Below are positions 1 through 64,000 of a stretch of DNA of 64,000 nt, piece by piece (the stretch's first letter is position 1; every line of letters begins with the position of its first letter). The position numbers were made by a program, and so were the translations under genes. The notes beneath the pieces were generated by a model that saw only the letters and a list, made by a program, of their open reading frames with translations, had not been told where the DNA came from and searched no databases. The stretch is from Janibacter cremeus (GTDB lineage: Bacteria > Actinomycetota > Actinomycetes > Actinomycetales > Dermatophilaceae): the NCBI RefSeq assembly GCF_013409205.1, contig NZ_JACCAE010000001.1:558001-622000 (forward strand), read 5' to 3'.

Positions 1-607
1 TGGGCCGGACACGCCCGTTCATCGACTGGTGATGCCCTTGGTAGGGCGAGTACCCGCCCGTGGCGTCACGGTGGGCGGCGACCTCCCGAGTGATCGTCGA
101 GGGCGCCCGGCCCAGACCCACCGCGATCGAACGCATCGAGACGCCCTGCTTGACCCCATCGGCGATGGCCAGCCGCTCCTGCAGCGACAACAGCCGGCCC
201 GTGCCCACCACTTGATCCATGGGCTTGTTCATAGCCGGGCGTTTGGCCGGTGGGCCGGTGACGCGCCCATCGGGATAGATCTTTCGACCGTGGCTGCGCC
301 GGACCCCGCGCTTCCAGTACCGACCCGTATCGAGGGACACGCCGACTCGGCGGGCCGCGAGGGAGTGGTGCATGCCCTCGGCCAGCAGTCGGTCGAACTC
401 TGCCCGGGCCTTGGGCTTGCCCAACGGCAACGGCGCAGCCGGAACAAGGCCGGCCCCTACCAACAATCGACGAGCCAACCCGTGCGATCGGCCCACTGCG
501 CGCGCAGCCGCACCGATCGATCCCTCTCGCTCGAAGACGGTCACCACCTGGGCGATCAGCTCCGGCGTGACCTCAACAGGACGTCCTCGCCCCTGGGAAA
601 CAGACAT
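1..607 (-). CDS. IS30-family transposase, 5' part (runs off left edge)
   Basis: Reading the minus strand from ATG at 607 gives an open frame of 202 residues with no stop before the window edge. The N-terminal part resembles the helix-turn-helix of IS30 transposases, and a later segment (LSLQERLAIADGVKQG, then MRSIAVGLGRAPSTITREV) matches the second IS30 HTH that precedes the DDE domain. The catalytic domain must lie left of the window, so integrity cannot be judged. A long inverted repeat covers the start codon (604-650). The element lies 3' of infB and so does not interrupt it. Family assignment rests on the HTH motifs only. Confidence 0.85.
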   Translation of the reverse strand, partial: MSVSQGRGRPVEVTPELIAQVVTVFEREGSIGAAARAVGRSHGLARRLLVGAGLVPAAPLPLGKPKARAEFDRLLAEGMHHSLAARRVGVSLDTGRYWKRGVRRSHGRKIYPDGRVTGPPAKRPAMNKPMDQVVGTGRLLSLQERLAIADGVKQGVSMRSIAVGLGRAPSTITREVAAHRDATGGYSPYQGHHQSMNGRVRP

Positions 608-650
608 GGTCCTCGCAACTCCTCAGATCGAGGTGTTGCGAGGACCATGT
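604..650. repeat. Inverted repeat over the transposase start, probable IS end
   Basis: Positions 604-619 and 635-650 are perfect 16-base inverted arms, with a smaller CCTC/GAGG pair (621-624, 630-633) nested in the loop. The left arm contains the transposase ATG (605-607). The structure may be the terminal or subterminal repeat of the IS30-like element, and in mRNA it would fold over the start codon. The exact outer end of the element cannot be set without its other end. Confidence 0.6.
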
Positions 651-673
651 GAACCGAAGCTCTCGCCGGCCGG

Positions 674-729
674 CCCCCCTTCGAGGCTCGCGCCCGGGGG
701 CGCTCACACCTCAGGACACCGCCTTCGTC
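674..729. repeat. Dispersed intergenic repeat, copy A (3' of infB)
   Basis: This copy lies between the IS end and the infB stop. It shares two blocks with copy C inside cobIJ: CCCCCCTTCGAGGC (674-687) and the 23-base block at 707-729. The internal GCGCCC/GGGCGC pair (690-695, 698-703) makes a GC-rich hairpin just downstream of infB that could act as its terminator, although no T-run follows. Confidence 0.7.
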
Positions 730-744
730 GGTGGTACCGCTCGA

Positions 745-3594
745 TCAGACGCGGGGCTTCTCGCGCATCTCGTAGGTGGTGATCAGGTCACCGTTCTGGA
801 CGTCGTTGAAGCTGCCCAGGTTGATACCGCACTCGAAGCCCTCGCGGACCTCGGTGACGTCGTCCTTGAAGCGGCGCAGACCGGTCAGCTCGAGGCCCTC
901 GGTGATCACGACACCGTCGCGGGTGATGCGCGCCTTGGCGCCTCGCTTGATCAGGCCGCCGCGGACGATCGAACCGGCGATGTTGCCGAACTTGCTGGAG
1001 CGGAAGACCTCGCGGATCTCCGCCGAGCCGAGCTCGACCTCCTCGTACTCCGGCTTGAGCATGCCCTTCAGGGCCTGCTCGATCTCCTCGATGGCCTGGT
1101 AGATCACGCCGTAGTAGCGGATCTCCACGCCCTCGCGGTCGGCGACCTCGGCGTTCTGCCCCTCGGCCCGCACGTTGAAGCCGAGGATGATCGCGTCGGA
1201 GGCCATGGCCAGGTTGATGTTGTTCAGCGTGATCGCGCCGACGCCACGGTCGATGATCCGCAGATCGACCTCCTCGCCGACATCGATCTGCAGGAGGGCG
1301 TCCTCCAGCGCCTCGACCGAACCCGACACATCACCCTTGATGATGAGGTTGAGGGTGTCGATCTTGCCGGCGGCGATGACCTGGTCGAGGTCCTCGAGGC
1401 TGATCCGCTTGCGGGCCTTGGCCAGGCTGGCCTGGCGGTCGGCTGCCTCACGCTTCTCGGCGATCTGGCGCGCAGTGCGGTCATCGGGTGCGACGACGAA
1501 GGTGTCGCCGGCCCGCGGCACGGACGAGAGCCCGAGCACCTGGACCGGACGGGACGGGCCCGCTTCCTTCACCTGGTTGCCGTGCTCGTCGAGCATGGCT
1601 CGCACGCGGCCGTGGGCCGACCCGGTGACGATGGCGTCACCGACGTGCAGCGTGCCCGACTGGACGAGGACGGTCGCCGTGGCGCCGCGGCCCTTGTCCA
1701 GGTTGGCCTCGATCGCGACACCACGGGCGTCCCGGTCGGGGTTGGCCCGCATGTCCAGGGCCGCGTCCGCCGTGAGCAGGACCGCCTCGAGCAGGGCGTC
1801 GATGTTCTGGCTCTGCTTGGCCGAGACGTCGACGAACATCGTCTCGCCGCCGTACTCCTCGGCCACGAGGTTGTACTCGGTCAGCTGACCGCGCACCTTC
1901 GCCGGGTCCGCGCCCTCGACGTCCACCTTGTTGACCGCGACGACGATCGGCACGTCGGCGGCCTGGGCGTGGTTGAGCGCCTCGATGGTCTGCGGCATGA
2001 CGCCGTCGTCGGCAGCCACCACGAGGATCGCGATGTCGGTGACCTTCGCACCACGGGCACGCATGGCGGTGAACGCCTCGTGACCGGGGGTGTCGATGAA
2101 GGTCAGCGCACGCTCGGCGCCCTCGTGCTCGGTCTGGATCTGGTAGGCACCGATGTGCTGCGTGATGCCACCGGCCTCGCTGCCACCGGTGTCGGCGTTG
2201 CGGACGGCGTCCAGCAGGCGCGTCTTTCCGTGGTCGACGTGACCCATGACGGTGACGACCGGCGGGCGGGCCTGCAGGTCCTCCTCGTCCTCGTCCTCGA
2301 TACCGATGTCCAGGTCGACGTCGAAGGACTCGAAGAGCGCGCGCTCCTCCTCCTCCGGCGAGACGATCTCGATGATGTATCCGAGCTCGGCGCCGAGCAG
2401 CTGGAAGGTGTCCTCGTCCAACGACTGGGTCGCCGTGGCCATCTCACCGAGGTTGAACATCACGGTGACCAACGAGGCGGGGTTCGCGTCGATCTTCTCC
2501 GCGAAGTCGCTCATCGAAGCGCCCTGACGCACCCGGATCTTGGTGGTGCCGTCGCCGCGGGGGACGACGACGCCGCCCACCGACGGTGCTTGCATCTTCT
2601 CGAACTCGGCGCGCTTCGCCCGCTTCGACTTGCGCTGCTTGCGCTTGCCGCCGCCACGACCGAAGGCACCCTGGGTGCCGCCACGACCACCGGGGCCACC
2701 GCGGTAGCCACCGCCGCCGGGACGGCTGCCGGGGCCAGCACCGGGACGACCACGACCGGCACCGGGACCGCCGCGACCACCGGGCCGCTGGCCCGGACGC
2801 GGGACGGCCGAGCTGGCCGGCATCATCCCGGGCGACGGACGAGCGCCGCCACCCTCGGGACGCGCACCCGGAGCAGCTGCCGCCGGACGCTGACCGCCCT
2901 GGGCACCGCCACGACCGCCGGGACGCTGCCCCGGACGGGGCATTCCCTGGCTGGAGGCGAAGGGGTTGTTGCCGGGACGAGGACCGGCGCCGCCGCCCCC
3001 TTCGCGACGGGTACCCATGCCCTGGTTGGACGCGTAGGGGTTGTTGCCCGGACGCGGGCCCGGGCGGCCTGCGCTCGGCTTGGCCTGCGTGGGACGCGGG
3101 CCGGGAGTCGGGGGCTTGGGGCCCGGCTTGGCAGCCGGGGCACCCTCGTCGGACGCCTTGGCAGCCGGCTGCTCCGGGGCGGCCGGCTCCTCCGGGGTGA
3201 CAGGCTTCTCGGCGGCCGGCTGCTCAGGAGCGGCCGGGCCGGGCTTGGGTGCTGCGGGGCCGGGCGTCGGAGCCGGCGTGGCAGCGGGCTGGGACGGCTC
3301 GGCGGGAGTCGACGGCTGCGCCTGCGGCGCAGGAGCCTCGGCGGCCGGCGCCTTGGGAGCCGGCGTGGCCGGTCCCGGCTTGGCGGGTGAGGGCTTGGCC
3401 GCGGGCTTCGCGGCGGCCTTCTTCACCTTGGGATCGGGCGCAGGCGGGTTGTCCTTCACCTTGCGCACGACGGGTGCCTCGATCGTCGAGCTCGCAGACT
3501 TCACGAACTCCCCTATGTCACCCAGGTGGGTGAGCAGGGCCTTGCTGGAAACCCCGAGCTCCTTGGCGAGCTCGTGGACACGGACCTTGGCCAC
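745..3594 (-). CDS. infB: Translation initiation factor IF-2
   Basis: This 949-residue protein delivers fMet-tRNA to the 30S subunit using GTP. An IF2_N domain (about 1-55) is followed by a very long Ala/Pro/Gly/Arg-rich linker (about 56-350), typical of actinobacterial IF-2. The G domain shows G1 GHVDHGKT (451-458), G3 DTPGH (501-505) and G4 NKVD (555-558), and the usual C-terminal domains end in EKPRV. The start is GTG at 3594 with AAGGAGAA just upstream. It is the last gene of rimP-nusA-ylxR-infB. A CGAAGGGG/CCCCTTCG inverted pair lies in its linker at 2957-3005. Confidence 0.97.
2957..3005. repeat. Inverted GCGAAGGGG / CCCCTTCGC pair inside infB
   Basis: The 9-base arms 2957-2965 and 2997-3005 are perfectly complementary, with 31 bases between. 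They lie in the low-complexity linker coding region of infB and belong to the abundant octamer family described in the findings. Confidence 0.6.
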
Positions 3595-3690
3595 GTTTCT
3601 CCTTCTCTGGTCCGTCCTGAGAGAAGGCGCGGACCGTCGTCAGTTGAGGTGAATGCTCATTGCTGAGTACTCATCGGGTGCTCATCAGCG

Positions 3691-4050
3691 TCAAACCCGC
3701 TCTCGGCTGTGGTGCGTACGGTTGGTCGGTTCTTGCTGGTTGCTGCTGGGCTCGTCCTCGAGCCAGGCACGGACGGCGTCGGTCCCATCCACCCGCTGTC
3801 GGAACGCACGGGAGAAGGCCCGCCGCCGGACGGCGAACTCCAGGCAGGCGATGTCGGGGTGGAGCCACGCCCCACGACCCGGCACACGTCGACGCGGGTC
3901 CGGGATCGCCGTGGTCGGCCCACGATCATCCGTCACCACGACGATGCGCAGCAGTGTCGATCGGCTATCCCGTCCGCGACACCCGATGCACGTCCTGATC
4001 GGACCTGCCTGAGGTGCCTCGCACTGGAGTCCAGTCCGAGCGACGTCCAC
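3691..4050 (-). CDS. ylxR: YlxR-family nucleoid/RNA-binding protein
   Basis: This 119-residue protein carries the YlxR signature RTCIGCR near its N-terminus and a GRGAWLHPD segment, the family's conserved core. YlxR lies between nusA and infB in most Gram-positives, as here. The chosen start is GTG at 4050, 29 nt after the nusA stop, because longer in-frame extensions run into nusA. A weak AGGCGG lies upstream. The C-terminal tail (EPSSNQQEP...) is low-complexity. Family work suggests a link to RNase P or transcription; nothing here decides that. Confidence 0.88.
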   Translation of the reverse strand: MDVARTGLQCEAPQAGPIRTCIGCRGRDSRSTLLRIVVVTDDRGPTTAIPDPRRRVPGRGAWLHPDIACLEFAVRRRAFSRAFRQRVDGTDAVRAWLEDEPSSNQQEPTNRTHHSRERV

Positions 4051-4079
4051 AAGTCTACCGCCTATCCGACTCGGGTCGA

Positions 4080-5177
4080 TCACCCCGGGGACTGCCCGGG
4101 TACGGCGACGCCCCCACTGACGTCCGGAGCCGTGTCCGGGCGGATGTCGATGCGCCAGCCGGTGAGCTTGGCCGCCAGGCGGGCATTCTGCCCCTCCTTG
4201 CCGATGGCCAGCGAGAGCTGGTAATCCGGCACGACGACGCGGGCCGAGCGCAACTTGGGGTCGACGACCGTGACGGACTGCACCTTCGAGGGCGACAGGG
4301 CCGCGGAGATGAACTGCTGCGGATCCTGCGAGTAGTCGACGATGTCGATCTTCTCGCCCTGCAGGTGGCTCATGACGGCCCGCACGCGGGCACCCATCGC
4401 ACCGATGCACGCGCCCTTGGCGTTCAGGCCGGGGATCTTGGAGTGGACCGCGATCTTCGTGCGGTGGCCTGCCTCACGGGCCAGGGCCGCGATCTCGACC
4501 GAGCCGTCGGCGATCTCCGGGACCTCCATCGCGAAGAGCTTGCGCACGAGGTTGGGGTGGGTGCGCGACAGGCTGATCTCGGGGCCGCGCATGCCGCGCT
4601 TGACCGCGACCACGTAGACGCGCAGCCGCTCGCCGTGGGTGTACACCTCGCCGGGGACCTGCTCGGCCGACGGGAGGATGCCCTCGACCGTGCCGAAGTC
4701 GACCAGGACGTTGCGCGGGTTGGAGCTCTGCTGGATGACGCCGGCGACGATGTCGCCCTCGCGGCCGCGGAAGTCACCGAGGACCGCGTCGTCCTCGAGG
4801 TCACGCATGCGCTGGGTGATCACTTGGCGAGCGGTCGCCGCGGCGACGCGGCCGAAGTTGTCCGGGGTGTCCTCGAACTCCGGCCCCTGCTCCCGTCGCA
4901 TACGGGTGCGCATCAACGGGTTGCCGTCCTCGTCGACGGGCGGGGCCTCCCCTTCGGCCGGCTCGACCGGGACCTCCTCCTCGACCAGGTGCTCCTCGCG
5001 GGCCCAGACGATGACGTGCCCCTGCGTGCGGTCCAGCTCGACGCGGGCGTGCTTGTAGGCGCCCTCCGTGCGGTGGTATGCGCCCAGCAGGGCTGCTTCG
5101 ATCGCGTCCACGAGGACGTCGAAGGGGATCTCGCGCTCACGCTCGAGCGCCTTGAGTGCGTGGATGTCGATGTCCAT
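4080..5177 (-). CDS. nusA: Transcription termination/antitermination factor NusA
   Basis: This 365-residue NusA binds RNA polymerase and nascent RNA during pausing, termination and antitermination. The N-terminal polymerase-binding domain starts [12 protein letters not shown] and contains [10 protein letters not shown]. An S1 domain follows, then two KH domains, the first with the [14 protein letters not shown] loop. The length fits the short actinobacterial form without the C-terminal acidic repeats of E. coli. The gene starts 3 nt after the rimP stop (5181-5183) and is probably co-translated with it. Confidence 0.96.
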
Positions 5178-5180
5178 GGA

Positions 5181-5714
5181 TCAGGCCTCCATCTCGGCGT
5201 CGGCATCCACCGACGTGCTCTTGGGACGGGAGAACTCCACCTGGGCGATGCCCTTGGTGATCTCCACGAACGGAATGTGGGCGGTGTGCGGCTGCTGCTT
5301 CTTCGTGCCCTTGACGTGCAGGTCGACACCGTCGGCAGTGACCGCAAGGACCCGGCCGGTCTGCTCGCCCTCGGTCAGGCGCAGCTCGACGAGGCGGGAG
5401 ACGCAGCGGCGGAAGTGCACGGGCTCGGTCAGCGGGCGGTCGGTGCCGGGGGTCGAGACCTCGAGGGTGTACGGCTGGTCGCCCATGACGTCACTCGAGT
5501 CGAGTGCGTCGCTGACGAGACGAGTGGCGTCGGCGATCTCGTCGAGGGTCAGCGGCTCGACCGGGGTGTTCCCGACGACCTGCGCGACCGGTCGCTCGAC
5601 GATGATCCGGGCGACGCGCCGCTTGCCGGCCGGCGTCACCGTCACCGAGTCCACGACGAAGTCGTCACCCAGTGCTGCGGACACCTGCTCGTGGACGTCT
5701 TGGTCCGGACCCAT
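5181..5714 (-). CDS. rimP: Ribosome maturation factor RimP
   Basis: This 177-residue protein is needed for 30S maturation. It has the RimP N-terminal domain (DDFVVDSVTVTPAGKRRVARIIVE), a central YTLEVSTPGTDRPL segment typical of the family, and a C-terminal SH3-like domain. It is the first gene of the rimP-nusA-ylxR-infB unit. The ATG at 5714 is preceded by GGAAGG. It is divergent from the lipoprotein gene starting at 5800. Confidence 0.95.
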   Translation of the reverse strand: MGPDQDVHEQVSAALGDDFVVDSVTVTPAGKRRVARIIVERPVAQVVGNTPVEPLTLDEIADATRLVSDALDSSDVMGDQPYTLEVSTPGTDRPLTEPVHFRRCVSRLVELRLTEGEQTGRVLAVTADGVDLHVKGTKKQQPHTAHIPFVEITKGIAQVEFSRPKSTSVDADAEMEA

Positions 5715-5799
5715 GGGAAGCCTTCCGTGTGGAGTTGCCGTGCTGGGCCGACACTCTAGTCATGATCGAGCGCCGTTGCCTCGTGCGAGGATCGTCCCC

Positions 5800-6648
5800 G
5801 TGCCCTCCCCACCCAGTCGTCGACGCGTGCTCGCCGGTGCCCTCGCGGCCGGTGTCACGACCCTGAGCGGCTGCGGGGTGCGGCTGGAGGACGGCGCGCC
5901 GCACATTCCCTTCGTCCCGACGAGAGAGCCGGTCCCCGGCGAGTCGGCCCTGCTGGCGATGCTGGGGGCGCTCGAGACAAGTGACGAAGAGCACGCCGGC
6001 GAGCGGGCCGATCTGCTGCGGACGGCGCTTCTGGATGCCCAGGTGCCACAGGACCTGGTCGACGGTGTCACTGCCCCGGCACCCGGGGGTGAGGTCGTCT
6101 CGGCCTTCGAGGGGTCGATCCGCGACTGCGGCCCGGGAGTGCTGCCGCTCATCGGCCGGCTGACCGCCACCCACCGGATCACCACCCACGCCCAGGAGGA
6201 TCTGTGGAGCCAGCCGGGCACCAAGGCGTGGTCGACGGGCGCGGTCGCGGCCGATGCCCGGCAGGCGACCCTGGCGACGATCTACGCGCTGGACCTCATC
6301 GCTGCGCGGGCCACTGACGAGCGGATCTCGAAGCAGGTCCTCGACGCCGGCAAGGGTCTGCGCCAGCTGAGCGTGCGCCAGACGACGGCAGCGGGTGAGG
6401 CGGTGCGTCCCGCTCCCCTGGGTTACGACGTGCCCCACGAGCTGACCCCGCAGGAGGGCCGGGCACTCGGGCGGCGCTGCTTCGAGCGGTTGCTCGCGGC
6501 CTACGGGGGCACCTTCTACCGTCTGGGCGACGACCGGGCCGCGGCGCTCGAGGTGACCGAGTGGATGGTCACGGTGGAACAGCTCTCGCGTGGCCGGTTC
6601 TCGCTGGTCGTCCCGGTCCTCTACGGGGACGACCCGACCGCCTCGTGA
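5800..6648 (+). CDS. DUF4439-type ferritin-like lipoprotein
   Basis: This 282-residue protein begins with three arginines, a hydrophobic stretch and a lipobox LSGC (residues 22-25), so it is probably exported (Tat or Sec) and lipid-anchored at Cys25. The rest is helical and matches my recollection of the actinobacterial DUF4439 ferritin-like domain that often follows divergent to rimP. The GTG start at 5800 is the in-frame start that keeps the signal peptide at normal length. Its stop overlaps the next start (GTGA at 6645-6648), so the two are coupled. Function is unknown. Confidence 0.75.
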   Translation: MPSPPSRRRVLAGALAAGVTTLSGCGVRLEDGAPHIPFVPTREPVPGESALLAMLGALETSDEEHAGERADLLRTALLDAQVPQDLVDGVTAPAPGGEVVSAFEGSIRDCGPGVLPLIGRLTATHRITTHAQEDLWSQPGTKAWSTGAVAADARQATLATIYALDLIAARATDERISKQVLDAGKGLRQLSVRQTTAAGEAVRPAPLGYDVPHELTPQEGRALGRRCFERLLAAYGGTFYRLGDDRAAALEVTEWMVTVEQLSRGRFSLVVPVLYGDDPTAS

Positions 6649-7541
6649 GGGTCAAGGACGCGGCCGCGCTGGTGCCCGTGGCCTTCGCCGAGCGGATCGC
6701 CGATCTCGAGGCCGAAGGGGGCCCGCCCGGCACCGATTGGGTGGCTGCGCTCCCCCACCTGATCGTCGACGTGCTCCACGAGTGGTCCCTCGAGGTCGAC
6801 GGGCCCGCGATGACCGGACGTTGCGCGCTCGTGCTGCCCGTGCGGGGTCCCGACGGCCGGGCCGCGCTCAAGCTCGGTTGGCCGCACGCCGAGGCCGAGG
6901 GTGAGCACCTCGCGCTGCGGGCCTGGGACGGACACTCGGCGGTGCGCCTGCTGGCCGCCGACCCACGCCGCTCGGTGCTGCTGCTCGAGCGCCTGACGAG
7001 CGAGGACCTCACCGACCTGTGGGACGAGGAGGCCGTCGCGGTCATCGCGGGCTTGTACCCCGACCTGCACACCGACCCGCTGCCGCAGGTGCGCACGCTC
7101 CTGCCATGGGTCCGCCAGGTCCTCTCCCGCCCGGCCGCCCGACGACTCCCCCGGCAGGTCCTCGAGCAGGCGCGGTCCACCCTTCGCTCGCTGGAGGGTG
7201 AACAGGTGCGGCTGCTGCACGGCGACCTGCACTACGCCAACGTCCTGTCCGACGGCACCGACTGGGTCGCCATCGACCCCAAGCCCGTCAACGGGCACCC
7301 CACCTGGGAGGTCGCGCCCCTGCTGTGGAACCGCTCGCAGGAGATGGGCACCGGCGCCTCGCTGCGCTGGTCGGTGCGCCGGCGGATCGAAGTGGCGTGC
7401 GCCGTCGCCGGGCTCGAGGAGGAGGTCGTCCGCCCGGTCGGCGCCCTGCGCGAGGTGGTCAATGCGATCCGGGCGCTCGAGGAGGACGACCAGGACCGGG
7501 TCTCGCTGGCGATCTCGATCATCAAGGCCCTCGGCGACTGA
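6645..7541 (+). CDS. Aminoglycoside/hydroxyurea-type small-molecule kinase
   Basis: This 298-residue protein resembles the APH(6)/hydroxyurea antibiotic-resistance kinase family. It has an ATP-binding N-lobe (GRCALVLPVRGPDGRAALKLGW), the catalytic loop LLHGDLHYANVL with the HxDxxxxN pattern, and the metal-binding DPKP segment (WVAIDPKPVNGHP). The start is the GTG overlapping the stop of the lipoprotein gene. The true substrate is unknown; chromosomal members need not confer resistance. Confidence 0.85.
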   Translation: MRVKDAAALVPVAFAERIADLEAEGGPPGTDWVAALPHLIVDVLHEWSLEVDGPAMTGRCALVLPVRGPDGRAALKLGWPHAEAEGEHLALRAWDGHSAVRLLAADPRRSVLLLERLTSEDLTDLWDEEAVAVIAGLYPDLHTDPLPQVRTLLPWVRQVLSRPAARRLPRQVLEQARSTLRSLEGEQVRLLHGDLHYANVLSDGTDWVAIDPKPVNGHPTWEVAPLLWNRSQEMGTGASLRWSVRRRIEVACAVAGLEEEVVRPVGALREVVNAIRALEEDDQDRVSLAISIIKALGD

Positions 7542-7583
7542 GGCCACCCCGGCGTGGCGCAACCCTCGAGTCGATCGGCGGTC

Positions 7584-7595
7584 TAGGATCCAGCC
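7584..7595 (+). promoter_or_regulatory. Leaderless promoter of the GlsB-like gene
   Basis: TAGGAT (7584-7589) lies 6 nt before the ATG at 7596 and no Shine-Dalgarno sequence is present. This matches the leaderless pattern common in actinobacteria, with transcription starting at or next to the A of ATG. Confidence 0.65.
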
Positions 7596-7856
7596 ATGCT
7601 TCTCATCGGCCTCATTCTCTTCGGCATGATCATCGGTGCCGGGGCACAGTTGCTGCTCGGACGGGAGCATGGCGCCATCGATTGGACCGTGGCGATCGTC
7701 AGCGGACTCCTCGGATCCTTCGTCGGCGGCCTGCTGAGCAGTGTGTTGGCCGGAGACGGCTTGGAGCTGCGGGCCAGCGGACTCATCGGCTCACTCGTCG
7801 GTGCCGTGATCGTGACCGCAGGCTGGCGCTGGTACGTGGCGCGGCCACGGGCGTAG
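7596..7856 (+). CDS. GlsB/YeaQ/YmgE-type small membrane protein
   Basis: This 86-residue protein is almost entirely hydrophobic with Gly-rich helices (LILFGMIIGAGAQLLLG, SGLLGSFVGGLLSSVL, GLIGSLVGAVIVTAGW), giving three membrane segments. This is the transglycosylase-associated/GlsB family linked to general stress. It appears monocistronic, with its own leaderless promoter. Confidence 0.8.
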   Translation: MLLIGLILFGMIIGAGAQLLLGREHGAIDWTVAIVSGLLGSFVGGLLSSVLAGDGLELRASGLIGSLVGAVIVTAGWRWYVARPRA

Positions 7857-7932
7857 TCCACTACGTCCCACCCGACGCCGCCACGCGACGCCGCCACCCG
7901 ACGGCGTGCGCAGCGGGTGAGACGGTGGAGGA

Positions 7933-9927
7933 ATGGCCAACCGACTCACCGACAGCCTCTCCCCCTACCTGCGCCAGCACGCCGACAACCCGGTCGACTG
8001 GTTCGAGTGGGGCGAGGAGGCCTTCGCGCAGGCGCGGCGACGGGACGTACCGATCTTCCTGTCGGTGGGCTACGCCGCGTGCCACTGGTGCCACGTCATG
8101 GCGCACGAGTGCTTCGAGGACGAGCAGGTCGCCCGGGCGCTGAATGCCGGCTGGGTCAGCGTCAAGGTCGACCGCGAGGAGCGGCCGGACATCGACGCGG
8201 TCTACATGCTCGCGACGCAGGCGATGACCGGGCAGGGCGGTTGGCCGATGACCGTGCTCATCACGCCGGACGGCGAGCCCTTCTTCGCCGGGACCTACCT
8301 GCCCAAGCCGCAGCTGCTGCAGCTGCTCGACGCCGCGGGCACCGCCTGGCGCGAGGACCACGAGCGCCTGATGGCGAGCGCGTCGAGCATCGCCGGCCAG
8401 CTCGCGGGCATCGCGGACCCCGGCCCCGGCACCCCCGTCGACGAGGAGCAGGTGGCCCTGGCCGTGCACTCGCTGCGCACGAACTTCGACGACGCCCGGG
8501 CCGGCTTCGGCGGGGCCCCGAAGTTCCCGCCGTCGATGACCCTGGAGCACCTGCTGCGCCACCATGCCCGCACCGGGGACGCCGACGCCCTCGCGATGGT
8601 CGAGCGCACCTGCGAGGCGATGGCCCGCGGCGGGATCCACGACCAGCTCGCGGGCAGCTTCGCGCGCTACAGCGTCGACTCGCAGTGGGTCGTCCCCCAC
8701 TTCGAGAAGATGCTCTACGACAACGCGCTCCTGCTGCGCGTCTACACCCACTGGTACCGCCAGACCGGCTCTCCGCTCGCGGCCCGGGTCGCCGGGAGCA
8801 CCGCGGACTTCCTGCTGCGCGATCTGCGCACCGGCGATGGAGGCTTCGCCTCCGCGCTCGACGCGGACACCAGCGTCGACGGGCACTCCGTCGAGGGCGC
8901 CACGTACGTGTGGACGCCGGCGCAGCTGGTCGAGGTGCTCGGCCAGGACGACGGCGCCCGTGCGGCACGGCTGCTGGAGGTCACCCCGGAGGGGACCTTC
9001 GAGCACGGGGCGTCGACGCTGCAGCTGCTGCACGACCCCCACGACCCGCAGTGGTGGGAGGACGTGCGCACCCGGCTCCTGACTGCGCGTGACGAGCGCC
9101 CCCAGCCCGCCCTCGACGGCAAGGTCGTCACCAGCTGGAACGGTCTGGCCATCGCGGCCCTGGCCGACACCGGCGTCACCCTGCAGCGTCCTGAGCTCGT
9201 CGAGGCAGCCGCAACCGCGGCGCGGCTCGTCCTGGCGGAGCACCTCGTCGACGGCCGCCTGCGCCGCACGTCGCTCGCCGGTCGGGTCGGCGGCGCCCCT
9301 GCGGTCCTCGACGACCACGGCAACCTCGCGGAGGGCCTGCTCGCCCTGCACCGCGCGACCGGCGAGACCGCCTGGCTCGAGCAGGCCGCGAGGATCCTCG
9401 ATCTGGCCGTCCGCCACTTCCACGACGCCGACGGCTGGCACGACACCCCGGTCGACGGTGAGGCCCTCATCACCCGTCCGCGCGGCCGCACCGACAACGC
9501 GGAGCCCTCGGGCGTCTCCGCGATCGCCGGCGCGCTCCTGACCCATTCGGCCCTGGCCGGCGACACCGGGTACCGGGCGCTCGCCGAGGAGGCCGTCGCC
9601 TCCCAGTCGCGGATCATCACCCACGACCCGCGCTTCGCGGGGTGGGCGCTGGCCCAGGCCGAGGCGATGCTCGACGGTCCCCGCCAGGTCGCGATCGTCG
9701 GCGAGGACGAAGGGGGGAGCGGCCCCCTTCGTGCCGTGGCGCAGGCCTCCCCCGCACCTGGTCTCGTCATCGTCACCGGCCCACCGGATGCTCCCGGCGA
9801 ACCGCTGCTCGCCGACCGTCCCCTCGTGGACGGCCTGACCACGGCGTACGTGTGCCGAGGATTCGTGTGCGACCGGCCGGTCACCGATGCCGAGTCGCTG
9901 CAGCAGGCGCTGGCCCGCGACGCGTGA
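7933..9927 (+). CDS. Thioredoxin-domain protein, YyaL/DUF255 family
   Basis: This 664-residue protein has an N-terminal thioredoxin-like domain with CHWC (residues 50-53) and the family opening NRLTDSLSPYLRQHADNPVDW, followed by an alpha/alpha-barrel like N-acylglucosamine 2-epimerase. The length and layout match the YyaL family, whose reaction is not established. ATG at 7933 follows a GGAGG. The C-terminal region holds a perfect 10-base inverted repeat (9707-9732) translated as DEGGSGPLR in a loop. The stop lies 3 nt from the convergent phosphatase gene. Confidence 0.93.
   Translation: MANRLTDSLSPYLRQHADNPVDWFEWGEEAFAQARRRDVPIFLSVGYAACHWCHVMAHECFEDEQVARALNAGWVSVKVDREERPDIDAVYMLATQAMTGQGGWPMTVLITPDGEPFFAGTYLPKPQLLQLLDAAGTAWREDHERLMASASSIAGQLAGIADPGPGTPVDEEQVALAVHSLRTNFDDARAGFGGAPKFPPSMTLEHLLRHHARTGDADALAMVERTCEAMARGGIHDQLAGSFARYSVDSQWVVPHFEKMLYDNALLLRVYTHWYRQTGSPLAARVAGSTADFLLRDLRTGDGGFASALDADTSVDGHSVEGATYVWTPAQLVEVLGQDDGARAARLLEVTPEGTFEHGASTLQLLHDPHDPQWWEDVRTRLLTARDERPQPALDGKVVTSWNGLAIAALADTGVTLQRPELVEAAATAARLVLAEHLVDGRLRRTSLAGRVGGAPAVLDDHGNLAEGLLALHRATGETAWLEQAARILDLAVRHFHDADGWHDTPVDGEALITRPRGRTDNAEPSGVSAIAGALLTHSALAGDTGYRALAEEAVASQSRIITHDPRFAGWALAQAEAMLDGPRQVAIVGEDEGGSGPLRAVAQASPAPGLVIVTGPPDAPGEPLLADRPLVDGLTTAYVCRGFVCDRPVTDAESLQQALARDA
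9707..9732. repeat. Perfect inverted ACGAAGGGGG / CCCCCTTCGT pair in the YyaL gene
   Basis: Arms 9707-9716 and 9723-9732 are perfectly complementary around a 6-base loop. The hairpin is wholly inside coding sequence, in frame, and encodes a Gly/Ser loop. A near-identical structure occurs inside cobT at 14447-14475. Confidence 0.75.
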
Positions 9928-9930
9928 GGC

Positions 9931-10533
9931 TCAGCGTCCGACGTCGAGGGTGGTGATCGAGCCCGGCGTGACCGGCTCGTCCCAGTCGATCTCGCGGTGC
10001 GAGCGCTGACGCAGCCACGCGAGCGAGGCACGGATCGTGTGCTCGTGACTGATGACGACGAGGTGCTCGGGCTGCTCGATCAGAGCGGGCGCGAACCATT
10101 CCCCGACGCGGTCGTGGACGTCGCGCATCGACTCGCCACCTCCCCAGCGCACCTCGCTGATGTGCTGCCCCTCGGGCACTTCCCGGGCGGTCAGCGAATC
10201 GGCCCGCTCCCCCTCCAGGTCGCCGAGGGCCTGCTCGCGCAGGCCGGTCTCGTTGCGCACGGAGGCGCTCCACCCACCCGGACGCAGGGCCACGGAGATG
10301 ATCTCCGCGGTCTGCAGCGCCCGCATCAGGTCGCTGCTCCACAGGCAGAGGTCGCGGTATCCGCCGGGCGCCCCCAGGAGCGCCGCCAGCGCCAGGCCCG
10401 CGCGGGCGGCATCGGCCCGGCCCGACTCGGTCAGGACCGGCTCCTCCACTCCCCGGTGGGCACCCTGGATGATCCGGTCACGGTTCCATGTGGACTCCCC
10501 ATGACGGATCAGGTGCACGTGGGTCGAGGTCAC
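9931..10533 (-). CDS. Histidine phosphatase family protein (possible alpha-ribazole phosphatase)
   Basis: This 200-residue member of the phosphoglycerate-mutase-like superfamily has the LIRHGESTWN motif (phospho-acceptor His11) and a second conserved His in VVISHEHTIR. It is divergent from cobQ. No other phosphatase that could remove the 5'-phosphate after CobT/CobV action is visible in the cobalamin locus, so a role as alpha-ribazole phosphatase (Salmonella CobC) is plausible but inferred. I chose GTG at 10533, 7 nt after a TAGCGT box; GTG at 10542 would add three residues. Confidence 0.85.
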   Translation of the reverse strand: MTSTHVHLIRHGESTWNRDRIIQGAHRGVEEPVLTESGRADAARAGLALAALLGAPGGYRDLCLWSSDLMRALQTAEIISVALRPGGWSASVRNETGLREQALGDLEGERADSLTAREVPEGQHISEVRWGGGESMRDVHDRVGEWFAPALIEQPEHLVVISHEHTIRASLAWLRQRSHREIDWDEPVTPGSITTLDVGR

Positions 10534-10571
10534 GGGCCCCACGCTAGCCCGCCCTCGTAGAGTTACCGCTC
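10534..10571. promoter_or_regulatory. Two back-to-back leaderless promoters (phosphatase / cobQ)
   Basis: Only 38 bp separate the divergent start codons. On the minus strand TAGCGT (10541-10546) is 7 nt from GTG 10533; on the plus strand TAGAGT (10558-10563) is 8 nt from GTG 10572. Any -35 elements would lie at or across the opposite gene's start. Confidence 0.55.
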
Positions 10572-12041
10572 GTGAGTGGACTGCTGATCACCGGGACATC
10601 CTCCGATGCGGGGAAGTCACTCGTCGTCACCGGCCTGTGCCGCGTCCTCGCCCGGCGCGGCATGTCGGTCGCGCCGTACAAGGCACAGAACATGTCCAAC
10701 CACTCGATGGTCTGCCACGACGGGAGCGAGATCGGTCGCGCCCAGTACCTGCAGGCACAGGCAGCGGGGGTCGAGGCCACCTCTGCGATGAACCCGGTGC
10801 TGCTCAAGCCGGGCAGCGACCGGCGGGCGCACGTGGTCGTGCGGGGACGGCCGGCGGGTGAGCTCGTGGCCGGCGAGTACGCGACCGGTCGACGGCATCT
10901 GGCGCAGGCGGCCTTCGCCGCGTACGAGGAGCTCTCGCAAGCCCACGACGTCATCGTCTGCGAGGGCGCCGGCTCCCCCGCGGAGATCAATCTGCGCGCC
11001 GGTGACTACGTCAACCTCGGTCTGGCGCAACGCTTCTCGATGCCCACGGTACTCGTCGGCGACATCGACCGGGGCGGCGTGCTCGCCGCGCTCTACGGGA
11101 CGTGGGCGCTGGTGTCGCAGGAGGACCGGCCGTTGCTCGCGGCGTACCTCATCAACAAGTTCCGCGGGGACGCCTCGGTGCTCGAGTCGGGGCTGGCGGA
11201 GATCACCCGGCGTACGGGGATGCCCTCGCTCGGGGTCCTGCCGTGGCTGGAGGACGTGTGGCTGGATTCCGAGGACGGGCTGACGACCGGCGCGTGGTCC
11301 AGCGACGACGGCGTGCCCGCCGAGCGGCGGCTGACCGTCGCGGCGATCCGCCTGCCACGCACCTCCAATGCCACCGACGTGGACGCCCTCGCGGCCGAAC
11401 CGGGCGTGGACGTGCTGGTCACCCGTGACGTCGACACCGCCCGCGAGGCGGACCTGCTCGTGCTGCCCGGGACACGCGCGACGGTCTCCGATCTGGCATG
11501 GCTGCGGCGCTCCGGCCTGGCCGACGTCGTCGTCGAGCGGGCGCGGCGCGGTGCGCCGGTGCTGGGCATCTGCGGCGGCTACCAGATGCTGCTGGACGAG
11601 ATCGCTGACACCGTGGAGGGCGAAGGCAGCGGTGCCGGCTCTCCCGAGGCGGTCCCCGGCCTCGGCGTGCTGCCCGGACGGGTCGCCTTCAGCGAGGAGA
11701 AGGTCCTCGCGCGACCGTCCGGGTCATGGCGTGGGCACCACGTCGAGGGCTACGAGATCCACCACGGGGTGGTCACCCCGACCGGTGGCGAGGACTTCCC
11801 GGGTGGTCACGCGGTCGGACCCGTCCGTGGGTCGATCTGGCACGGGACGCTGGAGTGCGACGGCTTCCGGCACGCCCTCCTGGCGGACGTCGCGGCCACG
11901 ACCGGGTCGCCCTGGTCCGCACCTGCCGGGGGGACCCCCTTCGTCGCACGGCGGGAGCGGATGATCGACACCCTCGCCGATGCCATCGAGACCCATGTCG
12001 ACGTCGATGCCCTGCTGTCGCTGATCGAGGAGAACCGATGA
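10572..12041 (+). CDS. cobQ: Cobyric acid synthase CobQ
   Basis: This 489-residue ATP- and glutamine-dependent enzyme amidates the b, d, e and g carboxylates of adenosylcobyrinic a,c-diamide. The N-terminal synthetase domain has the P-loop variant TGTSSDAGKS (7-16) and PYKAQNMSNHS; the C-terminal glutamine amidotransferase domain has VLGICGGYQML with nucleophile Cys334 and the GYEIHHG histidines. The GTG start looks leaderless. The stop overlaps cobF (ATGA), so the two form one unit. The name follows Pseudomonas denitrificans usage (CbiP in Salmonella). Confidence 0.96.
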   Translation: MSGLLITGTSSDAGKSLVVTGLCRVLARRGMSVAPYKAQNMSNHSMVCHDGSEIGRAQYLQAQAAGVEATSAMNPVLLKPGSDRRAHVVVRGRPAGELVAGEYATGRRHLAQAAFAAYEELSQAHDVIVCEGAGSPAEINLRAGDYVNLGLAQRFSMPTVLVGDIDRGGVLAALYGTWALVSQEDRPLLAAYLINKFRGDASVLESGLAEITRRTGMPSLGVLPWLEDVWLDSEDGLTTGAWSSDDGVPAERRLTVAAIRLPRTSNATDVDALAAEPGVDVLVTRDVDTAREADLLVLPGTRATVSDLAWLRRSGLADVVVERARRGAPVLGICGGYQMLLDEIADTVEGEGSGAGSPEAVPGLGVLPGRVAFSEEKVLARPSGSWRGHHVEGYEIHHGVVTPTGGEDFPGGHAVGPVRGSIWHGTLECDGFRHALLADVAATTGSPWSAPAGGTPFVARRERMIDTLADAIETHVDVDALLSLIEENR

Positions 12042-12853
12042 AGGACACCACGGCCCGTGGAAGCCGTGCCCGATCAATTCAGGTGATCGGCATCGGTGCC
12101 GGATCCCCCGAGCACGTGACCGCCGAAGCAGCGGCCGCGCTGGCCGAGGTCGACGTCTTCCTCGTGGCGGACAAGGGCGGCGCGAAGGACGAGCTGGTGG
12201 CCGTGCGGCGCGCGATCTGCGACCGGTTCGTCCCGGCCGGGCACCGCTACGACTTCGTGACCGTGCCGGACCCGAAACGCGGCCCGGACACGCAGCGCGA
12301 CTCCGCGCAGTACGCACAAGGGGTGCACGACTGGCACTCCGCGCGCACCGACGCCTACGTGCGGATCATCGAGGACATGCCGGAGGACGCGGTCGTCGGT
12401 TTCCTCGTGTGGGGCGACCCGGCCTTCTACGACAGCACGATCCGCATCGTCGACGCGATCGGCGAGCGGATCCCCACCACGGTCCGTGTCATCCCGGGGA
12501 TCTCCGCCTTCCAGACCCTGGCCGCCGCCCACGGGATCGTGTTGCACCGCGTCGGTGAACCGGTGCACGTCACGACCGGTCGTCGCCTCGTCCAGGAGTG
12601 GACCCGGGCGGAGGCGTCCGGGCTCACTCTCGGCACGGTCGTCGTCATGCTCGACGGCCACCTGCACTGCCGCGAGCTCGCCACCACCCACCCGGACACG
12701 CTCATCCACTGGGGCGCCTACGTCGGCATGCCCCAGCAGGTGCTGCGCTCGGGTCGTCTGGCGGACGTCATCGACGAGCTCGCCGCCCTGCGTGTCCGGC
12801 TGCGCGAGGAGCACGGCTGGGTGATGGACGTCTACGCCCTGACGCCGTTCTAG
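12038..12853 (+). CDS. cobF: Precorrin-6A synthase (deacetylating) CobF
   Basis: This 271-residue SAM-dependent methyltransferase methylates C-1 and removes the two-carbon fragment in the oxygen-dependent corrin pathway. It has the tetrapyrrole-methylase opening VIGIGAGSPEHVT, the central FLVWGDPAFYD (cofactor GxP loop) and VIPGISAFQ. Length fits CobF. CobF is confined to the aerobic route, which agrees with CobG elsewhere in the locus. ATG overlaps the cobQ stop. Its TAG stop (12851-12853) also begins a TAGGGT box for the next gene. Confidence 0.93.
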   Translation: MKDTTARGSRARSIQVIGIGAGSPEHVTAEAAAALAEVDVFLVADKGGAKDELVAVRRAICDRFVPAGHRYDFVTVPDPKRGPDTQRDSAQYAQGVHDWHSARTDAYVRIIEDMPEDAVVGFLVWGDPAFYDSTIRIVDAIGERIPTTVRVIPGISAFQTLAAAHGIVLHRVGEPVHVTTGRRLVQEWTRAEASGLTLGTVVVMLDGHLHCRELATTHPDTLIHWGAYVGMPQQVLRSGRLADVIDELAALRVRLREEHGWVMDVYALTPF

Positions 12854-12862
12854 GGTGGGGAG
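12851..12862 (+). promoter_or_regulatory. TAGGGT -10 box built on the cobF stop codon
   Basis: TAGGGT (12851-12856) lies 6 nt before the ATG at 12863, the same spacing as other leaderless starts here. Its first three bases are the cobF stop codon. The GGGGAG between could instead serve as a Shine-Dalgarno sequence, so leaderless use is not certain. Confidence 0.45.
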
Positions 12863-13600
12863 ATGGACGCCGACATCAACTTCTACTTCGATCCGGTCTG
12901 CCCCTTCGCCTGGATGACCAGCAAGTGGGTGCGCCAGGTGCAGGCGCAACGTGACTACACCGTGGACTGGCGATTCATCTCGTTGCGGCTGGTCAATGCC
13001 GAGGTCGACTACGACGCGCAGTTCCCCCCGGAGTACGAGGCCGGGCACACGGCCGGCCTGCGGCTGCTGCGGGTGGCCGCCCGGGCCCGTGCGGAGCACG
13101 GTCGTGCGGCGATGGCACCGCTGTATGCGGCCTTCGGGGCGCGCATCTTCGACACCGCACCGGACCCCGTCGACGATCGCCCGGAGGCCACGCGGCGCGA
13201 GCGGCGCGGGACGCGGGAGTTCGTGGAGCCGATCCTGGCCGAGGCGGGTCTGCCGCTTGCGCTGGCGGCGGCCGTCGACGAGGAGTCGTGGGACCACGAG
13301 ATCCGGCAGGAGACCGACGAGGCGCTGTCCCTGACGGGCAAGGACGTGGGCACGCCCATCATCCACTTCCAGCCACCCGAGGGGGTGGCCTTCTTCGGCC
13401 CGGTGATCTCTCGCCTACCCAGCCGCGACTCTGCTGTGGAGTTGTGGGACCACGTGACCGGACTGGCGGCCTTCCCGGGGTTCGCCGAGCTCAAGCGCAG
13501 CCTGCGTGAGCTGCCGCAGCTGGCCGGGCTCGGTGTCGAGGAGGGCACGACCGGTCAGCAGGAGGACTGGCACGGCGGCAGCCGTCGCCAGAAGAAGTGA
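12863..13600 (+). CDS. DsbA-family protein, mycothiol-dependent nitroreductase (Rv2466c) type
   Basis: This 245-residue thioredoxin-fold protein starts DADINFYFDPVCPFAWMTSKW, closely recalling the FDPLCPWCW region of mycobacterial Rv2466c, which uses mycothiol. Here the active site is CPFA, so only the first Cys of CxxC is kept, implying a monothiol mechanism with mycothiol. The helical insertion and the conserved GTPIIHFQPP (cis-Pro region) are present. It is not obviously part of cobalamin synthesis despite its position. Confidence 0.83.
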   Translation: MDADINFYFDPVCPFAWMTSKWVRQVQAQRDYTVDWRFISLRLVNAEVDYDAQFPPEYEAGHTAGLRLLRVAARARAEHGRAAMAPLYAAFGARIFDTAPDPVDDRPEATRRERRGTREFVEPILAEAGLPLALAAAVDEESWDHEIRQETDEALSLTGKDVGTPIIHFQPPEGVAFFGPVISRLPSRDSAVELWDHVTGLAAFPGFAELKRSLRELPQLAGLGVEEGTTGQQEDWHGGSRRQKK

Positions 13601-13620
13601 TCGATGGACGGGAGAGCAGC

Positions 13621-14112
13621 ATGAGCACCACGGGTACGCGCAGCCACCAGGAGTCCGTCACCGTCCGAGCGTCGCCCGAGGCGCTCTACGACCTGGTCTC
13701 GGACATCACCCGCACGGGCGAATGGAGTCCGGTGTGCACCTCGTGCTGGTGGGACGAGGACGTCGACACCCCCGGCGTGGGAGCGTGGTTCACCGGTCAC
13801 AACGAGCTGCCCGACCGCACGTGGGAGACCCGCTCGCTCGTGGTGGCCGCGGAGCGCGGCCACGAGTTCGCGTGGCTGGTGGGCGGCAGCTACGTGCGCT
13901 GGGGCTTCAGCTTCACCCCGACGCGGGAGGGGACCCGCCTGACCGAGTCCTGGGAGTTCCTTGATGACGGGATCGCGATGTTCCGGGAGAAGTTCGGCGA
14001 CCGGGCGGACCTGGAGATCGCCGAACGCACGGAGCAGGCCCTGGCAGGCATCCCGCGGACGCTCGCCGCGATCCAGCAGATCGCCGAGAGGGGCGGCACC
14101 GGGGCGAGCTGA
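13621..14112 (+). CDS. SRPBCC (START-like) small protein
   Basis: This 163-residue protein has the SRPBCC/polyketide-cyclase-like pattern: a VTVRASPEALYDLVSDITRTGEWSPVC opening, beta-strands around a hydrophobic pocket, and an amphipathic C-terminal helix. Such proteins bind hydrophobic ligands; the ligand is unknown. I chose ATG at 13621 because GGGAG lies about 9 nt upstream; ATG at 13597 would overlap the preceding stop. The gene ends 5 nt from the convergent bluB-cobT stop. Confidence 0.85.
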   Translation: MSTTGTRSHQESVTVRASPEALYDLVSDITRTGEWSPVCTSCWWDEDVDTPGVGAWFTGHNELPDRTWETRSLVVAAERGHEFAWLVGGSYVRWGFSFTPTREGTRLTESWEFLDDGIAMFREKFGDRADLEIAERTEQALAGIPRTLAAIQQIAERGGTGAS

Positions 14113-14117
14113 CTCGT

Positions 14118-15874
14118 TCAGTGCGTGCGGGCGGCGACGCGACGCACGGCCAGGCCCTGCAGCACCATCGAGGCGGCGAGGCAGGCGCCCACCCCCTCCC
14201 CCGCACGCAGCCGCAGGTCGAGCAGCGGCTCCAGACCGAGCTCGCGCAGGACGAGCGCGTGGGCCCGCTCGCGACTGACCTGCCCGGCGATGAGGTGGCC
14301 CTGCACGCCCGGTTCCAGTCGCGCAGCGATGACCCCCGGCAGGGACGCGGCAAGCCCGTCGAGCACGACCGGTGCGCCGGCCGCCGCGGCACCGAGGGTG
14401 ACGCCGGTGAGCAGAGCGATCTCCGGCCCCCCGACCGCGGCGAGGAGACGAAGGGGGTCGCTCTCCCCCTTCGTCCGGGCGAGGGCGGAGGCGACGACCT
14501 CCCGCTTGCGCGCGACCATGTCCGCGTCCGACCCGGAGCCGAGGCCGACGGCGTCCTGGGGCTCGAGGTCGAGCAGGGCGCAGGCGAGTGCCGCGGCGAC
14601 GGTGGTGTTGCCGACACCGACCTCGCCGAGGCAGACGAGGCCGGACCCTGCGGCTTCACGACCGATGTCGCGCCCGACGGCGACCAGTGCGTCGACATCG
14701 CTCGCGCTCACGGCGTCCGACGTGGCGATGTCCCCTCGCTCCCCCGAGGGCCGGGCACTGCGCGCACCACCCACCGGATCCCCGTCGACCCCTGCGTCGA
14801 CGGGGATCACGGCAAGGCCCGCCCCCCGGGCTGTGGCTGCGCCGATGGAGGTGCCGGTGACGGTGGCATGCAGGACGTCTCGCGTGCTCGATGCCGGGAA
14901 GGCACTGACCCGCAGACCCGCCACCGGGTGGTCTGCGCCGGCGAGGACGAGGGTGGCCCCCGCGACGTCCGCGGCGCCGACGGCGAGCACCCGGTTGAGC
15001 GCTCGGTCGAGCACGCCGAGCGACTCCGGCGGGGAGAGCAGCTCGTCGGCGGAGTCGGTGGCGCTGACCAACCGGTCACCCTCCGGGCCGTGCACCACCG
15101 GCCGCTCGTACGACACGGGTTGCTGCGGCGCTCCCTCGTCGGCGGGCCACCGGTCCCGGATGACGACCTGCTCCAGCGGCGTCTTCTTCGACCAGGCGGC
15201 CCGCTCCAGCCCCGGTGACGGCGGACGCTCGTCCGGCCAGCCCAGGCAGAGCCACCCGAGGGTGACGACGCCCTCGGGCAGGCCGAGCAGGTCGGCGAGC
15301 TCGTCGGGGTCGAAGAGCGTCACCCAGCCCATGCCCAGACCGTGTGCGCGGGCGGTGAGCCACATGTTCTCGATCGCGGTCGCGCAGGACCACAGGTCCG
15401 CGTCGGGGAAGGTCGCCCGACCCAGCACACCGGTTGCGGGAGTGCGCCGGTCACAGGCGACGACGATTCCCACCGGGGCCTCGCGCAGGCCTTCCAGCTT
15501 GAGGTCGAGCATGCGAGCGGCGCGTTCGGAGGCCAGCTGCTCCGCCTGCTCCAGCCGGGCTCGGTCGGCCATGTGTGCGGCCCGGTCACGGGTGGTCGCG
15601 TCGGTGACGACGATGAAGCGCCACGGCTGCGAGTGACCGACGCTCGGGGCGCGGTGACCGGCCTCGAGCACGGCGGTGAGCAGATCCTCGGGGACCGCGT
15701 CCGGGCGGTAGCGGCGGATGTCCCGCCGTCCGGCGACCACCGACGCGAGAGCCTCGGTAGCGGCCTCGCCCATCGCCCACCCGGAGGGGTCACCGCGTCG
15801 CTGCGCGGCGCTGCTGGTGTCCCCCACCGTCGGGACGGGCCGCTCGTACCGAGGGGCTCCCCCTTCGTCAGGCA

Positions 15875-15875
<1 letters not shown>
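14118..15875 (-). CDS. BluB-CobT fusion: DMB synthase / NaMN:DMB phosphoribosyltransferase
   Basis: This 585-residue fusion makes and activates the lower ligand of cobalamin. Residues about 40-240 are BluB, an oxygen-dependent flavin-fragmenting nitroreductase homologue (RRDIRRYRPDAVPEDLL, then HSQPWRFIVV). Residues about 265-585 are CobT, with GEVGVGNTT and SRERAH; the latter keeps the Glu at the position of the catalytic base (family SAEPGH). Both chemistries in one chain could channel DMB. The ATG overlaps the cobN stop (TAATG), so it is coupled to cobN and should share its riboswitch. A perfect inverted repeat lies in the CobT part (14447-14475). Confidence 0.94.
14447..14475. repeat. Perfect inverted GACGAAGGGGG / CCCCCTTCGTC pair in cobT
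   Basis: The 11-base arms 14447-14457 and 14465-14475 are perfectly complementary around a 7-base loop, inside the CobT coding region (translated TKGESDPLR). It is almost the same hairpin as at 9707-9732 in an unrelated gene. Confidence 0.8.
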
Positions 15876-19543
<3,668 letters not shown>

Positions 19544-19586
19544 GTCGTGAGCTCCTTGAGCGGGGTTCCGCGCCCCGCGGTCGAAA

Positions 19587-19611
19587 GGGGCCCGCGCCGT
19601 GTGCCCGGGCC
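19587..19611 (-). promoter_or_regulatory. Expression-platform hairpin of the cobN riboswitch
   Basis: Directly downstream of the aptamer, GGCCCG (19606-19611, read on minus) pairs with CGGGCC (19589-19594), followed by CCTTTCG. It may be a terminator or a translation-control stem. The T-run is very short, so the mechanism is undecided. Confidence 0.5.
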
Positions 19612-19706
19612 AGCAGAACCGACGTGTCTGACTCGCGATGAATCGCTCACAGTGGCGGGACCGTCCCGGGTTCGCACCGGGTTCCGTCGGGTTCTGCCGG
19701 TAGCAG
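19612..19706 (-). promoter_or_regulatory. Cobalamin riboswitch upstream of cobN
   Basis: Reading the minus strand, GCAGAACCCGAC (19697-19686) pairs with GTCGGTTCTGC (19623-19613) as an outer stem. Between them lie the family core GGAACCCGGTGCGAACCCGGG, the GCCACTGTGA B12 box (19656-19647) and GAGTCAGACAC. This is a standard AdoCbl-type aptamer, predicted to switch cobN and bluB-cobT off when cobalamin is plentiful. Confidence 0.92.
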
Positions 19707-19733
19707 CCTACCCATCGTGCTGGTCGCGGCGAA
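19705..19733 (-). promoter_or_regulatory. Possible promoter for the cobN riboswitch transcript
   Basis: On the minus strand TAGGCT (19710-19705) sits 17 nt after TTCGCC (19733-19728). Initiation about 7 nt downstream would start the RNA at the first base of the aptamer stem. The TAG is also the stop codon of the 71-residue gene just upstream. The -35 match is weak. Confidence 0.4.
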
Positions 19734-19923
19734 CAGCCATGTACCTCATCCGCTCCTGGGCGGCCACCAGCAGGCTGTAGCCGATGACGATGTTGGCGAC
19801 GACGTCCCGCAGACGCCACTCGCCCACGGGCACCCGTTCGACGCGCGGCTGGGCCTGTCGGCCCAGTGCGGCCAGCCAGGCCCCGACCAGGGTGAAGATC
19901 AGTGCGGCTGTCAGGACATCCAT
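19708..19923 (-). CDS. Small single-span membrane protein, unknown
   Basis: This 71-residue protein has one N-terminal membrane helix (MDVLTAALIFTLVGAWLAAL) and a short basic cytoplasmic tail (LRDVVANIVIGYSLLVAAQERMRYM is mildly hydrophobic and may be a second span). ATG at 19923 is preceded by GGAGGG at good spacing, which supports translation. It ends at the first bases of the cobN riboswitch region. I do not recognise a family; its position just before the chelatase gene is the only hint of a cobalamin link. Confidence 0.55.
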   Translation of the reverse strand: MDVLTAALIFTLVGAWLAALGRQAQPRVERVPVGEWRLRDVVANIVIGYSLLVAAQERMRYMAVRRDQHDG

Positions 19924-20100
19924 CGTGCGGCCCTCCTGGACCGGGGAGTCCGACCACGGCACCGAACACGATCACGGGTAGGTGTCGCCGTGGCGGCCAT
20001 CCCATCTCCGATCGTGCGGCTCGAGCCACCCACCGTGGCTCTCCTTCCATTACAGCCCCGAATGACAGGGAGGACAAGGGTCACTCTCGTGGCACCTGCG

Positions 20101-20114
20101 TATGCTGCGATCCC
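20101..20114 (+). promoter_or_regulatory. Leaderless promoter of cobG
   Basis: TATGCT (20101-20106) lies 8 nt before the GTG at 20115, with no Shine-Dalgarno sequence. No cobalamin riboswitch was found before cobG, so this unit may be unregulated by B12 at the RNA level. Confidence 0.6.
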
Positions 20115-21368
20115 GTGTCCACCCCTTCGTCCTCCCGCAGTGGCGCCGACCGCTGCCCGGGGCTGCTGACCCCCTTCGTGTCGGCGGACGGGGCGATGGT
20201 GCGTCTGCGGATCCCCGGAGGGCGCACGAACGCGTCCACGGTGGCCGCGGTCTCCTCTCTCGCAAAGGATCTGGGCGATCCGGACATCACCCTGACCTCC
20301 CGCGGGAGCCTGCAGCTGCGGGGTCTGCCGCAGCCGTTGCCCCGGGAACTCATCACCGCGATCGGCGACCTCGACCTCGTGCCGTCGGGCGCGCACGACA
20401 AGGCGCGCAACATCGTCGCCGACCCGGCTCCCGGGCTCGATGACCTCGTCGCCGAGCTCGACGCGGGACTGCTCGCCGACCCCGGGTTGGCGGGCCTGCC
20501 CGGTCGCTTCCTTCTCGCCGTCGCCGAGCCGGACGGCCCGGTCCTGGCGCAGCCGTGGGACATCGCGATCGTCGACGAACGCCGTCCTGAGGCGCGAGGG
20601 ACGGGGCCCCACGATCCACGTGGTCGCCTCGAAGGGAGGGGGACGGCCCGCGTCCTCGTCGACGGCCACAGCGTGGTCGTCGATCGCGCGGATGCACCGC
20701 GCGCCGCGCTCGACGTGGCGCGTCGCTTCCTCGCCGTGCGCCCCGACGAGCGCACCTGGAACGTGCGCGACCTGCCCGCGTCAGAGGATGCAGACGGTGC
20801 CACCGCTGCCCAGGGCGCCAGCAGGGCCGACCTGCTGCCGGGGGGCACCCCCTTCGCCGTGGCCCCTGGTGAGCCGCCCGCGCCCGGGCCGGTCGGGGAC
20901 GACCTCGTCGCCCTCGTCCCTCTGGGGTTGCTGACACCGGCCATGGCCCTCTCGTTGGACGAGGTGGGAGGAGTTCTGCGACGACCCTCGAGCCCCGGTG
21001 GTCCGGTCTCGAGGCTCAGGCCCGAGGGGCCCTCGCACCTCGACCACCGTGTCGTGGTGACCCCGTGGCGCTCGATCGTCCTCCCCGGGGGGGCGGAGTA
21101 CGCGGACGATCTCGCCGCTGCCGGGCTGGTCACCACACCCGACTCCCCCTGGAGCGTCCTGACGGCCTGTGCCGGCGCCCCCTCGTGCAACCGGACGACG
21201 ACACCGACGCGCCGGATCGCGCAGGAGGCGGCCCCCTTCGTCGACGTCGATGGGCCGCCGGTCCACGTGATCGGGTGCGACCGCGCCTGCGGGCACCCGG
21301 CCCGTGAGCACGCCATCTCCCTGAACCCCTCCTGCGCTGCGGACGTCGTTGCCGCGCAACGCTCCTGA
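20115..21368 (+). CDS. cobG: Precorrin-3B synthase CobG
   Basis: This 417-residue nitrite/sulfite-reductase-like monooxygenase forms the ring-A gamma-lactone and hydroxylates C-20 with O2, the step that defines the aerobic pathway. The 4Fe-4S/sirohaem-type cysteines are present as C-x5-C (Cys352, Cys358) and C-x3-C (Cys388, Cys392). The substrate-binding half carries LTSRGSLQLRGL. A copy of the dispersed repeat lies in frame at 20986-21049, giving a Pro/Gly/Arg-rich insert just before VVVTPWRSIVLPG. Whether the insert is tolerated is not visible, but the frame is intact and the cofactor ligands follow it. Confidence 0.9.
   Translation: MSTPSSSRSGADRCPGLLTPFVSADGAMVRLRIPGGRTNASTVAAVSSLAKDLGDPDITLTSRGSLQLRGLPQPLPRELITAIGDLDLVPSGAHDKARNIVADPAPGLDDLVAELDAGLLADPGLAGLPGRFLLAVAEPDGPVLAQPWDIAIVDERRPEARGTGPHDPRGRLEGRGTARVLVDGHSVVVDRADAPRAALDVARRFLAVRPDERTWNVRDLPASEDADGATAAQGASRADLLPGGTPFAVAPGEPPAPGPVGDDLVALVPLGLLTPAMALSLDEVGGVLRRPSSPGGPVSRLRPEGPSHLDHRVVVTPWRSIVLPGGAEYADDLAAAGLVTTPDSPWSVLTACAGAPSCNRTTTPTRRIAQEAAPFVDVDGPPVHVIGCDRACGHPAREHAISLNPSCAADVVAAQRS
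20986..21049. repeat. Dispersed repeat, copy B (in-frame inside cobG)
   Basis: The segment has CCTCGAG/CTCGAGG arms (20986-20992, 21008-21014), GGTCTCGAGGC, a GGCCC/GGGCC hairpin and CCTCGCACCTCGACCACCG. This is the same order of blocks as the intergenic copy at 50885-50962. It is translated as part of cobG. Confidence 0.65.
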
Positions 21369-21385
21369 CGAGAAATGAAGGACTG

Positions 21386-22054
21386 ATGACCGTTCCCAGC
21401 CAGCCCACCCGGCGCTACGACTACGTCACCGACGGCCAGGAGATCTATCGGCGCTCCTTCGGCATGATCCGCCAGGAGTCCGATCTCTCCCGCCTGCCCG
21501 AGGCCCTGCACGGCGTCGCGACCCGACTCATCCACGCCGCCGGTGACACGGACGTCACCGAGCACATCGCCGCCCACGAGGACGTCGTGCGCGCCACCCG
21601 AGAGGCCCTCGCCGCGGGCGCGCCGATCCTCACCGACAGCAACATGCTCGCCCAGGGGGTCACGCGCCGCCGCCTGCCCGCGGACAACGAGGTGATCTGC
21701 ACGCTGCGCGACGAGCGTGTGCCGCAACTGGCCGCTGCCTGGGGCACCACCCGCGCCGCGGCCGCGGTGTCGCTGTGGGGCGACCGGCTCCAGGGCTCGG
21801 TCGTAGCCATCGGCAACGCGCCGACGGCCCTGTTCCACCTGCTGGAAATGCTCCATGACGGGGCTCCTCGGCCGGCAGCCGTCGTCGGTATGCCGGTCGG
21901 CTTCGTCGGCTCCGCCGAGTCCAAGGTCGCTCTGGCAGAGCACGACCTGCCGGGAGGAGCCACCCCTTGGCTGGTCGTCCACGGCCGCCGCGGAGGCTCC
22001 GCGATGGCCGCGGCCGCACTCAACGCCCTCGCGAACCCGGACGAGCTGGCATGA
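21386..22054 (+). CDS. cobH: Precorrin-8X methylmutase CobH
   Basis: This 222-residue enzyme moves the C-11 methyl to C-12, giving hydrogenobyrinic acid. It contains the family motif TRLIHAAGDTDV with the catalytic His, ILTDSNMLAQGV, and the C-terminal GMPVGFVGSAESK. ATG at 21386 follows an AAGGA. It lies 17 nt after cobG and overlaps cobIJ by ATGA. Confidence 0.96.
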   Translation: MTVPSQPTRRYDYVTDGQEIYRRSFGMIRQESDLSRLPEALHGVATRLIHAAGDTDVTEHIAAHEDVVRATREALAAGAPILTDSNMLAQGVTRRRLPADNEVICTLRDERVPQLAAAWGTTRAAAAVSLWGDRLQGSVVAIGNAPTALFHLLEMLHDGAPRPAAVVGMPVGFVGSAESKVALAEHDLPGGATPWLVVHGRRGGSAMAAAALNALANPDELA

Positions 22055-23670
22055 GCGGGCGCTTCTACGGCGTGGGCATCGGCCCCGGCGACCCCGAGCT
22101 GATCACCCTCAAGGCCGCCCGGCTCATCGCCGAGGCGGACGTCATCGCCTACCACGCCGGCGCCGGCAAGCAGTCGATGGCACGGTCCATCGCCGCCGGT
22201 CTGATCCCCGAGGGCGTCGTCGAGGAGGAGCTGCGCTACCCCGTGACCACGGGTACGACCAACCACCCGGGCGGGTACTACGGGGCGCTGGCCGACTTCT
22301 ACGACGAGTGCTCGCAACGGCTCGAGTCGCACCTCGCGGCCGGTCGAACCGTCGTCGTGCTCGCAGTCGGCGACCCGTTGTTCTTCGGGTCCTTCATGTA
22401 CGTCCACGACCGACTCTCCCCGCACTACCCGACGCAGGTCGTCCCGGGGATCACCTCGCTGTCGGCGGCGACCGCAGCCGTGGCCACCGGCCTGTGCCGC
22501 CACGAGGACACCCTGACCGTCCTGCCCGGCACCCTGGCCGTGCCCGAGCTCGCCCGGCGCCTGGCCGACACCGACGCCGCGATCATCATGAAGCTCGGTC
22601 GCACTTTCGCCGGAGTGCGTGAGGCACTGCGCCGGGCGGGGCTGCTCGAGCGTGCCGTGTACGTCGAACGCGCCTCCGGCACAGGGCAGGTCGTGCTCCC
22701 CGCCGCCGAGGTGGACGAGGGCCGGGTGCCCTACATGTCGCTCGTCGTCGTGCCCGGTGAGGGGCTGCGGGACGATGCCGCCGGACGAGCGGCCGACTTC
22801 GTGCGGATGACGGCTGGGGCGGAGGGCGCCACCGGCGCAGGAGAGGTACTGCCCCCCTTCGAGGCGCCCACGCGGCACGTGGGACCCACTTCGTCGCACC
22901 TCAGGACACCGCCTTCGTCATCGTCCGGCACCGTGCACGTGGTCGGCCTCGGCCCCGGCCCGGACCGCTGGCTCACGCCGGAGGCCTCCGACGTCCTCGG
23001 CTCGGTCGCGCACGTCGTCGGCTACGGGCCCTACCTCGCCCGGGTACCGCAGCGCGAGGGCCTCACCCGCCACGCCAGCGGCAACTCCGTCGAGCTCGAC
23101 CGCGGCCGACTCGCGCTCGACCTGGCGAAGGGGGGCGAGGACGTCGCCCTCGTGTCCGGCGGCGACGCCGGTGTCTTCGGGATGGCGACGGCACTCTTCG
23201 AGTCCCGGGATGCTGCGCTGACCGAGGACCGCGGCTACGCGGACGTGCCGGTGAAGGTCGTGCCCGGGGTGACCGCGGCGCACGCCGCGAGCGCCCTCGT
23301 CGGTGCCGTCCTGGGCGGGGACCACGCCCTGGTCAACCTCTCCGACAACCTCAAGCCGTGGGACGTCCTCGCTGACCGCCTGATCGCACTTGCCACCCAC
23401 GACATCGCGATCGCGCTGTACAACCCGCGCTCGCGCTCGCGCCCGGACACCCTCGGTGCGGCGCGGGACCTGCTCGTGGACGCGGTCGGCCCCGGACGGG
23501 TCGTCGTCGTCGCCCGGCACGTGGGGCGGGACCAAGAGTCCGTATCGGTGTCGACTTTGGGCGAGCTCGACGTCGAGGCCGTCGACATGGGCTGCCTCGT
23601 GGTCATCGGTGCCTCGAGCACGCGAGTCACCGATGACGGCCGGGTCTGGACGCCGCGCTCCGTGGGCTGA
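22051..23670 (+). CDS. CobI-CobJ fusion methyltransferase (C-20 and C-17)
   Basis: This 539-residue protein fuses precorrin-2 C20-methyltransferase (1 to about 250; GVGIGPGDPELITLKA, AVGDPLFFGSF, VPGITSLSA) with precorrin-3B C17-methyltransferase (about 294-539; VVGLGPGPDRWLTPEA, VSGGDAGVFGMA, NLSDNLKPW, LYNPRSRSRPD). CobIJ fusions are known in actinobacteria. The unusual part is the linker (about 250-293): residues 268-290 are encoded by a copy of an intergenic repeat that also occurs downstream of infB. CobG, CobH and CobIJ act in close succession, in line with their coupling. Confidence 0.95.
   Translation: MSGRFYGVGIGPGDPELITLKAARLIAEADVIAYHAGAGKQSMARSIAAGLIPEGVVEEELRYPVTTGTTNHPGGYYGALADFYDECSQRLESHLAAGRTVVVLAVGDPLFFGSFMYVHDRLSPHYPTQVVPGITSLSAATAAVATGLCRHEDTLTVLPGTLAVPELARRLADTDAAIIMKLGRTFAGVREALRRAGLLERAVYVERASGTGQVVLPAAEVDEGRVPYMSLVVVPGEGLRDDAAGRAADFVRMTAGAEGATGAGEVLPPFEAPTRHVGPTSSHLRTPPSSSSGTVHVVGLGPGPDRWLTPEASDVLGSVAHVVGYGPYLARVPQREGLTRHASGNSVELDRGRLALDLAKGGEDVALVSGGDAGVFGMATALFESRDAALTEDRGYADVPVKVVPGVTAAHAASALVGAVLGGDHALVNLSDNLKPWDVLADRLIALATHDIAIALYNPRSRSRPDTLGAARDLLVDAVGPGRVVVVARHVGRDQESVSVSTLGELDVEAVDMGCLVVIGASSTRVTDDGRVWTPRSVG
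22852..22919. repeat. Dispersed repeat, copy C (forms the CobI-CobJ linker)
   Basis: CCCCCCTTCGAGGC (22852-22865) and the 23-base block at 22897-22919 are identical to copy A (674-729). The 16 bases ending CGCACCTCAG are also shared with the palindromic copy D near 50.9 kb. In frame it encodes PPFEAPTRHV...SSHLRTPPSS. Confidence 0.85.
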
Positions 23671-23686
23671 CCCGACGGCGTTGTCC

Positions 23687-23720
23687 GCGCCTGTGTCCCG
23701 CTATTTCGGGACACGGGCGC
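23687..23720. terminator. Bidirectional terminator hairpin after cobIJ
   Basis: The 14-base arms 23687-23700 and 23707-23720 pair with a single G-T wobble around the 6-base loop CTATTT. It lies between the convergent cobIJ and thioesterase genes, so it can serve both. Confidence 0.85.
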
Positions 23721-23731
23721 GCTGTTCGCCG

Positions 23732-24289
23732 TCAGGCCCAGAAGGGAGGCTCCCCCGCGGGCGCGTCCTCACGAGGTGAGGGCAGGCGGGACCCGTCTCC
23801 CCACCCCTTCGCCCAGTCGGGGGTGCGACTCGGGGGCGGGTCGATACCCAGGAGGGGCCACAGGCGTTCGGTGTCGACGCCCTTGCCCTTGTGCAGGAAC
23901 CGCATCCGCACCAGCGTCTGCGCGCACACCTGGTCGTCGACGACGAAACGCTGCTCGCAGTACACGCTGACCCGGTCCCATCCGGCGATGACACTCTGCA
24001 ATTCGTAGGCCTGCATGGGCGCCAGTGAGGTCCGGAAGGTCATCGTCTCCTGCATGACGACCGGCGAGACCCGGTGGCGCAGCAGAGCCCGGCCCCACCC
24101 GGAACGGATCATCAGATCGATGCGACCGAGATCGGCCATCGAGAAGTAGACGCCGTTGTTCATGTGGCCGGCGAGGTCGATGTCATTGGGCAGGACCCGC
24201 AGGCGCAGGGTCGCCGGCTGATCGGGCGCGACGCCGCCTCGGCGCTTGGCGGTGGCAAGGGTCCAGGCAATGCGAAGTGAGCGGTTCAT
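23732..24289 (-). CDS. Acyl-CoA thioesterase-like hotdog protein
   Basis: This 185-residue protein has the 4-hydroxybenzoyl-CoA thioesterase fold pattern NDIDLAGHMNNGVYFSMADLGR, with the catalytic-position Asp and the HMNN motif typical of FadM/THEM6-like thioesterases. ATG at 24289 has GAGG upstream; an upstream in-frame extension lacks family similarity. It lies between cobIJ and cobM but shows no link to cobalamin. The substrate is unknown. Confidence 0.82.
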   Translation of the reverse strand: MNRSLRIAWTLATAKRRGGVAPDQPATLRLRVLPNDIDLAGHMNNGVYFSMADLGRIDLMIRSGWGRALLRHRVSPVVMQETMTFRTSLAPMQAYELQSVIAGWDRVSVYCEQRFVVDDQVCAQTLVRMRFLHKGKGVDTERLWPLLGIDPPPSRTPDWAKGWGDGSRLPSPREDAPAGEPPFWA

Positions 24290-24430
24290 CGGGTCGTCCT
24301 CGGGCTGGGGTGCATCAGCCCCACATCCTGCCCGTCGCCCGGTGGGGTCCCGGTGGTCGACGGGCCGGGCCACGGTGTGAGGATCGCCACGGGGTCAGGG
24401 GATCATCCGCTAGGTTCGACGAGGCAGTGA

Positions 24431-24571
24431 CCGGTCGCACACGCGCGCAGCTCGGCCGTGGCGGCCCTCGACCTCAACTCCGTCGTCACGGGCAATCGGC
24501 GCGGGTCACTGCCACTGCGCTGGATCCTGCTGCACGTGCTGCGGGAGGTGGCCCAGCACGCCCCTATCGAC
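24431..24571 (+). pseudogene. Remnant of a DinB/DUF664-like gene
   Basis: One plus-strand frame reads SSAVAALDLNSVVTGNRRG then LPLRWILLHVLREVAQHA, which resembles the C-terminal part of DinB-family (mycothiol-transferase-like) proteins. An in-frame TGA at 24428 closes it upstream and similarity ends where it runs into the 3' end of cobM. No start or N-terminal half is visible. This is a low-certainty call from motif resemblance. Confidence 0.35.
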
Positions 24572-25349
24572 GCCCTGCCTGCTCGGCTTCGATCGCCCTA
24601 CCGTCCAGATCGGCCACCCGGCGGCAGGAGTAGAGGTGCGACTCGACGAAGTCCTCAGCGCGCAGCGCCCAGCCGACGACGATGATCGCCGCCTGCCTCA
24701 GGTCGTGGGCCTCGACCTCGTCGGCGATGTCGGCGAGCGTCCCGCGCAGGACGATCTCCTCGGGCTGCTCCACGCGGTAGGCCACGGCCACCGGGCAGTC
24801 GGCGCCGTAGTGCTCCGCCAGACGCTCGGCGAGCTCGCGGGTGCGACGGATCCCCAGGTGGAGCACGAGAGTGGCTCCCGTCGTGGCGAAGGCCTCCAGC
24901 GACTCCCCCGACGGCATCGCCGTCGAGTCCCGCTGGGCGCGGGTGAGCACGACGGACTGGGCGACCTCGGGGACGGTCAGCTCGCGGCCCAGGCGCGCGG
25001 CGGTCGCGGCGTAGGCGGCGATGCCCGGGGTGATGTCCCACGGGACCCCGCGCTCGTCCAGGCGCCGGGTCTGCTCGGCGATCGCGGAGTACACCGAGGG
25101 GTCACCCGAGCACAAGCGGGCGACGTCCTCGCCGCGGTCGTGGGCGGCTGCCATCTCGGCGATGATCCCGTCCAGGTCGAGCGCCTGGGTGTCGACGAGG
25201 CGGGCGCCCCGGGGGCAGTGCGCCAGGACGGCCGCGTCGAGGTAGGTGCCGGCGTACAGGCACACCCGGCTCGCGGCGAGCAGCCGGGTGGCGCGGACGG
25301 TGAGCAGGTCGGCGGCGCCGGGTCCGGCACCGATGAAGTGGACGGTCAT
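24564..25349 (-). CDS. cobM: Precorrin-4 C11-methyltransferase CobM
   Basis: This 261-residue SAM-dependent methylase opens VHFIGAGPGAADLLTVRA, followed by LCSGDPSVYSAI and TPGIAAYAATAA, the tetrapyrrole-methylase motifs with the CobM-type spacing. It acts after CobJ and before CobF. The ATG overlaps the cobL stop (ATGA at 25349-25346), so cobL-cobM form a unit. Upstream in-frame sequence has no similarity. Confidence 0.95.
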   Translation of the reverse strand: MTVHFIGAGPGAADLLTVRATRLLAASRVCLYAGTYLDAAVLAHCPRGARLVDTQALDLDGIIAEMAAAHDRGEDVARLCSGDPSVYSAIAEQTRRLDERGVPWDITPGIAAYAATAARLGRELTVPEVAQSVVLTRAQRDSTAMPSGESLEAFATTGATLVLHLGIRRTRELAERLAEHYGADCPVAVAYRVEQPEEIVLRGTLADIADEVEAHDLRQAAIIVVGWALRAEDFVESHLYSCRRVADLDGRAIEAEQAGRR

Positions 25350-26569
25350 TCTTCTCCTCGGACGACGGCGAGCTGGACCACGGCACGCGCCGGGGTCCAC
25401 GACAGGTGGGCCCCGAGCGGGACGGCCCGCTCGATCATCAGGCGGGTGAGGTCACCGCCGGCGCGCTCGTGGATGGCAAGCAGTGCCGCCTCACCCCCGA
25501 GGGTGACGGCGTGCGCCACGAGGCGACCACCGGGGCGCAAGGAGGCCCACGCTGCCTCCAGGATCGGCTCGGCAAGGCCCCCGCCGACGAAGACGGCGTC
25601 CGGCCGGGTGAGCGCGCTCAGGTCGCGCGTCGCGCTGTCCCCGTGGAGGACCGTCACCCGGCCCGCGAGGCCGAGGGCGGCCGCATTGGCGGTGATCCGC
25701 TCGGCCCGGGTCGCGTCGCGCTCGATGCAGGTCGCGGTGGCCCGCTCGGCGCCGAGGCACCACTCGAGGGCCACCGTCCCGTTGCCGGCACCGAGGTCCC
25801 ACAGGTGCGAACCGGGTGTGGGCCGCAGCCGCGACAGGGCGCTGGCCCGCACGTCCCGCTTGGTCACCTGCCCGTCGTGCTCGATGAAGTCCTCGGCCCG
25901 CCCCGGCATGGCGCCCGCGGTCGTCACGGCAGCCGGGCTGCAGGCACGCACGTCGAGACAGCAGACCACGAGGTCGGCGGTCGCACCGGTGAAGGCGTCC
26001 GCACGGGCCGCGACGGCCCCCTCGTCGGGCCCACCCAAATGCCACCGGGCAGTGATTTCCGTTGCGCCCCGACCGTGCTGGGTCAACAGTTCGGCAAGAC
26101 GCCAAGGGTCGGAGCCGTCGGAGCAGAGCACGACGACACGGGCCCCGGGCGCCAGGTGCGGCAGCACCGCGCGCAGGTCCCGGCCGACGGTGGTGACCAC
26201 GGTGGTCTCCTCGGCGGACCAGCCCTGGCGCGCCCGGGCGAGGACGTCGCACGAGAGCGCCGGGTGGATGCGCACCCGGTCGGCCCCGAGCAGGTCGACC
26301 AGGGTCGTCCCGATCCCCGAGCGAAGGGGGTCCCCGCTGGCGAGCACGACCACGGCACCGGTCGACTCGGCCGACTCCAGGAGTCCCGGCAGTGCCGGGA
26401 GAAGGGGGCTGGGCCAGGCCACGAGATCGGCCCCGGTGGCGGCGTGCTCGGCCACGAGATCGAGGTGGCGCCGGCCACCCAGCACGGTGGCGGCGTCGCG
26501 GACGAGGCCGCGCCGCCCTTCGTCCAGGCCGACCCAGCCGTCATCACCGATACCCACGACGTCGATCAC
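25346..26569 (-). CDS. cobL: Precorrin-6Y C5,15-methyltransferase (decarboxylating) CobL
   Basis: This 407-residue bifunctional enzyme corresponds to a CbiE-CbiT fusion. The N-terminal CbiE domain has VVGIGDDGW and LASGDPLRSGIG; the C-terminal CbiT domain has LWDLGAGNGTVALEW and a class I methyltransferase fold. I chose GTG at 26569, which lies 8 nt after TATGGT on the minus strand, as in cobG; ATG at 26590 would add seven residues. It is divergent from chlID and its riboswitch. Confidence 0.93.
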   Translation of the reverse strand: MIDVVGIGDDGWVGLDEGRRGLVRDAATVLGGRRHLDLVAEHAATGADLVAWPSPLLPALPGLLESAESTGAVVVLASGDPLRSGIGTTLVDLLGADRVRIHPALSCDVLARARQGWSAEETTVVTTVGRDLRAVLPHLAPGARVVVLCSDGSDPWRLAELLTQHGRGATEITARWHLGGPDEGAVAARADAFTGATADLVVCCLDVRACSPAAVTTAGAMPGRAEDFIEHDGQVTKRDVRASALSRLRPTPGSHLWDLGAGNGTVALEWCLGAERATATCIERDATRAERITANAAALGLAGRVTVLHGDSATRDLSALTRPDAVFVGGGLAEPILEAAWASLRPGGRLVAHAVTLGGEAALLAIHERAGGDLTRLMIERAVPLGAHLSWTPARAVVQLAVVRGEE

Positions 26570-26612
26570 GGACGCCAACCATAGGCCCATGTCGGCCTGT
26601 GGCATGCTGTCG
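26570..26612. promoter_or_regulatory. Divergent promoters of cobL and of the chlID operon
   Basis: On the minus strand TATGGT (26583-26578) precedes GTG 26569 by 8 nt, a leaderless arrangement. On the plus strand CATGCT (26603-26608) would start transcription at about 26614, the first base of the riboswitch stem. The two -10 boxes are about 20 bp apart. Confidence 0.5.
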
Positions 26613-26764
26613 TCCGGCGCAGCCAACCGAGGAATCCGGTGCGAATCCGGAGCGGTCCCGCCACTGTGAAGGCCGTCAAGGCCAAGCCAGGACATCGGTC
26701 TGCGCTCGCCGGAGCGAACCCGCCCGGCGACGTCGTACGGCGAGCGTGGACACTCGCCAGGAGG
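26613..26764 (+). promoter_or_regulatory. Cobalamin riboswitch with translational switch, upstream of chlID
   Basis: The aptamer (about 26613-26706) has the core GGAATCCGGTGCGAATCCGG, the B12 box GCCACTGTGA (26660-26669) and a closing stem GCGCAG/CTGCGC (right arm 26700-26705). Downstream, CGCTCGCCG (26703-26711) is fully complementary to CGGCGAGCG (26738-26746), while GGCGAG (26739-26744) can instead pair with CTCGCC (26753-26758), directly beside the AGGAGG at 26759-26764. Ligand binding would claim 26700-26705, free 26738-26746 and hide the Shine-Dalgarno region. Confidence 0.9.
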
Positions 26765-26769
26765 CCTTC

Positions 26770-28896
26770 GTGACCCGCTCCGAGTCTGCACCCAGCTACC
26801 CCTTCACCGCCCTCGTCGGCGCGCAGGAGCTGACCACCGCACTGGTGCTCAGCGCGATCGCCCCGGAGATCGGCGGTGTCCTCGTCCGGGGAGAGAAGGG
26901 CACGGCCAAGTCCACCGCCGTGCGCGCACTCGCCTCCGTCCTGCCCGAGCAGCAGGTGGCACAGGGCTGCCGGTTCGGGTGCGACCCCGAACGCTCCGAG
27001 GACTGCCCCGACGAGCCGCACTCCGGCCCGGCGACCACCCGACCGGCCCGTCTGGTCGAGCTGCCGGTCGGCGCCACCGAGGACCGCGTCGTCGGCTCCC
27101 TCGACCTGCGCCGTGCCCTCGGCGAGGGTGAGGCCGCCTACCAGCCGGGGCTGCTCGCCGACGCCCACCGCGGGATCCTCTACGTCGACGAGGTCAACCT
27201 GCTGCACGACCACCTGGTCGACGTGCTCCTGGACGCAGCGGCCATGGGGCGCAACACCGTCGAGCGCGACGGTGTCTCCATCTCGCACCCGGCCAGGGTC
27301 ACGCTCGTCGGGACGATGAACCCCGAGGAGGGCGAGCTGCGTCCGCAGCTGCTCGACCGGTTCGGCCTGACCGTGCACATCGCCGCCAGCCGTGACCCGC
27401 ACGAACGGGCCGAGGTCGTGCGTCGGCGGCTCGACTCGGACGCCGACCCCGCAGGATTCGCGGCGCGGTTCGCCGAGTCCGAGGCCGAGCTGACCCAGCG
27501 GCTCGCCGACGCCCGCGAGGCCGTGCGCCACGTCCGCCTCGACGAACGCACGCTGCGCACCATCGCCCGGGTGTGCGCCGGCTTCGACGTCGACGGGATG
27601 CGTGCCGACATCGTCACCGCCCGCACCGCCGCCGCCCACGCGGCCTGGCAGGGCCGCGACCACGTCACCCGCGCGGACATCCGCGCCGCCGCGCTGCTGT
27701 CGCTGCCGCACCGCCGGCGCCGGGCTCCCTTCGACGCACCGGGGCTGGACGAGGACCTCCTCGACGCGCTCCTGGACGACGAGCCGGAGGACGACCCGCC
27801 CGGCGGCGGGGACTCCCCCGGCGACGAAGGGGGCGGTGGGCCCGAGCAGGAGACGCCGCCGCAGGACCAGCCGGAGCAGTCCCCCGAGGAGGACGCGCAC
27901 GAGGAGGACGGCTCGGGCAGCACGAACGGCCCGCGCCCCAAGAGCGAGGACTCGGCGGCCGAGGGCTCGACGGACCCGTCCACCCGGGCCGAGGACACCC
28001 CTTCGTCGGAGTCCGAGGACGCGCCTGAGGCCCCCTCCGGCGGCATGCCCACACCGGTGGGCACGGCCAGCGCGCAGCAGCCCTACCGTGCCCGCCGCCT
28101 CGAGCTGGCCGGCGTCGGCTCCGGGCCGTCCGGGCGCCGCTCCCCGGCCCTGACCCCTCGCGGTCGCACCGTCGGCGTCCACCCGGCCGGGATCGAACCG
28201 GCGGGCGCACCCGTGCACCTGACCGCCACCCTTCGCGCCTCCGCCGCTCGTCGCGCGGGCGGACTCGGTCCCGCCCGGGTCACCGGCACCGACCTGCGCC
28301 ATGCCGTCACCCGCGGTCGGGAGGCCAACCTGGTCCTGCTCGCGGTCGACGCGTCCGGCTCGATGGCCGCCCGCAAGCGGATGAGCGAGGTGAAGACCGC
28401 CGTCCTCTCCCTGCTCCTGGACGCCTACCAGCGACGTGACCGGGTCGGGCTGATCACCTTCCGCGGCGCGGGCGCCGAGGTCGCGCTACCGCCGACCTCG
28501 TCCGTCGACGCCGCCGCCGCACGGCTGGCCGAGATGCCGCACGGTGGCCGCACCCCCCTGGCCGAGGGACTGAGCGAGGTCGCCCGCGTCGTCGCCCGCG
28601 AGAGGGTGCGCGACCGCAACCAGCGCGCCCTCGTCGTGATCGTCACCGACGGCCGCGCAACGGCCGGCACGCACGCCCTCGCACGGGCCCAGCGCATCGC
28701 CGACGCGTGGGGCACCGCGGCGTCCGCCATGGAGACCGTCGTCGTGGACTGCGAGTCCGGCCGCTTCCGGATGGGTCTGGCCGCCGACCTCGCCGGGCGC
28801 ATGGGAGCCGAGCACATCCCCCTCGAGCAGGTCGCCGCCAGCGGCCTCGTCGAGATCGTCACCGACCGCACCAGCCCCCGAAGGAGCGCCGCCTGA
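26770..28896 (+). CDS. ChlI-ChlD fused AAA+/VWA chelatase subunit (CobN partner)
   Basis: This 708-residue protein combines an AAA+ ATPase (Walker A GEKGTAKST 41-49; Walker B with VDEVNLL near 135-145), an acidic Pro/Glu/Asp-rich linker (about 330-440) and a VWA domain with MIDAS DASGSM (527-532). It resembles magnesium-chelatase I and D subunits. No other Mg-chelatase or chlorophyll gene is present, and CobN lacks CobS/CobT here, so it most likely powers cobalt insertion. GTG at 26770 has AGGAGG 5 nt upstream. It heads an eight-gene coupled operon under a cobalamin riboswitch. Confidence 0.9.
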   Translation: MTRSESAPSYPFTALVGAQELTTALVLSAIAPEIGGVLVRGEKGTAKSTAVRALASVLPEQQVAQGCRFGCDPERSEDCPDEPHSGPATTRPARLVELPVGATEDRVVGSLDLRRALGEGEAAYQPGLLADAHRGILYVDEVNLLHDHLVDVLLDAAAMGRNTVERDGVSISHPARVTLVGTMNPEEGELRPQLLDRFGLTVHIAASRDPHERAEVVRRRLDSDADPAGFAARFAESEAELTQRLADAREAVRHVRLDERTLRTIARVCAGFDVDGMRADIVTARTAAAHAAWQGRDHVTRADIRAAALLSLPHRRRRAPFDAPGLDEDLLDALLDDEPEDDPPGGGDSPGDEGGGGPEQETPPQDQPEQSPEEDAHEEDGSGSTNGPRPKSEDSAAEGSTDPSTRAEDTPSSESEDAPEAPSGGMPTPVGTASAQQPYRARRLELAGVGSGPSGRRSPALTPRGRTVGVHPAGIEPAGAPVHLTATLRASAARRAGGLGPARVTGTDLRHAVTRGREANLVLLAVDASGSMAARKRMSEVKTAVLSLLLDAYQRRDRVGLITFRGAGAEVALPPTSSVDAAAARLAEMPHGGRTPLAEGLSEVARVVARERVRDRNQRALVVIVTDGRATAGTHALARAQRIADAWGTAASAMETVVVDCESGRFRMGLAADLAGRMGAEHIPLEQVAASGLVEIVTDRTSPRRSAA

Positions 28897-29510
28897 TGGC
28901 CCAGGGAAAGACCCCCGTCACCCCGGACGACGGGATGACCACGCGCCAGCGCCGCCACTCCCCACTCGTCGTCGTCCACGGTGGCACCGGCAAGGGCAAG
29001 TCGACCGCAGCCTTCGGGCTCGCACTGCGCGCCTGGAACCAGGGCTGGGGCATCGGCGTCTTCCAGTTCGTCAAGTCCGCGAAGTGGCGGATCGGCGAGG
29101 AGGAGGTCTACAAGACCCTGGGTCGCGTCCACGAGGAGAGCGGCCAGGGCGGCCCCGTCGAGTGGCACAAGATGGGCTCCGGCTGGTCCTGGTCGCGCAA
29201 GGCCGGCACCGAGGAGGACCACGCCGCGGACGCCCGTGAGGGGTGGGCGGAGATCAAGCGACGCCTCGCCGACGAGACCCACACGCTCTACGTGCTCGAC
29301 GAGTTCACCTACGTCCTGAAGTGGGGCTGGGTCGACATCGACGACGTCGTGACGACCCTGACCAACCGGCCCGGCTACCAGCACGTCGTCATCACCGGCC
29401 GCGACCCGCACCCGAAGCTGCTCGAGATCGCCGACGTCGCCACCGAGATGACGAAGATCAAGCACCCCTTCGACCGCGGGCAGAAGGGCCAGAAGGGCAT
29501 CGAGTGGTGA
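28896..29510 (+). CDS. cobO: Corrinoid adenosyltransferase CobO (BtuR type)
   Basis: This 204-residue ATP:co(I)rrinoid adenosyltransferase transfers 5'-deoxyadenosyl to cobalt. It has the P-loop HGGTGKGKSTAA (about 28-39) and the BtuR signatures VFQFVKSAKW, WSWSRKAGTEEDH and LDEFTYVLKWGW. ATG overlaps the chlID stop (TGATG) and AAGGAG lies upstream. Confidence 0.97.
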   Translation: MAQGKTPVTPDDGMTTRQRRHSPLVVVHGGTGKGKSTAAFGLALRAWNQGWGIGVFQFVKSAKWRIGEEEVYKTLGRVHEESGQGGPVEWHKMGSGWSWSRKAGTEEDHAADAREGWAEIKRRLADETHTLYVLDEFTYVLKWGWVDIDDVVTTLTNRPGYQHVVITGRDPHPKLLEIADVATEMTKIKHPFDRGQKGQKGIEW

Positions 29511-32125
29511 TCCCGCCGCACCCGGCGGGTATCCCCCTTCCCCGCGTGCTCGTCGCCGCCCCCGCCTCCGGGCACGGCAAGACGACGATCGCGGTGGGGA
29601 TCATGGCGGCCCTGGCCCGCCGCGGGCTGGCCGTGGCCCCGGCCAAGGTCGGTCCCGACTACATCGACCCCGGCTACCACGCGCTGGCGACCGGGCGACC
29701 CAGCCGGACCCTCGACCCGCACCTCGTGGGCGAGGGGAGGGTCGCTCCCCTCCTCGCCCGCGGCGCCACGCACCCCGATCGCGCGGACATCGCCGTCATC
29801 GAGGGCGTCATGGGCCTGCTCGACGGACGGCTGGGCACGGACGGCTTCGCCTCGAGCGCACACGTCGCGACCCTGACGCGCACCCCCGTGGTGCTCGTCG
29901 TCGACATCTCCTCGACCTCCCGGACCGTCGCGGCCACCGTGCACGGGCTCGCGACGATCGACCCGCGGCTCGAGGTGGTCGGGGTCGTGCTCAACAAGGC
30001 CGGCACCCCCCGGCACGGCGACGAGGCCAGGCGGGCCGTCGAAGCCGTCGGGGTCCCGGTGCGGGGGGTGCTCCCGCGCGATGCCGCGATGCACGTGCCC
30101 TCGCGCCACCTCGGGCTCGTCCCCGCCGCCGAACGCTCCTCTGCCGCGGCGTCCCTCGAGCACATCGCGACCGTCGCCGAGGAGCACATCGACCTCGACG
30201 CGCTGCTGTGCGCGGCCGGCACGGCACCCGATCTGGAGGAAGAGCCGTGGTCGCCCGAGCTCGTCGTCCCCTCGCAGGTCGTCGCCGGAGGAACCCGACC
30301 GGTCGTCGCCGTCGGCGGGGGACGCGCCTTCACCTTCCGCTACCCGGAGACCGTCGAGCTGCTCGAGGCGGCCGGTGCGCACGTGGTGGACTTCGACCCC
30401 GCGCGGGACGAGTCGCTGCCCGAGGGGACGTGCGGGCTCTACCTCGGCGGTGGGTTCCCCGAGGTCCACGCCCGGTCGCTGGCGACGAACCACCCTCTCG
30501 TGGAACAGATCCGCTCCGCGGTCGCCGCGGGGATGCCGACCGTCGCCGAGTGCGCCGGGATGCTCTACCTGGGCCAAGCTCTCGACGGCCACCCGATGGT
30601 CGGCGCGGTGCCCACGCGTGCCGCGATGGGCCGACGGCTCACCCTCGGCTACCGCGAGGCCGTCTCGGTGACCGACTCGGTGCTCGGGCCGGCCGGCACG
30701 CGCGTCACCGGGCACGAGTTCCACCGCACGCAGGCCACCCCCGGTGCGGGGACGAGCGCTGCCTGGTCACTCGACGGGCGCGAGGAGGGCTTCGCCCTCG
30801 ACCCCGCGGGTACCGGCAGCGCCACCCTCGTCGCGTCGTACCTGCACACTCACTGGGCCGGCTCCCCCGACCTCGCGGCCTCCTTCGTCGCCGCTGCGCA
30901 GGACTGGAACGCAAGGAGGGGTGGCGCTGAGAGCGCTTCCCACGAACGCGGATCGGGCGGGATGCATCTGGCAGGACGTCGTGGCGCGGGAGGGAGTGCC
31001 CCGACTCAGGGGCTGAGCTTGCGAAGCCCCAAGGGGCGCCCCTGCCGGTCCACGACGTCCGGGCCACCAGCGGAACCCCCGCCCCACAGCGACCCGCTGC
31101 GTCACCACGGCGACGTCGAGCTCGCGGACGACCTCATCGACCTCGCGGTCAATGTCCGGCTCACCCAACCACCGGCGTGGCTGGCCTCGGCCCTGGCCGA
31201 CGAGCTGGCCTCGGTCGCGACCTACCCGGACGCCACCCGCGCCCGCGACGCGATCGCTGCCCGACACGGCCTGGCCCGCGAACAGGTGCTCCCCACCAGT
31301 GGCGGCGCCGAGGCCTTCACCCTGCTCGCCCGGGCGATGGCGCCCCGCGACGCCGTCGTCGTGCACCCGCAGTTCACCGAGCCCGAGGCAGCGCTCGTGG
31401 CTGCCGGGCACGACGTGCGCCGGGTGCTGCTGCGCGGTGAGGACGACTTCACCCTCACCGACGCCGCCGTCGAGGAGATCGGGGACGCGGACCTCGTCGT
31501 CATCGGCAACCCGACCAACCCGACCGGCGCCCTCCACCCGGCCGATGCCCTTCGCTCCCTCGTGCGGGCAGGGCGGGTGCTCCTCGTCGACGAAGCCTTC
31601 ATGGACGCCGTGCCCGGCGAGGTCGAGTCGCTCCTGCCCGGTGACCTCGCCGGTGTCATCGTCGTGCGCTCGTTGACCAAGACGTGGGCCGTCGCCGGCA
31701 TCCGGGCCGGGTACGTCGCCGGCGACCGCGACCTCGTCGCGGCCCTGGCCACCCAGCAGCCGCACTGGTCGGTCGGGTCGCTCGCGCTGCGCGTGATGAC
31801 CGAGACGGTCGCCCCGCACGCCCTGGGCGAGGCCGCCCGCGCCGCCGACGAGCTGGCCCGCTGGCGCGCCCACCTGACCGCCGGGTTGGCCGGCCTCGAC
31901 GTCCCGACGAGCGGGACGCACGCCCCCTTCGTCCTCGCCCGGGTCGGTCCGGGAGTCCGCGAAGAGCTACGCGCTGCCGGCTGGGCGGTGCGCAGGGGGG
32001 ATACTTTCCCCGGGTTGGACCCTTCGTGGGTACGGATCGCCGTCCGTGACCCGCACACCATCGACGGCCTGCTGCGTGAGCTGGGTCGGATCCTGCCACG
32101 ACGAGAACGCACGAGGTCAGCATGA
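29507..32125 (+). CDS. CobB-CobC fusion: a,c-diamide synthase / threonine-phosphate decarboxylase-like
   Basis: This 872-residue fusion links two steps of the pathway. Residues 1 to about 465 are hydrogenobyrinic acid a,c-diamide synthase: P-loop ASGHGKTT (20-27), glutaminase Cys349 in AECAGMLYLG, and HEFHRT. Residues about 526-872 are a PLP enzyme of the CobC/CobD (threonine-phosphate decarboxylase) type with Schiff-base Lys725 in SLTKTW and NPTNPTG; this part supplies aminopropanol phosphate. The linker (about 466-525) is Gly/Arg/Ser-rich and encoded by an inverted-repeat segment. The start is GTG overlapping the cobO stop; the end overlaps cobA. Confidence 0.93.
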   Translation: MIPPHPAGIPLPRVLVAAPASGHGKTTIAVGIMAALARRGLAVAPAKVGPDYIDPGYHALATGRPSRTLDPHLVGEGRVAPLLARGATHPDRADIAVIEGVMGLLDGRLGTDGFASSAHVATLTRTPVVLVVDISSTSRTVAATVHGLATIDPRLEVVGVVLNKAGTPRHGDEARRAVEAVGVPVRGVLPRDAAMHVPSRHLGLVPAAERSSAAASLEHIATVAEEHIDLDALLCAAGTAPDLEEEPWSPELVVPSQVVAGGTRPVVAVGGGRAFTFRYPETVELLEAAGAHVVDFDPARDESLPEGTCGLYLGGGFPEVHARSLATNHPLVEQIRSAVAAGMPTVAECAGMLYLGQALDGHPMVGAVPTRAAMGRRLTLGYREAVSVTDSVLGPAGTRVTGHEFHRTQATPGAGTSAAWSLDGREEGFALDPAGTGSATLVASYLHTHWAGSPDLAASFVAAAQDWNARRGGAESASHERGSGGMHLAGRRGAGGSAPTQGLSLRSPKGRPCRSTTSGPPAEPPPHSDPLRHHGDVELADDLIDLAVNVRLTQPPAWLASALADELASVATYPDATRARDAIAARHGLAREQVLPTSGGAEAFTLLARAMAPRDAVVVHPQFTEPEAALVAAGHDVRRVLLRGEDDFTLTDAAVEEIGDADLVVIGNPTNPTGALHPADALRSLVRAGRVLLVDEAFMDAVPGEVESLLPGDLAGVIVVRSLTKTWAVAGIRAGYVAGDRDLVAALATQQPHWSVGSLALRVMTETVAPHALGEAARAADELARWRAHLTAGLAGLDVPTSGTHAPFVLARVGPGVREELRAAGWAVRRGDTFPGLDPSWVRIAVRDPHTIDGLLRELGRILPRRERTRSA
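30974..31060. repeat. Inverted-repeat segment forming the CobB-CobC linker
   Basis: GGACGTCGTGG (30974-30984) and CCACGACGTCC (31050-31060) are perfect 11-base inverted arms. Inside are GGGGCT/AGCCCC arms and the palindrome GGGGCGCCCC. The segment looks like intergenic structured DNA that is now translated in frame. Confidence 0.65.
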
Positions 32126-32904
32126 GCACTCCCACCCCCGAGCCGACCGGACGGGTCCTCCTCGTCGGTGGCGGACCCGGCGACCCCCGCATGCTCACCC
32201 TCGCCGGCCGGGACGCGCTGACCGCGGCGGACGTCGTCGTCACCGACCGGCTCGCGCCGCTGGCGGCCATCGCCGAGCACGCCCCGCACGCCGAGGTCGT
32301 CCACGTCGGCAAGATCCCGCGCGGCGAGTTCACCCCGCAGGAACGCATCCACGAGATCCTCCTGACGCACGCCCGCGCGGGGAGGACCGTGGTGCGCCTG
32401 AAGGGTGGCGACGGCTACCTCTTCGGCCGCGGCGGCGAGGAGTGGCAGGTCTGCACGCAGGCCGGCATCCCCGTCGAGGTGGTCCCGGGTGTCTCCTCGG
32501 CCTTCGCCGTCCCCGCCCTCGCCGGTATCCCGGTCACCCACCGCGGCCTGTCCCAGGGCGTGGCCGTCGTCTCCGGTCACGTCGCCCCCCAGGACCCCCG
32601 CAGCGAGGTCGACTGGCAGGCGCTGGCCACCTCCGGCCTGACGATCGTCGTCCTGATGGGCGTGGCCACCCTCGGCCCGATCGCGCAGACCCTCATCGAC
32701 GCCGGCCTCGACCCGGCCACCCCCGCCGCGTCCATCGCCGACGGCGCGAGTCCGCAGCAGCGGGTCGTGCGTGCTCCCCTGTCCTCGATCGCCACCACGG
32801 CCGACGAAGGGGGCATCGCCCCGCCCGCGATCACCGTCATCGGGGACGTCGTGGCCGCCTTGGAGGGCATGCCGCACGTGCCGGGCACGGAGGACGTCGG
32901 GTGA
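32122..32904 (+). CDS. cobA: Uroporphyrinogen-III C-methyltransferase CobA (SUMT)
   Basis: This 260-residue SUMT makes precorrin-2, the entry to corrin synthesis. It has VLLVGGGPGDPRMLTLAG, VVTDRLAPL, RLKGGDGYLFGRGGEE and VPGVSSAFAVPALAGIPVTHR, all diagnostic. No CysG-type oxidase/chelatase domain is attached, so it is dedicated to methylation. ATGA overlap with cobBC. Confidence 0.97.
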   Translation: MSTPTPEPTGRVLLVGGGPGDPRMLTLAGRDALTAADVVVTDRLAPLAAIAEHAPHAEVVHVGKIPRGEFTPQERIHEILLTHARAGRTVVRLKGGDGYLFGRGGEEWQVCTQAGIPVEVVPGVSSAFAVPALAGIPVTHRGLSQGVAVVSGHVAPQDPRSEVDWQALATSGLTIVVLMGVATLGPIAQTLIDAGLDPATPAASIADGASPQQRVVRAPLSSIATTADEGGIAPPAITVIGDVVAALEGMPHVPGTEDVG

Positions 32905-33698
32905 GCACCCTCGGCGACGGGCTGCGGTTGGCGGTCGGGACCTTCACACGGATCCCGAGCGGCAGCGTCACCCTTGATGACCGCACGGCACGCACGGCGC
33001 TGCTGCTCGCACCGGTCGCGGTGCTACCGCTCGCCCTCGTCGCCGGGGTGATCGCCGCGGGTGTCGAGGTGGGGCTGCCTCCCTTCGTCGCGGCCGGGCT
33101 GGTGCTCCTCGTCCTCGCGTACGGCTCCCGGGCGATGCACCTCGACGGGCTCGCCGACGTCGTCGACGCGTTCGGCGCCGGATGGGACCGCGATCGCGCC
33201 CTGACGGTGATGCGCCGTGGCGACATCGGGCCGATGGGTGCCGCCGCCCTCGTGCTCACACTCCTGCTCCAGGCCGGCGCGATCACCGACCTCCTGGGCG
33301 CCGGGTGGCGTGGAGCCGTCGTCGTGGCGGCCGCGGTGCTGCTCTCCCGGTCGGTGTGCGCCCGGCTGTGCGCAACGGATGCGACGCCGGCGGCCGGCTC
33401 GCGGATGGCCGCGGCCTTCGTCGGCACGGTGCCGGTACTGGCCGCCGGAGCTCTCGCACTGGTCATGGCCGGGGTCCTCGCCCTGACGGCTCTCCCCCAG
33501 CTCTCCCTCCTCGAGGGCAGGGACCTGCTGCGCGGCGCCCTCATGGTCCTCCTCGCGCTCGTCCTCGCTCTGCTGGCCCCGACCCTGCTGCGCGACAAGG
33601 CCGTCGCCGTCCTCGGCGGGGTCAACGGCGACGTGCTCGGGGCCGCGGTCGAGATCACCTTGACCACCGTCCTGGTCGTCCTCACGCTGGCGTGGTGA
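32901..33698 (+). CDS. cobV: Cobalamin synthase (adenosylcobinamide-GDP ribazoletransferase)
   Basis: This 265-residue integral membrane enzyme joins adenosylcobinamide-GDP to alpha-ribazole (phosphate). It shows the family motifs RAMHLDGLADVVDAFGAGWDRDRAL and MRRGDIGPMG, with five to seven hydrophobic spans. GTG at 32901 overlaps the cobA stop. It is called CobV in the aerobic nomenclature and CobS in Salmonella. The C-terminal GGVNGDVLGAA is also typical. Confidence 0.95.
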   Translation: MSTLGDGLRLAVGTFTRIPSGSVTLDDRTARTALLLAPVAVLPLALVAGVIAAGVEVGLPPFVAAGLVLLVLAYGSRAMHLDGLADVVDAFGAGWDRDRALTVMRRGDIGPMGAAALVLTLLLQAGAITDLLGAGWRGAVVVAAAVLLSRSVCARLCATDATPAAGSRMAAAFVGTVPVLAAGALALVMAGVLALTALPQLSLLEGRDLLRGALMVLLALVLALLAPTLLRDKAVAVLGGVNGDVLGAAVEITLTTVLVVLTLAW

Positions 33699-34276
33699 GC
33701 ATGCGCGTCCTCGTCACCGGTGGTGTCCGCTCCGGCAAGTCCCGGCACGCGGAGTCGCTGCTGCTGCCCCCACACCTGCCGATCGACGCCCCGGTGACCT
33801 ACCTGGCCACCGGGCCCCGGCTCGACGACGCCGACTGGGCGGCCCGCGTCGCCCTGCACCGGAGCCGACGGCCCGCGTCGTGGTCGACGGTCGAGACCAC
33901 CGACGCCGCTGCGGCACTCACCGCCGCCACCGGCCCGGTCCTCCTGGACTGCCTCGGCACGTGGTTGACCGCACAGCTCGACGAGCTCGGGGCATGGGAG
34001 TCGCCGGAGTCCCGGTGGGGGCACCAGGTCGACGAGCGCATGGCCGCGCTCGACTCCGCCTGGCGCGCATCACCGCACGTCGTCGCCGTGACGAACGAGG
34101 TCGGCTGGGGCGTGGTCCCCGAGCACCGTTCCGGGCGGATCTTCGCCGACCGGCTAGGGCTGCTGGGCCAACGCCTGGCCGCGAGCGCCGACCGGGTCCT
34201 CCTCGTCGTCGCCGGTCAGGTGCTCACCGTCAAGGACACGGCCGAGGACCCCGACCCACCCAGGGGCGGGGCGTGA
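33695..34276 (+). CDS. cobU: Adenosylcobinamide kinase / GTP:cobinamide-P guanylyltransferase
   Basis: This 193-residue bifunctional enzyme (CobP in aerobic nomenclature) phosphorylates and guanylylates adenosylcobinamide. It has the P-loop LVTGGVRSGKSRHAE, the LLDCLGTWL segment and VTNEVGWGVVPEHRSGR, all conserved in the family. The gene begins either at GTG 33695 (GTGA overlap with cobV, the operon's habit) or at ATG 33701, two codons later. Confidence 0.94.
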   Translation: MSMRVLVTGGVRSGKSRHAESLLLPPHLPIDAPVTYLATGPRLDDADWAARVALHRSRRPASWSTVETTDAAAALTAATGPVLLDCLGTWLTAQLDELGAWESPESRWGHQVDERMAALDSAWRASPHVVAVTNEVGWGVVPEHRSGRIFADRLGLLGQRLAASADRVLLVVAGQVLTVKDTAEDPDPPRGGA

Positions 34277-35205
34277 GGCTCCCGACGCCCCCACCCGTGG
34301 TGGTGGGCCTGGTCGCGGGATGGGCGGCCGACCACCTCCTCGGCGACCCGCGTCGCGGGCATCCCGTGGCGCTCTTCGGCACGTGGGCCGGCTGGGTCGA
34401 GGAGCGCAGGTACACCGACTCCAGGGCCGCTGGGGTCGTCACCGAGGCGATCGTGCTCGCGCCGGTGCTGGTCCTGGGCCTCGTCGCCTCCCGCCTGCCT
34501 GCTGCGGCCGGGGCCGGGGCGACCGCCACCCTGACCTGGGCCGCTCTCGGCGGCACCAGCCTGGGTCGCGAGGGCACCGCGGTGCACGACCTCCTCGCCG
34601 CGGGCGACCTGCCGGCGGCGCGGGCCCGGGTGGGCAACCTCGTCGGCCGGGCCACGGGCGATCTGTCCACGGACGACGTCGCCCGCGCGGCCGTCGAGTC
34701 GATCGCGGAGAACTCCTCGGATGCCGTCGTCGGCACCCTCGTGTGGGGCGCACTCCTCGGACCGCCCGGGGTGGTGCTGCACCGCGCGGTCAACACCCTG
34801 GACGCGATGCACGGGCACCGCACGCAGCGCTACGCGAGATTCGGGTGGTCCGCGGCCCGCCTCGACGACGTCCTCGGCTGGGTGCCCGCGCGGGTGACCG
34901 TCCTCGCGACCGCCGCGGCGACCCCCCTTCGCGCCGGCGTGGTCGTGCGCACCGCAGTCCGGGACGGCCACGCCCACCCCAGCCCCAATGCCGGCCCGGT
35001 CGAGGCCGGCTTCGCTGCCGCTCTCGACCTGCGTCTGGGCGGACGCACCGTCTACACCAGCGGGGTCGAGGAGCGTCCGATGCTCGGGCGCGGCCGTGCG
35101 GTCGCCGTCGCGGACCTCCCGCGGGCGGTCGCCCTGGCCCGGCGGGTCGGCGCCATCACGCTCGCGGCAGCCGTCGTCCTGAGGGTCGCCGTGGGCGCCC
35201 GCTGA
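34273..35205 (+). CDS. cobD: Adenosylcobinamide-phosphate synthase (CobD/CbiB)
   Basis: This 310-residue membrane protein attaches aminopropanol (phosphate) to adenosylcobyric acid. Motifs include ADHLLGDPRRGHPVALFG, ESIAENSSDAVVGTLVWG and RAVNTLDAMHGHRTQRYARFGWSAARLDDVL. GTG at 34273 overlaps the cobU stop. Its 3' end runs 50 bp into the convergent cobK gene. It is the last gene of the riboswitch-controlled operon. Confidence 0.95.
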   Translation: MRLPTPPPVVVGLVAGWAADHLLGDPRRGHPVALFGTWAGWVEERRYTDSRAAGVVTEAIVLAPVLVLGLVASRLPAAAGAGATATLTWAALGGTSLGREGTAVHDLLAAGDLPAARARVGNLVGRATGDLSTDDVARAAVESIAENSSDAVVGTLVWGALLGPPGVVLHRAVNTLDAMHGHRTQRYARFGWSAARLDDVLGWVPARVTVLATAAATPLRAGVVVRTAVRDGHAHPSPNAGPVEAGFAAALDLRLGGRTVYTSGVEERPMLGRGRAVAVADLPRAVALARRVGAITLAAAVVLRVAVGAR

Positions 35206-35944
35206 GCACCTGATCGACCCAGTCGGCGGCGGCACCGGCATCGCTGACCTGCTCGACGCCGTCGGCGCGCGCGGGCCGGGCAACGACGACGACCGGGATC
35301 CCCAGGGTCGCGGCGGCGGTGAGCTTGGCGGCGGTGAAGCTGCCACCGGAGTCCTTCGTCAGCAGCACGTCGACACCGTGCTCACGCATCAGCGTCTCCT
35401 CACCGGCCACGTCGAAGGGGCCGCGCGAGCGCAGCACCGTCCACGGCTGCGGCAGGGGGTCCTCGTGCGGCTCGACGAGCCGCACGAGGACGTCCCGGTC
35501 GGCCCAGGCCCCGACGTGGTGGTGCAGGGTCTGCCGACCCGTCGTGACGAAGGGGGCCCTGCCCAGGGCGTCCGCCGCCTCACGGGCGGCGACATGGCCC
35601 TCCACCCACGTCCAGCGGGCGGCATCGGGGTGGTCCGTCCAGCCGGGGCGGGCCAGACGCAGCAGCGGCACGTCGACCTGCGCGCAGGCCTGCGCAGCAT
35701 GGGAGCCCATCGTCTGCGCGAAGGGGTGCGTCGCATCGACGACGGCGCTCACGTCGTGCTCGGTGATCCACTCGACGAGCCCGTCCACTCCCCCGAAGCC
35801 GCCGATGCGCACCGGCCCGACCGGCAGTCGTGGTTTCGACACCCGGCCGGCGAGCGATGAGGTGAGGGTGACTCCCTTCGCCGCCAACTGCGCAGCGAGG
35901 TCACGGGCCTCGGCGGTCCCACCGAGGACGAGGACGTGGGTCAT
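35156..35944 (-). CDS. cobK: Precorrin-6A reductase CobK
   Basis: This 262-residue NADPH-dependent reductase reduces the macrocycle after CobF. It opens HVLVLGGTAEARDLA and contains VVDATHPFAQTMG, FVTTGRQ and LLTKDSGGSFTAAKL, all CobK/CbiJ signatures. It is transcribed against the main cob operon; its last 50 bp overlap the end of cobD. No riboswitch was seen upstream. Confidence 0.95.
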   Translation of the reverse strand: MTHVLVLGGTAEARDLAAQLAAKGVTLTSSLAGRVSKPRLPVGPVRIGGFGGVDGLVEWITEHDVSAVVDATHPFAQTMGSHAAQACAQVDVPLLRLARPGWTDHPDAARWTWVEGHVAAREAADALGRAPFVTTGRQTLHHHVGAWADRDVLVRLVEPHEDPLPQPWTVLRSRGPFDVAGEETLMREHGVDVLLTKDSGGSFTAAKLTAAATLGIPVVVVARPARADGVEQVSDAGAAADWVDQVLSGRPRRPSGRRLPRA

Positions 35945-35989
35945 GCGTCCAGACTGTCACGGCGATGACGAGCGGCGAGGGTGACCCCG

Positions 35990-36002
35990 TACGGTCTGCG
36001 AC
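35990..36002 (+). promoter_or_regulatory. Leaderless promoter of the M50-like gene
   Basis: TACGGT (35990-35995) lies 7 nt before GTG 36003 and no Shine-Dalgarno sequence is present. The 58-bp region is shared with the divergent cobK start. Confidence 0.5.
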
Positions 36003-36713
36003 GTGGACCTGCTCACCGAGATCACCGGCCGGGCGGTGCCGTCGGCCCGTGCCCCGCAACTGGCCGCACCGGGCCTGCTCGCGGTACTGGCGCTCGCCGC
36101 GGTTGCCGTGGCGTGGTGGCCCGCCTGGCGGGTGCTGCGCCTGGTCGTCACGCTCGTGCACGAGCTCGGCCATGCCGTGGTCGGGGTGGCCGTCGGGCGC
36201 AGGTTCCGCGGCTTCGTGCTGCGCGCGGACATGTCCGGCCACGCCGTCACCGTGGGCCGACCCAGCGGACCCGGTCTCGTCGTGACGACGTGGGCGGGCT
36301 ACCCCGCCCCGGCGCTCCTGGGGATGCTGCTGGTGTGGTTGGCGGCGAAGGGGTGGACCGCCCCGGTCCTCACGGCGCTCCTGGCGGGGCTGCTGGTGGC
36401 ACTGGTCTTCGTTCGGTCCGCACTGACCGGACTCGTCGTCGTCGGCTCCCTGGCCGGGGTCGCCGCCCTGTGGTGGTGGCGCGAGGACGGCCTGCAGCAG
36501 CACGTGCTCGTCGGTACCGGACTGGTGCTGCTCGCCGGCGCCTGGCGCCATCTCGCGAGCGTCCTGCGTCGGGTCGGACCGTCCAGCGACCCCGGCGCGC
36601 TGGCGCGGTTGACCGGGATCCCGGTGCTGGTGTGGCAGGTCGGGTTCGTGGCCGTCCTCGCCCTGGCATCGTGGATCGTCGGCAGTGAAGTCCTCACGGT
36701 GCTGTCCCGCTAG
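36003..36713 (+). CDS. M50-type membrane metallopeptidase-like protein
   Basis: This 236-residue protein has the zinc motif HELGH (53-57) in a hydrophobic helix, followed by several membrane spans, as in the M50B-like family of actinobacteria. The C-terminal DPG-type metal motif of true site-2 proteases is not obvious, so activity is uncertain. The substrate is unknown. GTG start 36003 is favoured by the upstream TACGGT. Confidence 0.8.
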   Translation: MDLLTEITGRAVPSARAPQLAAPGLLAVLALAAVAVAWWPAWRVLRLVVTLVHELGHAVVGVAVGRRFRGFVLRADMSGHAVTVGRPSGPGLVVTTWAGYPAPALLGMLLVWLAAKGWTAPVLTALLAGLLVALVFVRSALTGLVVVGSLAGVAALWWWREDGLQQHVLVGTGLVLLAGAWRHLASVLRRVGPSSDPGALARLTGIPVLVWQVGFVAVLALASWIVGSEVLTVLSR

Positions 36714-36742
36714 TCAGCAGTACTTCGTAGCGAGAGGCGTGG

Positions 36743-37552
36743 TCACTCGCCGTCGGCCAGCCACGGGTCGATGAGGTCGAGCACGTCGAGCAGGGTCTCC
36801 GCCACGCCGTCCGGTGTCGCGTCGATCGTGACCTGCTGGTCGGCAGGGATGTCACTGTGCGGCACCCAGATGGCGCGCATGCCGACCTCCTGGGAGCCGA
36901 GCACGTCCTCGAAGAGCCGGTCGCCCACGTAGACCGCGTTGACCGGCTCCACGTCGAGGGCGGCACACACCGCCTCGAAGGCCTCGGCGTGCGGCTTCAT
37001 GACGTGCAGCTCCGAGGAGTAGACGTCGGCGTCGATGAGGTCGAGCACTCCGTCGCGGGCGAAGATCTCGCGGTGGTACTCGCCGCTCCAGATGGTGTTG
37101 GACAGCACGCCGGTCCTCAGGCCCCTGGCACGCAGGCCCTGCAGGAGCGGACGCACCTGCGCGTCGGTGTGGGTGTGCGGCTCCCAGAAGCGGCGGTACG
37201 CCGCAAGCGCGACGTGGTGTCGGTCCTCGCGGTGGTCGACGCCGGCCTCGGCGAGGATGTCGTCGAGGTGGGCACTGCGATGGTCCTCCCGCGCCCGCTG
37301 CCAGGCCGCACGTTCGGCGGCGTGCAACCGCTCGCCGAGCTCCTGCGCCCGCTCGAGGTCCTCCTGGGGGACCTCGTCGGAGTCGATCGGGATCCCGTGG
37401 ACCTCCCGGGCGAAGACGCGCCACTGCTGGCCCAGGTCGATCGTGTGCCAGGGCGTGAGGGTGCCGCCCCAGTCGAAGATCACCGCGCGCACGGGCCCGG
37501 CGGCCGGGCGCTCGTGGGCGGCCAGCGGGTGGCGTACTTCGCCGACGCTCAT
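36743..37552 (-). CDS. HAD-superfamily hydrolase
   Basis: This 269-residue protein has the four HAD motifs: VIFDWGGTL (nucleophile Asp), LSNT, the Lys in [11 protein letters not shown] and [18 protein letters not shown] helical cap lies between motifs I and II. It is probably a small-molecule phosphatase. The ATG overlaps the proS stop (ATGA), so it is coupled to proS. The substrate is unknown. Confidence 0.88.
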
Positions 37553-39399
37553 GCGGTGGCCCCGATCTCGGCGCGGACGGCGGCGACCGCGTCGCCGACC
37601 GGGACCTCACGGCGCTCACCGGTGCGGCGGTCCTTGATCTCGACGACGCCGTCGGCCAGCCCCTTGCCGACGACGAGGATCGTCGGGACACCGATGAGCT
37701 CGGCGTCCTTGAACTTCACTCCCGGGCTGACCTTGCCGGCACGGTCGTCGAGGATCACCTCGACCCCCTTCGCCTCCAGCTGGGCAGCCAGGTCATCGGC
37801 AGCGACGAAGAGCTCCTCGCCCTTGCCGGCGACGACGACGTGCACGTCGAAGGGCGCGACCTGCCGAGGCCACACCAGGCCGACCTCGTCGTGGTTGTCC
37901 TCGGCGATGACACCGACGGCACGGGTGACGCCGACCCCGTAGGACCCCATGGTCACGGTGACGAGCTTGCCGTTCTCGTCGAGGACCTTCAGCCCCAGCG
38001 CCTCGGCGTACTTCGTCCCGAGCTGGAAGATGTGGCCCATCTCGACACCGCGCGCGAGGGTGAGCGTGCCGGTGCCGCTGGGGCTGGGGTCCCCCTCGCG
38101 GATCTCGGCGGCCTGGATGCGCCCGTCGGCGGTGAAGTCGCGCCCGTGGACGAGGTCGATGACGTGCTTGCCGGGCTCGTCGGCGCCGGTGACCCAGGCG
38201 CTGCCCTCCGGGATGCTGGGGTCGAGCAGGAAGCGGATCTGGTCCTCCGGGTACTTCTCACCTTCCGGTGCACCGTCCTCGTCGCGCTCTTCCAGGTTTT
38301 GGATCAGATCGCTCCCGCGACCCAGCACGCCGGGACCGATGTAACCCTTCGCCAGCTCGGGGTGGGAGGCGAAGTCCTTCTCCTCGAAGGCCTCGACCTC
38401 CGCGGGTGCGACCTGCGCCTCGAGGCGCTTGGCATCGACCTCCCGGTCGCCGGGCACGCCGATGGCCAGCGGCTCGCGCCATCCCTGCGGGTGCTCCTCG
38501 TCGGCGGGGTGCACGAGCATGACCAGGACGTTCTTCAGCGTGTCCGCGGCGGTCCACCCGCGACCGTCGGCACGCGGGTGGTTGGCGTTCAGCTGCGCGA
38601 CGAGTGTCTCGATGGTCGGGGTGTCGGGGGTGTCCTCGACGTGCGCCGGACCGACGCCCGCCTCGACGGGGGCGGCAACGGGGATCTCCACGGCCTCGAT
38701 GTTGGCCGCGTACCCGCTCTCGTCCCGGACGAAGGTGTCCTCGCCGTTGGGGCTGACCGCGAGGAACTCCTCACTCGCGCTGCCGCCCATCGCCCCCGAG
38801 TCGGCCTGGACGATGACGTACTCGAAGCCGAAGCGGTCGAAGATCTTGATGTAGGCGTCGCGGTGCGCGTCGTAGGCCTTCTGCAGACCGGCCTGGTCGA
38901 TGTCGAAGGAGTAGGAGTCCTTCATGATGAACTCGCGTCCGCGCAGCACGCCGGCGCGGGGCCGGGCCTCGTCGCGGTACTTGTTCTGCATCTGGAAGAT
39001 CGTCAGCGGCAGGTCCTTGTACGAGGTGTACATGTCCTTGACCGCGAGGCAGAACATCTCCTCGTGGGTGGGGCCGAGCAGCATCTGCGCGTCCTTGCGG
39101 TCGACGATGCGGAAGAGGTTGTCGCCGTAATCGGTCCACCGGTTGGTGGCCTCGTAGGGCTCCTTGGGCAGCAGGGCGGGGAACGCCAGCTCCTGGCCGC
39201 CGATCGCCTCCATCTCCTCGCGCACGATCGTCTCGACCTTGCGCAGGACCCGCAGCCCCAGCGGGAGCCAGGTGTAGATACCGGGCGCGGCGCGGCGCAC
39301 GTAGCCGGCGCGCACGAGCAGCTTGTGTCCCGGCAGCTCCGCGTCGGCCGGGTCCTCCCGAAGGGTGCGGAGGAAGAGGGACGACATGCGCGTGACCAC
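37549..39399 (-). CDS. proS: Prolyl-tRNA synthetase, bacterial type
   Basis: This 616-residue class II synthetase has motif 1 with [13 protein letters not shown], the [14 protein letters not shown] and [27 protein letters not shown] region (motif 2), the YbaK-like editing insertion between motifs 2 and 3, and the anticodon-binding C-terminus. The start is GTG 39399, with AGGAG 9 nt upstream, rather than ATG 39387. Its vicinity to ispG-rseP-dxr is the usual actinobacterial order, although several genes now intervene. Confidence 0.96.
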
Positions 39400-39453
39400 G
39401 GAAGGGCTCCTGGCGAGGTGTTGGAGGGCGTACCCGGCAAGGATATCCGCCGG

Positions 39454-40350
39454 TCAGCCGACGAGCGCGTCCCCCGCCTCCACGAGCCGTCGCGTCACCA
39501 GCCGGACCGCGGCGCGCTCGGCACGGTCGGGCCGGGACAGACCGACGATCCAGCGCGCGGAGACCACTGAGGTCAGGGGGCGAAGGGAGATCCCGTCACC
39601 GGGTTGCGTGGTGAACCGGGGCAGCAGGGCCACCCCCTCGCCGGCCGCCACGAGCGCAGCGATCAGCTGGTTGTCGCGAATCCGCAACCGCGGCGCGATC
39701 GTGGTCCCGGTGGCCTCCCCGAGGCGCTGGAGGACGGTGTCGAAGGGGAAGTGCTCCGGGACGCCGATCCACATCTCGTCGACGACGTCCCCGGGGCGGA
39801 GCGCCTCGCGGGCGGTCAGTGGATGGTCCTGCGGCAGCGCGACGTCGAGCGGCTCACGCAGGAGCACCGTGCGTCGCAGGCCCTGCGCGCCTGCCGGCAC
39901 TTCGCTGGTCAGGCTGTGCGCGATGACGATGTCGGCATCGGCGACCGCAGCGGCGTAGTCGTGCTCGGCGAGGTCCATGTCGGTGACCTCGATGGTCACC
40001 GCGGAGTCGGCCAGGGCGGCCAGGGCCCCCGGCAGCAGGGCGGTCATCGCGCTCGGGAGCCCGGCGACACGCACCGTCCCGACCGGCTGGCCGCGATGCG
40101 CGTCGAGTCGGGCCCGGACCCGGGCGAGGGCCTCGGCGACCTCATCGGCGCCGTCCGCGAGCAGCTCTCCCGCATCGGTCAGTCGCAGCCCTCGGCCATC
40201 CGGCTCGACGAGTCGGGTCCCGGCGGCACGTTGTGCCGTGCGCAGCTGCTGCGACAACGCCGAGGGGGTGCGGTGCGTGGCCGCTGCGACGGCCACGAGG
40301 CTGCCTCGCTCACGCAGGTCCCGCAGCAGTTCCAGGTGCCGGATGTCCAC
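39454..40350 (-). CDS. LysR-family transcriptional regulator
   Basis: This 298-residue LTTR has the N-terminal winged HTH (DIRHLELLRDLRERGSLVAVAAATHRTPSALSQQLRTAQ) and a periplasmic-binding-like effector domain. It is divergent from the EamA exporter gene and likely controls it. Its GTG at 40350 lies 6 nt after TAGGGT on the minus strand, so it seems leaderless. The target it regulates is now broken (see the exporter). Confidence 0.92.
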   Translation of the reverse strand: MDIRHLELLRDLRERGSLVAVAAATHRTPSALSQQLRTAQRAAGTRLVEPDGRGLRLTDAGELLADGADEVAEALARVRARLDAHRGQPVGTVRVAGLPSAMTALLPGALAALADSAVTIEVTDMDLAEHDYAAAVADADIVIAHSLTSEVPAGAQGLRRTVLLREPLDVALPQDHPLTAREALRPGDVVDEMWIGVPEHFPFDTVLQRLGEATGTTIAPRLRIRDNQLIAALVAAGEGVALLPRFTTQPGDGISLRPLTSVVSARWIVGLSRPDRAERAAVRLVTRRLVEAGDALVG

Positions 40351-40422
40351 GTAGGCACCCTAAAGGAATAGTGCATTTTGATTCGCTTGTCCTGCATGGA
40401 CGGGTGGCCTCAGGATCGGACC
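40351..40422. promoter_or_regulatory. Divergent LysR/EamA control region
   Basis: The 72-bp region is AT-rich for this genome. TAGGGT (40357-40362, minus) serves the regulator; CAGGAT (40411-40416) lies 6 nt before the exporter GTG. The central TGCATTTTGATTCGC stretch is a candidate LysR operator, but no clear dyad was confirmed. Confidence 0.45.
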
Positions 40423-41370
40423 GTGCCCCTTCGTCACCGTTTGCTCGCCGTCCTCGTCGCCGTCCTGTGGGGCGCGAACTTCATCGCCATCCACGCCTCG
40501 CTCGAGGTTTTCCCGCCCTTCCTGTGCGCCGCCCTGAGATTCCTCCTCCTGGCGATCCCGACGGTGCTGTTCGTCCCGCGCCCCCGGGTGCCCGCGCGCT
40601 GGCTCATCGGCTACGGCCTCGGCTTCGGCGTGCTGCAGTTCGCCTTCCTCTACCTGGGGATGAGCCTGGGCATGCCTGCCGGTCTGGCATCCCTCGTCCT
40701 GCAGAGCTCGGCCCCCTTCACCGTCGTCCTCGGGGCGGTCCTCCTCGGCGAGCACGTCACGGGGCGGGCCGCCGCGGGGCTCGCCCTCGCCGCCTTCGGC
40801 ATGGCGGTCGTCGGCTCCCAGCGACTGTCCGGTGAGGCGGGCATTCTTCCCTTCCTCCTCACCCTGCTCGCCGGCCTCGGCTGGGCCTTCGGCAACCTCG
40901 CCGCCCGGCAGGCCGCTCCCCCGAAGCCGCTGCACCTGGCGCTGTGAATGACCGTCGTGCCGCCCCTGCCGCTGCTCGCGATCTCCGCCGTGGTCGAGGG
41001 ACCGGGGAGCATGTGGCGTTCCCTCACCGGGTCCTTCTCCACCGGTCCGCAGGAGCTGCTCGCGTGGGGCGGCCTGGCCTACACGGCTCTCGTGGCGACC
41101 GTCGTGGGGTCGGGCCTGTGGACGTGGCTGATGTCGCGGCACAACGCGGGCTCGGTGGCCCCCTTCTCCCTGCTCGTGCCGATCACGGGCCTGACCCTGG
41201 CGTGGGCGCTGCTCGGGGAGACGCCGTCCCCGGTGGAGCTGGTGGGCGGGGTCCTGGTCATCATCGGCGTGTGGGCCACGACCCGCCGACGCGCGACCCT
41301 GCCCCCTTCGTCCCCGACGGGTGCGCCCCGCGTCGCCGTCCCCACGGGTGGGGCCGCCTCGGCCCGGTAG
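40423..41370 (+). pseudogene. EamA/DMT-type exporter gene interrupted by one in-frame TGA
   Basis: The frame from GTG 40423 reads LLAVLVAVLWGANFIAIH and two EamA domains of about ten membrane spans, but TGA at 40945-40947 stops it after ...PPKPLHLAL. The same frame continues at once with MTVVPPLPLLAISAVVEGPGSMW to 41370. In homologues I recall, Trp stands at this position (LWMTVVPPLPLL), so a single TGG-to-TGA change explains the break. Two halves totalling about 315 residues match the usual length. A sequencing error cannot be excluded. Confidence 0.85.
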
Positions 41371-41379
41371 CCGGCCGGG

Positions 41380-42159
41380 TCACTCCCCCACCGCAGCGAC
41401 GAGGGCCGGCAGCACCTCGGCGGCGGTGCCCCGCACGACGTGGTGGCACATGTCGGAGACCTCGGTCTCGGTCGGGTTGATCTCGATGACCGTCGCCCCC
41501 TCCGCGCGGGCCATCGCCGGGTAGCCGGCCGCCGGGAAGACGAGCCCGGAGGTGCCGATGACCAGCGTGACGTCACCGGGCTGAAGCGTGTCGATCGCGG
41601 CCTCGGTCGCCTCGACGTCCGCCTCGGGCAGCATCTCGCCGAACCACACGACGCCGGGGCGTACGTGCGCCCCGCACTCGGGGCACTGCGGCGGGACGAG
41701 GCGCTCCTCCGGCTCGGCCGGGAGGTCGACCTCCCCCTCGTACGGGGAGTCGCAGTCGGTGCACCGCAGCGCGAACAGGGACCCGTGGACGTGGGCGGCC
41801 ACGCTCGAGCCGGCGCGCTCGTGGAGGTCGTCGACGTTCTGCGTGGAGATCATCACCTCCCGCAGCCGCGCGAGCTCGGCGAGTGCCCGGTGACCGGCAT
41901 TGGGCTCGACCCCGCGCACCAGGTGCATCCGCCACGCGTACCACCCCCAGACGAAGCGGGGATCCTCCTGCCACGCCTCGGCGGTGGCCAGCTGCGAGGG
42001 ATCGAACTCCTCCCACAGCCCGGTCTGCGCGTCACGGAAGGTCGGCACGCCGGACTCGGCGCTCATGCCGGCACCGGTCAGGACCATGACCCGGCGGGCA
42101 CCGCGGATCGCGGCGACGACCTCCGGGGGGAGGTCAAGGGTCGTCTCGTGGGTGCTCAT
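41380..42159 (-). CDS. Sirtuin (NAD-dependent protein deacylase)
   Basis: This 259-residue SIR2 protein has GAGMSAESGVPTFR (29-42), TQNVD (106-110), catalytic His125 (HVHGS) and the zinc cysteines 133, 136, 159 and 162. Tyr74 and Arg77 form the Y-x-x-R pair that in SIRT5 and E. coli CobB reads succinyl/malonyl lysine, so desuccinylase activity is predicted. ATG 42159 has GGGAGGGG upstream; a longer frame is less likely. It is the last gene of poxB-doxX-sirtuin. It is not the cobalamin CobB. Confidence 0.93.
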   Translation of the reverse strand: MSTHETTLDLPPEVVAAIRGARRVMVLTGAGMSAESGVPTFRDAQTGLWEEFDPSQLATAEAWQEDPRFVWGWYAWRMHLVRGVEPNAGHRALAELARLREVMISTQNVDDLHERAGSSVAAHVHGSLFALRCTDCDSPYEGEVDLPAEPEERLVPPQCPECGAHVRPGVVWFGEMLPEADVEATEAAIDTLQPGDVTLVIGTSGLVFPAAGYPAMARAEGATVIEINPTETEVSDMCHHVVRGTAAEVLPALVAAVGE

Positions 42160-42163
42160 GGGC

Positions 42164-42556
42164 TCATCCCCTCCCGGCAGCGCGCAGCGCGATGCGCACG
42201 AGCGGCCACTGGAGCGGCAGCCGGGCAAGGGTCCCGGCGAAGGAGCTCCAGGCCTGCGGGGTCTGCCCGCGCCGGGCCCGGCGGGCGTGGTCGATGCTCA
42301 TCTGCACGTTCGCCGGGAAGACCGCGACGAGCAGCGCCGCACTGGCCAGGCCTGCCGCTGGTCGGGTCGGCGAGATGAGCAGGCCTGCAGCACAAGCGAT
42401 CTCGGCAACCCCGGAGGCGTGCACGAGCGCCCGGTCGTGGTCGCGCAGCGGCGACGGCACGATCGGCTGGAAGACCTGCGGCCGCACGAGGTGGATCACC
42501 CCGGAGGCCGCGAAGGCACTCGCCAGGAGGGTGGTGGGCAGGTCGGGTCGGGTCAT
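42164..42556 (-). CDS. DoxX-family membrane protein
   Basis: This 130-residue protein has four hydrophobic segments and the DoxX-like pattern (SGVIHLVRPQVFQPIVP, then GVAEIACAAGLL). It lies 12 nt after poxB and 4 nt before the sirtuin start region, so the three form an operon. GAGGA is 8 nt from ATG 42556; GTG 42559 is also possible. Function is unknown; DoxX proteins are sometimes tied to thiol-redox systems. Confidence 0.82.
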   Translation of the reverse strand: MTRPDLPTTLLASAFAASGVIHLVRPQVFQPIVPSPLRDHDRALVHASGVAEIACAAGLLISPTRPAAGLASAALLVAVFPANVQMSIDHARRARRGQTPQAWSSFAGTLARLPLQWPLVRIALRAAGRG

Positions 42557-42568
42557 CACGGTCCTCGT

Positions 42569-44293
42569 CTAGAAGATCTGGCGCAGGTTGGAGCGGGAGA
42601 GGTCGAGCAGCTCGTCGCCTCGACCGGACATCACCGTACGCAGTGCGTAGAGCGTGAAACCCTTGATCTGCTCGGCCGAGATCGCGGGCGGGATGGTCAG
42701 CTCCTGCCGGTCGGTGACCACGTCGACCAGGGCCGGGCCGTCGTGGGCGAGGGCCTCGCGCAGCGCACTCTCGAGCTCCGCCGACTCCGTGACCCGGATC
42801 CCCCGCATGCCGACCGACTCCGCGACCTTGGAGAAGTCGGGGTTGTCCAGGTGGGTGCCGAAGTCCGGTAGTCCGGCGGCCTTCATCTCCAGCTCGACGA
42901 AGTTGAGCGAGGAGTTGTTCAGCACGACGATCGTGATCGGCAGGTCGTACTGGCCGACGGTGAGCATCTCGCCCATGAGCATCGCCAGACCACCGTCACC
43001 GCTGAGGGTGATGACCTGCCGCTCGGGGTGGGCCACCTGGGCGCCGATGGCGTGCGGCACCGCGTTGGCCATCGACCCGTGGAGGAAGGAGCCGATGACC
43101 CGACGCTCGCCGCGGCACTCGAAGTAGCGGGAGGCGTAGACGACCGGCGAGCCGACGTCGGGGATGACGACCGCGTCCTCGTCCGCGAGGTCGTTGATGA
43201 GCTTGGCCACGTACTGCGGGTGGATCGGGCGTCCCCGCTTCGCCGGGACCGCCAGGTCGTCCAGGTCCTCGCGCGTGCGCTTGTAGTGCGCGCACGACTC
43301 ATCGAGGTGGCGTCGGTCCTCGTTGCGCCGCAGCATCGGCAGCAGCTCGCGCACGGTCTCGCGCACGTCACCGACGAGCCCCAGCTCGAGCGGGGCGCGG
43401 CGCCCGAGCTGCTCGCCGCGCAGATCGACCTGGATGATCTTCGCCGTCTCCGGGTAGAACTGCCGGTAGGGGAAGTCGGTGCCCAGCATGAGGATGGTGT
43501 CGGCCTTGTCCATCGCCCGGTACCCGGAGGCAAAACCGAGGAGGCCGGTCAGGCCGACGTCGAAGGGGTTGTCCCCCTCGACGTGCTGCTTGCCGCGCAG
43601 GGAGTGCACGACCGGGGCACCGAGGGTGTCGGCCAGCTCGAGCACCTCCTGCTTCGCGCCCTCGGCCCCGACGCCCACGAGCAGGGTCGTGCGCTTCGAC
43701 GTGCTGAGCAGGTCGGACGCACGCTGCAGCTGGTCGGCCGCGGGCACGACCCGCGCGCGGGCCCGCTCGATGGTCGTGACCATCGTCTCCTGCGCCTCTG
43801 CCAGGGCGACGTCGCCGGGAACGACGAGCACCGCGACGCCCCGCTGTTGGATCGCCGCTCGCATCGCGGTCTGCAGCATGCGCGGCATCTGCGCCGGGTC
43901 GGAGACCATCTCGCAGTAGACGCTGCACTCCTGGAAGAGGTTCTGCGGGTGGGTCTCCTGGAAGTAGCCGCTGCCGATCTCGGCGCTGGGGATCTGTGCG
44001 GCGATCGCCAGCACCGGCACCCGGCTGCGCTGGGCATCGAAGAGCCCGTTGATCAGGTGCAGGTTGCCCGGCCCACAGCTGCCGAGGACCACGGCCATCT
44101 GCCCGGTCAGCTCCGCGTCCGCAGCAGCGGCGAAGGCCGCGGACTCCTCGTGGCGAACGAGCTTCCACGCGATCGATCCATCCCGCCGCATGGCCTCGGT
44201 GAAGCCGTTGAGGGAGTCCCCCGGGATCCCGTAGGCCCGGGTGATCCCGTTGGCCCGCAGTGTGGCGATGACGTTGTCCGCGACGGTCGGCAT
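42569..44293 (-). CDS. poxB: Pyruvate dehydrogenase (quinone) / PoxB-like ThDP enzyme
   Basis: This 574-residue ThDP- and FAD-dependent enzyme oxidises pyruvate to acetate and CO2 with quinone. It has the catalytic Glu in KLVRHEESAAFAA, the GSCGPGN segment, FAD-binding central domain and ThDP motif GDGGLAMLMGEML...NN. The C-terminal amphipathic stretch may bind membrane lipid. ATG 44293 has AAGGAG upstream. Other ThDP oxidases share this fold, so substrate is by similarity. Confidence 0.9.
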   Translation of the reverse strand: MPTVADNVIATLRANGITRAYGIPGDSLNGFTEAMRRDGSIAWKLVRHEESAAFAAAADAELTGQMAVVLGSCGPGNLHLINGLFDAQRSRVPVLAIAAQIPSAEIGSGYFQETHPQNLFQECSVYCEMVSDPAQMPRMLQTAMRAAIQQRGVAVLVVPGDVALAEAQETMVTTIERARARVVPAADQLQRASDLLSTSKRTTLLVGVGAEGAKQEVLELADTLGAPVVHSLRGKQHVEGDNPFDVGLTGLLGFASGYRAMDKADTILMLGTDFPYRQFYPETAKIIQVDLRGEQLGRRAPLELGLVGDVRETVRELLPMLRRNEDRRHLDESCAHYKRTREDLDDLAVPAKRGRPIHPQYVAKLINDLADEDAVVIPDVGSPVVYASRYFECRGERRVIGSFLHGSMANAVPHAIGAQVAHPERQVITLSGDGGLAMLMGEMLTVGQYDLPITIVVLNNSSLNFVELEMKAAGLPDFGTHLDNPDFSKVAESVGMRGIRVTESAELESALREALAHDGPALVDVVTDRQELTIPPAISAEQIKGFTLYALRTVMSGRGDELLDLSRSNLRQIF

Positions 44294-44436
44294 GCTCGCT
44301 CCTTCGATTCGGCGTGGCTCGCCTCACGCTAGCCGCTCGCGGGGGTGCCCACGATCGCTGGGCGAGCCGCTGTCGTGGATCTGTCGGGCCGGCGCTGGCA
44401 GAGTGGCCGGAGACACCCGATCGAGAGGACGCCGAC

Positions 44437-45405
44437 ATGCGCGCCGTGTACGCCGAGAGCACCGACCCCGACGACCCGCTGGCCGGACTCGTGGTCGGTG
44501 AGCGCCCCGAGCCGGAGGTCCCCGAGGGCTGGGTGCGGGTCGCCGTGAAGGCCACCGCCCTGAACCACCACGACCTGTGGTCGCTGAAGGGCGTCGGGCT
44601 CGGCAAGGACAAGCTGCCGATGATCCTCGGCTGCGACGCAGCGGGCCTGGACGAGGAGGGCAACGAGGTCGTCGTGCACTCGGTGATCGCCTCCCCCGGC
44701 TTCTCCGGCGACGAGACCACGGACCCGAAGCGCTCCCTGCTCTCCGAGAAGCACCAGGGCACCTTCGCCGACACCGTCGTCGTGCCCGCGGGCAACGTCG
44801 TCGCCAAGCCGGCGGGGCTGTCCATGGAGGAGGCCGCATGCCTGCCCACGGCCTGGCTGACCGCCTACCGGATGCTCTTCGTGCGCGGCGGTGTCCGCCC
44901 CGGCGAGACCGTGCTCGTCCAGGGCGCCGGCGGGGGCGTGGCCACGGCGCTGATCACCCTGGCCCGCGCCGCCGGCGTGCGCGTGCTGGCCACCTCGCGC
45001 AGCGAGGACAAGAAGGCCCGGGCGCTTCAGCTGGGCGCCCACGCGGTCTTTGATGTCAACGAGCGGCTGCCGGAGAAGGTCGATGCGGTCATGGAGACGG
45101 TCGGCCGAGCGACCTGGGACCACTCGATCCGCGCCCTCCGCCCGGGTGGGCGGATCGTCATCGCGGGCCACACCTCCGGCCCCCGACCCGAAGACGCGCA
45201 GCTGACCCGGATCTTCTTCCTGCAGCTGAGCGTGATCGGCTCGACGATGGGCACCCGCAGCGAGCTCGGTGACCTCATGCGGCTGCTCGAGTCGACGGGC
45301 ACGCGCCCGCTCATCGACCGCACCCTGCCGCTGGACCGAGCACGTGATGGCTTCGCGGCGATGGAGTCCGGCGACCTCGTGGGCAAGGTCGTCTTCACCC
45401 TCTGA
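44437..45405 (+). CDS. Zinc-type alcohol dehydrogenase / quinone oxidoreductase family
   Basis: This 322-residue MDR-family protein has the GroES-like N-domain (VKATALNHHDLW, LGCDAAG) and Rossmann domain (VLVQGAGGGVATALITLARAAG). The structural-zinc cysteines of classical ADH are missing, so it is closer to the zinc-independent or single-site quinone-reductase/YhdH-like members. ATG 44437 has GAGAGGA upstream; earlier in-frame codons lack similarity. Its stop (45403-45405) directly abuts the convergent GNAT stop. The substrate is unknown. Confidence 0.87.
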   Translation: MRAVYAESTDPDDPLAGLVVGERPEPEVPEGWVRVAVKATALNHHDLWSLKGVGLGKDKLPMILGCDAAGLDEEGNEVVVHSVIASPGFSGDETTDPKRSLLSEKHQGTFADTVVVPAGNVVAKPAGLSMEEAACLPTAWLTAYRMLFVRGGVRPGETVLVQGAGGGVATALITLARAAGVRVLATSRSEDKKARALQLGAHAVFDVNERLPEKVDAVMETVGRATWDHSIRALRPGGRIVIAGHTSGPRPEDAQLTRIFFLQLSVIGSTMGTRSELGDLMRLLESTGTRPLIDRTLPLDRARDGFAAMESGDLVGKVVFTL

Positions 45406-46251
45406 TCAGAAGAGGATGGTGGCGAAAGTGCCCGCCCGACGCATGCCGACACGCTCGTAGGTCGCCAACGCGGCGACGTTGTAGTCGTTGACGTACAGCG
45501 TGACGAAGGGGGCGTGGTCGGCCATCGTCTGCTCCACCACCGAGGCCATGAAGCCGGCGGCCAGACCTCGCCCGCGCAGCTCCGGGGAGAGCCAGACGCC
45601 CTGGATCTGGCAGGTGTCGAGGGCGACCGAGCCGATGTCGGCCTTGAAGATCACGCGCCCGCCCTCGATGACGACGTAGGTGCGTCCCTGGCGGATGAGG
45701 CGCCAGATCGAGTCACGGTAGAACGCGGAGCTGCCGGTGTAGGGGCGGTAACCGATCTCATGGGTGAACATGTGCTCGGCTGCCGGCAGGACGAGGTCGA
45801 CCTCGTGGAGGTGGGCGGGGCGCACCCGTGCGTCGATCGCGTGGCCGAGTCGGGACGGCGGGGTGCGGGTGGCCATCAGCGGCTGCTCGGTGCGCATCGC
45901 CCGCGGCCGCGGGAAGACCGACCCGGTCTCCTGCCACAGGCCGAGGACCTCCTCGCGGGGTCCGAGGAAGGAGGCGCTGCGTCGTCGCATGCGCCTGACC
46001 TGCCCCGCCAGAGGACCCCAGCTCTCGGGCCCGGTGCCGACCGGGACCACGTTGGCGTAGGACCAGACGAAGGCCTCCAGCCGCCCGTCGGCGAAGTAGC
46101 CGTGCGCTGCGGTGGACCCGGGGCCGAGCCCTCCGTCGAGGATCCGGCTGGCGACGAAGACGTTCGCCGCCGGATCGCGCGCGCACAGATCCAGGGCGTC
46201 GTCGACGTCGTCGACGCCCAGGAGCCGGATCGGTTGGCGGGTGCGCAGCAC
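45406..46251 (-). CDS. GNAT acetyltransferase with DUF4081 domain (Rv2867c-like)
   Basis: This 281-residue protein has an N-terminal DUF4081-like half (about 1-120) and a C-terminal GNAT domain with QIQGVWLSPELRGRGLAAGFM (acetyl-CoA loop) and LYVNDYNVAALATYERVGM. The same architecture stands next to ispG-rip1-dxr in mycobacteria, and here it also follows ispG. GTG 46251 lies 6 nt after TAGGGT, so it seems leaderless. The substrate is unknown. Confidence 0.88.
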   Translation of the reverse strand: MLRTRQPIRLLGVDDVDDALDLCARDPAANVFVASRILDGGLGPGSTAAHGYFADGRLEAFVWSYANVVPVGTGPESWGPLAGQVRRMRRRSASFLGPREEVLGLWQETGSVFPRPRAMRTEQPLMATRTPPSRLGHAIDARVRPAHLHEVDLVLPAAEHMFTHEIGYRPYTGSSAFYRDSIWRLIRQGRTYVVIEGGRVIFKADIGSVALDTCQIQGVWLSPELRGRGLAAGFMASVVEQTMADHAPFVTLYVNDYNVAALATYERVGMRRAGTFATILF

Positions 46252-46257
46252 TCCCCC

Positions 46258-46263
46258 ACCCTA
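46258..46263 (-). promoter_or_regulatory. Leaderless -10 box of the GNAT gene
   Basis: TAGGGT on the minus strand lies 6 nt before GTG 46251. The intervening GGGGGA could also act as a weak Shine-Dalgarno sequence. Confidence 0.5.
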
Positions 46264-46349
46264 GTGAGCCCACCTGCACGTCGGGGGCGAAGGGGGTGCC
46301 TCTCCCTGCCTGCCCCGCACTGGGGCGCGACCCGGGAGTATCGAAGGCT

Positions 46350-47507
46350 TCAGCCCACCGTGACGGTGGCGCCGGCCTCCTCGCTCTCGTCGTCCTCGCC
46401 CATCTCCTCGGCGATCCGCATGGCCTCCTCGATGAGTGTCTCGACGATCTGCGCCTCGGGGACGGTCTTGATGACCTCACCCTTGACGAAGATCTGGCCC
46501 TTGCCGTTGCCGGACGCCACGCCGAGGTCGGCCTCGCGGGCCTCTCCCGGACCGTTGACGACGCAGCCCATGACGGCGACGCGCAGCGGGACGGTCATGC
46601 CCTCCAGACCGGCGGTGACCTTGTCGGCCAGCTCGTAGACGTCGACCTGCGCACGGCCGCAGCTGGGGCAGGAGACGATCTCGAGCTTGCGCGGACGCAG
46701 GCCCAGGCTCTGCAGGATCTGGGTGCCGACCTTGATCTCCTCCACGGGCGGGGCCGAGAGGGAGACGCGGATGGTGTCACCGATGCCGCGCGAGAGCAGC
46801 GCACCGAAGGCCGTGGCGGACTTGATCGTGCCCTGGAAGGCGGGCCCCGCCTCGGTGACGCCCAGGTGCAGCGGCCAGTCGCCGGCCTCGGCGAGCAGCT
46901 CGTAGGCGCGCACCATCGTCACCGGGTCGTTGTGCTTGACGGAGATCTTGAAGTCGTGGAAGTCGTGCTCCTCGAAGAGCGAGGCCTCCCACACGGCGGA
47001 CTCCACCAGCGCCTCGGGGGTGGCCTTGCCGTACTTCTCCAGCAGTCGCTTGTCGAGGCTGCCGGCGTTGACGCCGATGCGGATCGAGGTGCCGTGGTCC
47101 TTGGCGGCCCGGGCGATCTGCTTGACCTGGTCGTCGAACTTGCGGATGTTGCCCGGGTTGACGCGCACAGCGGCACACCCGGCCTCGATGGCCGCGTAGA
47201 CGTACTTCGGCTGGAAGTGGATGTCGGCGATGACGGGGATCTGCGATTTGGCGGCGATCGCCGGCAGTGCGTCGGCGTCGTCCTGCGTCGGGCAGGCCAC
47301 CCGCACGATGTCGCAGCCGGCCGCCGTCAGCTCGGCGATCTGCTGCAGGGTCGAGTTGATGTCCGAGGTGACCGTCGTCGTCATCGACTGCACGGAGACC
47401 GGACTGTCGCTGCCGACCCCCACGGACCCCACCTTGATCTGGCGGGTCGGACGACGCGGTGCGAGCACCGGTGCGGGGGCCTTCGGCATTCCGAGGGAGA
47501 CACTCAT
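46350..47507 (-). CDS. ispG: 4-hydroxy-3-methylbut-2-enyl diphosphate synthase IspG
   Basis: This 385-residue iron-sulfur enzyme of the MEP isoprenoid pathway has the N-terminal TIM barrel ([36 protein letters not shown]) and the 4Fe-4S domain with CPSCGR and [10 protein letters not shown]. The C-terminus is an acidic tail. ATG 47507 lies 6 nt after CATAAT on the minus strand, so it looks leaderless. Together with dxr it gives two MEP steps in this block. Confidence 0.97.
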
Positions 47508-47513
47508 ACCCCC

Positions 47514-47519
47514 ATTATG
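47514..47519 (-). promoter_or_regulatory. Leaderless -10 box of ispG
   Basis: CATAAT on the minus strand lies 6 nt before the ispG ATG, with no competing Shine-Dalgarno sequence. It suggests ispG has its own promoter inside the dxr-rseP-ispG block. Confidence 0.55.
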
Positions 47520-47550
47520 CGTCCCATCGTCTGGATCTCCGCTGGGTGCC

Positions 47551-48885
47551 TCAGGTCAGGCGGATCGGCTTGACGAAGTCGGCGTACACGAGCAGCACGG
47601 TCATGGCGATGAAGGCGAGCGCGACGCCGTAGGCCAGGGGCAGTGCCTTGGCGACGTCGACGGGCCCGGGGTCGGGGCGGCCACGCACGCGGGCCCAGCC
47701 CTTCTTCAGGGCCTCCCACAGGGCACCGGCGACGTGTCCACCATCCAGCGGCAGCAGCGGGATGGTGTTGAAGGCGAAGAGCACGAGGTTGAGCGACGCG
47801 AGCAGCGAGACCAGCAGCACGGCCTTGTCCAGGGTGTCCCCGAAGGCGTCGGAGCTGGCGACCTCGCCGGCGATCCGGCCCACGCCGACGACCGACATCG
47901 GTCCGTTGGGGTCGCGCTCGGCGCTGCCGAAGGCCGCATCGGCGACCCCGACGAGCTTCTGCGGGATCTTCACCAGCAGTCCGTAGGTCTGCTCCACCTG
48001 GTCCCAGAAGAGGCCGGGGACCGCCGTGATCGGCTGCTCCTGCATCTCCCGGCTACCGCTGGCCCCGAGGAAGCCGGCCCGCTCGGTGATGACTGCACCG
48101 CTGCCGTCGTGCTGGAGGTTGCCGTTGTCGTCGTACACGGGCAGGTCGAGGACGATCGGGTCGGCCTGCAGGGTCACCGGGTCGCCGTCCCGGGTGACGG
48201 TCAGGGTCAACGGCGCACCGAGGTTGTCGCGGATCGCCAGGCGCACGTCGTCCCACGTCGTCACGGAGGTGCCGTTGATCGCGGTGATCGTGTCGCCGGG
48301 TTTCAGTCCGGCCTTGTTCGCCGGCGCCAGCGGCATGTCCGGGGTGCACTCGGAGCGTGCCTGCTGGCCCGCCTGTGAGATGTCCACGCACTGGCTCACC
48401 GAGGAGATCTTCGGCGTCGTGACGGCCACTCCGTGGAGGGTGAAGATCCCGGTGAGGAGGACGAGCGCGATCAGGAGGTTGACCGTGGGGCCACCCATCA
48501 TGATGACGATCCGCTTCCACACGGGCAGCTGGTAGAACATCCGGCCGTCGTCGCCGGGACGGATCTCCTCCAGGCTCTGCTGGCGGGCCTCGTCGGCGAG
48601 CTGGCTGAAGCGTCCCGTGCTCGAGGCCCGGGTCATCGTCGGGTCCTGGCCCTTGGCCGGCGGGAACATGCCGATCATCCGGATGTAGCCGCCGAGCGGC
48701 ACCGCCTTGACGCCGTACTCGGTCTCGCCGCGGGTGCGCGACCAGACCGTCGGCCCGAAGCCGACCATGTACTGGGGCACGCGCACGCCGAACTTCTTGG
48801 CCGGCACCAGGTGACCGACCTCGTGCAGCGCGATCGACAGTGCGATCCCGACGAAGGCGAGGACGACCCCGAGGACATAGAGCAT
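47551..48885 (-). CDS. rseP: Site-2 protease RseP/Rip1-type
   Basis: This 444-residue intramembrane metalloprotease has HEVGH (21-25) in the first helix, [20 protein letters not shown], a PDZ domain ([17 protein letters not shown]) and the C-terminal [12 protein letters not shown] with the metal-binding Asp. Homologues cut anti-sigma factors and other membrane proteins. Its place between dxr and ispG is the conserved actinobacterial order. Confidence 0.95.
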
Positions 48886-48962
48886 GCGCCCATTCTCTCA
48901 CGCACGTCGACGCCCGTCGGCGCCAGAACCCGCGCGGGCCGGGGGTCCGGGCGAAGGGTCGG

Positions 48963-50153
48963 TCAGCCCCCGAGGATCGCAGCGGCCTCGGCCCGGGCCC
49001 ACCTGTCCGCAGCCAGGACGCCCTCGACGGTGTGTGCGTCGAAGTCGGCGCTCTCGTGCCGCGAGACGACCTCGCTGATGGTGTCGACGATGTCGAGGAA
49101 GCCGCAGGCACCCTCGTGGAAGGCGTCGACCCCGATCTCGTTGGCCGCGTTGTACACGGCCGGATGCGTGCCGCCGGCCCGGCCGACCTGCTGGGCCAGC
49201 CGCACGGCAGGGAATGCCTCGTCGTCGAGGGACTCGAAGCGCCAGTCGGCGGCCTTGGTCCAGTCGACGGGGACCTCCACGTCGGTGAGCCGATCGGGCC
49301 AGGACAGCCCCAGGGCGATCGGCGCGAGCATCGTCGGCAGACCCAGCTGGGCGACGACGGCCCCATCGTGGAACTCGACCATCGAGTGGATGATCTGCTG
49401 CGGGTGCACCACCGCCTCGATGCGGTCCATCGGCACGTCGAAGAGCAGGTGCGCCTCGATCAGCTCCAACCCCTTGTTCACCAGCGTGGCGCTGTTGGTC
49501 GTGATCACCCGCCCCATGGCGAAGTTCGGGTGCACCAGGGCCGCTTCCGGGGTGACCTCGCGCAGCTCGTCTCGCGGCAGCCCACGGAAGGGACCGCCGC
49601 TGGCGGTCACGATCAGCTTGCGCACCTCCTCCCGCGCCCCCGAGCGCAGCGCCTGGGCGATGGCCGAGTGCTCGGAGTCGACGGGCACGATCTGGCCGGG
49701 AGCAGCGGCCGCCGCGACGATCGGGCCGCCGATGATCAGCGACTCCTTGTTGGCCAGGGCCAGGCGTGCCCCGGTCCGCAGCGCCGCCAACGTCGGTCGC
49801 AGGCCGATGGCGCCGGTGATGCCGTTGAGGACGACGTCGCTCGATCGCCCGGCGACCTGGGTCGCCGCGTCCGGACCGACGAGGACCTCGGGTCCGTAGT
49901 CGCTGCTCCCCCCGGCGTCGTGGACGGCAGCGGCGATCGCCTCGGTCAGCTCCGCCACCGTGCCGGCCGCCGCGGCGACGAGCGGCGGGGTGTAGCGCGC
50001 CGCCTGCTGGGCGAGCAGGCGCAGGTTGGACCCGCCGGCGATCGCGGCGACCTCGAATCGGTCGGGGTGGGCGGAGATGACCTGCAGGCCCTGGGTGCCG
50101 ATCGATCCGGTCGAGCCCAGCAGGGTGACCCGGGTGCGGTCGCTGCTGCTCAC
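48963..50153 (-). CDS. dxr: 1-deoxy-D-xylulose 5-phosphate reductoisomerase
   Basis: This 396-residue enzyme makes 2-C-methyl-D-erythritol 4-phosphate. It has the NADPH motif LLGSTGSIGTQGL, LANKESLIIGG, PVDSEHSAI (metal site), TASGGPF and the C-terminal helical domain ending in YNAANE. The GTG start overlaps the stop of the upstream thioesterase gene (GTGA), so the two are coupled. Confidence 0.97.
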   Translation of the reverse strand: MSSSDRTRVTLLGSTGSIGTQGLQVISAHPDRFEVAAIAGGSNLRLLAQQAARYTPPLVAAAAGTVAELTEAIAAAVHDAGGSSDYGPEVLVGPDAATQVAGRSSDVVLNGITGAIGLRPTLAALRTGARLALANKESLIIGGPIVAAAAAPGQIVPVDSEHSAIAQALRSGAREEVRKLIVTASGGPFRGLPRDELREVTPEAALVHPNFAMGRVITTNSATLVNKGLELIEAHLLFDVPMDRIEAVVHPQQIIHSMVEFHDGAVVAQLGLPTMLAPIALGLSWPDRLTDVEVPVDWTKAADWRFESLDDEAFPAVRLAQQVGRAGGTHPAVYNAANEIGVDAFHEGACGFLDIVDTISEVVSRHESADFDAHTVEGVLAADRWARAEAAAILGG

Positions 50154-50644
50154 GCGCTCTCGTCCTCGCGGCTGGAGCGGATCGCCTCGCGGCGGGCCAG
50201 CCGGCTCGCCCGGCGGATCTGGGCCTCACGGAAGCGGCGGGCCTCCTGCGTGGTGGAGGTGACCAGCTCGCCTACCTCGCGCACGCTCCCTTCGTCGTCG
50301 ACGGCCACGAAGACCAGGTAGGCACTGGCGACGTGGACCCGCTCGGTCACCGCGTCCCAGCGGTCGACCTCGGCGCGCACGCCGACCTCCAGCGAGGTGC
50401 GGCCGGCCCAGTTGACCTGGGCGCTGACGTGGAGGACGTCACCGACCCGGACGGGGTTGTGGAAGGCCATCTCGTCCATCGCGGCGGTGACCGCCGGGCC
50501 ATGCGCGAAGCGGTTGGCCGCGACGCCGGCCGTGTCGTCGACCATCTTCATGATGTTGCCGCCGTGAACGGTGCCCAGGAGGTTGGCCTCGGCATTGGTC
50601 ATGATGCGCGAAAGGGTGATCCGGGTATCGGTGGGAGTCGTCAC
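50150..50644 (-). CDS. Acyl-CoA thioesterase, hotdog fold (YciA-like)
   Basis: This 164-residue hotdog thioesterase has the ACOT/YciA pattern: ITLSRIMTNAEANLLGTVHGGNIMKMVDDTAG and the following AFHNPVRVGDVL. I chose GTG 50644, 6 nt after CATGAT on the minus strand, over a much longer frame with no similarity upstream. It is coupled to dxr. The acyl substrate is unknown. Confidence 0.9.
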   Translation of the reverse strand: MTTPTDTRITLSRIMTNAEANLLGTVHGGNIMKMVDDTAGVAANRFAHGPAVTAAMDEMAFHNPVRVGDVLHVSAQVNWAGRTSLEVGVRAEVDRWDAVTERVHVASAYLVFVAVDDEGSVREVGELVTSTTQEARRFREAQIRRASRLARREAIRSSREDESA

Positions 50645-50725
50645 GGGGCCATCATGACAAGGAGTGGCCGGCGCGGCGACGTCGAAGGGAGTCCGGGGTG
50701 GGTCTGGCGCTCCTGTGGGGCGCGC

Positions 50726-50854
50726 TTTGCCGCGGGCGCCCTGTTCGTCATGCTCGTCGACGAGATGATTCCGGAGGCCCAGCACAAGGCCGGCTCCCTC
50801 GCCGGCCTGGCGACCGTCGTCGGCTTCGCCCTCGCGGCCGGCTGTCGAAACTGA
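50726..50854 (+). pseudogene. C-terminal remnant of a ZIP-family metal transporter
   Basis: One frame reads FAAGALFVMLVDEMIPEAQHKAG then SLAGLATVVGFALAAG and a stop at 50852-50854. This is the typical last part of ZIP transporters (metal-ligand Glu in DEMIPE). Everything N-terminal is missing; upstream DNA leads straight to the thioesterase start. The remnant lies in a 322-bp stretch (50645-50966) with no intact gene, followed by a palindromic repeat. Confidence 0.7.
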
Positions 50855-50884
50855 CGTGACCCCGCGATGGTCGAGGCGCGAACT

Positions 50885-50962
50885 GGCTTCGAGGCTCCTT
50901 CGTCGCACCTCAGCCACCGGTGGTTGAGGTGCGAGGCCGCCTGCGGCCGACGCCTCGAAGCC
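50885..50962. repeat. Large palindromic repeat, copy D of the dispersed family
   Basis: Outer arms GGCTTCGAGGC (50885-50895) and GCCTCGAAGCC (50952-50962) are perfect. An inner 28-base palindrome (50905-50932), centred on ACCGGT, has a single G-T mismatch, and a smaller GCCGC/GCGGC pair lies between. It shares blocks with copies A, B and C. It lies just after the barstar stop and may serve as its terminator. Confidence 0.85.
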
Positions 50963-50966
50963 ACGC

Positions 50967-51311
50967 TCAGCGGTCGGCGACGACGACGCTGAGGTCCCGG
51001 TACTCCCGCTCCAACGAGGCGAGCACGCCGAGGACCCCCTCGTCGGTGGGGGTCCCCTCGGCGCCGGGAGGAGGGCTCCCGGGCCGCCACACGAGCGTCC
51101 ACGGCGCCTCGTGCCGATCGGCGACGTCGCGCAGGGAGTCCATCAGTGCGTCGAGGTTGTGACCGAAGTGGTCCGGCAGGGCGAGTGCCTCGACGAAGCG
51201 GTCGTAGATCTCGCAGCGGTCGCTGCCACCGTCGACGACGTGGACGTGGTCGGTCCCGGCGGCGGCCCGGGCGAGCAGCCCGTCCACCCCGGCGGCCTCG
51301 ATGTGGATCAC
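50967..51311 (-). CDS. Barstar-family ribonuclease inhibitor
   Basis: This 114-residue protein matches barstar: DGGSDRCEIYDRFVEALALPDHFGHNLDALMDSLRD, with the NLDAL Asp region that blocks the nuclease active site. GTG 51311 overlaps the stop of the ribonuclease gene (GTGA), so both are made together. It should stay in the cytoplasm and neutralise mis-targeted nuclease. Confidence 0.92.
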   Translation of the reverse strand: MIHIEAAGVDGLLARAAAGTDHVHVVDGGSDRCEIYDRFVEALALPDHFGHNLDALMDSLRDVADRHEAPWTLVWRPGSPPPGAEGTPTDEGVLGVLASLEREYRDLSVVVADR

Positions 51312-51763
51312 TGGCCCTCCTCGATCTGCGCGAAGCTCGCGTAGTGGTCCTGCGTGTAGAAGCAGTCCATAGCCTGCCCACAGACGATGCGCCTGGCACC
51401 GCGGTGGTCCAGGCCCGGGGTCGGCACGGTGTACTCGCTGTAGTACCCGTCCTGCTGCTGCGGCAGGATGCCCTCGCGGTTGCCGAAGGTGATGCCGTCC
51501 CGGTCGTGGGGGAAGGGACCACCGTCGTGGATCAGCCCCAGGGTCTCGCGGCCCTGGGGCGGCAGCTGCGACGCGGGGATGGTCTCCAGCCCCGAGTCCG
51601 GCGTCGCGCCGCCGTGGGTGGACGAGGTGCTCGACCTGTCGTCGGGTGACCCCGGGATCCTCATCTCCCGCGGGTCGCCCCCGGACAGGATGATCCACGC
51701 TGCGGCAAGCAGCAGGAGCACGGCACCGGCGAGTCGGATCCGCAAGCGCCATCGCCGGTCCAT
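51308..51763 (-). CDS. Secreted guanyl-specific ribonuclease (RNase Sa/N1 type)
   Basis: This 151-residue protein has an N-terminal signal or anchor helix (LAGAVLLLLAAAWIIL) and a microbial RNase domain (about 70-151): LIHDGGPFPHDRDGITFGNRE, YYSEYTVPTPG with catalytic Glu110, RRI (Arg124/125) and DHYASF with His140. All catalytic residues of the RNase Sa/barnase family are kept. Cys128 and Cys134 may form a disulfide. The start overlaps the gabD stop (TGATG), so gabD, nuclease and inhibitor are one unit. Confidence 0.92.
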   Translation of the reverse strand: MDRRWRLRIRLAGAVLLLLAAAWIILSGGDPREMRIPGSPDDRSSTSSTHGGATPDSGLETIPASQLPPQGRETLGLIHDGGPFPHDRDGITFGNREGILPQQQDGYYSEYTVPTPGLDHRGARRIVCGQAMDCFYTQDHYASFAQIEEGQ

Positions 51764-53226
51764 CAGAGCGCCAGCCCGACGTACTTGGTCTCGAGGTACT
51801 CCTCGATCCCCTCGAAGCCTCCCTCACGACCGAAGCCGGAGTGCTTGACCCCGCCGAAGGGTGCGGCCGGGTTGGACACGACGCCCTGGTTGACACCGAC
51901 CATGCCGAACTCGAGCGCCTCGGCCACTCGAATCGTGCGCGCGGTCTGTTCGGTGTAGAGGTAGGCCACGAGTCCGTACTCGGTGGAGTTGGCCAGAGCG
52001 ATCGCCTCCTCGTCGGTGCGGAAGGTGGTGATCGGGGCGACCGGCCCGAAGATCTCCTCCGTCAGCAACCGAGCGCTCGCCGGCACATCGGCCAGGACCG
52101 TCGGCGGGTAGAACCAGCCCTTGCCGCTGGGCACCTCGCCGCCGGTGAGGACCTTCGCGCCGCCGTCGACGGCGTCCTCGACGAGGTCGACGACCCTGGC
52201 GCGGGCCGCCTGGGTGATCAGGGGGCCGACGTCGACCCCCTTCGCCGTCCCCTTGCCGACTCTCAGCTCCCCCATCCGCTTCGCCAGTCGGGTGGCGAAC
52301 TCGTGCGCCAGCGACTCGTGGACGAGGAAACGGTTGGCGGCGGTGCAGGCCTCGCCGATGTTGCGCATCTTCGCCAGCATCGCGCCGTCCACGGCGCGGT
52401 CGAGGTCGGCGTCCTCGAAGACGAGGAAGGGGGCGTTGCCGCCGAGCTCCATCGACGTGCGCAGCAGCTGCTCGGAGGACTGGCGCACGAGTGCCTGGCC
52501 CACCGGCGTGGAGCCGGTGAAGGTCAGCTTGCGCAGGCGCGGGTCGCGGATGATCGGCTCGCTGACCTCGCCGGAGCGGCTCGTGGTGATCACGTTGAGG
52601 ACACCGGCCGGCAGCCCGGCCTCCTGCAGGAGCCCGGCCAGGGCGAGCGTCGTCAGCGGCGTCTCGGCGGCGGGCTTGATGACCGTGGTGCACCCGGCCG
52701 CGATCGCCGGACCGATCTTGCGGGTACCCATCGCCAGTGGGAAGTTCCACGGGGTGATCGCGAAGACGGGCCCGACCGGCTGCTGCATGGTCATCAGCCG
52801 GGTCCCGCCCGAAGGGGCGAGCGAGTAGCGCCCGTGGATCCGCACGGCCTCCTCGGCGAACCACCGGAAGAACTCCGCGCCGTAGGTGACCTCGCCGCGC
52901 GACTCGGCGAGCGTCTTGCCCATCTCCAGGGTCATGAGCATGGCGAAGGTGTCGGCCCGCTCGGTGAGCATCTCGAACGCACGTCGCAGGATCTCGGAGC
53001 GCTCGCGCGGGTCGGTCGCGGCCCAGTCCGCCTGCGCGGCAACGGCCGCGTCCAGGGCCGCGCGCCCGTCGGCGACGGTGGCGTCGGCCACCTGCGCCAG
53101 CACCCGTCCCGTCGCCGGGTCGTGCACGGCGAGGGTCTCCCCCTCCCCCGCGTCTCGCCAGGCTCCACCGATGTGCAGGTGGGTCGGGGCGTACTCGAGG
53201 GCGGACTTCTGCGTCACGACAGGCAT
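51763..53226 (-). CDS. gabD: Succinate-semialdehyde dehydrogenase (NAD(P)+)
   Basis: This 487-residue aldehyde dehydrogenase has FAITPWNFPLAMGTRKIGPA, MELGGNAPFLVF (general-base Glu) and GEACTAANR with catalytic Cys294. Overall similarity is to GabD, the last step of GABA breakdown; it would complement PatD and the aminotransferase near 58-61 kb. ATG 53226 lies 6 nt after TAGGCT on the minus strand, a leaderless pattern. Aldehyde dehydrogenases overlap in substrate, so the name is by similarity. Confidence 0.9.
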   Translation of the reverse strand: MPVVTQKSALEYAPTHLHIGGAWRDAGEGETLAVHDPATGRVLAQVADATVADGRAALDAAVAAQADWAATDPRERSEILRRAFEMLTERADTFAMLMTLEMGKTLAESRGEVTYGAEFFRWFAEEAVRIHGRYSLAPSGGTRLMTMQQPVGPVFAITPWNFPLAMGTRKIGPAIAAGCTTVIKPAAETPLTTLALAGLLQEAGLPAGVLNVITTSRSGEVSEPIIRDPRLRKLTFTGSTPVGQALVRQSSEQLLRTSMELGGNAPFLVFEDADLDRAVDGAMLAKMRNIGEACTAANRFLVHESLAHEFATRLAKRMGELRVGKGTAKGVDVGPLITQAARARVVDLVEDAVDGGAKVLTGGEVPSGKGWFYPPTVLADVPASARLLTEEIFGPVAPITTFRTDEEAIALANSTEYGLVAYLYTEQTARTIRVAEALEFGMVGVNQGVVSNPAAPFGGVKHSGFGREGGFEGIEEYLETKYVGLAL

Positions 53227-53376
53227 GCGGGCAGCCTATCCACGCGCGGAGCGCCGGACGCGCCACCCATCGGCACCCAAAGGACATTCATCATCTGTAG
53301 GCGTCAACTGGCGTAATTCATTCGGTTTTGAGAACCTTAATCAGATGAACTTCCCGTCTCGACCCCGGAGGCTGTC
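53227..53376. promoter_or_regulatory. Divergent promoter region gabD / DUF6421 gene
   Basis: The region is clearly more AT-rich than its surroundings from about 53281. The minus-strand TAGGCT (53233-53238) serves gabD. For the plus strand, a TTGAGA and a TTAATC-like element near 53330-53341 and a GGAGG before ATG 53377 are present. CATCTG/CAGATG form a distant small inverted pair. No operator is certain. Confidence 0.4.
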
Positions 53377-55530
53377 ATGACCCCCTTCGCCCGTGTGCTC
53401 GTCGACCAGGTGCACTCCAGCGCGTGGTCGCTCGATGCCGACCTCGCTGCGGAGATGAACCCGGCCAACCAGGGTGACGCCAGCCTCGCCCGCTCCGCCG
53501 CCCTCCTGCGCGAGCGCGGCACCCGGGTCGACCCCCACACCGACGGCGAGCTGACCCCCGGCGCCCTCGAGGGTGTCGACGTCCTGGTCATCCCGCACCT
53601 CGCCGCCGCGGCGAGCGAGCGCGTGACCGGCGACCTGCCTCCGGTCCTCACCGCGGCCGAGATCGATGCCGTCGTCGACCACGTGGCGAAGGGGGGCGGC
53701 CTGGTCGTCCTCGCCGAGTGCGACCAGGACACCCACGGCAACAACCTGGGTGAACTGCTCGCCCCCTTCGGTGTGCAGATCACCTCCACCCTCGTGCACG
53801 AGTCCCCCGACGGTGGCCGGCGCCACCACGGCAACGCCACCTGGGTGCGTGCCGACATCGCGCAGACCCCCGGGCAGGGCGTCCTCGCGGGGATCGCCGA
53901 CCTGTGCTTCTACCGCGCTGGAACCCTCGACGTCGCCACCGCCGCGGACGCCCACGTGCTGGCCCGCACCTCCGCGAGCGCGCACCCGGCCGACGAGCCG
54001 CTCGCGGTGACGCTCGAGCACGGCCGTGGCCGCGTCGTCGTCCTCGCCGACTCGGACATCGTCGGGGACGACTCGATCGGCGAGCTCGATCACGAGGAGT
54101 TCTGGGTCAACCTGGTCACCTGGGCCGGCAACTCGAGCACGCCCACCGCGAGCGATACCGCCCGGTCCCACCCGGTCGCCACCTCCCCGGCCTGGCTGGC
54201 CCTGAAGGCCGCCGTCGAGGAGCTGCGCCTGCTGCAGGCGCCCGACGGCTCGCTGCAGCCGGAGGCCGACCGGGAGCGCGCCGCCGCGCTCGTGGCGCAG
54301 ATGGTCGCCCGGGTCGAGGAGCTCGCGCCGCACTTCCCGCACGACGGCGCGTACCTCGCCGCCCTGCCGGGCGACCTGCAGCGCTGGGTCGACGACGGCT
54401 TCGGTGTGCCGGACTTCCTCGACAGCCTGCAGGCCTTCCGTCCCGAGCAGCACCGCGTGGACGGGGCCGAGCACCTCGTCCTCTTCCCGATGTACACGCA
54501 GAACGGCAACCCGGACCGCGTCTTCGAGGCCGTGCTGCTGAGCACCTTCTGGCCGGACTGGCTCGCCGACGTCGAGGGCCGCTTCGACAACCCGATGTTC
54601 CTGTCGGTGCAGTTCCTCGACCACACCCCCGGCTACGACACCAACTCCGCGGTGCTCTTCCCCGAGACGGTCTGCGTGCGCGAGGTGCCGACCTTCCACT
54701 GGGGCGCGATCTTCTCCGACCGCGAGGCTGCGCGCTTCCGCCGGATCACCGAGGCGACCGCGCAGACCCTCTCCCTCGACCTGCCACCGGAGGGCGAACG
54801 ACTCGTCAGCTCGCAGGAGGTGGCCCAGTCGGCGTTCGCCATGTGGGACCTCATGCACGACCGCACCCACAGCCACGGCGACCTGCCCTTCGACCCCTTC
54901 ATGATCAAGCAGCGGATGCCGTACTGGATGTACGCGCTCGAGGAGCTGCGCTGCGACCTCAACACCTTCCGCCAGTGCGTCGACCTCGCGCAGGAGGGCC
55001 ACCCCTTCGCCCGCGTCGTGCAGCTGGCGATCATCTTCGACCGCGGCTTCCGGTTCCCGATCACCGGCGAGCGCCACCGCAACTACGACGGCCTGGGCGG
55101 TCAGCTGCTCTTCGCGTGGCTGCACAAGCACGACGCCCTGCGCTGGACGGACAACAAGCTGACCTTCGACTGGGCCCGGGTGCCGGAGACGGTGGTCGCG
55201 CTCTCGGACGAGATCGAGCGGCTCTACCGGGACGGCATCGACCGGTCCAAGGTGGGCCACTGGATGGCGGCCCACGAGTTCATCTCCGGCTATGTCGCGC
55301 CGCACCCGGGCTCGGTCTGGGCGAAGGGGGCGGACGGCCTCCCGCTCGATGGTCCCCGCAAGGGCCTGAACGACGCCGTCCTGCCGGACGAGTTCCCGCT
55401 CAACGTCTTCTTCGAGGCGCTGCGCAAGAAGGTCGGCCCGGTCATCGAGTCCACCCGCGGTCTCACCGGCACCCGCGACCCCAGGGCCGACGAGGCCCGC
55501 GCCGACGAGAGTGTGAGGATGTCGGCGTGA
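53377..55530 (+). CDS. DUF6421-like protein with an N-terminal amidotransferase-like domain
   Basis: This 717-residue protein is in two parts. Residues 1 to about 265 look like a GATase/DUF4350-type alpha/beta domain (VLVDQVHSSAWS, DVLVIPHLA, GGGLVVLAECDQDTHGNN, VVVLADSDIVGDDSIGELDHEEF). Residues about 270-700 match my memory of DUF6421, with the His/Asp/Glu-rich MWDLMHDRTHSHGDLPFDPF and YWMYALEELRCDL, which could bind metal. The reaction is unknown. ATG 53377 has GGAGG upstream. Its stop overlaps the threonine aldolase gene, pointing to a shared pathway. Confidence 0.75.
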   Translation: MTPFARVLVDQVHSSAWSLDADLAAEMNPANQGDASLARSAALLRERGTRVDPHTDGELTPGALEGVDVLVIPHLAAAASERVTGDLPPVLTAAEIDAVVDHVAKGGGLVVLAECDQDTHGNNLGELLAPFGVQITSTLVHESPDGGRRHHGNATWVRADIAQTPGQGVLAGIADLCFYRAGTLDVATAADAHVLARTSASAHPADEPLAVTLEHGRGRVVVLADSDIVGDDSIGELDHEEFWVNLVTWAGNSSTPTASDTARSHPVATSPAWLALKAAVEELRLLQAPDGSLQPEADRERAAALVAQMVARVEELAPHFPHDGAYLAALPGDLQRWVDDGFGVPDFLDSLQAFRPEQHRVDGAEHLVLFPMYTQNGNPDRVFEAVLLSTFWPDWLADVEGRFDNPMFLSVQFLDHTPGYDTNSAVLFPETVCVREVPTFHWGAIFSDREAARFRRITEATAQTLSLDLPPEGERLVSSQEVAQSAFAMWDLMHDRTHSHGDLPFDPFMIKQRMPYWMYALEELRCDLNTFRQCVDLAQEGHPFARVVQLAIIFDRGFRFPITGERHRNYDGLGGQLLFAWLHKHDALRWTDNKLTFDWARVPETVVALSDEIERLYRDGIDRSKVGHWMAAHEFISGYVAPHPGSVWAKGADGLPLDGPRKGLNDAVLPDEFPLNVFFEALRKKVGPVIESTRGLTGTRDPRADEARADESVRMSA

Positions 55531-56627
55531 CCACCAACAGCACCGCCACGACGACGACCGAGCAGACCCCCTTCGATCCTCTCCACGACCCGGCCGAGCG
55601 CGGCTTCGCCAGCGACAACTACGCCGGGGTCCACCCCGAGGTGCTCGCAGCGATCGTCGCGGCGAACGGCGGCCACCAGGTCGCCTACGGCGAGGACGTC
55701 TACACCGCGCACCTGAGGGAGGTGCTCTGCGACGTCTTCGGTCGCACGGTCGAGGTCTTCCCGGTCTTCAACGGCACCGGCGCCAACGTGCTGGCCCTCC
55801 AGGCGGCGACCCCGCGCTGGGCCTCCGTGCTCACCACGAGCAGCGCGCACATCCACGCCGACGAGGCCGCGGCCCCGGAGCGGATCGGTGGGTTGAAGGT
55901 CAACGTCATCGACACGCCGGACGGCAAGCTCACTCCCGAGCTCATCGAGGACTACCCGGCCCGCGAGGGGGACGAGCACTTCGCCCAGATCGGTGTCGTG
56001 TCGATCACCAACTCCACCGAGGTCGGCACGGTCTACTCCCCCGAGGAGATCCGCGCGATCGCCGACCTCGTGCACGAGCGCGGCTGGGTGCTGCACCTCG
56101 ACGGGTCGCGTCTGGCCAATGCCGCCGCGGCGCAGGGCGTCGGACTGCGCGAGCTGACCGGCGACGTCGGTGTCGACCTGCTCTCCCTCGGCGGGACGAA
56201 GGGCGGCGCGATGCTCGCCGAGGCGGTCGTCGTGCTCTCGCCCGAGCGGGTTGCCGGCCTGACCTACCTGCGCAAGCAGTCGATGCAGCTGGCCAGCAAG
56301 ATGCGCTTCGTCTCGGCCCAGCTGCTCGCGCTCTTCGAGGGTGACCTGTGGCGCCGCAACGCCGAGCACGCCAATGCGATGGCCCGCCGACTGTCCGAGG
56401 CGGTCGCCGACATCGACGGCGTGCGCCTGGTCACGAAGGTCGAGGCCAACGCGGTCTTCCCGATCCTGCCGCGGCTGGCCAGCGAGCGGCTGATGGAGCG
56501 CTTCCGCTTCTACTTCTGGGACGAGATCACCGGTCAGGTGCGTTGGATGTGCGCCTGGGACACCACCGAGGCCGATGTCGAGGCGTTCGCGCAGGCTGTC
56601 CGCGAGGAGCTCGCCCAGCCGCGATGA
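55527..56627 (+). CDS. Low-specificity L-threonine aldolase-like PLP enzyme
   Basis: This 366-residue fold-type I PLP enzyme has FASDNYAGVHPEVL, FPVFNGTGANVLAL, HADEAAAPE, HLDGSRLANAAAA and Schiff-base Lys225 in LGGTKGGAM, all typical of the threonine aldolase/beta-eliminating lyase family. GTG 55527 overlaps the DUF6421 stop (GTGA). It probably cleaves L-threonine or a related beta-hydroxy amino acid. Confidence 0.92.
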   Translation: MTTNSTATTTTEQTPFDPLHDPAERGFASDNYAGVHPEVLAAIVAANGGHQVAYGEDVYTAHLREVLCDVFGRTVEVFPVFNGTGANVLALQAATPRWASVLTTSSAHIHADEAAAPERIGGLKVNVIDTPDGKLTPELIEDYPAREGDEHFAQIGVVSITNSTEVGTVYSPEEIRAIADLVHERGWVLHLDGSRLANAAAAQGVGLRELTGDVGVDLLSLGGTKGGAMLAEAVVVLSPERVAGLTYLRKQSMQLASKMRFVSAQLLALFEGDLWRRNAEHANAMARRLSEAVADIDGVRLVTKVEANAVFPILPRLASERLMERFRFYFWDEITGQVRWMCAWDTTEADVEAFAQAVREELAQPR

Positions 56628-56708
56628 GCGGTGCGGACAGCGTGTGAACTCCCTCACCGAAGGCGTGTTGCACAGGAAGTTGTCAGGAAAATCAACTACA
56701 CCTGCAGG

Positions 56709-57704
56709 GTGACCTCGAGATCGCTGCGCTGGACGAGTGCCCCGGCTCTGGCCGGCGCGCTGGTCCTGTTGACCGTCCTCGCAGCCGGACCACTGCGGTC
56801 CCTCGACGCCGCGCTGCAGGGCTACTGGGCCAAGAGGTACACCCCGAACTGGTTCGGTTTCCTCGACTCCGTCCCCAACGCGGTCGCCGGCCAGGCGGTG
56901 TGCCTGCCCGTGCTGCTCGTCATCGCCGTCGTGCTGGCGCGCAAGTACCGCACCTGGCACCCGCTGGCCATCGTCGTCGCGGCCGAGGTCGCCTTCTACG
57001 TCGGTGTCGGTGGGATGAAGATCCTGCTCCAACGCACCTCACCCGCGGCCGGCGCCGGCCACTTCTGGGAAGGAGGCGTCTTCGCCCACGGGTGGTACGG
57101 CATCGCCTACCCCTCGGGCCACGCTGCCGAGGCGATCCTCTTCTACGGCGCCGCCGCGTACCTGCTGCGCACGTACGCCAACCCGGACATGCGTCTCCGC
57201 AAGCCCCTGGCCTTCCTGGTCGGCCTGATCACCGCCCAGTCCATCGTCGTGGCCTTCTACCTCGGCTTCCACTGGCCCACCGACCTGCTCGCCGGGATGC
57301 TCGCCGGCGCTCTGATGCTGCGGATCATCGTCGACGTCGACCGTCGGATCGCGGCCGGCACGCCGGTCCTCGGGTGGCAGCCACCGGCCGTGCGCACCGC
57401 CGTTCCGGCTCTGCCGGCACTGGCCCCGGCGCCGTCGCGCACCTCCGGTGCGGCCGTCCCGAGCGCTGCGAGCACGGCGTCGCCGCCAGCGCAGCCGTCA
57501 CCCGTCCCGGCCCTGGCCACGCTCCCCACGGTGAGCCAGAGCGCCAACGACCTGCCCCCGCTGCGACCGGTGGCGGTGCGGACCATGTCGGCTCGCCCCG
57601 GCCCGGTCAGCCCATGGCCCGGCCGGCGGGCGACCCCCTTCGCCCTGCGGGAGCACGTGCGCCACGCCCGGGTGCGGGAGCTGCAGACGACCGGCAAGGG
57701 CTGA
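56709..57704 (+). CDS. PAP2-family membrane phosphatase with Pro/Ala-rich tail
   Basis: This 331-residue protein has five or six membrane spans and the PAP2 motifs PSGHAAEA and GFHWPTDLLAG. The first motif reads KILLQRTSP, so the second Arg of the usual K-x6-R-P is replaced, and activity may be altered. The last about 110 residues are Pro/Ala/Ser-rich and probably cytoplasmic. I chose GTG 56709, which removes a long N-terminal extension without similarity. The substrate is unknown. Confidence 0.85.
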   Translation: MTSRSLRWTSAPALAGALVLLTVLAAGPLRSLDAALQGYWAKRYTPNWFGFLDSVPNAVAGQAVCLPVLLVIAVVLARKYRTWHPLAIVVAAEVAFYVGVGGMKILLQRTSPAAGAGHFWEGGVFAHGWYGIAYPSGHAAEAILFYGAAAYLLRTYANPDMRLRKPLAFLVGLITAQSIVVAFYLGFHWPTDLLAGMLAGALMLRIIVDVDRRIAAGTPVLGWQPPAVRTAVPALPALAPAPSRTSGAAVPSAASTASPPAQPSPVPALATLPTVSQSANDLPPLRPVAVRTMSARPGPVSPWPGRRATPFALREHVRHARVRELQTTGKG

Positions 57705-57739
57705 GCCCCGCCTCCCCGGGAGGGAAGGAACGGGGCTCA
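57702..57739. terminator. Terminator hairpin between PAP2 and patD genes
   Basis: TGAGCCCCG (57702-57710) and CGGGGCTCA (57731-57739) are perfect arms, with a nested CCTCCC/GGGAGG pair. It lies between convergent genes and its first bases are the PAP2 stop codon. Confidence 0.8.
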
Positions 57740-57759
57740 GGACCGCGAGGGCAGCCACC

Positions 57760-59217
57760 TCAAGAGTCGAGGCTGGCCATCACGTGCTTGATGCGCGTGT
57801 ACTCCTCGAAGCCGTACATCGACAGGTCCTTGCCGTGGCCGGACTTCTTGAAGCCACCGTGCGGCATCTCGGCGACGAGCGGGATGTGGCAGTTGATCCA
57901 CACGCACCCGAAGTCCAGACGACGACTCATCCGCATCGCGCGGCCGAAGTCCTTCGTCCAGACGCTGGAGGCGAGGCCGTAGTCGACGCCGTTGGCCCAG
58001 GCAGCGGCCTGGTCCTCGTCGGAGAACTTCTGCACCGTGATGACCGGGCCGAAGATCTCGTTCTGGATCGCCTCGTCGTCCTGCTGCAGGCCGGAGACGA
58101 CGGCGGGTGAGAGGTAGAAACCATCCCCCATCTCCTCCAGGCGGGTGCCACCGACGGCCAGGTTCGCGTGGTCCGGGAGGCGCTCGAGGAAGCCGGTGAC
58201 CGTGGCCAGCTGGTTGGAGTTGTTGACCGGACCCAGCAGCGCGTCCTCGTCGTCCGGGAAGCCGACCTTCGCCTCGTTGCGCGCGTACTCGGACAGGGCT
58301 GCCACGAAGTCGTCGTGGATGCCCGGGGCAGCCAGCACCCGCGTGGCCGAGGTGCAGTCCTGGCCGGCGTTGAAGTAGCCCGCCTCGCCGATGCCGTTCA
58401 CGGCCGCCTCGATGTCGGCGTCGTCGAAGACCACGACGGGCGCCTTGCCACCGAGCTCGAGATGGGCCCGCTTGAGGTCCTTCGCCGCCGAGGCGGCGAC
58501 CTCGATCCCGGCCCGGATCGATCCGGTGATCGCCACGAGCTGGGGGCTCGCGTGCTCGACGACCAGGCGCCCGGTGTCGCGGTTGCCGGCGACGACGTTG
58601 AAGGTGCCCTCCGGGAGGAACTCACTGGCGATCTCGGCCAGGAGCAGGGTCGCCTCCGGAGTGGTGTCGCTCGGCTTGAGGACGATGGTGTTTCCGGCCG
58701 CCAGAGCGGGGGCGATCTTCCAGATGGCCATCATCATCGGGTAGTTCCACGGCGTGACCTGACCGACGACGCCGATCGGCTCACGACGCACCCAGCTCTC
58801 GAATCCCTTCATGTACTCGCCGGCCGACTTGCCCTCGAGCACCCGGGCGGCACCGGCGAAGAACCGCAGGTGGTCGAGCATCATCGGCATGTCCTCGCTG
58901 AGGGTCAGCGCGACGGGCTTGCCGGTGTTCTTCGCCTCGAGACGCGCCAGCTCCCCGGAACGGGCCTCGAGGGCGTCCGCGAACTTCAGCAGAGCCATCT
59001 GTCGCTCCGCCGGCGTCGTCGCCCCCCAGGTCCCGAACGCCGTCGAGGCCGCCGCATAGGCACGGTCGACGTCTCCGGCGGTGCTGGCCGGGGACGAGCC
59101 CACGGCCTTGCCCGTCGACGGGTCGACGAGCTCGAAGTGCTCGTCCGCGAGGGACTCGACGTAGTCACCCCCGACGAAGTTGCGCAGTGTGCGGATGTCC
59201 TGGGTGGTGTCGGTCAC
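57760..59217 (-). CDS. patD: Gamma-aminobutyraldehyde dehydrogenase-like
   Basis: This 485-residue aldehyde dehydrogenase has [35 protein letters not shown] and [11 protein letters not shown] with catalytic Cys288; the C-terminal [23 protein letters not shown] is typical of PatD/betaine-aldehyde dehydrogenases. GTG 59217 has AAGGAG upstream. It is divergent from an Lrp regulator and an aminotransferase, which supports conversion of 4-aminobutanal to GABA. Confidence 0.9.
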
Positions 59218-59271
59218 GGGGGCCACTCCTTGTGGGTTGGGGCCGGTGGGCACGTCGATGATGTGATTCGC

Positions 59272-59301
59272 ACCATATCCCCGCCCCACCGTTCGTGTCA
59301 C
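59272..59301 (-). promoter_or_regulatory. Promoter of patD
   Basis: On the minus strand GTGACA (59301-59296) and TATGGT (59277-59272) are separated by 18 bp. Transcription would start near 59265, leaving a leader of about 48 nt that carries the Shine-Dalgarno sequence. Confidence 0.55.
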
Positions 59302-59321
59302 GTACTGGATGGAGACTGATT

Positions 59322-59397
59322 TCGACGGATACCGGACATGGAAACGCAGCCGATCGACGGATACCGCAGTGCAAAGGCTTGCATTCAACGGGTACCG
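59322..59397. promoter_or_regulatory. Three helically phased 13-bp direct repeats (probable Lrp operators)
   Basis: TCGACGGATACCG occurs at 59322-59334 and 59354-59366, and the variant TCAACGGGTACCG at 59385-59397. Start-to-start distances are 32 and 31 bp, about three helical turns, so all lie on one face. They sit between patD and lrp; the third fills the spacer between the lrp -35 and -10 boxes. Confidence 0.8.
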
Positions 59398-59408
59398 AAG
59401 AGCATGAT
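59379..59408 (+). promoter_or_regulatory. Promoter of lrp (leaderless)
   Basis: TTGCAT (59379-59384) and CATGAT (59403-59408) are 18 bp apart, and CATGAT lies 6 nt before ATG 59415. The operator in the spacer should make it repressible. Confidence 0.65.
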
Positions 59409-59414
59409 GGCTCC

Positions 59415-59873
59415 ATGGCCAGCCGTGTGAAGCTCGACGGGGTGAGCAAGCAGATCATCGAGCACCTGCAGCAGGACGGCCGGCGCGCCTATGCGGAGAT
59501 CGCCCGGGCGGTCGACCTCTCCGAGGCTGCCGTCCGGCAACGGGTACAGCGACTCGTCGACACCGGCTTCATGCAGATCGTCGCCGTCACCGATCCGCTC
59601 CAGGTCGGCTTCACGCGGCAGGCGATGATCGGGCTGAGCGTCGAGGGGGACCTCTCCCCCGTCGGAGACGCCCTGGCCGCGATGGACGAGGTCTCCTACG
59701 TCGTGACCACGGCGGGCAGCTTCGACCTGCTGGCCGAGGTCGTCTGCGAGGACGACGAGCACCTGCTGACCCTGATCAACGACCGGATCCGCCGCCTGCC
59801 GGGCGTGCGCTCCACCGAGACCTTCATGTACCTCAAACTCAACAAGCAGCACTACAACTGGGGGACCAGATGA
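59415..59873 (+). CDS. Lrp/AsnC-family regulator of the putrescine/GABA module
   Basis: This 152-residue protein has the Lrp HTH ([34 protein letters not shown]) and the RAM effector domain with [16 protein letters not shown]. It overlaps the aminotransferase gene (ATGA at 59870-59873) and is divergent from patD. It most likely binds the three repeats at 59322-59397, repressing itself and controlling patD in response to an amine or amino acid. The exact effector is unknown. Confidence 0.93.
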
Positions 59874-61261
59874 GCAACCCGTCCACGACCAGCCTCGGCA
59901 CCAGCATGCAGGACGCCGCCCGCGACCACCTGTGGATGCACTTCACGCGCCACGGTGACTTCGAGGACGGCAGCCACATCCCGACCATCGTCCGTGGTGA
60001 GGGCCACACGATCTGGGACGACACCGGCAAGGAGTACATCGACGGGCTGTCCGGGCTCTTCGTCGTCCAGGTCGGCCACGGCCGGACGGAGCTGGCCGAG
60101 GCCGCCGCCAAGCAGGCCGAGCAGCTCGCCTTCTTCCCGCTGTGGTCCTTCGCCCACCCGGCCGCCATCGAGCTGGCCGAGCGACTGGCCGTCGGGGCCC
60201 CCGGCGACCTCAACCGCGTCTTCTTCACCAGCGGTGGCGGCGAGGCCGTGGAGTCCGCGTGGAAGCTGGCCAAGCAGTACTTCAAGCTCACCGGCAAGCC
60301 GCACAAGCACAAGGTCATCTCCCGCGCCGTCGCGTACCACGGCACCCCGCAGGGCGCGCTGTCCATCACGGGTCTGCCGCCGCTGAAGGCCGACTTCGAG
60401 CCGCTCGTGCCCGGTGCGCACAAGGTGCCCAACACCAACATCTACCGGGCGGCCGAGGAGCTGCGCGAGGACCCGAAGGCCTTCGGCCGGTGGGCCGCCG
60501 ACCGCATCGCCGAGGCCATCGAGTTCGAGGGCCCCGACACCGTTGCTGCGGTCTTCCTCGAGCCGGTGCAGAACGCGGGCGGCTGCTTCCCGCCGCCCCC
60601 CGGCTACTTCGAGCGCGTGCGCGAGATCTGCGACGAGTACGACGTGCTGCTCGTCGCCGACGAGGTCATCTGCGCTTTCGGCCGGATCGGGTCGATGTTC
60701 GCCTCGACCGATTTCGGCTTCACTCCCGACATCATCACCTGCGCGAAGGGGATGACCTCCGGCTACTCCCCGCTCGGCGCGATGATCGCCAGCGACCGGC
60801 TCTTCGAGCCGTACAAGAAGGGCACCAACACCTTCCTGCACGGCTACACCTTCGGTGGCCACCCGGTCAGCGCCGCGGTCGGCCTGGCCAACCTGGACAT
60901 CTTCGAGCGCGAGGGTCTCAACGACCACGTGAAGGAGAACGCACCGGCCTTCCGCAGGACCCTGGAGAAGCTGCTCGACCTGCCGATCGTCGGCGACGTG
61001 CGCGGCGAGGGGTACTTCTACGGGATCGAGCTGGTCAAGGACAAGGTGACCCGGGAGACCTTCACCGACGCGGAGGCCGAGTCGCTGCTGCGTGGGCACA
61101 TCGACAAGGGGCTCTTCGACGCCGGCCTGTACTGCCGTGCCGACGACCGCGGGGACCCGGTCATCCAGCTCGCGCCGCCGCTGACCATCGGGCCGGCCGA
61201 GTTCGACGACATCGAGCAGCGGCTGCGCTCGGTGCTCTCGGAGGCCAGCAAGCACATCTGA
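59870..61261 (+). CDS. Class III aminotransferase, putrescine/polyamine:pyruvate type
   Basis: This 463-residue omega-aminotransferase has the fold-type I layout with GLFVVQVGHGR, FFTSGGGEAVESAWKLA, AYHG, LLVADEVICAFGRIGSM (PLP Asp) and Schiff-base Lys293 in CAKGMTSGYSPLGAM. It resembles SpuC-like polyamine:pyruvate aminotransferases. With PatD and GabD it could take putrescine to succinate, though a GABA transaminase is not seen and this enzyme may act twice. The substrate is inferred from context. Confidence 0.88.
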   Translation: MSNPSTTSLGTSMQDAARDHLWMHFTRHGDFEDGSHIPTIVRGEGHTIWDDTGKEYIDGLSGLFVVQVGHGRTELAEAAAKQAEQLAFFPLWSFAHPAAIELAERLAVGAPGDLNRVFFTSGGGEAVESAWKLAKQYFKLTGKPHKHKVISRAVAYHGTPQGALSITGLPPLKADFEPLVPGAHKVPNTNIYRAAEELREDPKAFGRWAADRIAEAIEFEGPDTVAAVFLEPVQNAGGCFPPPPGYFERVREICDEYDVLLVADEVICAFGRIGSMFASTDFGFTPDIITCAKGMTSGYSPLGAMIASDRLFEPYKKGTNTFLHGYTFGGHPVSAAVGLANLDIFEREGLNDHVKENAPAFRRTLEKLLDLPIVGDVRGEGYFYGIELVKDKVTRETFTDAEAESLLRGHIDKGLFDAGLYCRADDRGDPVIQLAPPLTIGPAEFDDIEQRLRSVLSEASKHI

Positions 61262-61290
61262 GCCTCTTCGCCCTCCCCCTTCGCCCGCCC

Positions 61291-61336
61291 GGTCGATGTA
61301 ATCCTGCGCGCCCTGGTGCGCGGGAATACATCGACC
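61291..61336. terminator. Long hairpin after the aminotransferase gene
   Basis: Arms 61291-61310 and 61317-61336 pair over about 20 bp with an A-A mismatch, a G-T wobble and an unpaired base at the loop; the loop is about 6 nt (CCCTGG). No T-run follows. A GC-rich terminator is the simplest reading; the outer GGTCGATGTA arms could also be a protein-binding dyad. Confidence 0.65.
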
Positions 61337-61373
61337 CACTGCCGGGAGACGGCGGGTCGAAGGGAGCGATGGC

Positions 61374-61385
61374 TAGGTTGGGCAG
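61374..61385 (+). promoter_or_regulatory. Leaderless promoter of the LOG-family gene
   Basis: TAGGTT (61374-61379) lies 6 nt before ATG 61386 with no good Shine-Dalgarno sequence. Confidence 0.55.
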
Positions 61386-62555
61386 ATGAGCAACAGGGAG
61401 ACGCGCACCCATCCCGCGCACGACCCGACCCATCCCGGCCGGCGGCACCCGGCCTACCGGGAGGTCCACGACGCCGAAACCTTGCGGACGCTGGCCGAGC
61501 AGGAAGCACCCCTGGGTGGATGGCGGGTGCAGGGCCTCGACCTGGCCCCACACGCCGAGCACCTCTCGCAGGCGGACGTGCGCGGCCTGGTCGTCCTGGG
61601 CGGCGAGGTCCCCGAGGAGCTCGCCCGCAGCCTGGTCGCCCGGGGTGCGGTGCTCATCCCCCGGGACCCGGCCTGCCCGGTCGATCCCTTCCGCGCGCGG
61701 CTGTACTCCCCCTTCGAGCTCTACCGGGGGCTGACCGAGAGCGGGTACGCCGCGACGGCGGACGCCCACGCCTACACCTGGAGCCGCGACAAGCGCACCC
61801 AGCACGACGCCTACGCCACGCTCCTGCGCGCCCTGCACGACGACGCCATGCAGGACGCGCTCGTCGAGGCCCTGCACGGTCGCGACGTGGTCGGGGTCAT
61901 GGGAGGTCACGCCCTCACCCGTGGCTCCGGCGCCTATGCCGACGCCGCCGAGCTGGGTCACACCCTCGCGCAGGCCGGTCGGGTCGTGCTCACCGGCGGT
62001 GGTCCCGGCGCGATGGAGGCGGCCAACCTCGGCGCCCTCGCCCCGTCGCCCGAGGCCCTGGCCGGTGCACTCGACGAGCTGTCCGCGGTCCCGGGCTTCA
62101 CCCCCTCGATCGAGGACTGGGCCGTGCTCGCGATGCAGGTGCGGGACGGGCTCGGGGTCGACCACTCGGGGATCCGCAGCATCGGCATCCCGACGTGGTT
62201 CTACGGCCACGAGCCGCCCAACGTCTTCTGCAACGGGATCGCCAAGTACTTCTCCAACCCCCTGCGTGAGGACATCCTGCTCTCCCAGAGCAGCGGCGGC
62301 CTAGTGGTCCTGCCCGGAGCAGCCGGGACGGTCCAGGAGATCTTCCAGGCGAGCACTCCCCTGTACTACGCCGACGAGGACGAGCCGCTCCCGCCGCTGG
62401 TGCTCGTCGGGCGGGAGCACTGGACGCGGACGCTGCCGGTGTGGCCGGCGCTGCAGGCGCTGGGAGCCGACCGGCCGCTCGGCGACGCCCTGCATCTCGT
62501 CGACAGGCCCGAGGAGGCCGCCGAGATCGTCCTGGGCCGACTCCATGCGTCGTGA
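61386..62555 (+). CDS. LOG-family Rossmann protein (nucleotide-processing type)
   Basis: This 389-residue protein has the LOG/lysine-decarboxylase-like fold: GVMGGHALTRGS, VVLTGGGPGAMEAANLGA and LPGAAGTVQEIFQ, a variant of the PGGxGTxxE motif. An N-terminal domain of about 150 residues precedes it. Small LOG proteins hydrolyse cytokinin-type nucleotides, whereas the longer type is less well studied. The reaction here is not assigned. Confidence 0.85.
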   Translation: MSNRETRTHPAHDPTHPGRRHPAYREVHDAETLRTLAEQEAPLGGWRVQGLDLAPHAEHLSQADVRGLVVLGGEVPEELARSLVARGAVLIPRDPACPVDPFRARLYSPFELYRGLTESGYAATADAHAYTWSRDKRTQHDAYATLLRALHDDAMQDALVEALHGRDVVGVMGGHALTRGSGAYADAAELGHTLAQAGRVVLTGGGPGAMEAANLGALAPSPEALAGALDELSAVPGFTPSIEDWAVLAMQVRDGLGVDHSGIRSIGIPTWFYGHEPPNVFCNGIAKYFSNPLREDILLSQSSGGLVVLPGAAGTVQEIFQASTPLYYADEDEPLPPLVLVGREHWTRTLPVWPALQALGADRPLGDALHLVDRPEEAAEIVLGRLHAS

Positions 62556-62575
62556 CCTGTCGCCGCCCGGATGGA

Positions 62576-62616
62576 GGTGGACTCGCCGACGATTCCTCGG
62601 CGAGTTGACGTCCACC
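62576..62616. terminator. Bidirectional hairpin between LOG and purU genes
   Basis: ACTCGCCG (62581-62588) and CGGCGAGT (62598-62605) are perfect arms with a 9-base loop; GGTGG and CCACC add an outer pair across a small bulge. It lies between convergent genes. Confidence 0.75.
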
Positions 62617-62626
62617 CGCTCCGACG

Positions 62627-63502
62627 TCAGTCGAAGACGATCGTGCGGCGTCCCCGGAGGACGACGCGGCGCTCGACGTGCCAGCGCAGTGCCCGGGCGA
62701 AGGCCATCGCCTCCAGCTCCTGGCCGGTGCGGGCGAGCTGCTCCGGGCTCATCCGGTGGTCGACGCGGCGGAAGTCCTGCTCGATGATCGGCCCCTCGTC
62801 GAGGTCTGCCGTCACGTAGTGCGCGGTCGCGCCGATGACCTTCACGCCGCGGTCGTGCGCCTGGCTGTACGGACGCGCGCCCTTGAAGGAGGGCAGCAGC
62901 GAGTGGTGGATGTTGATGATCCGCCCCGGGAAGTCGGTGCACATCTCCTGCGAGAGCACCTGCATGTACCGGGCGAGCGCCACGGTCTCGACGCGCTCGG
63001 CCGCGATGATCTCGCGCAGCCGGGCCTCGGCTTGTGGCTTGGTCTCCTTGGTCACCGGGACGTGGTGGAAGGGGATGCCGTGCCACTCGACCTCCTCGCG
63101 GAAGTCCTCGTGGTTGGACACGACGGCCGGCACGACGACGTTGAGCTGGCCGGTGCGCACCCGGAAGAGCAGGTCGTTGAGCACGTGCCCCTGCTTGGAG
63201 ACCATGATCAGCAAACGGTGCGGCTCGTGCGGGTCGTGGACGTCGACATCGGCACCGAGCTGCTCGACGAGTCCGGCGCGAGCGGCCTCGAGCGTCTGGG
63301 GATCGATCGGCTCGTCCCCGCCGAGGTGCATCCGCAGGTGGAACTCCCCCGTCGAGGGATCACCGAACTGCTGGCTGTCGATGATGTTCAGGTCGAGACC
63401 GACCATCGCCCCCGTCACCGCGTGGACGATGCCGCGCCGGTCGGGGCCGGAGAGGGTCAGCACGGCCTCGCGGCCGAGGCCGCTCGGGACGGGAACGCTC
63501 AC
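62627..63502 (-). CDS. purU: Formyltetrahydrofolate deformylase PurU
   Basis: This 291-residue enzyme releases formate from 10-formyl-THF. It has an N-terminal ACT domain ([19 protein letters not shown]) and a formyltransferase-type domain with [37 protein letters not shown] and the C-terminal [20 protein letters not shown] 63502 overlaps the rlmN stop (GTGA). Confidence 0.95.
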
Positions 63503-64000
63503 GAGCTCGTCGCCGCCAACTGCCCGCAGGCCCCGTCGATGTCGCTGCCACGCGTGTCGCGGACGGTCGTCGGGATCCCGGCCGCGCGCAGGCGCTCGAC
63601 GAACTGCTGCTCCACGCCGGGGCGGGAGGCGGTCCACTTCGAGCCCGGCGTCGGGTTGAGCGGGATCGGGTTGATGTGCACCCAGCCCTTGCCACGGGCG
63701 AGCAGCTTCTTGGCGAGCAGGTCCGCGCGCCACGCTTGGTCGTTGATGTCCTTGATCATCGCGTACTCGATGCTCACCCGTCGTCCCGTCGCCAGGTAGT
63801 ACCGGTGGGCGGAGTCGATCGCCTCGTCCACCTTGAACCGGGTGTTGATCGGCACCAGCTCGTCGCGCAACTCGTCGTCGGGTGCGTGCAGCGACAGCGC
63901 GAGCGTGACCGGGATGCCCTCCTGGGTGAGCTTGTCGATGCCGGTGACCAGGCCGACGGAGGACATCGTGATCCCCCGGGCGCTCATCCCCAGGCCCTCG
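63499..64000 (-). CDS. rlmN: 23S rRNA (adenine2503-C2)-methyltransferase RlmN, 3' part
   Basis: The frame enters from the right edge ([18 protein letters not shown]). Visible are the radical-SAM core segments [31 protein letters not shown] and the C-terminal [15 protein letters not shown] and [11 protein letters not shown] with the conserved Cys of the methyl-transfer step. The CxxxCxxC cluster lies outside the window. RlmN usually lies near dxr in actinobacteria; here about 13 kb of other genes separate them. Confidence 0.95.

Follow-up and report, generated by a model that had tools for sequence, protein, structure and literature searches.

A short dispersed repeat in the CobI-CobJ linker of a fused cobIJ gene in Janibacter cremeus

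The fused cobIJ gene of the Janibacter cremeus genome studied here (G000, one contig of 3,307,489 bases; other labels with G denote other Janibacter genomes) joins two methylase domains through DNA that is also a dispersed repeat, a 68-69 nt stretch at 22851-22919 of the window, which is the whole 64,000-nt stretch analysed (positions 558001-622000 of the contig). This raises the question of whether the repeat created the fusion, as a sequence-only reading had proposed, or entered a gene that was already fused. We favour the second answer, the insertion of a short, modular and probably mobile repeat into an existing cobIJ fusion, and give it a probability of about 0.88.

The linker repeat and its family

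Both methylase domains are intact, as the sequence-only reading held. In profile searches, the CobI model NF004647 covers residues 2-238 and the CobJ model TIGR01466 covers residues 296-538, each over its model cut-off, and each half has stand-alone solved relatives, none of which covers residues 239-290. The insert (Table 1) corresponds to residues about 269-288. Outside the linker, 11 aligned Janibacter CobIJ proteins are 85-87% identical to the G000 protein.

Table 1. Features of the cobIJ locus and related repeat copies in the window
Feature	Position	Strand	Basis
cobIJ, fused precorrin-2 C20-methyltransferase / precorrin-3B C17-methyltransferase, 539 aa	22051..23670	+	profile matches
57-nt insert CTTCGAGGC...CACCGCC in CC^TTCG, encoding 19 residues (FEAPTRHVGPTSSHLRTPP region)	22857..22913	+	empty site in sister species
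Hairpin module GCCCACGCGGNNCGTGGGACCCA within the cobIJ insert	22866..22888	+	repeated across G000
23-nt 3' core of the repeat family	22897..22919	+	window and genome matches
TTCGTC, right half of target motif C(n)TTCGTC	22914..22919	+	3' arm of small hairpin repeat in five relatives
Element copy in one arm of the infB transcription terminator	673..729	+	shared exact bases
Related two-armed palindrome sharing the half-unit TTCGAGGC...CGCACCTCA	50874..50965	+	shared bases, fold

As RNA, the 68-nt linker stretch is not strongly palindromic (fold z 0.11 against dinucleotide shuffles), and the sole hairpin in the insert, CCCACG...CGTGGG, is short and internal. Five of the six reading frames of the insert are open, which is ordinary for its composition (2,337 of 5,000 shuffles had equally few stop-containing frames). 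A known RNA family at the linker was rejected, since the single Rfam match in window 22600-23100 (E 0.57, 14.1 bits) lies far below its gathering score of 45, and a search of plasmids and phages with the 68-nt stretch gave no match. Protein searches limited to the inserted region, which are blind to the peptide in proteins of other length or in another frame, returned CobIJ and nitronate monooxygenase (NMO) of G000 and, beyond these, only GlgX of the same genome (E 4.5e-3) and another NMO (E 5.5e-3).

The linker shares 15 identical bases (22851 / 673) and a further 23 (22897 / 707) with the copy downstream of infB; the sequence-only reading had counted the 23 correctly and the shorter run as 14. 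The 16 bases it reported in common with the 50.9-kb palindrome are present (22889 / 50898), and that copy is strongly palindromic as RNA (z -5.68 against dinucleotide shuffles). Taken by itself, a 15-base match to the 50.9-kb copy carries little weight (as many as two matches at <=2 mismatches turn up in 3 of 100 shuffles), whereas the 23-mer at <=3 mismatches has two matches in the window and none in 100 shuffles. Searches of G000 at <=3 mismatches gave 20 matches to a 31-nt core and 34 to the 23-nt core, and the reversed-pattern controls gave none. The further copies that had been expected therefore exist, and the 34 core matches against a control of 0 bear out the proposal that the linker is a dispersed repeat, now predicted to be read as protein.

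Six of the 34 core matches sit in two tandem arrays, and one, at 2123097, is without the 5' half and is probably fortuitous; merging the former and dropping the latter leaves 29 elements, to which the hairpin module (23 matches at <=2 mismatches; control 0) adds two, for about 31 distinct elements. By eye, we recognised four more stretches with the same ends and a different interior (L190, L192, L195 and L200), as well as one more family copy in the opposite arm of the infB terminator. The element starts with a C-run followed by TTCGAGGC and finishes with CACCGCC-TTCG. The long form carries GCCCACGCGGNNCGTGGGACCCA at the position where the short form has TC, and the insert is accordingly 57 nt (19 residues) or 36 nt (12 residues); one intergenic long form, L004, is one base shorter than the other long forms. 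The tandem arrays of element units lie at 767631-767701 and 975566-975664 of G000, with periods of 24 and 38 nt.

Copies are clustered, with 7 of 31 falling within 66 kb (707-771 kb of G000), a density reached by 18 of 20,000 random placements. The intervals 0-558 kb and 2826-3307 kb are free of all 31, and one degenerate relative occurs at 239.5 kb. Within the genus, the core at <=2 mismatches is found in 12 of 16 genomes, with 22 matches in G000 and 0-10 in the others (control 0). A wider sample of the family covered 119 genomes, only 5 of which are Janibacter, from 53 genera. A 21-nt core is carried there by 3 genera, with 7 genomes between them, and the hairpin module by 14 genera, with 30 genomes; the controls gave two and four stray matches, respectively.

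Age of the fusion and empty target sites

The cobIJ gene is present in 15 of the 16 Janibacter genomes and forms one ORF in 14 of these. In the remaining one (G013, L033), the gene is open through the linker and its frame breaks about 20 codons into cobJ, through sequencing error or decay. Among the best 80 of 572 named loci, both domains share one ORF in 30 (27 Actinomycetota and 3 Acidobacteria). The fusion is found in 27 of the 29 actinobacterial loci, the other two being cut by contig ends, and no single ORF holds both domains in the 48 proteobacterial loci. Actinobacterial CobIJ fusions have the same domain order in one ORF, and the 57-nt linker insert distinguishes G000. The fusion occurs without the insert in the three Acidobacteria and in, among others, Nocardiopsis, Nocardioides, Streptomyces, Dietzia, Frankia, Actinomadura, Embleya and Aeromicrobium; inspection of outgroup linkers by eye revealed no such repeat. 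Since CobI and CobJ share one ORF in relatives that lack the insert, the repeat entered an already fused gene, and the proposal that the repeat made the fusion is ruled out. The sequence-only reading had expected relatives with separate cobI and cobJ or with a repeat-free linker; linkers without this insert were found, and separate genes were found in no close relative. Nor was the peptide found to be encoded by non-repeat DNA in any relative seen. An origin by read-through of an intergenic spacer that once held the repeat would account for a linker made of repeat DNA in a family that also has intergenic copies, but the single ORF without insert in other Janibacter genomes, the fused actinobacterial loci among the best 80 of 572 and the repeat-free outgroup linkers leave it with next to no probability.

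We sorted the Janibacter CobIJ linkers by eye, with G002 outside the sorting. Five (G008, G006, G005, G013 and G004) hold a small hairpin only, and G000 holds the same small hairpin plus the element. Half-palindromes of the form TCGAGG..GGCCG..CACCTC occupy the linker in G003, G007, G015, G012 and G010, another half-palindrome with the hairpin module does so in G011, and an inverted half-palindrome in G001; no repeat was recognised by eye in G009. The CobIJ linker is thus a tolerated and recurrent landing site, at which sister species hold other palindromic repeats.

The inserted element is one of the family of about 31 copies, and relatives retain the empty target C(n)TTCG. At cobIJ, the five relatives with a short linker have a small hairpin ending in C(n)TTCGTC, with a C-run of five in G008, G005, G013 and G004 and of four in G006, where G000 reads C6 TTCGAGGC ... 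CACCGCC TTCGTC. The NMO gene has ACCCCCTTCGGC in the nearest relative and a 57-nt insert in G000; of the 13 relatives aligned, 12 have the empty site and G004 carries its own 36-nt insert at the identical point (the comparison omits G002, which has no close match, and G014, which is in two pieces). A 57-nt insert in glgX is confined to G000 among the 16 genomes. Its exact target, ACTCCCCCTTCGCCC, was seen in one relative only, the nearest (G001), and most of the other 15 genomes lack it.

The CN-hydrolase gene carries two copies, compared in 15 aligned genomes that omit G014. At the N-terminus, MAPDSLRLAG in two relatives corresponds to MAPDS-PSRLLRHTSGQR-LRLAG in G000, a 36-nt insert five codons past the start that is also present in G009 and G007, in the latter with an extra codon. 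The internal, antisense copy occurs in G000 only, and its target is deduced. In ECH_2, G000 has the insert, and G004 and G013 have different palindromic repeats at or near that place (L283 and L285, misaligned at contig edges, were left out). In relatives, the infB terminator hairpins are intact and carry six Gs and six Cs; the element has entered both arms of this terminator in G000 and its 3' arm in G005. Wherever an empty relative is available, the orientation of the element relative to the target is fixed. Forks in the tree, from which four of the 15 genomes were left out, are weakly supported, so we did not count independent insertions from it.

An IS30-family transposase (NF033563, 275.9 bits) lies at window 1 to about 659, within an element of about 1.5 kb at about 557146-558689 of G000 (L289). 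The two copies of this IS30 element (L289 and L290) are 99% identical, and each sits in the loop of a terminator hairpin, adjoining a repeat copy.

Reading frame and mode of spread

The expectation of many intergenic copies was right as to number and wrong as to place, because at least 12 of about 31 copies lie inside genes, as judged by listing ORFs and searching profiles, GC3 of the 300-nt flanks having proved too noisy for gene calling. A single Pfam profile stretch crosses the element in NMO, CN-hydrolase, ECH_2 and SRAP, and a single NCBIfam stretch does so in maltokinase, NuoM, FadJ, DnaX, GlgX and an ABC ATPase, the matches of maltokinase, FadJ and the ABC ATPase being below their model cut-offs. 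In cobIJ and glpD, the element lies between domains. Other copies sit at gene edges, either in the C-terminal tail of LigA or N-terminally in genes that include GNAT, ABC and GlmM-like ones; apart from that of CN-hydrolase, the starts of the latter genes are putative. No stop was found inside the element-carrying ORFs checked. All ten antisense copies that we assigned to genes or their edges share one frame, which could reflect codon usage at the target together with a TGA in one frame. In-frame insertion of the repeat in cobIJ and about ten other protein genes is well supported by these comparisons, and its reading at the protein level is predicted.

Where the target of a coding site could be seen directly, the C-run grows from n to n+1 in five of five cases (cobIJ, NMO, glgX, and the CN-hydrolase N-terminus in both G000 and G009). 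The additional C makes the net insert length a multiple of three, and it is 57 or 36 in the directly compared coding sites. In the infB terminator, the C-run stays at six in three of three insertions, and the net length is not a multiple of three. The one-sided exact probability of five of five versus none of three, calculated by hand on only eight events, is 1/56. For intergenic copies, a weaker arm-to-arm proxy gives +1 in L003, L058, L189 and L075, +2 in L004 and L020, and 0 in L015; as the proxy is mostly +1, the extra C is also common outside genes. Selection on the frame of insertions is accordingly likely rather than demonstrated.

Empty and filled sites suggest that the element is mobile. 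It may be copied, not excised, into sites matching its own flanking CCTTCG, most likely through short-homology copying or a putative enzyme; frame-shifting insertions would be lost to selection and frame-keeping ones would persist as neutral loops. At cobIJ, a small hairpin, GACGAAGGGG..CCCCTTCGTC, would have come into the linker, and the 57-nt element would then have entered its 3' arm.

We consider enzyme-free spread, by short-homology template switching or ectopic conversion from CCTTCG-flanked copies to CCTTCG targets, to stand at even odds. CCTTCG on both sides of the element, the fixed orientation, the same joints in the tandem arrays and the clustering described above all fit short-homology copying, and the infB insertions keep their C-run as plain homology copying predicts, but six bases offer little homology and the extra C at coding sites needs slippage as well as selection. 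A dedicated, unrecognised transposase or site-specific recombinase acting at CC^TTCG is possible, although we hold it rather doubtful: a strict target motif, the fixed orientation at sites with an empty relative and the re-use of an identical site in different species speak for such an enzyme, whereas terminal inverted repeats are lacking, a longer autonomous relative was not seen, and a profile search for the Y1/RAYT transposase (PF01797) was negative in all 16 Janibacter genomes and positive in 5 of 14 control genomes. The last result rules out a RAYT-driven REP. That the insert is an adaptive linker improving channelling between the methylases seems very unlikely; Janibacter CobIJ linkers are longer than most outgroup linkers among the best 80 of 572 loci, yet the element peptide recurs in unrelated proteins, in several frames and on both strands, and the linkers of sister species are unrelated. 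Returning to insertion of a mobile repeat, we tentatively suggest, at somewhat less than even odds, that the elements form an undescribed class of tiny elements with a fixed motif CC^TTCG, units of 12, 24 and 33 nt and five of six frames open, which would re-use the same protein loops as landing sites across species so that protein linkers turn over, and whose enzyme or copying process would be new.

Relation to known elements

The nearest parallel is the Rickettsia palindromic element (RPE), a dispersed short repeat found between and inside genes and in frame in many unrelated conserved genes (PMC10969869, PMC2229807). Like the Janibacter element, RPEs and their Wolbachia counterparts are described as extra loops relative to the proteins of relatives (PMC10969869, PMC2229807), and in-frame insertion absent from relatives' orthologues, an RPE trait, is also what we observe. 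RPEs are reported to be about 105-150 bp (PMC2229807), compared with 36-57 nt here, and the sequences appear unlike; our element also differs in residing in a free-living actinobacterium and in having the fixed target CC^TTCG. A long stem-loop with terminal inverted repeats, another RPE feature, was not found in the insert, given its fold z and inspection of its ends by eye. By analogy, the Janibacter insertion appears to resemble RPE behaviour, with a different sequence, phylum and target.

Short repeats tagged GTAG or CGTC, the REPs, also occur in part inside genes such as DNA repair genes, and CGTC REPs are described as having no dedicated transposase (PMC3733652). The Janibacter element likewise lacks a RAYT-type transposase in the profile search above. 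Its insert does not appear to be a simple stem-loop. CGTC, here part of the target, terminates only 17 of the 34 core matches. The word Actinobacteria is absent from that REP survey (PMC3733652). YPAL / RU-2 of Yersinia is described as similarly small and non-AT-rich and as inserting at or beside dyad symmetries (PMC2229807), much as the Janibacter element uses terminator and hairpin arms, but it is 168 bp, with target duplications of variable size and another sequence. The element does not match a MITE, which has terminal inverted repeats and a target site duplication: the ends CTTCGAGG and CACCGCC form no inverted repeat, and the CCTTCG at both ends is partly target. Among the open-licence papers listed, we found no report of Janibacter palindromic repeats, actinobacterial protein-coding palindromes or coding REPs.

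In-frame mobile DNA is known mainly from Rickettsia and Wolbachia, where small, drifting populations offer an easy excuse for it. The dozen or so in-frame insertions in this free-living actinobacterium, the fixed target motif and the clean empty sites of sister species make the process testable, including the moving step, its rate, and the effect of inserted loops on DnaX, NuoM and CobIJ. They also serve as a warning that linkers and loops in Janibacter gene models may be young and species-specific.
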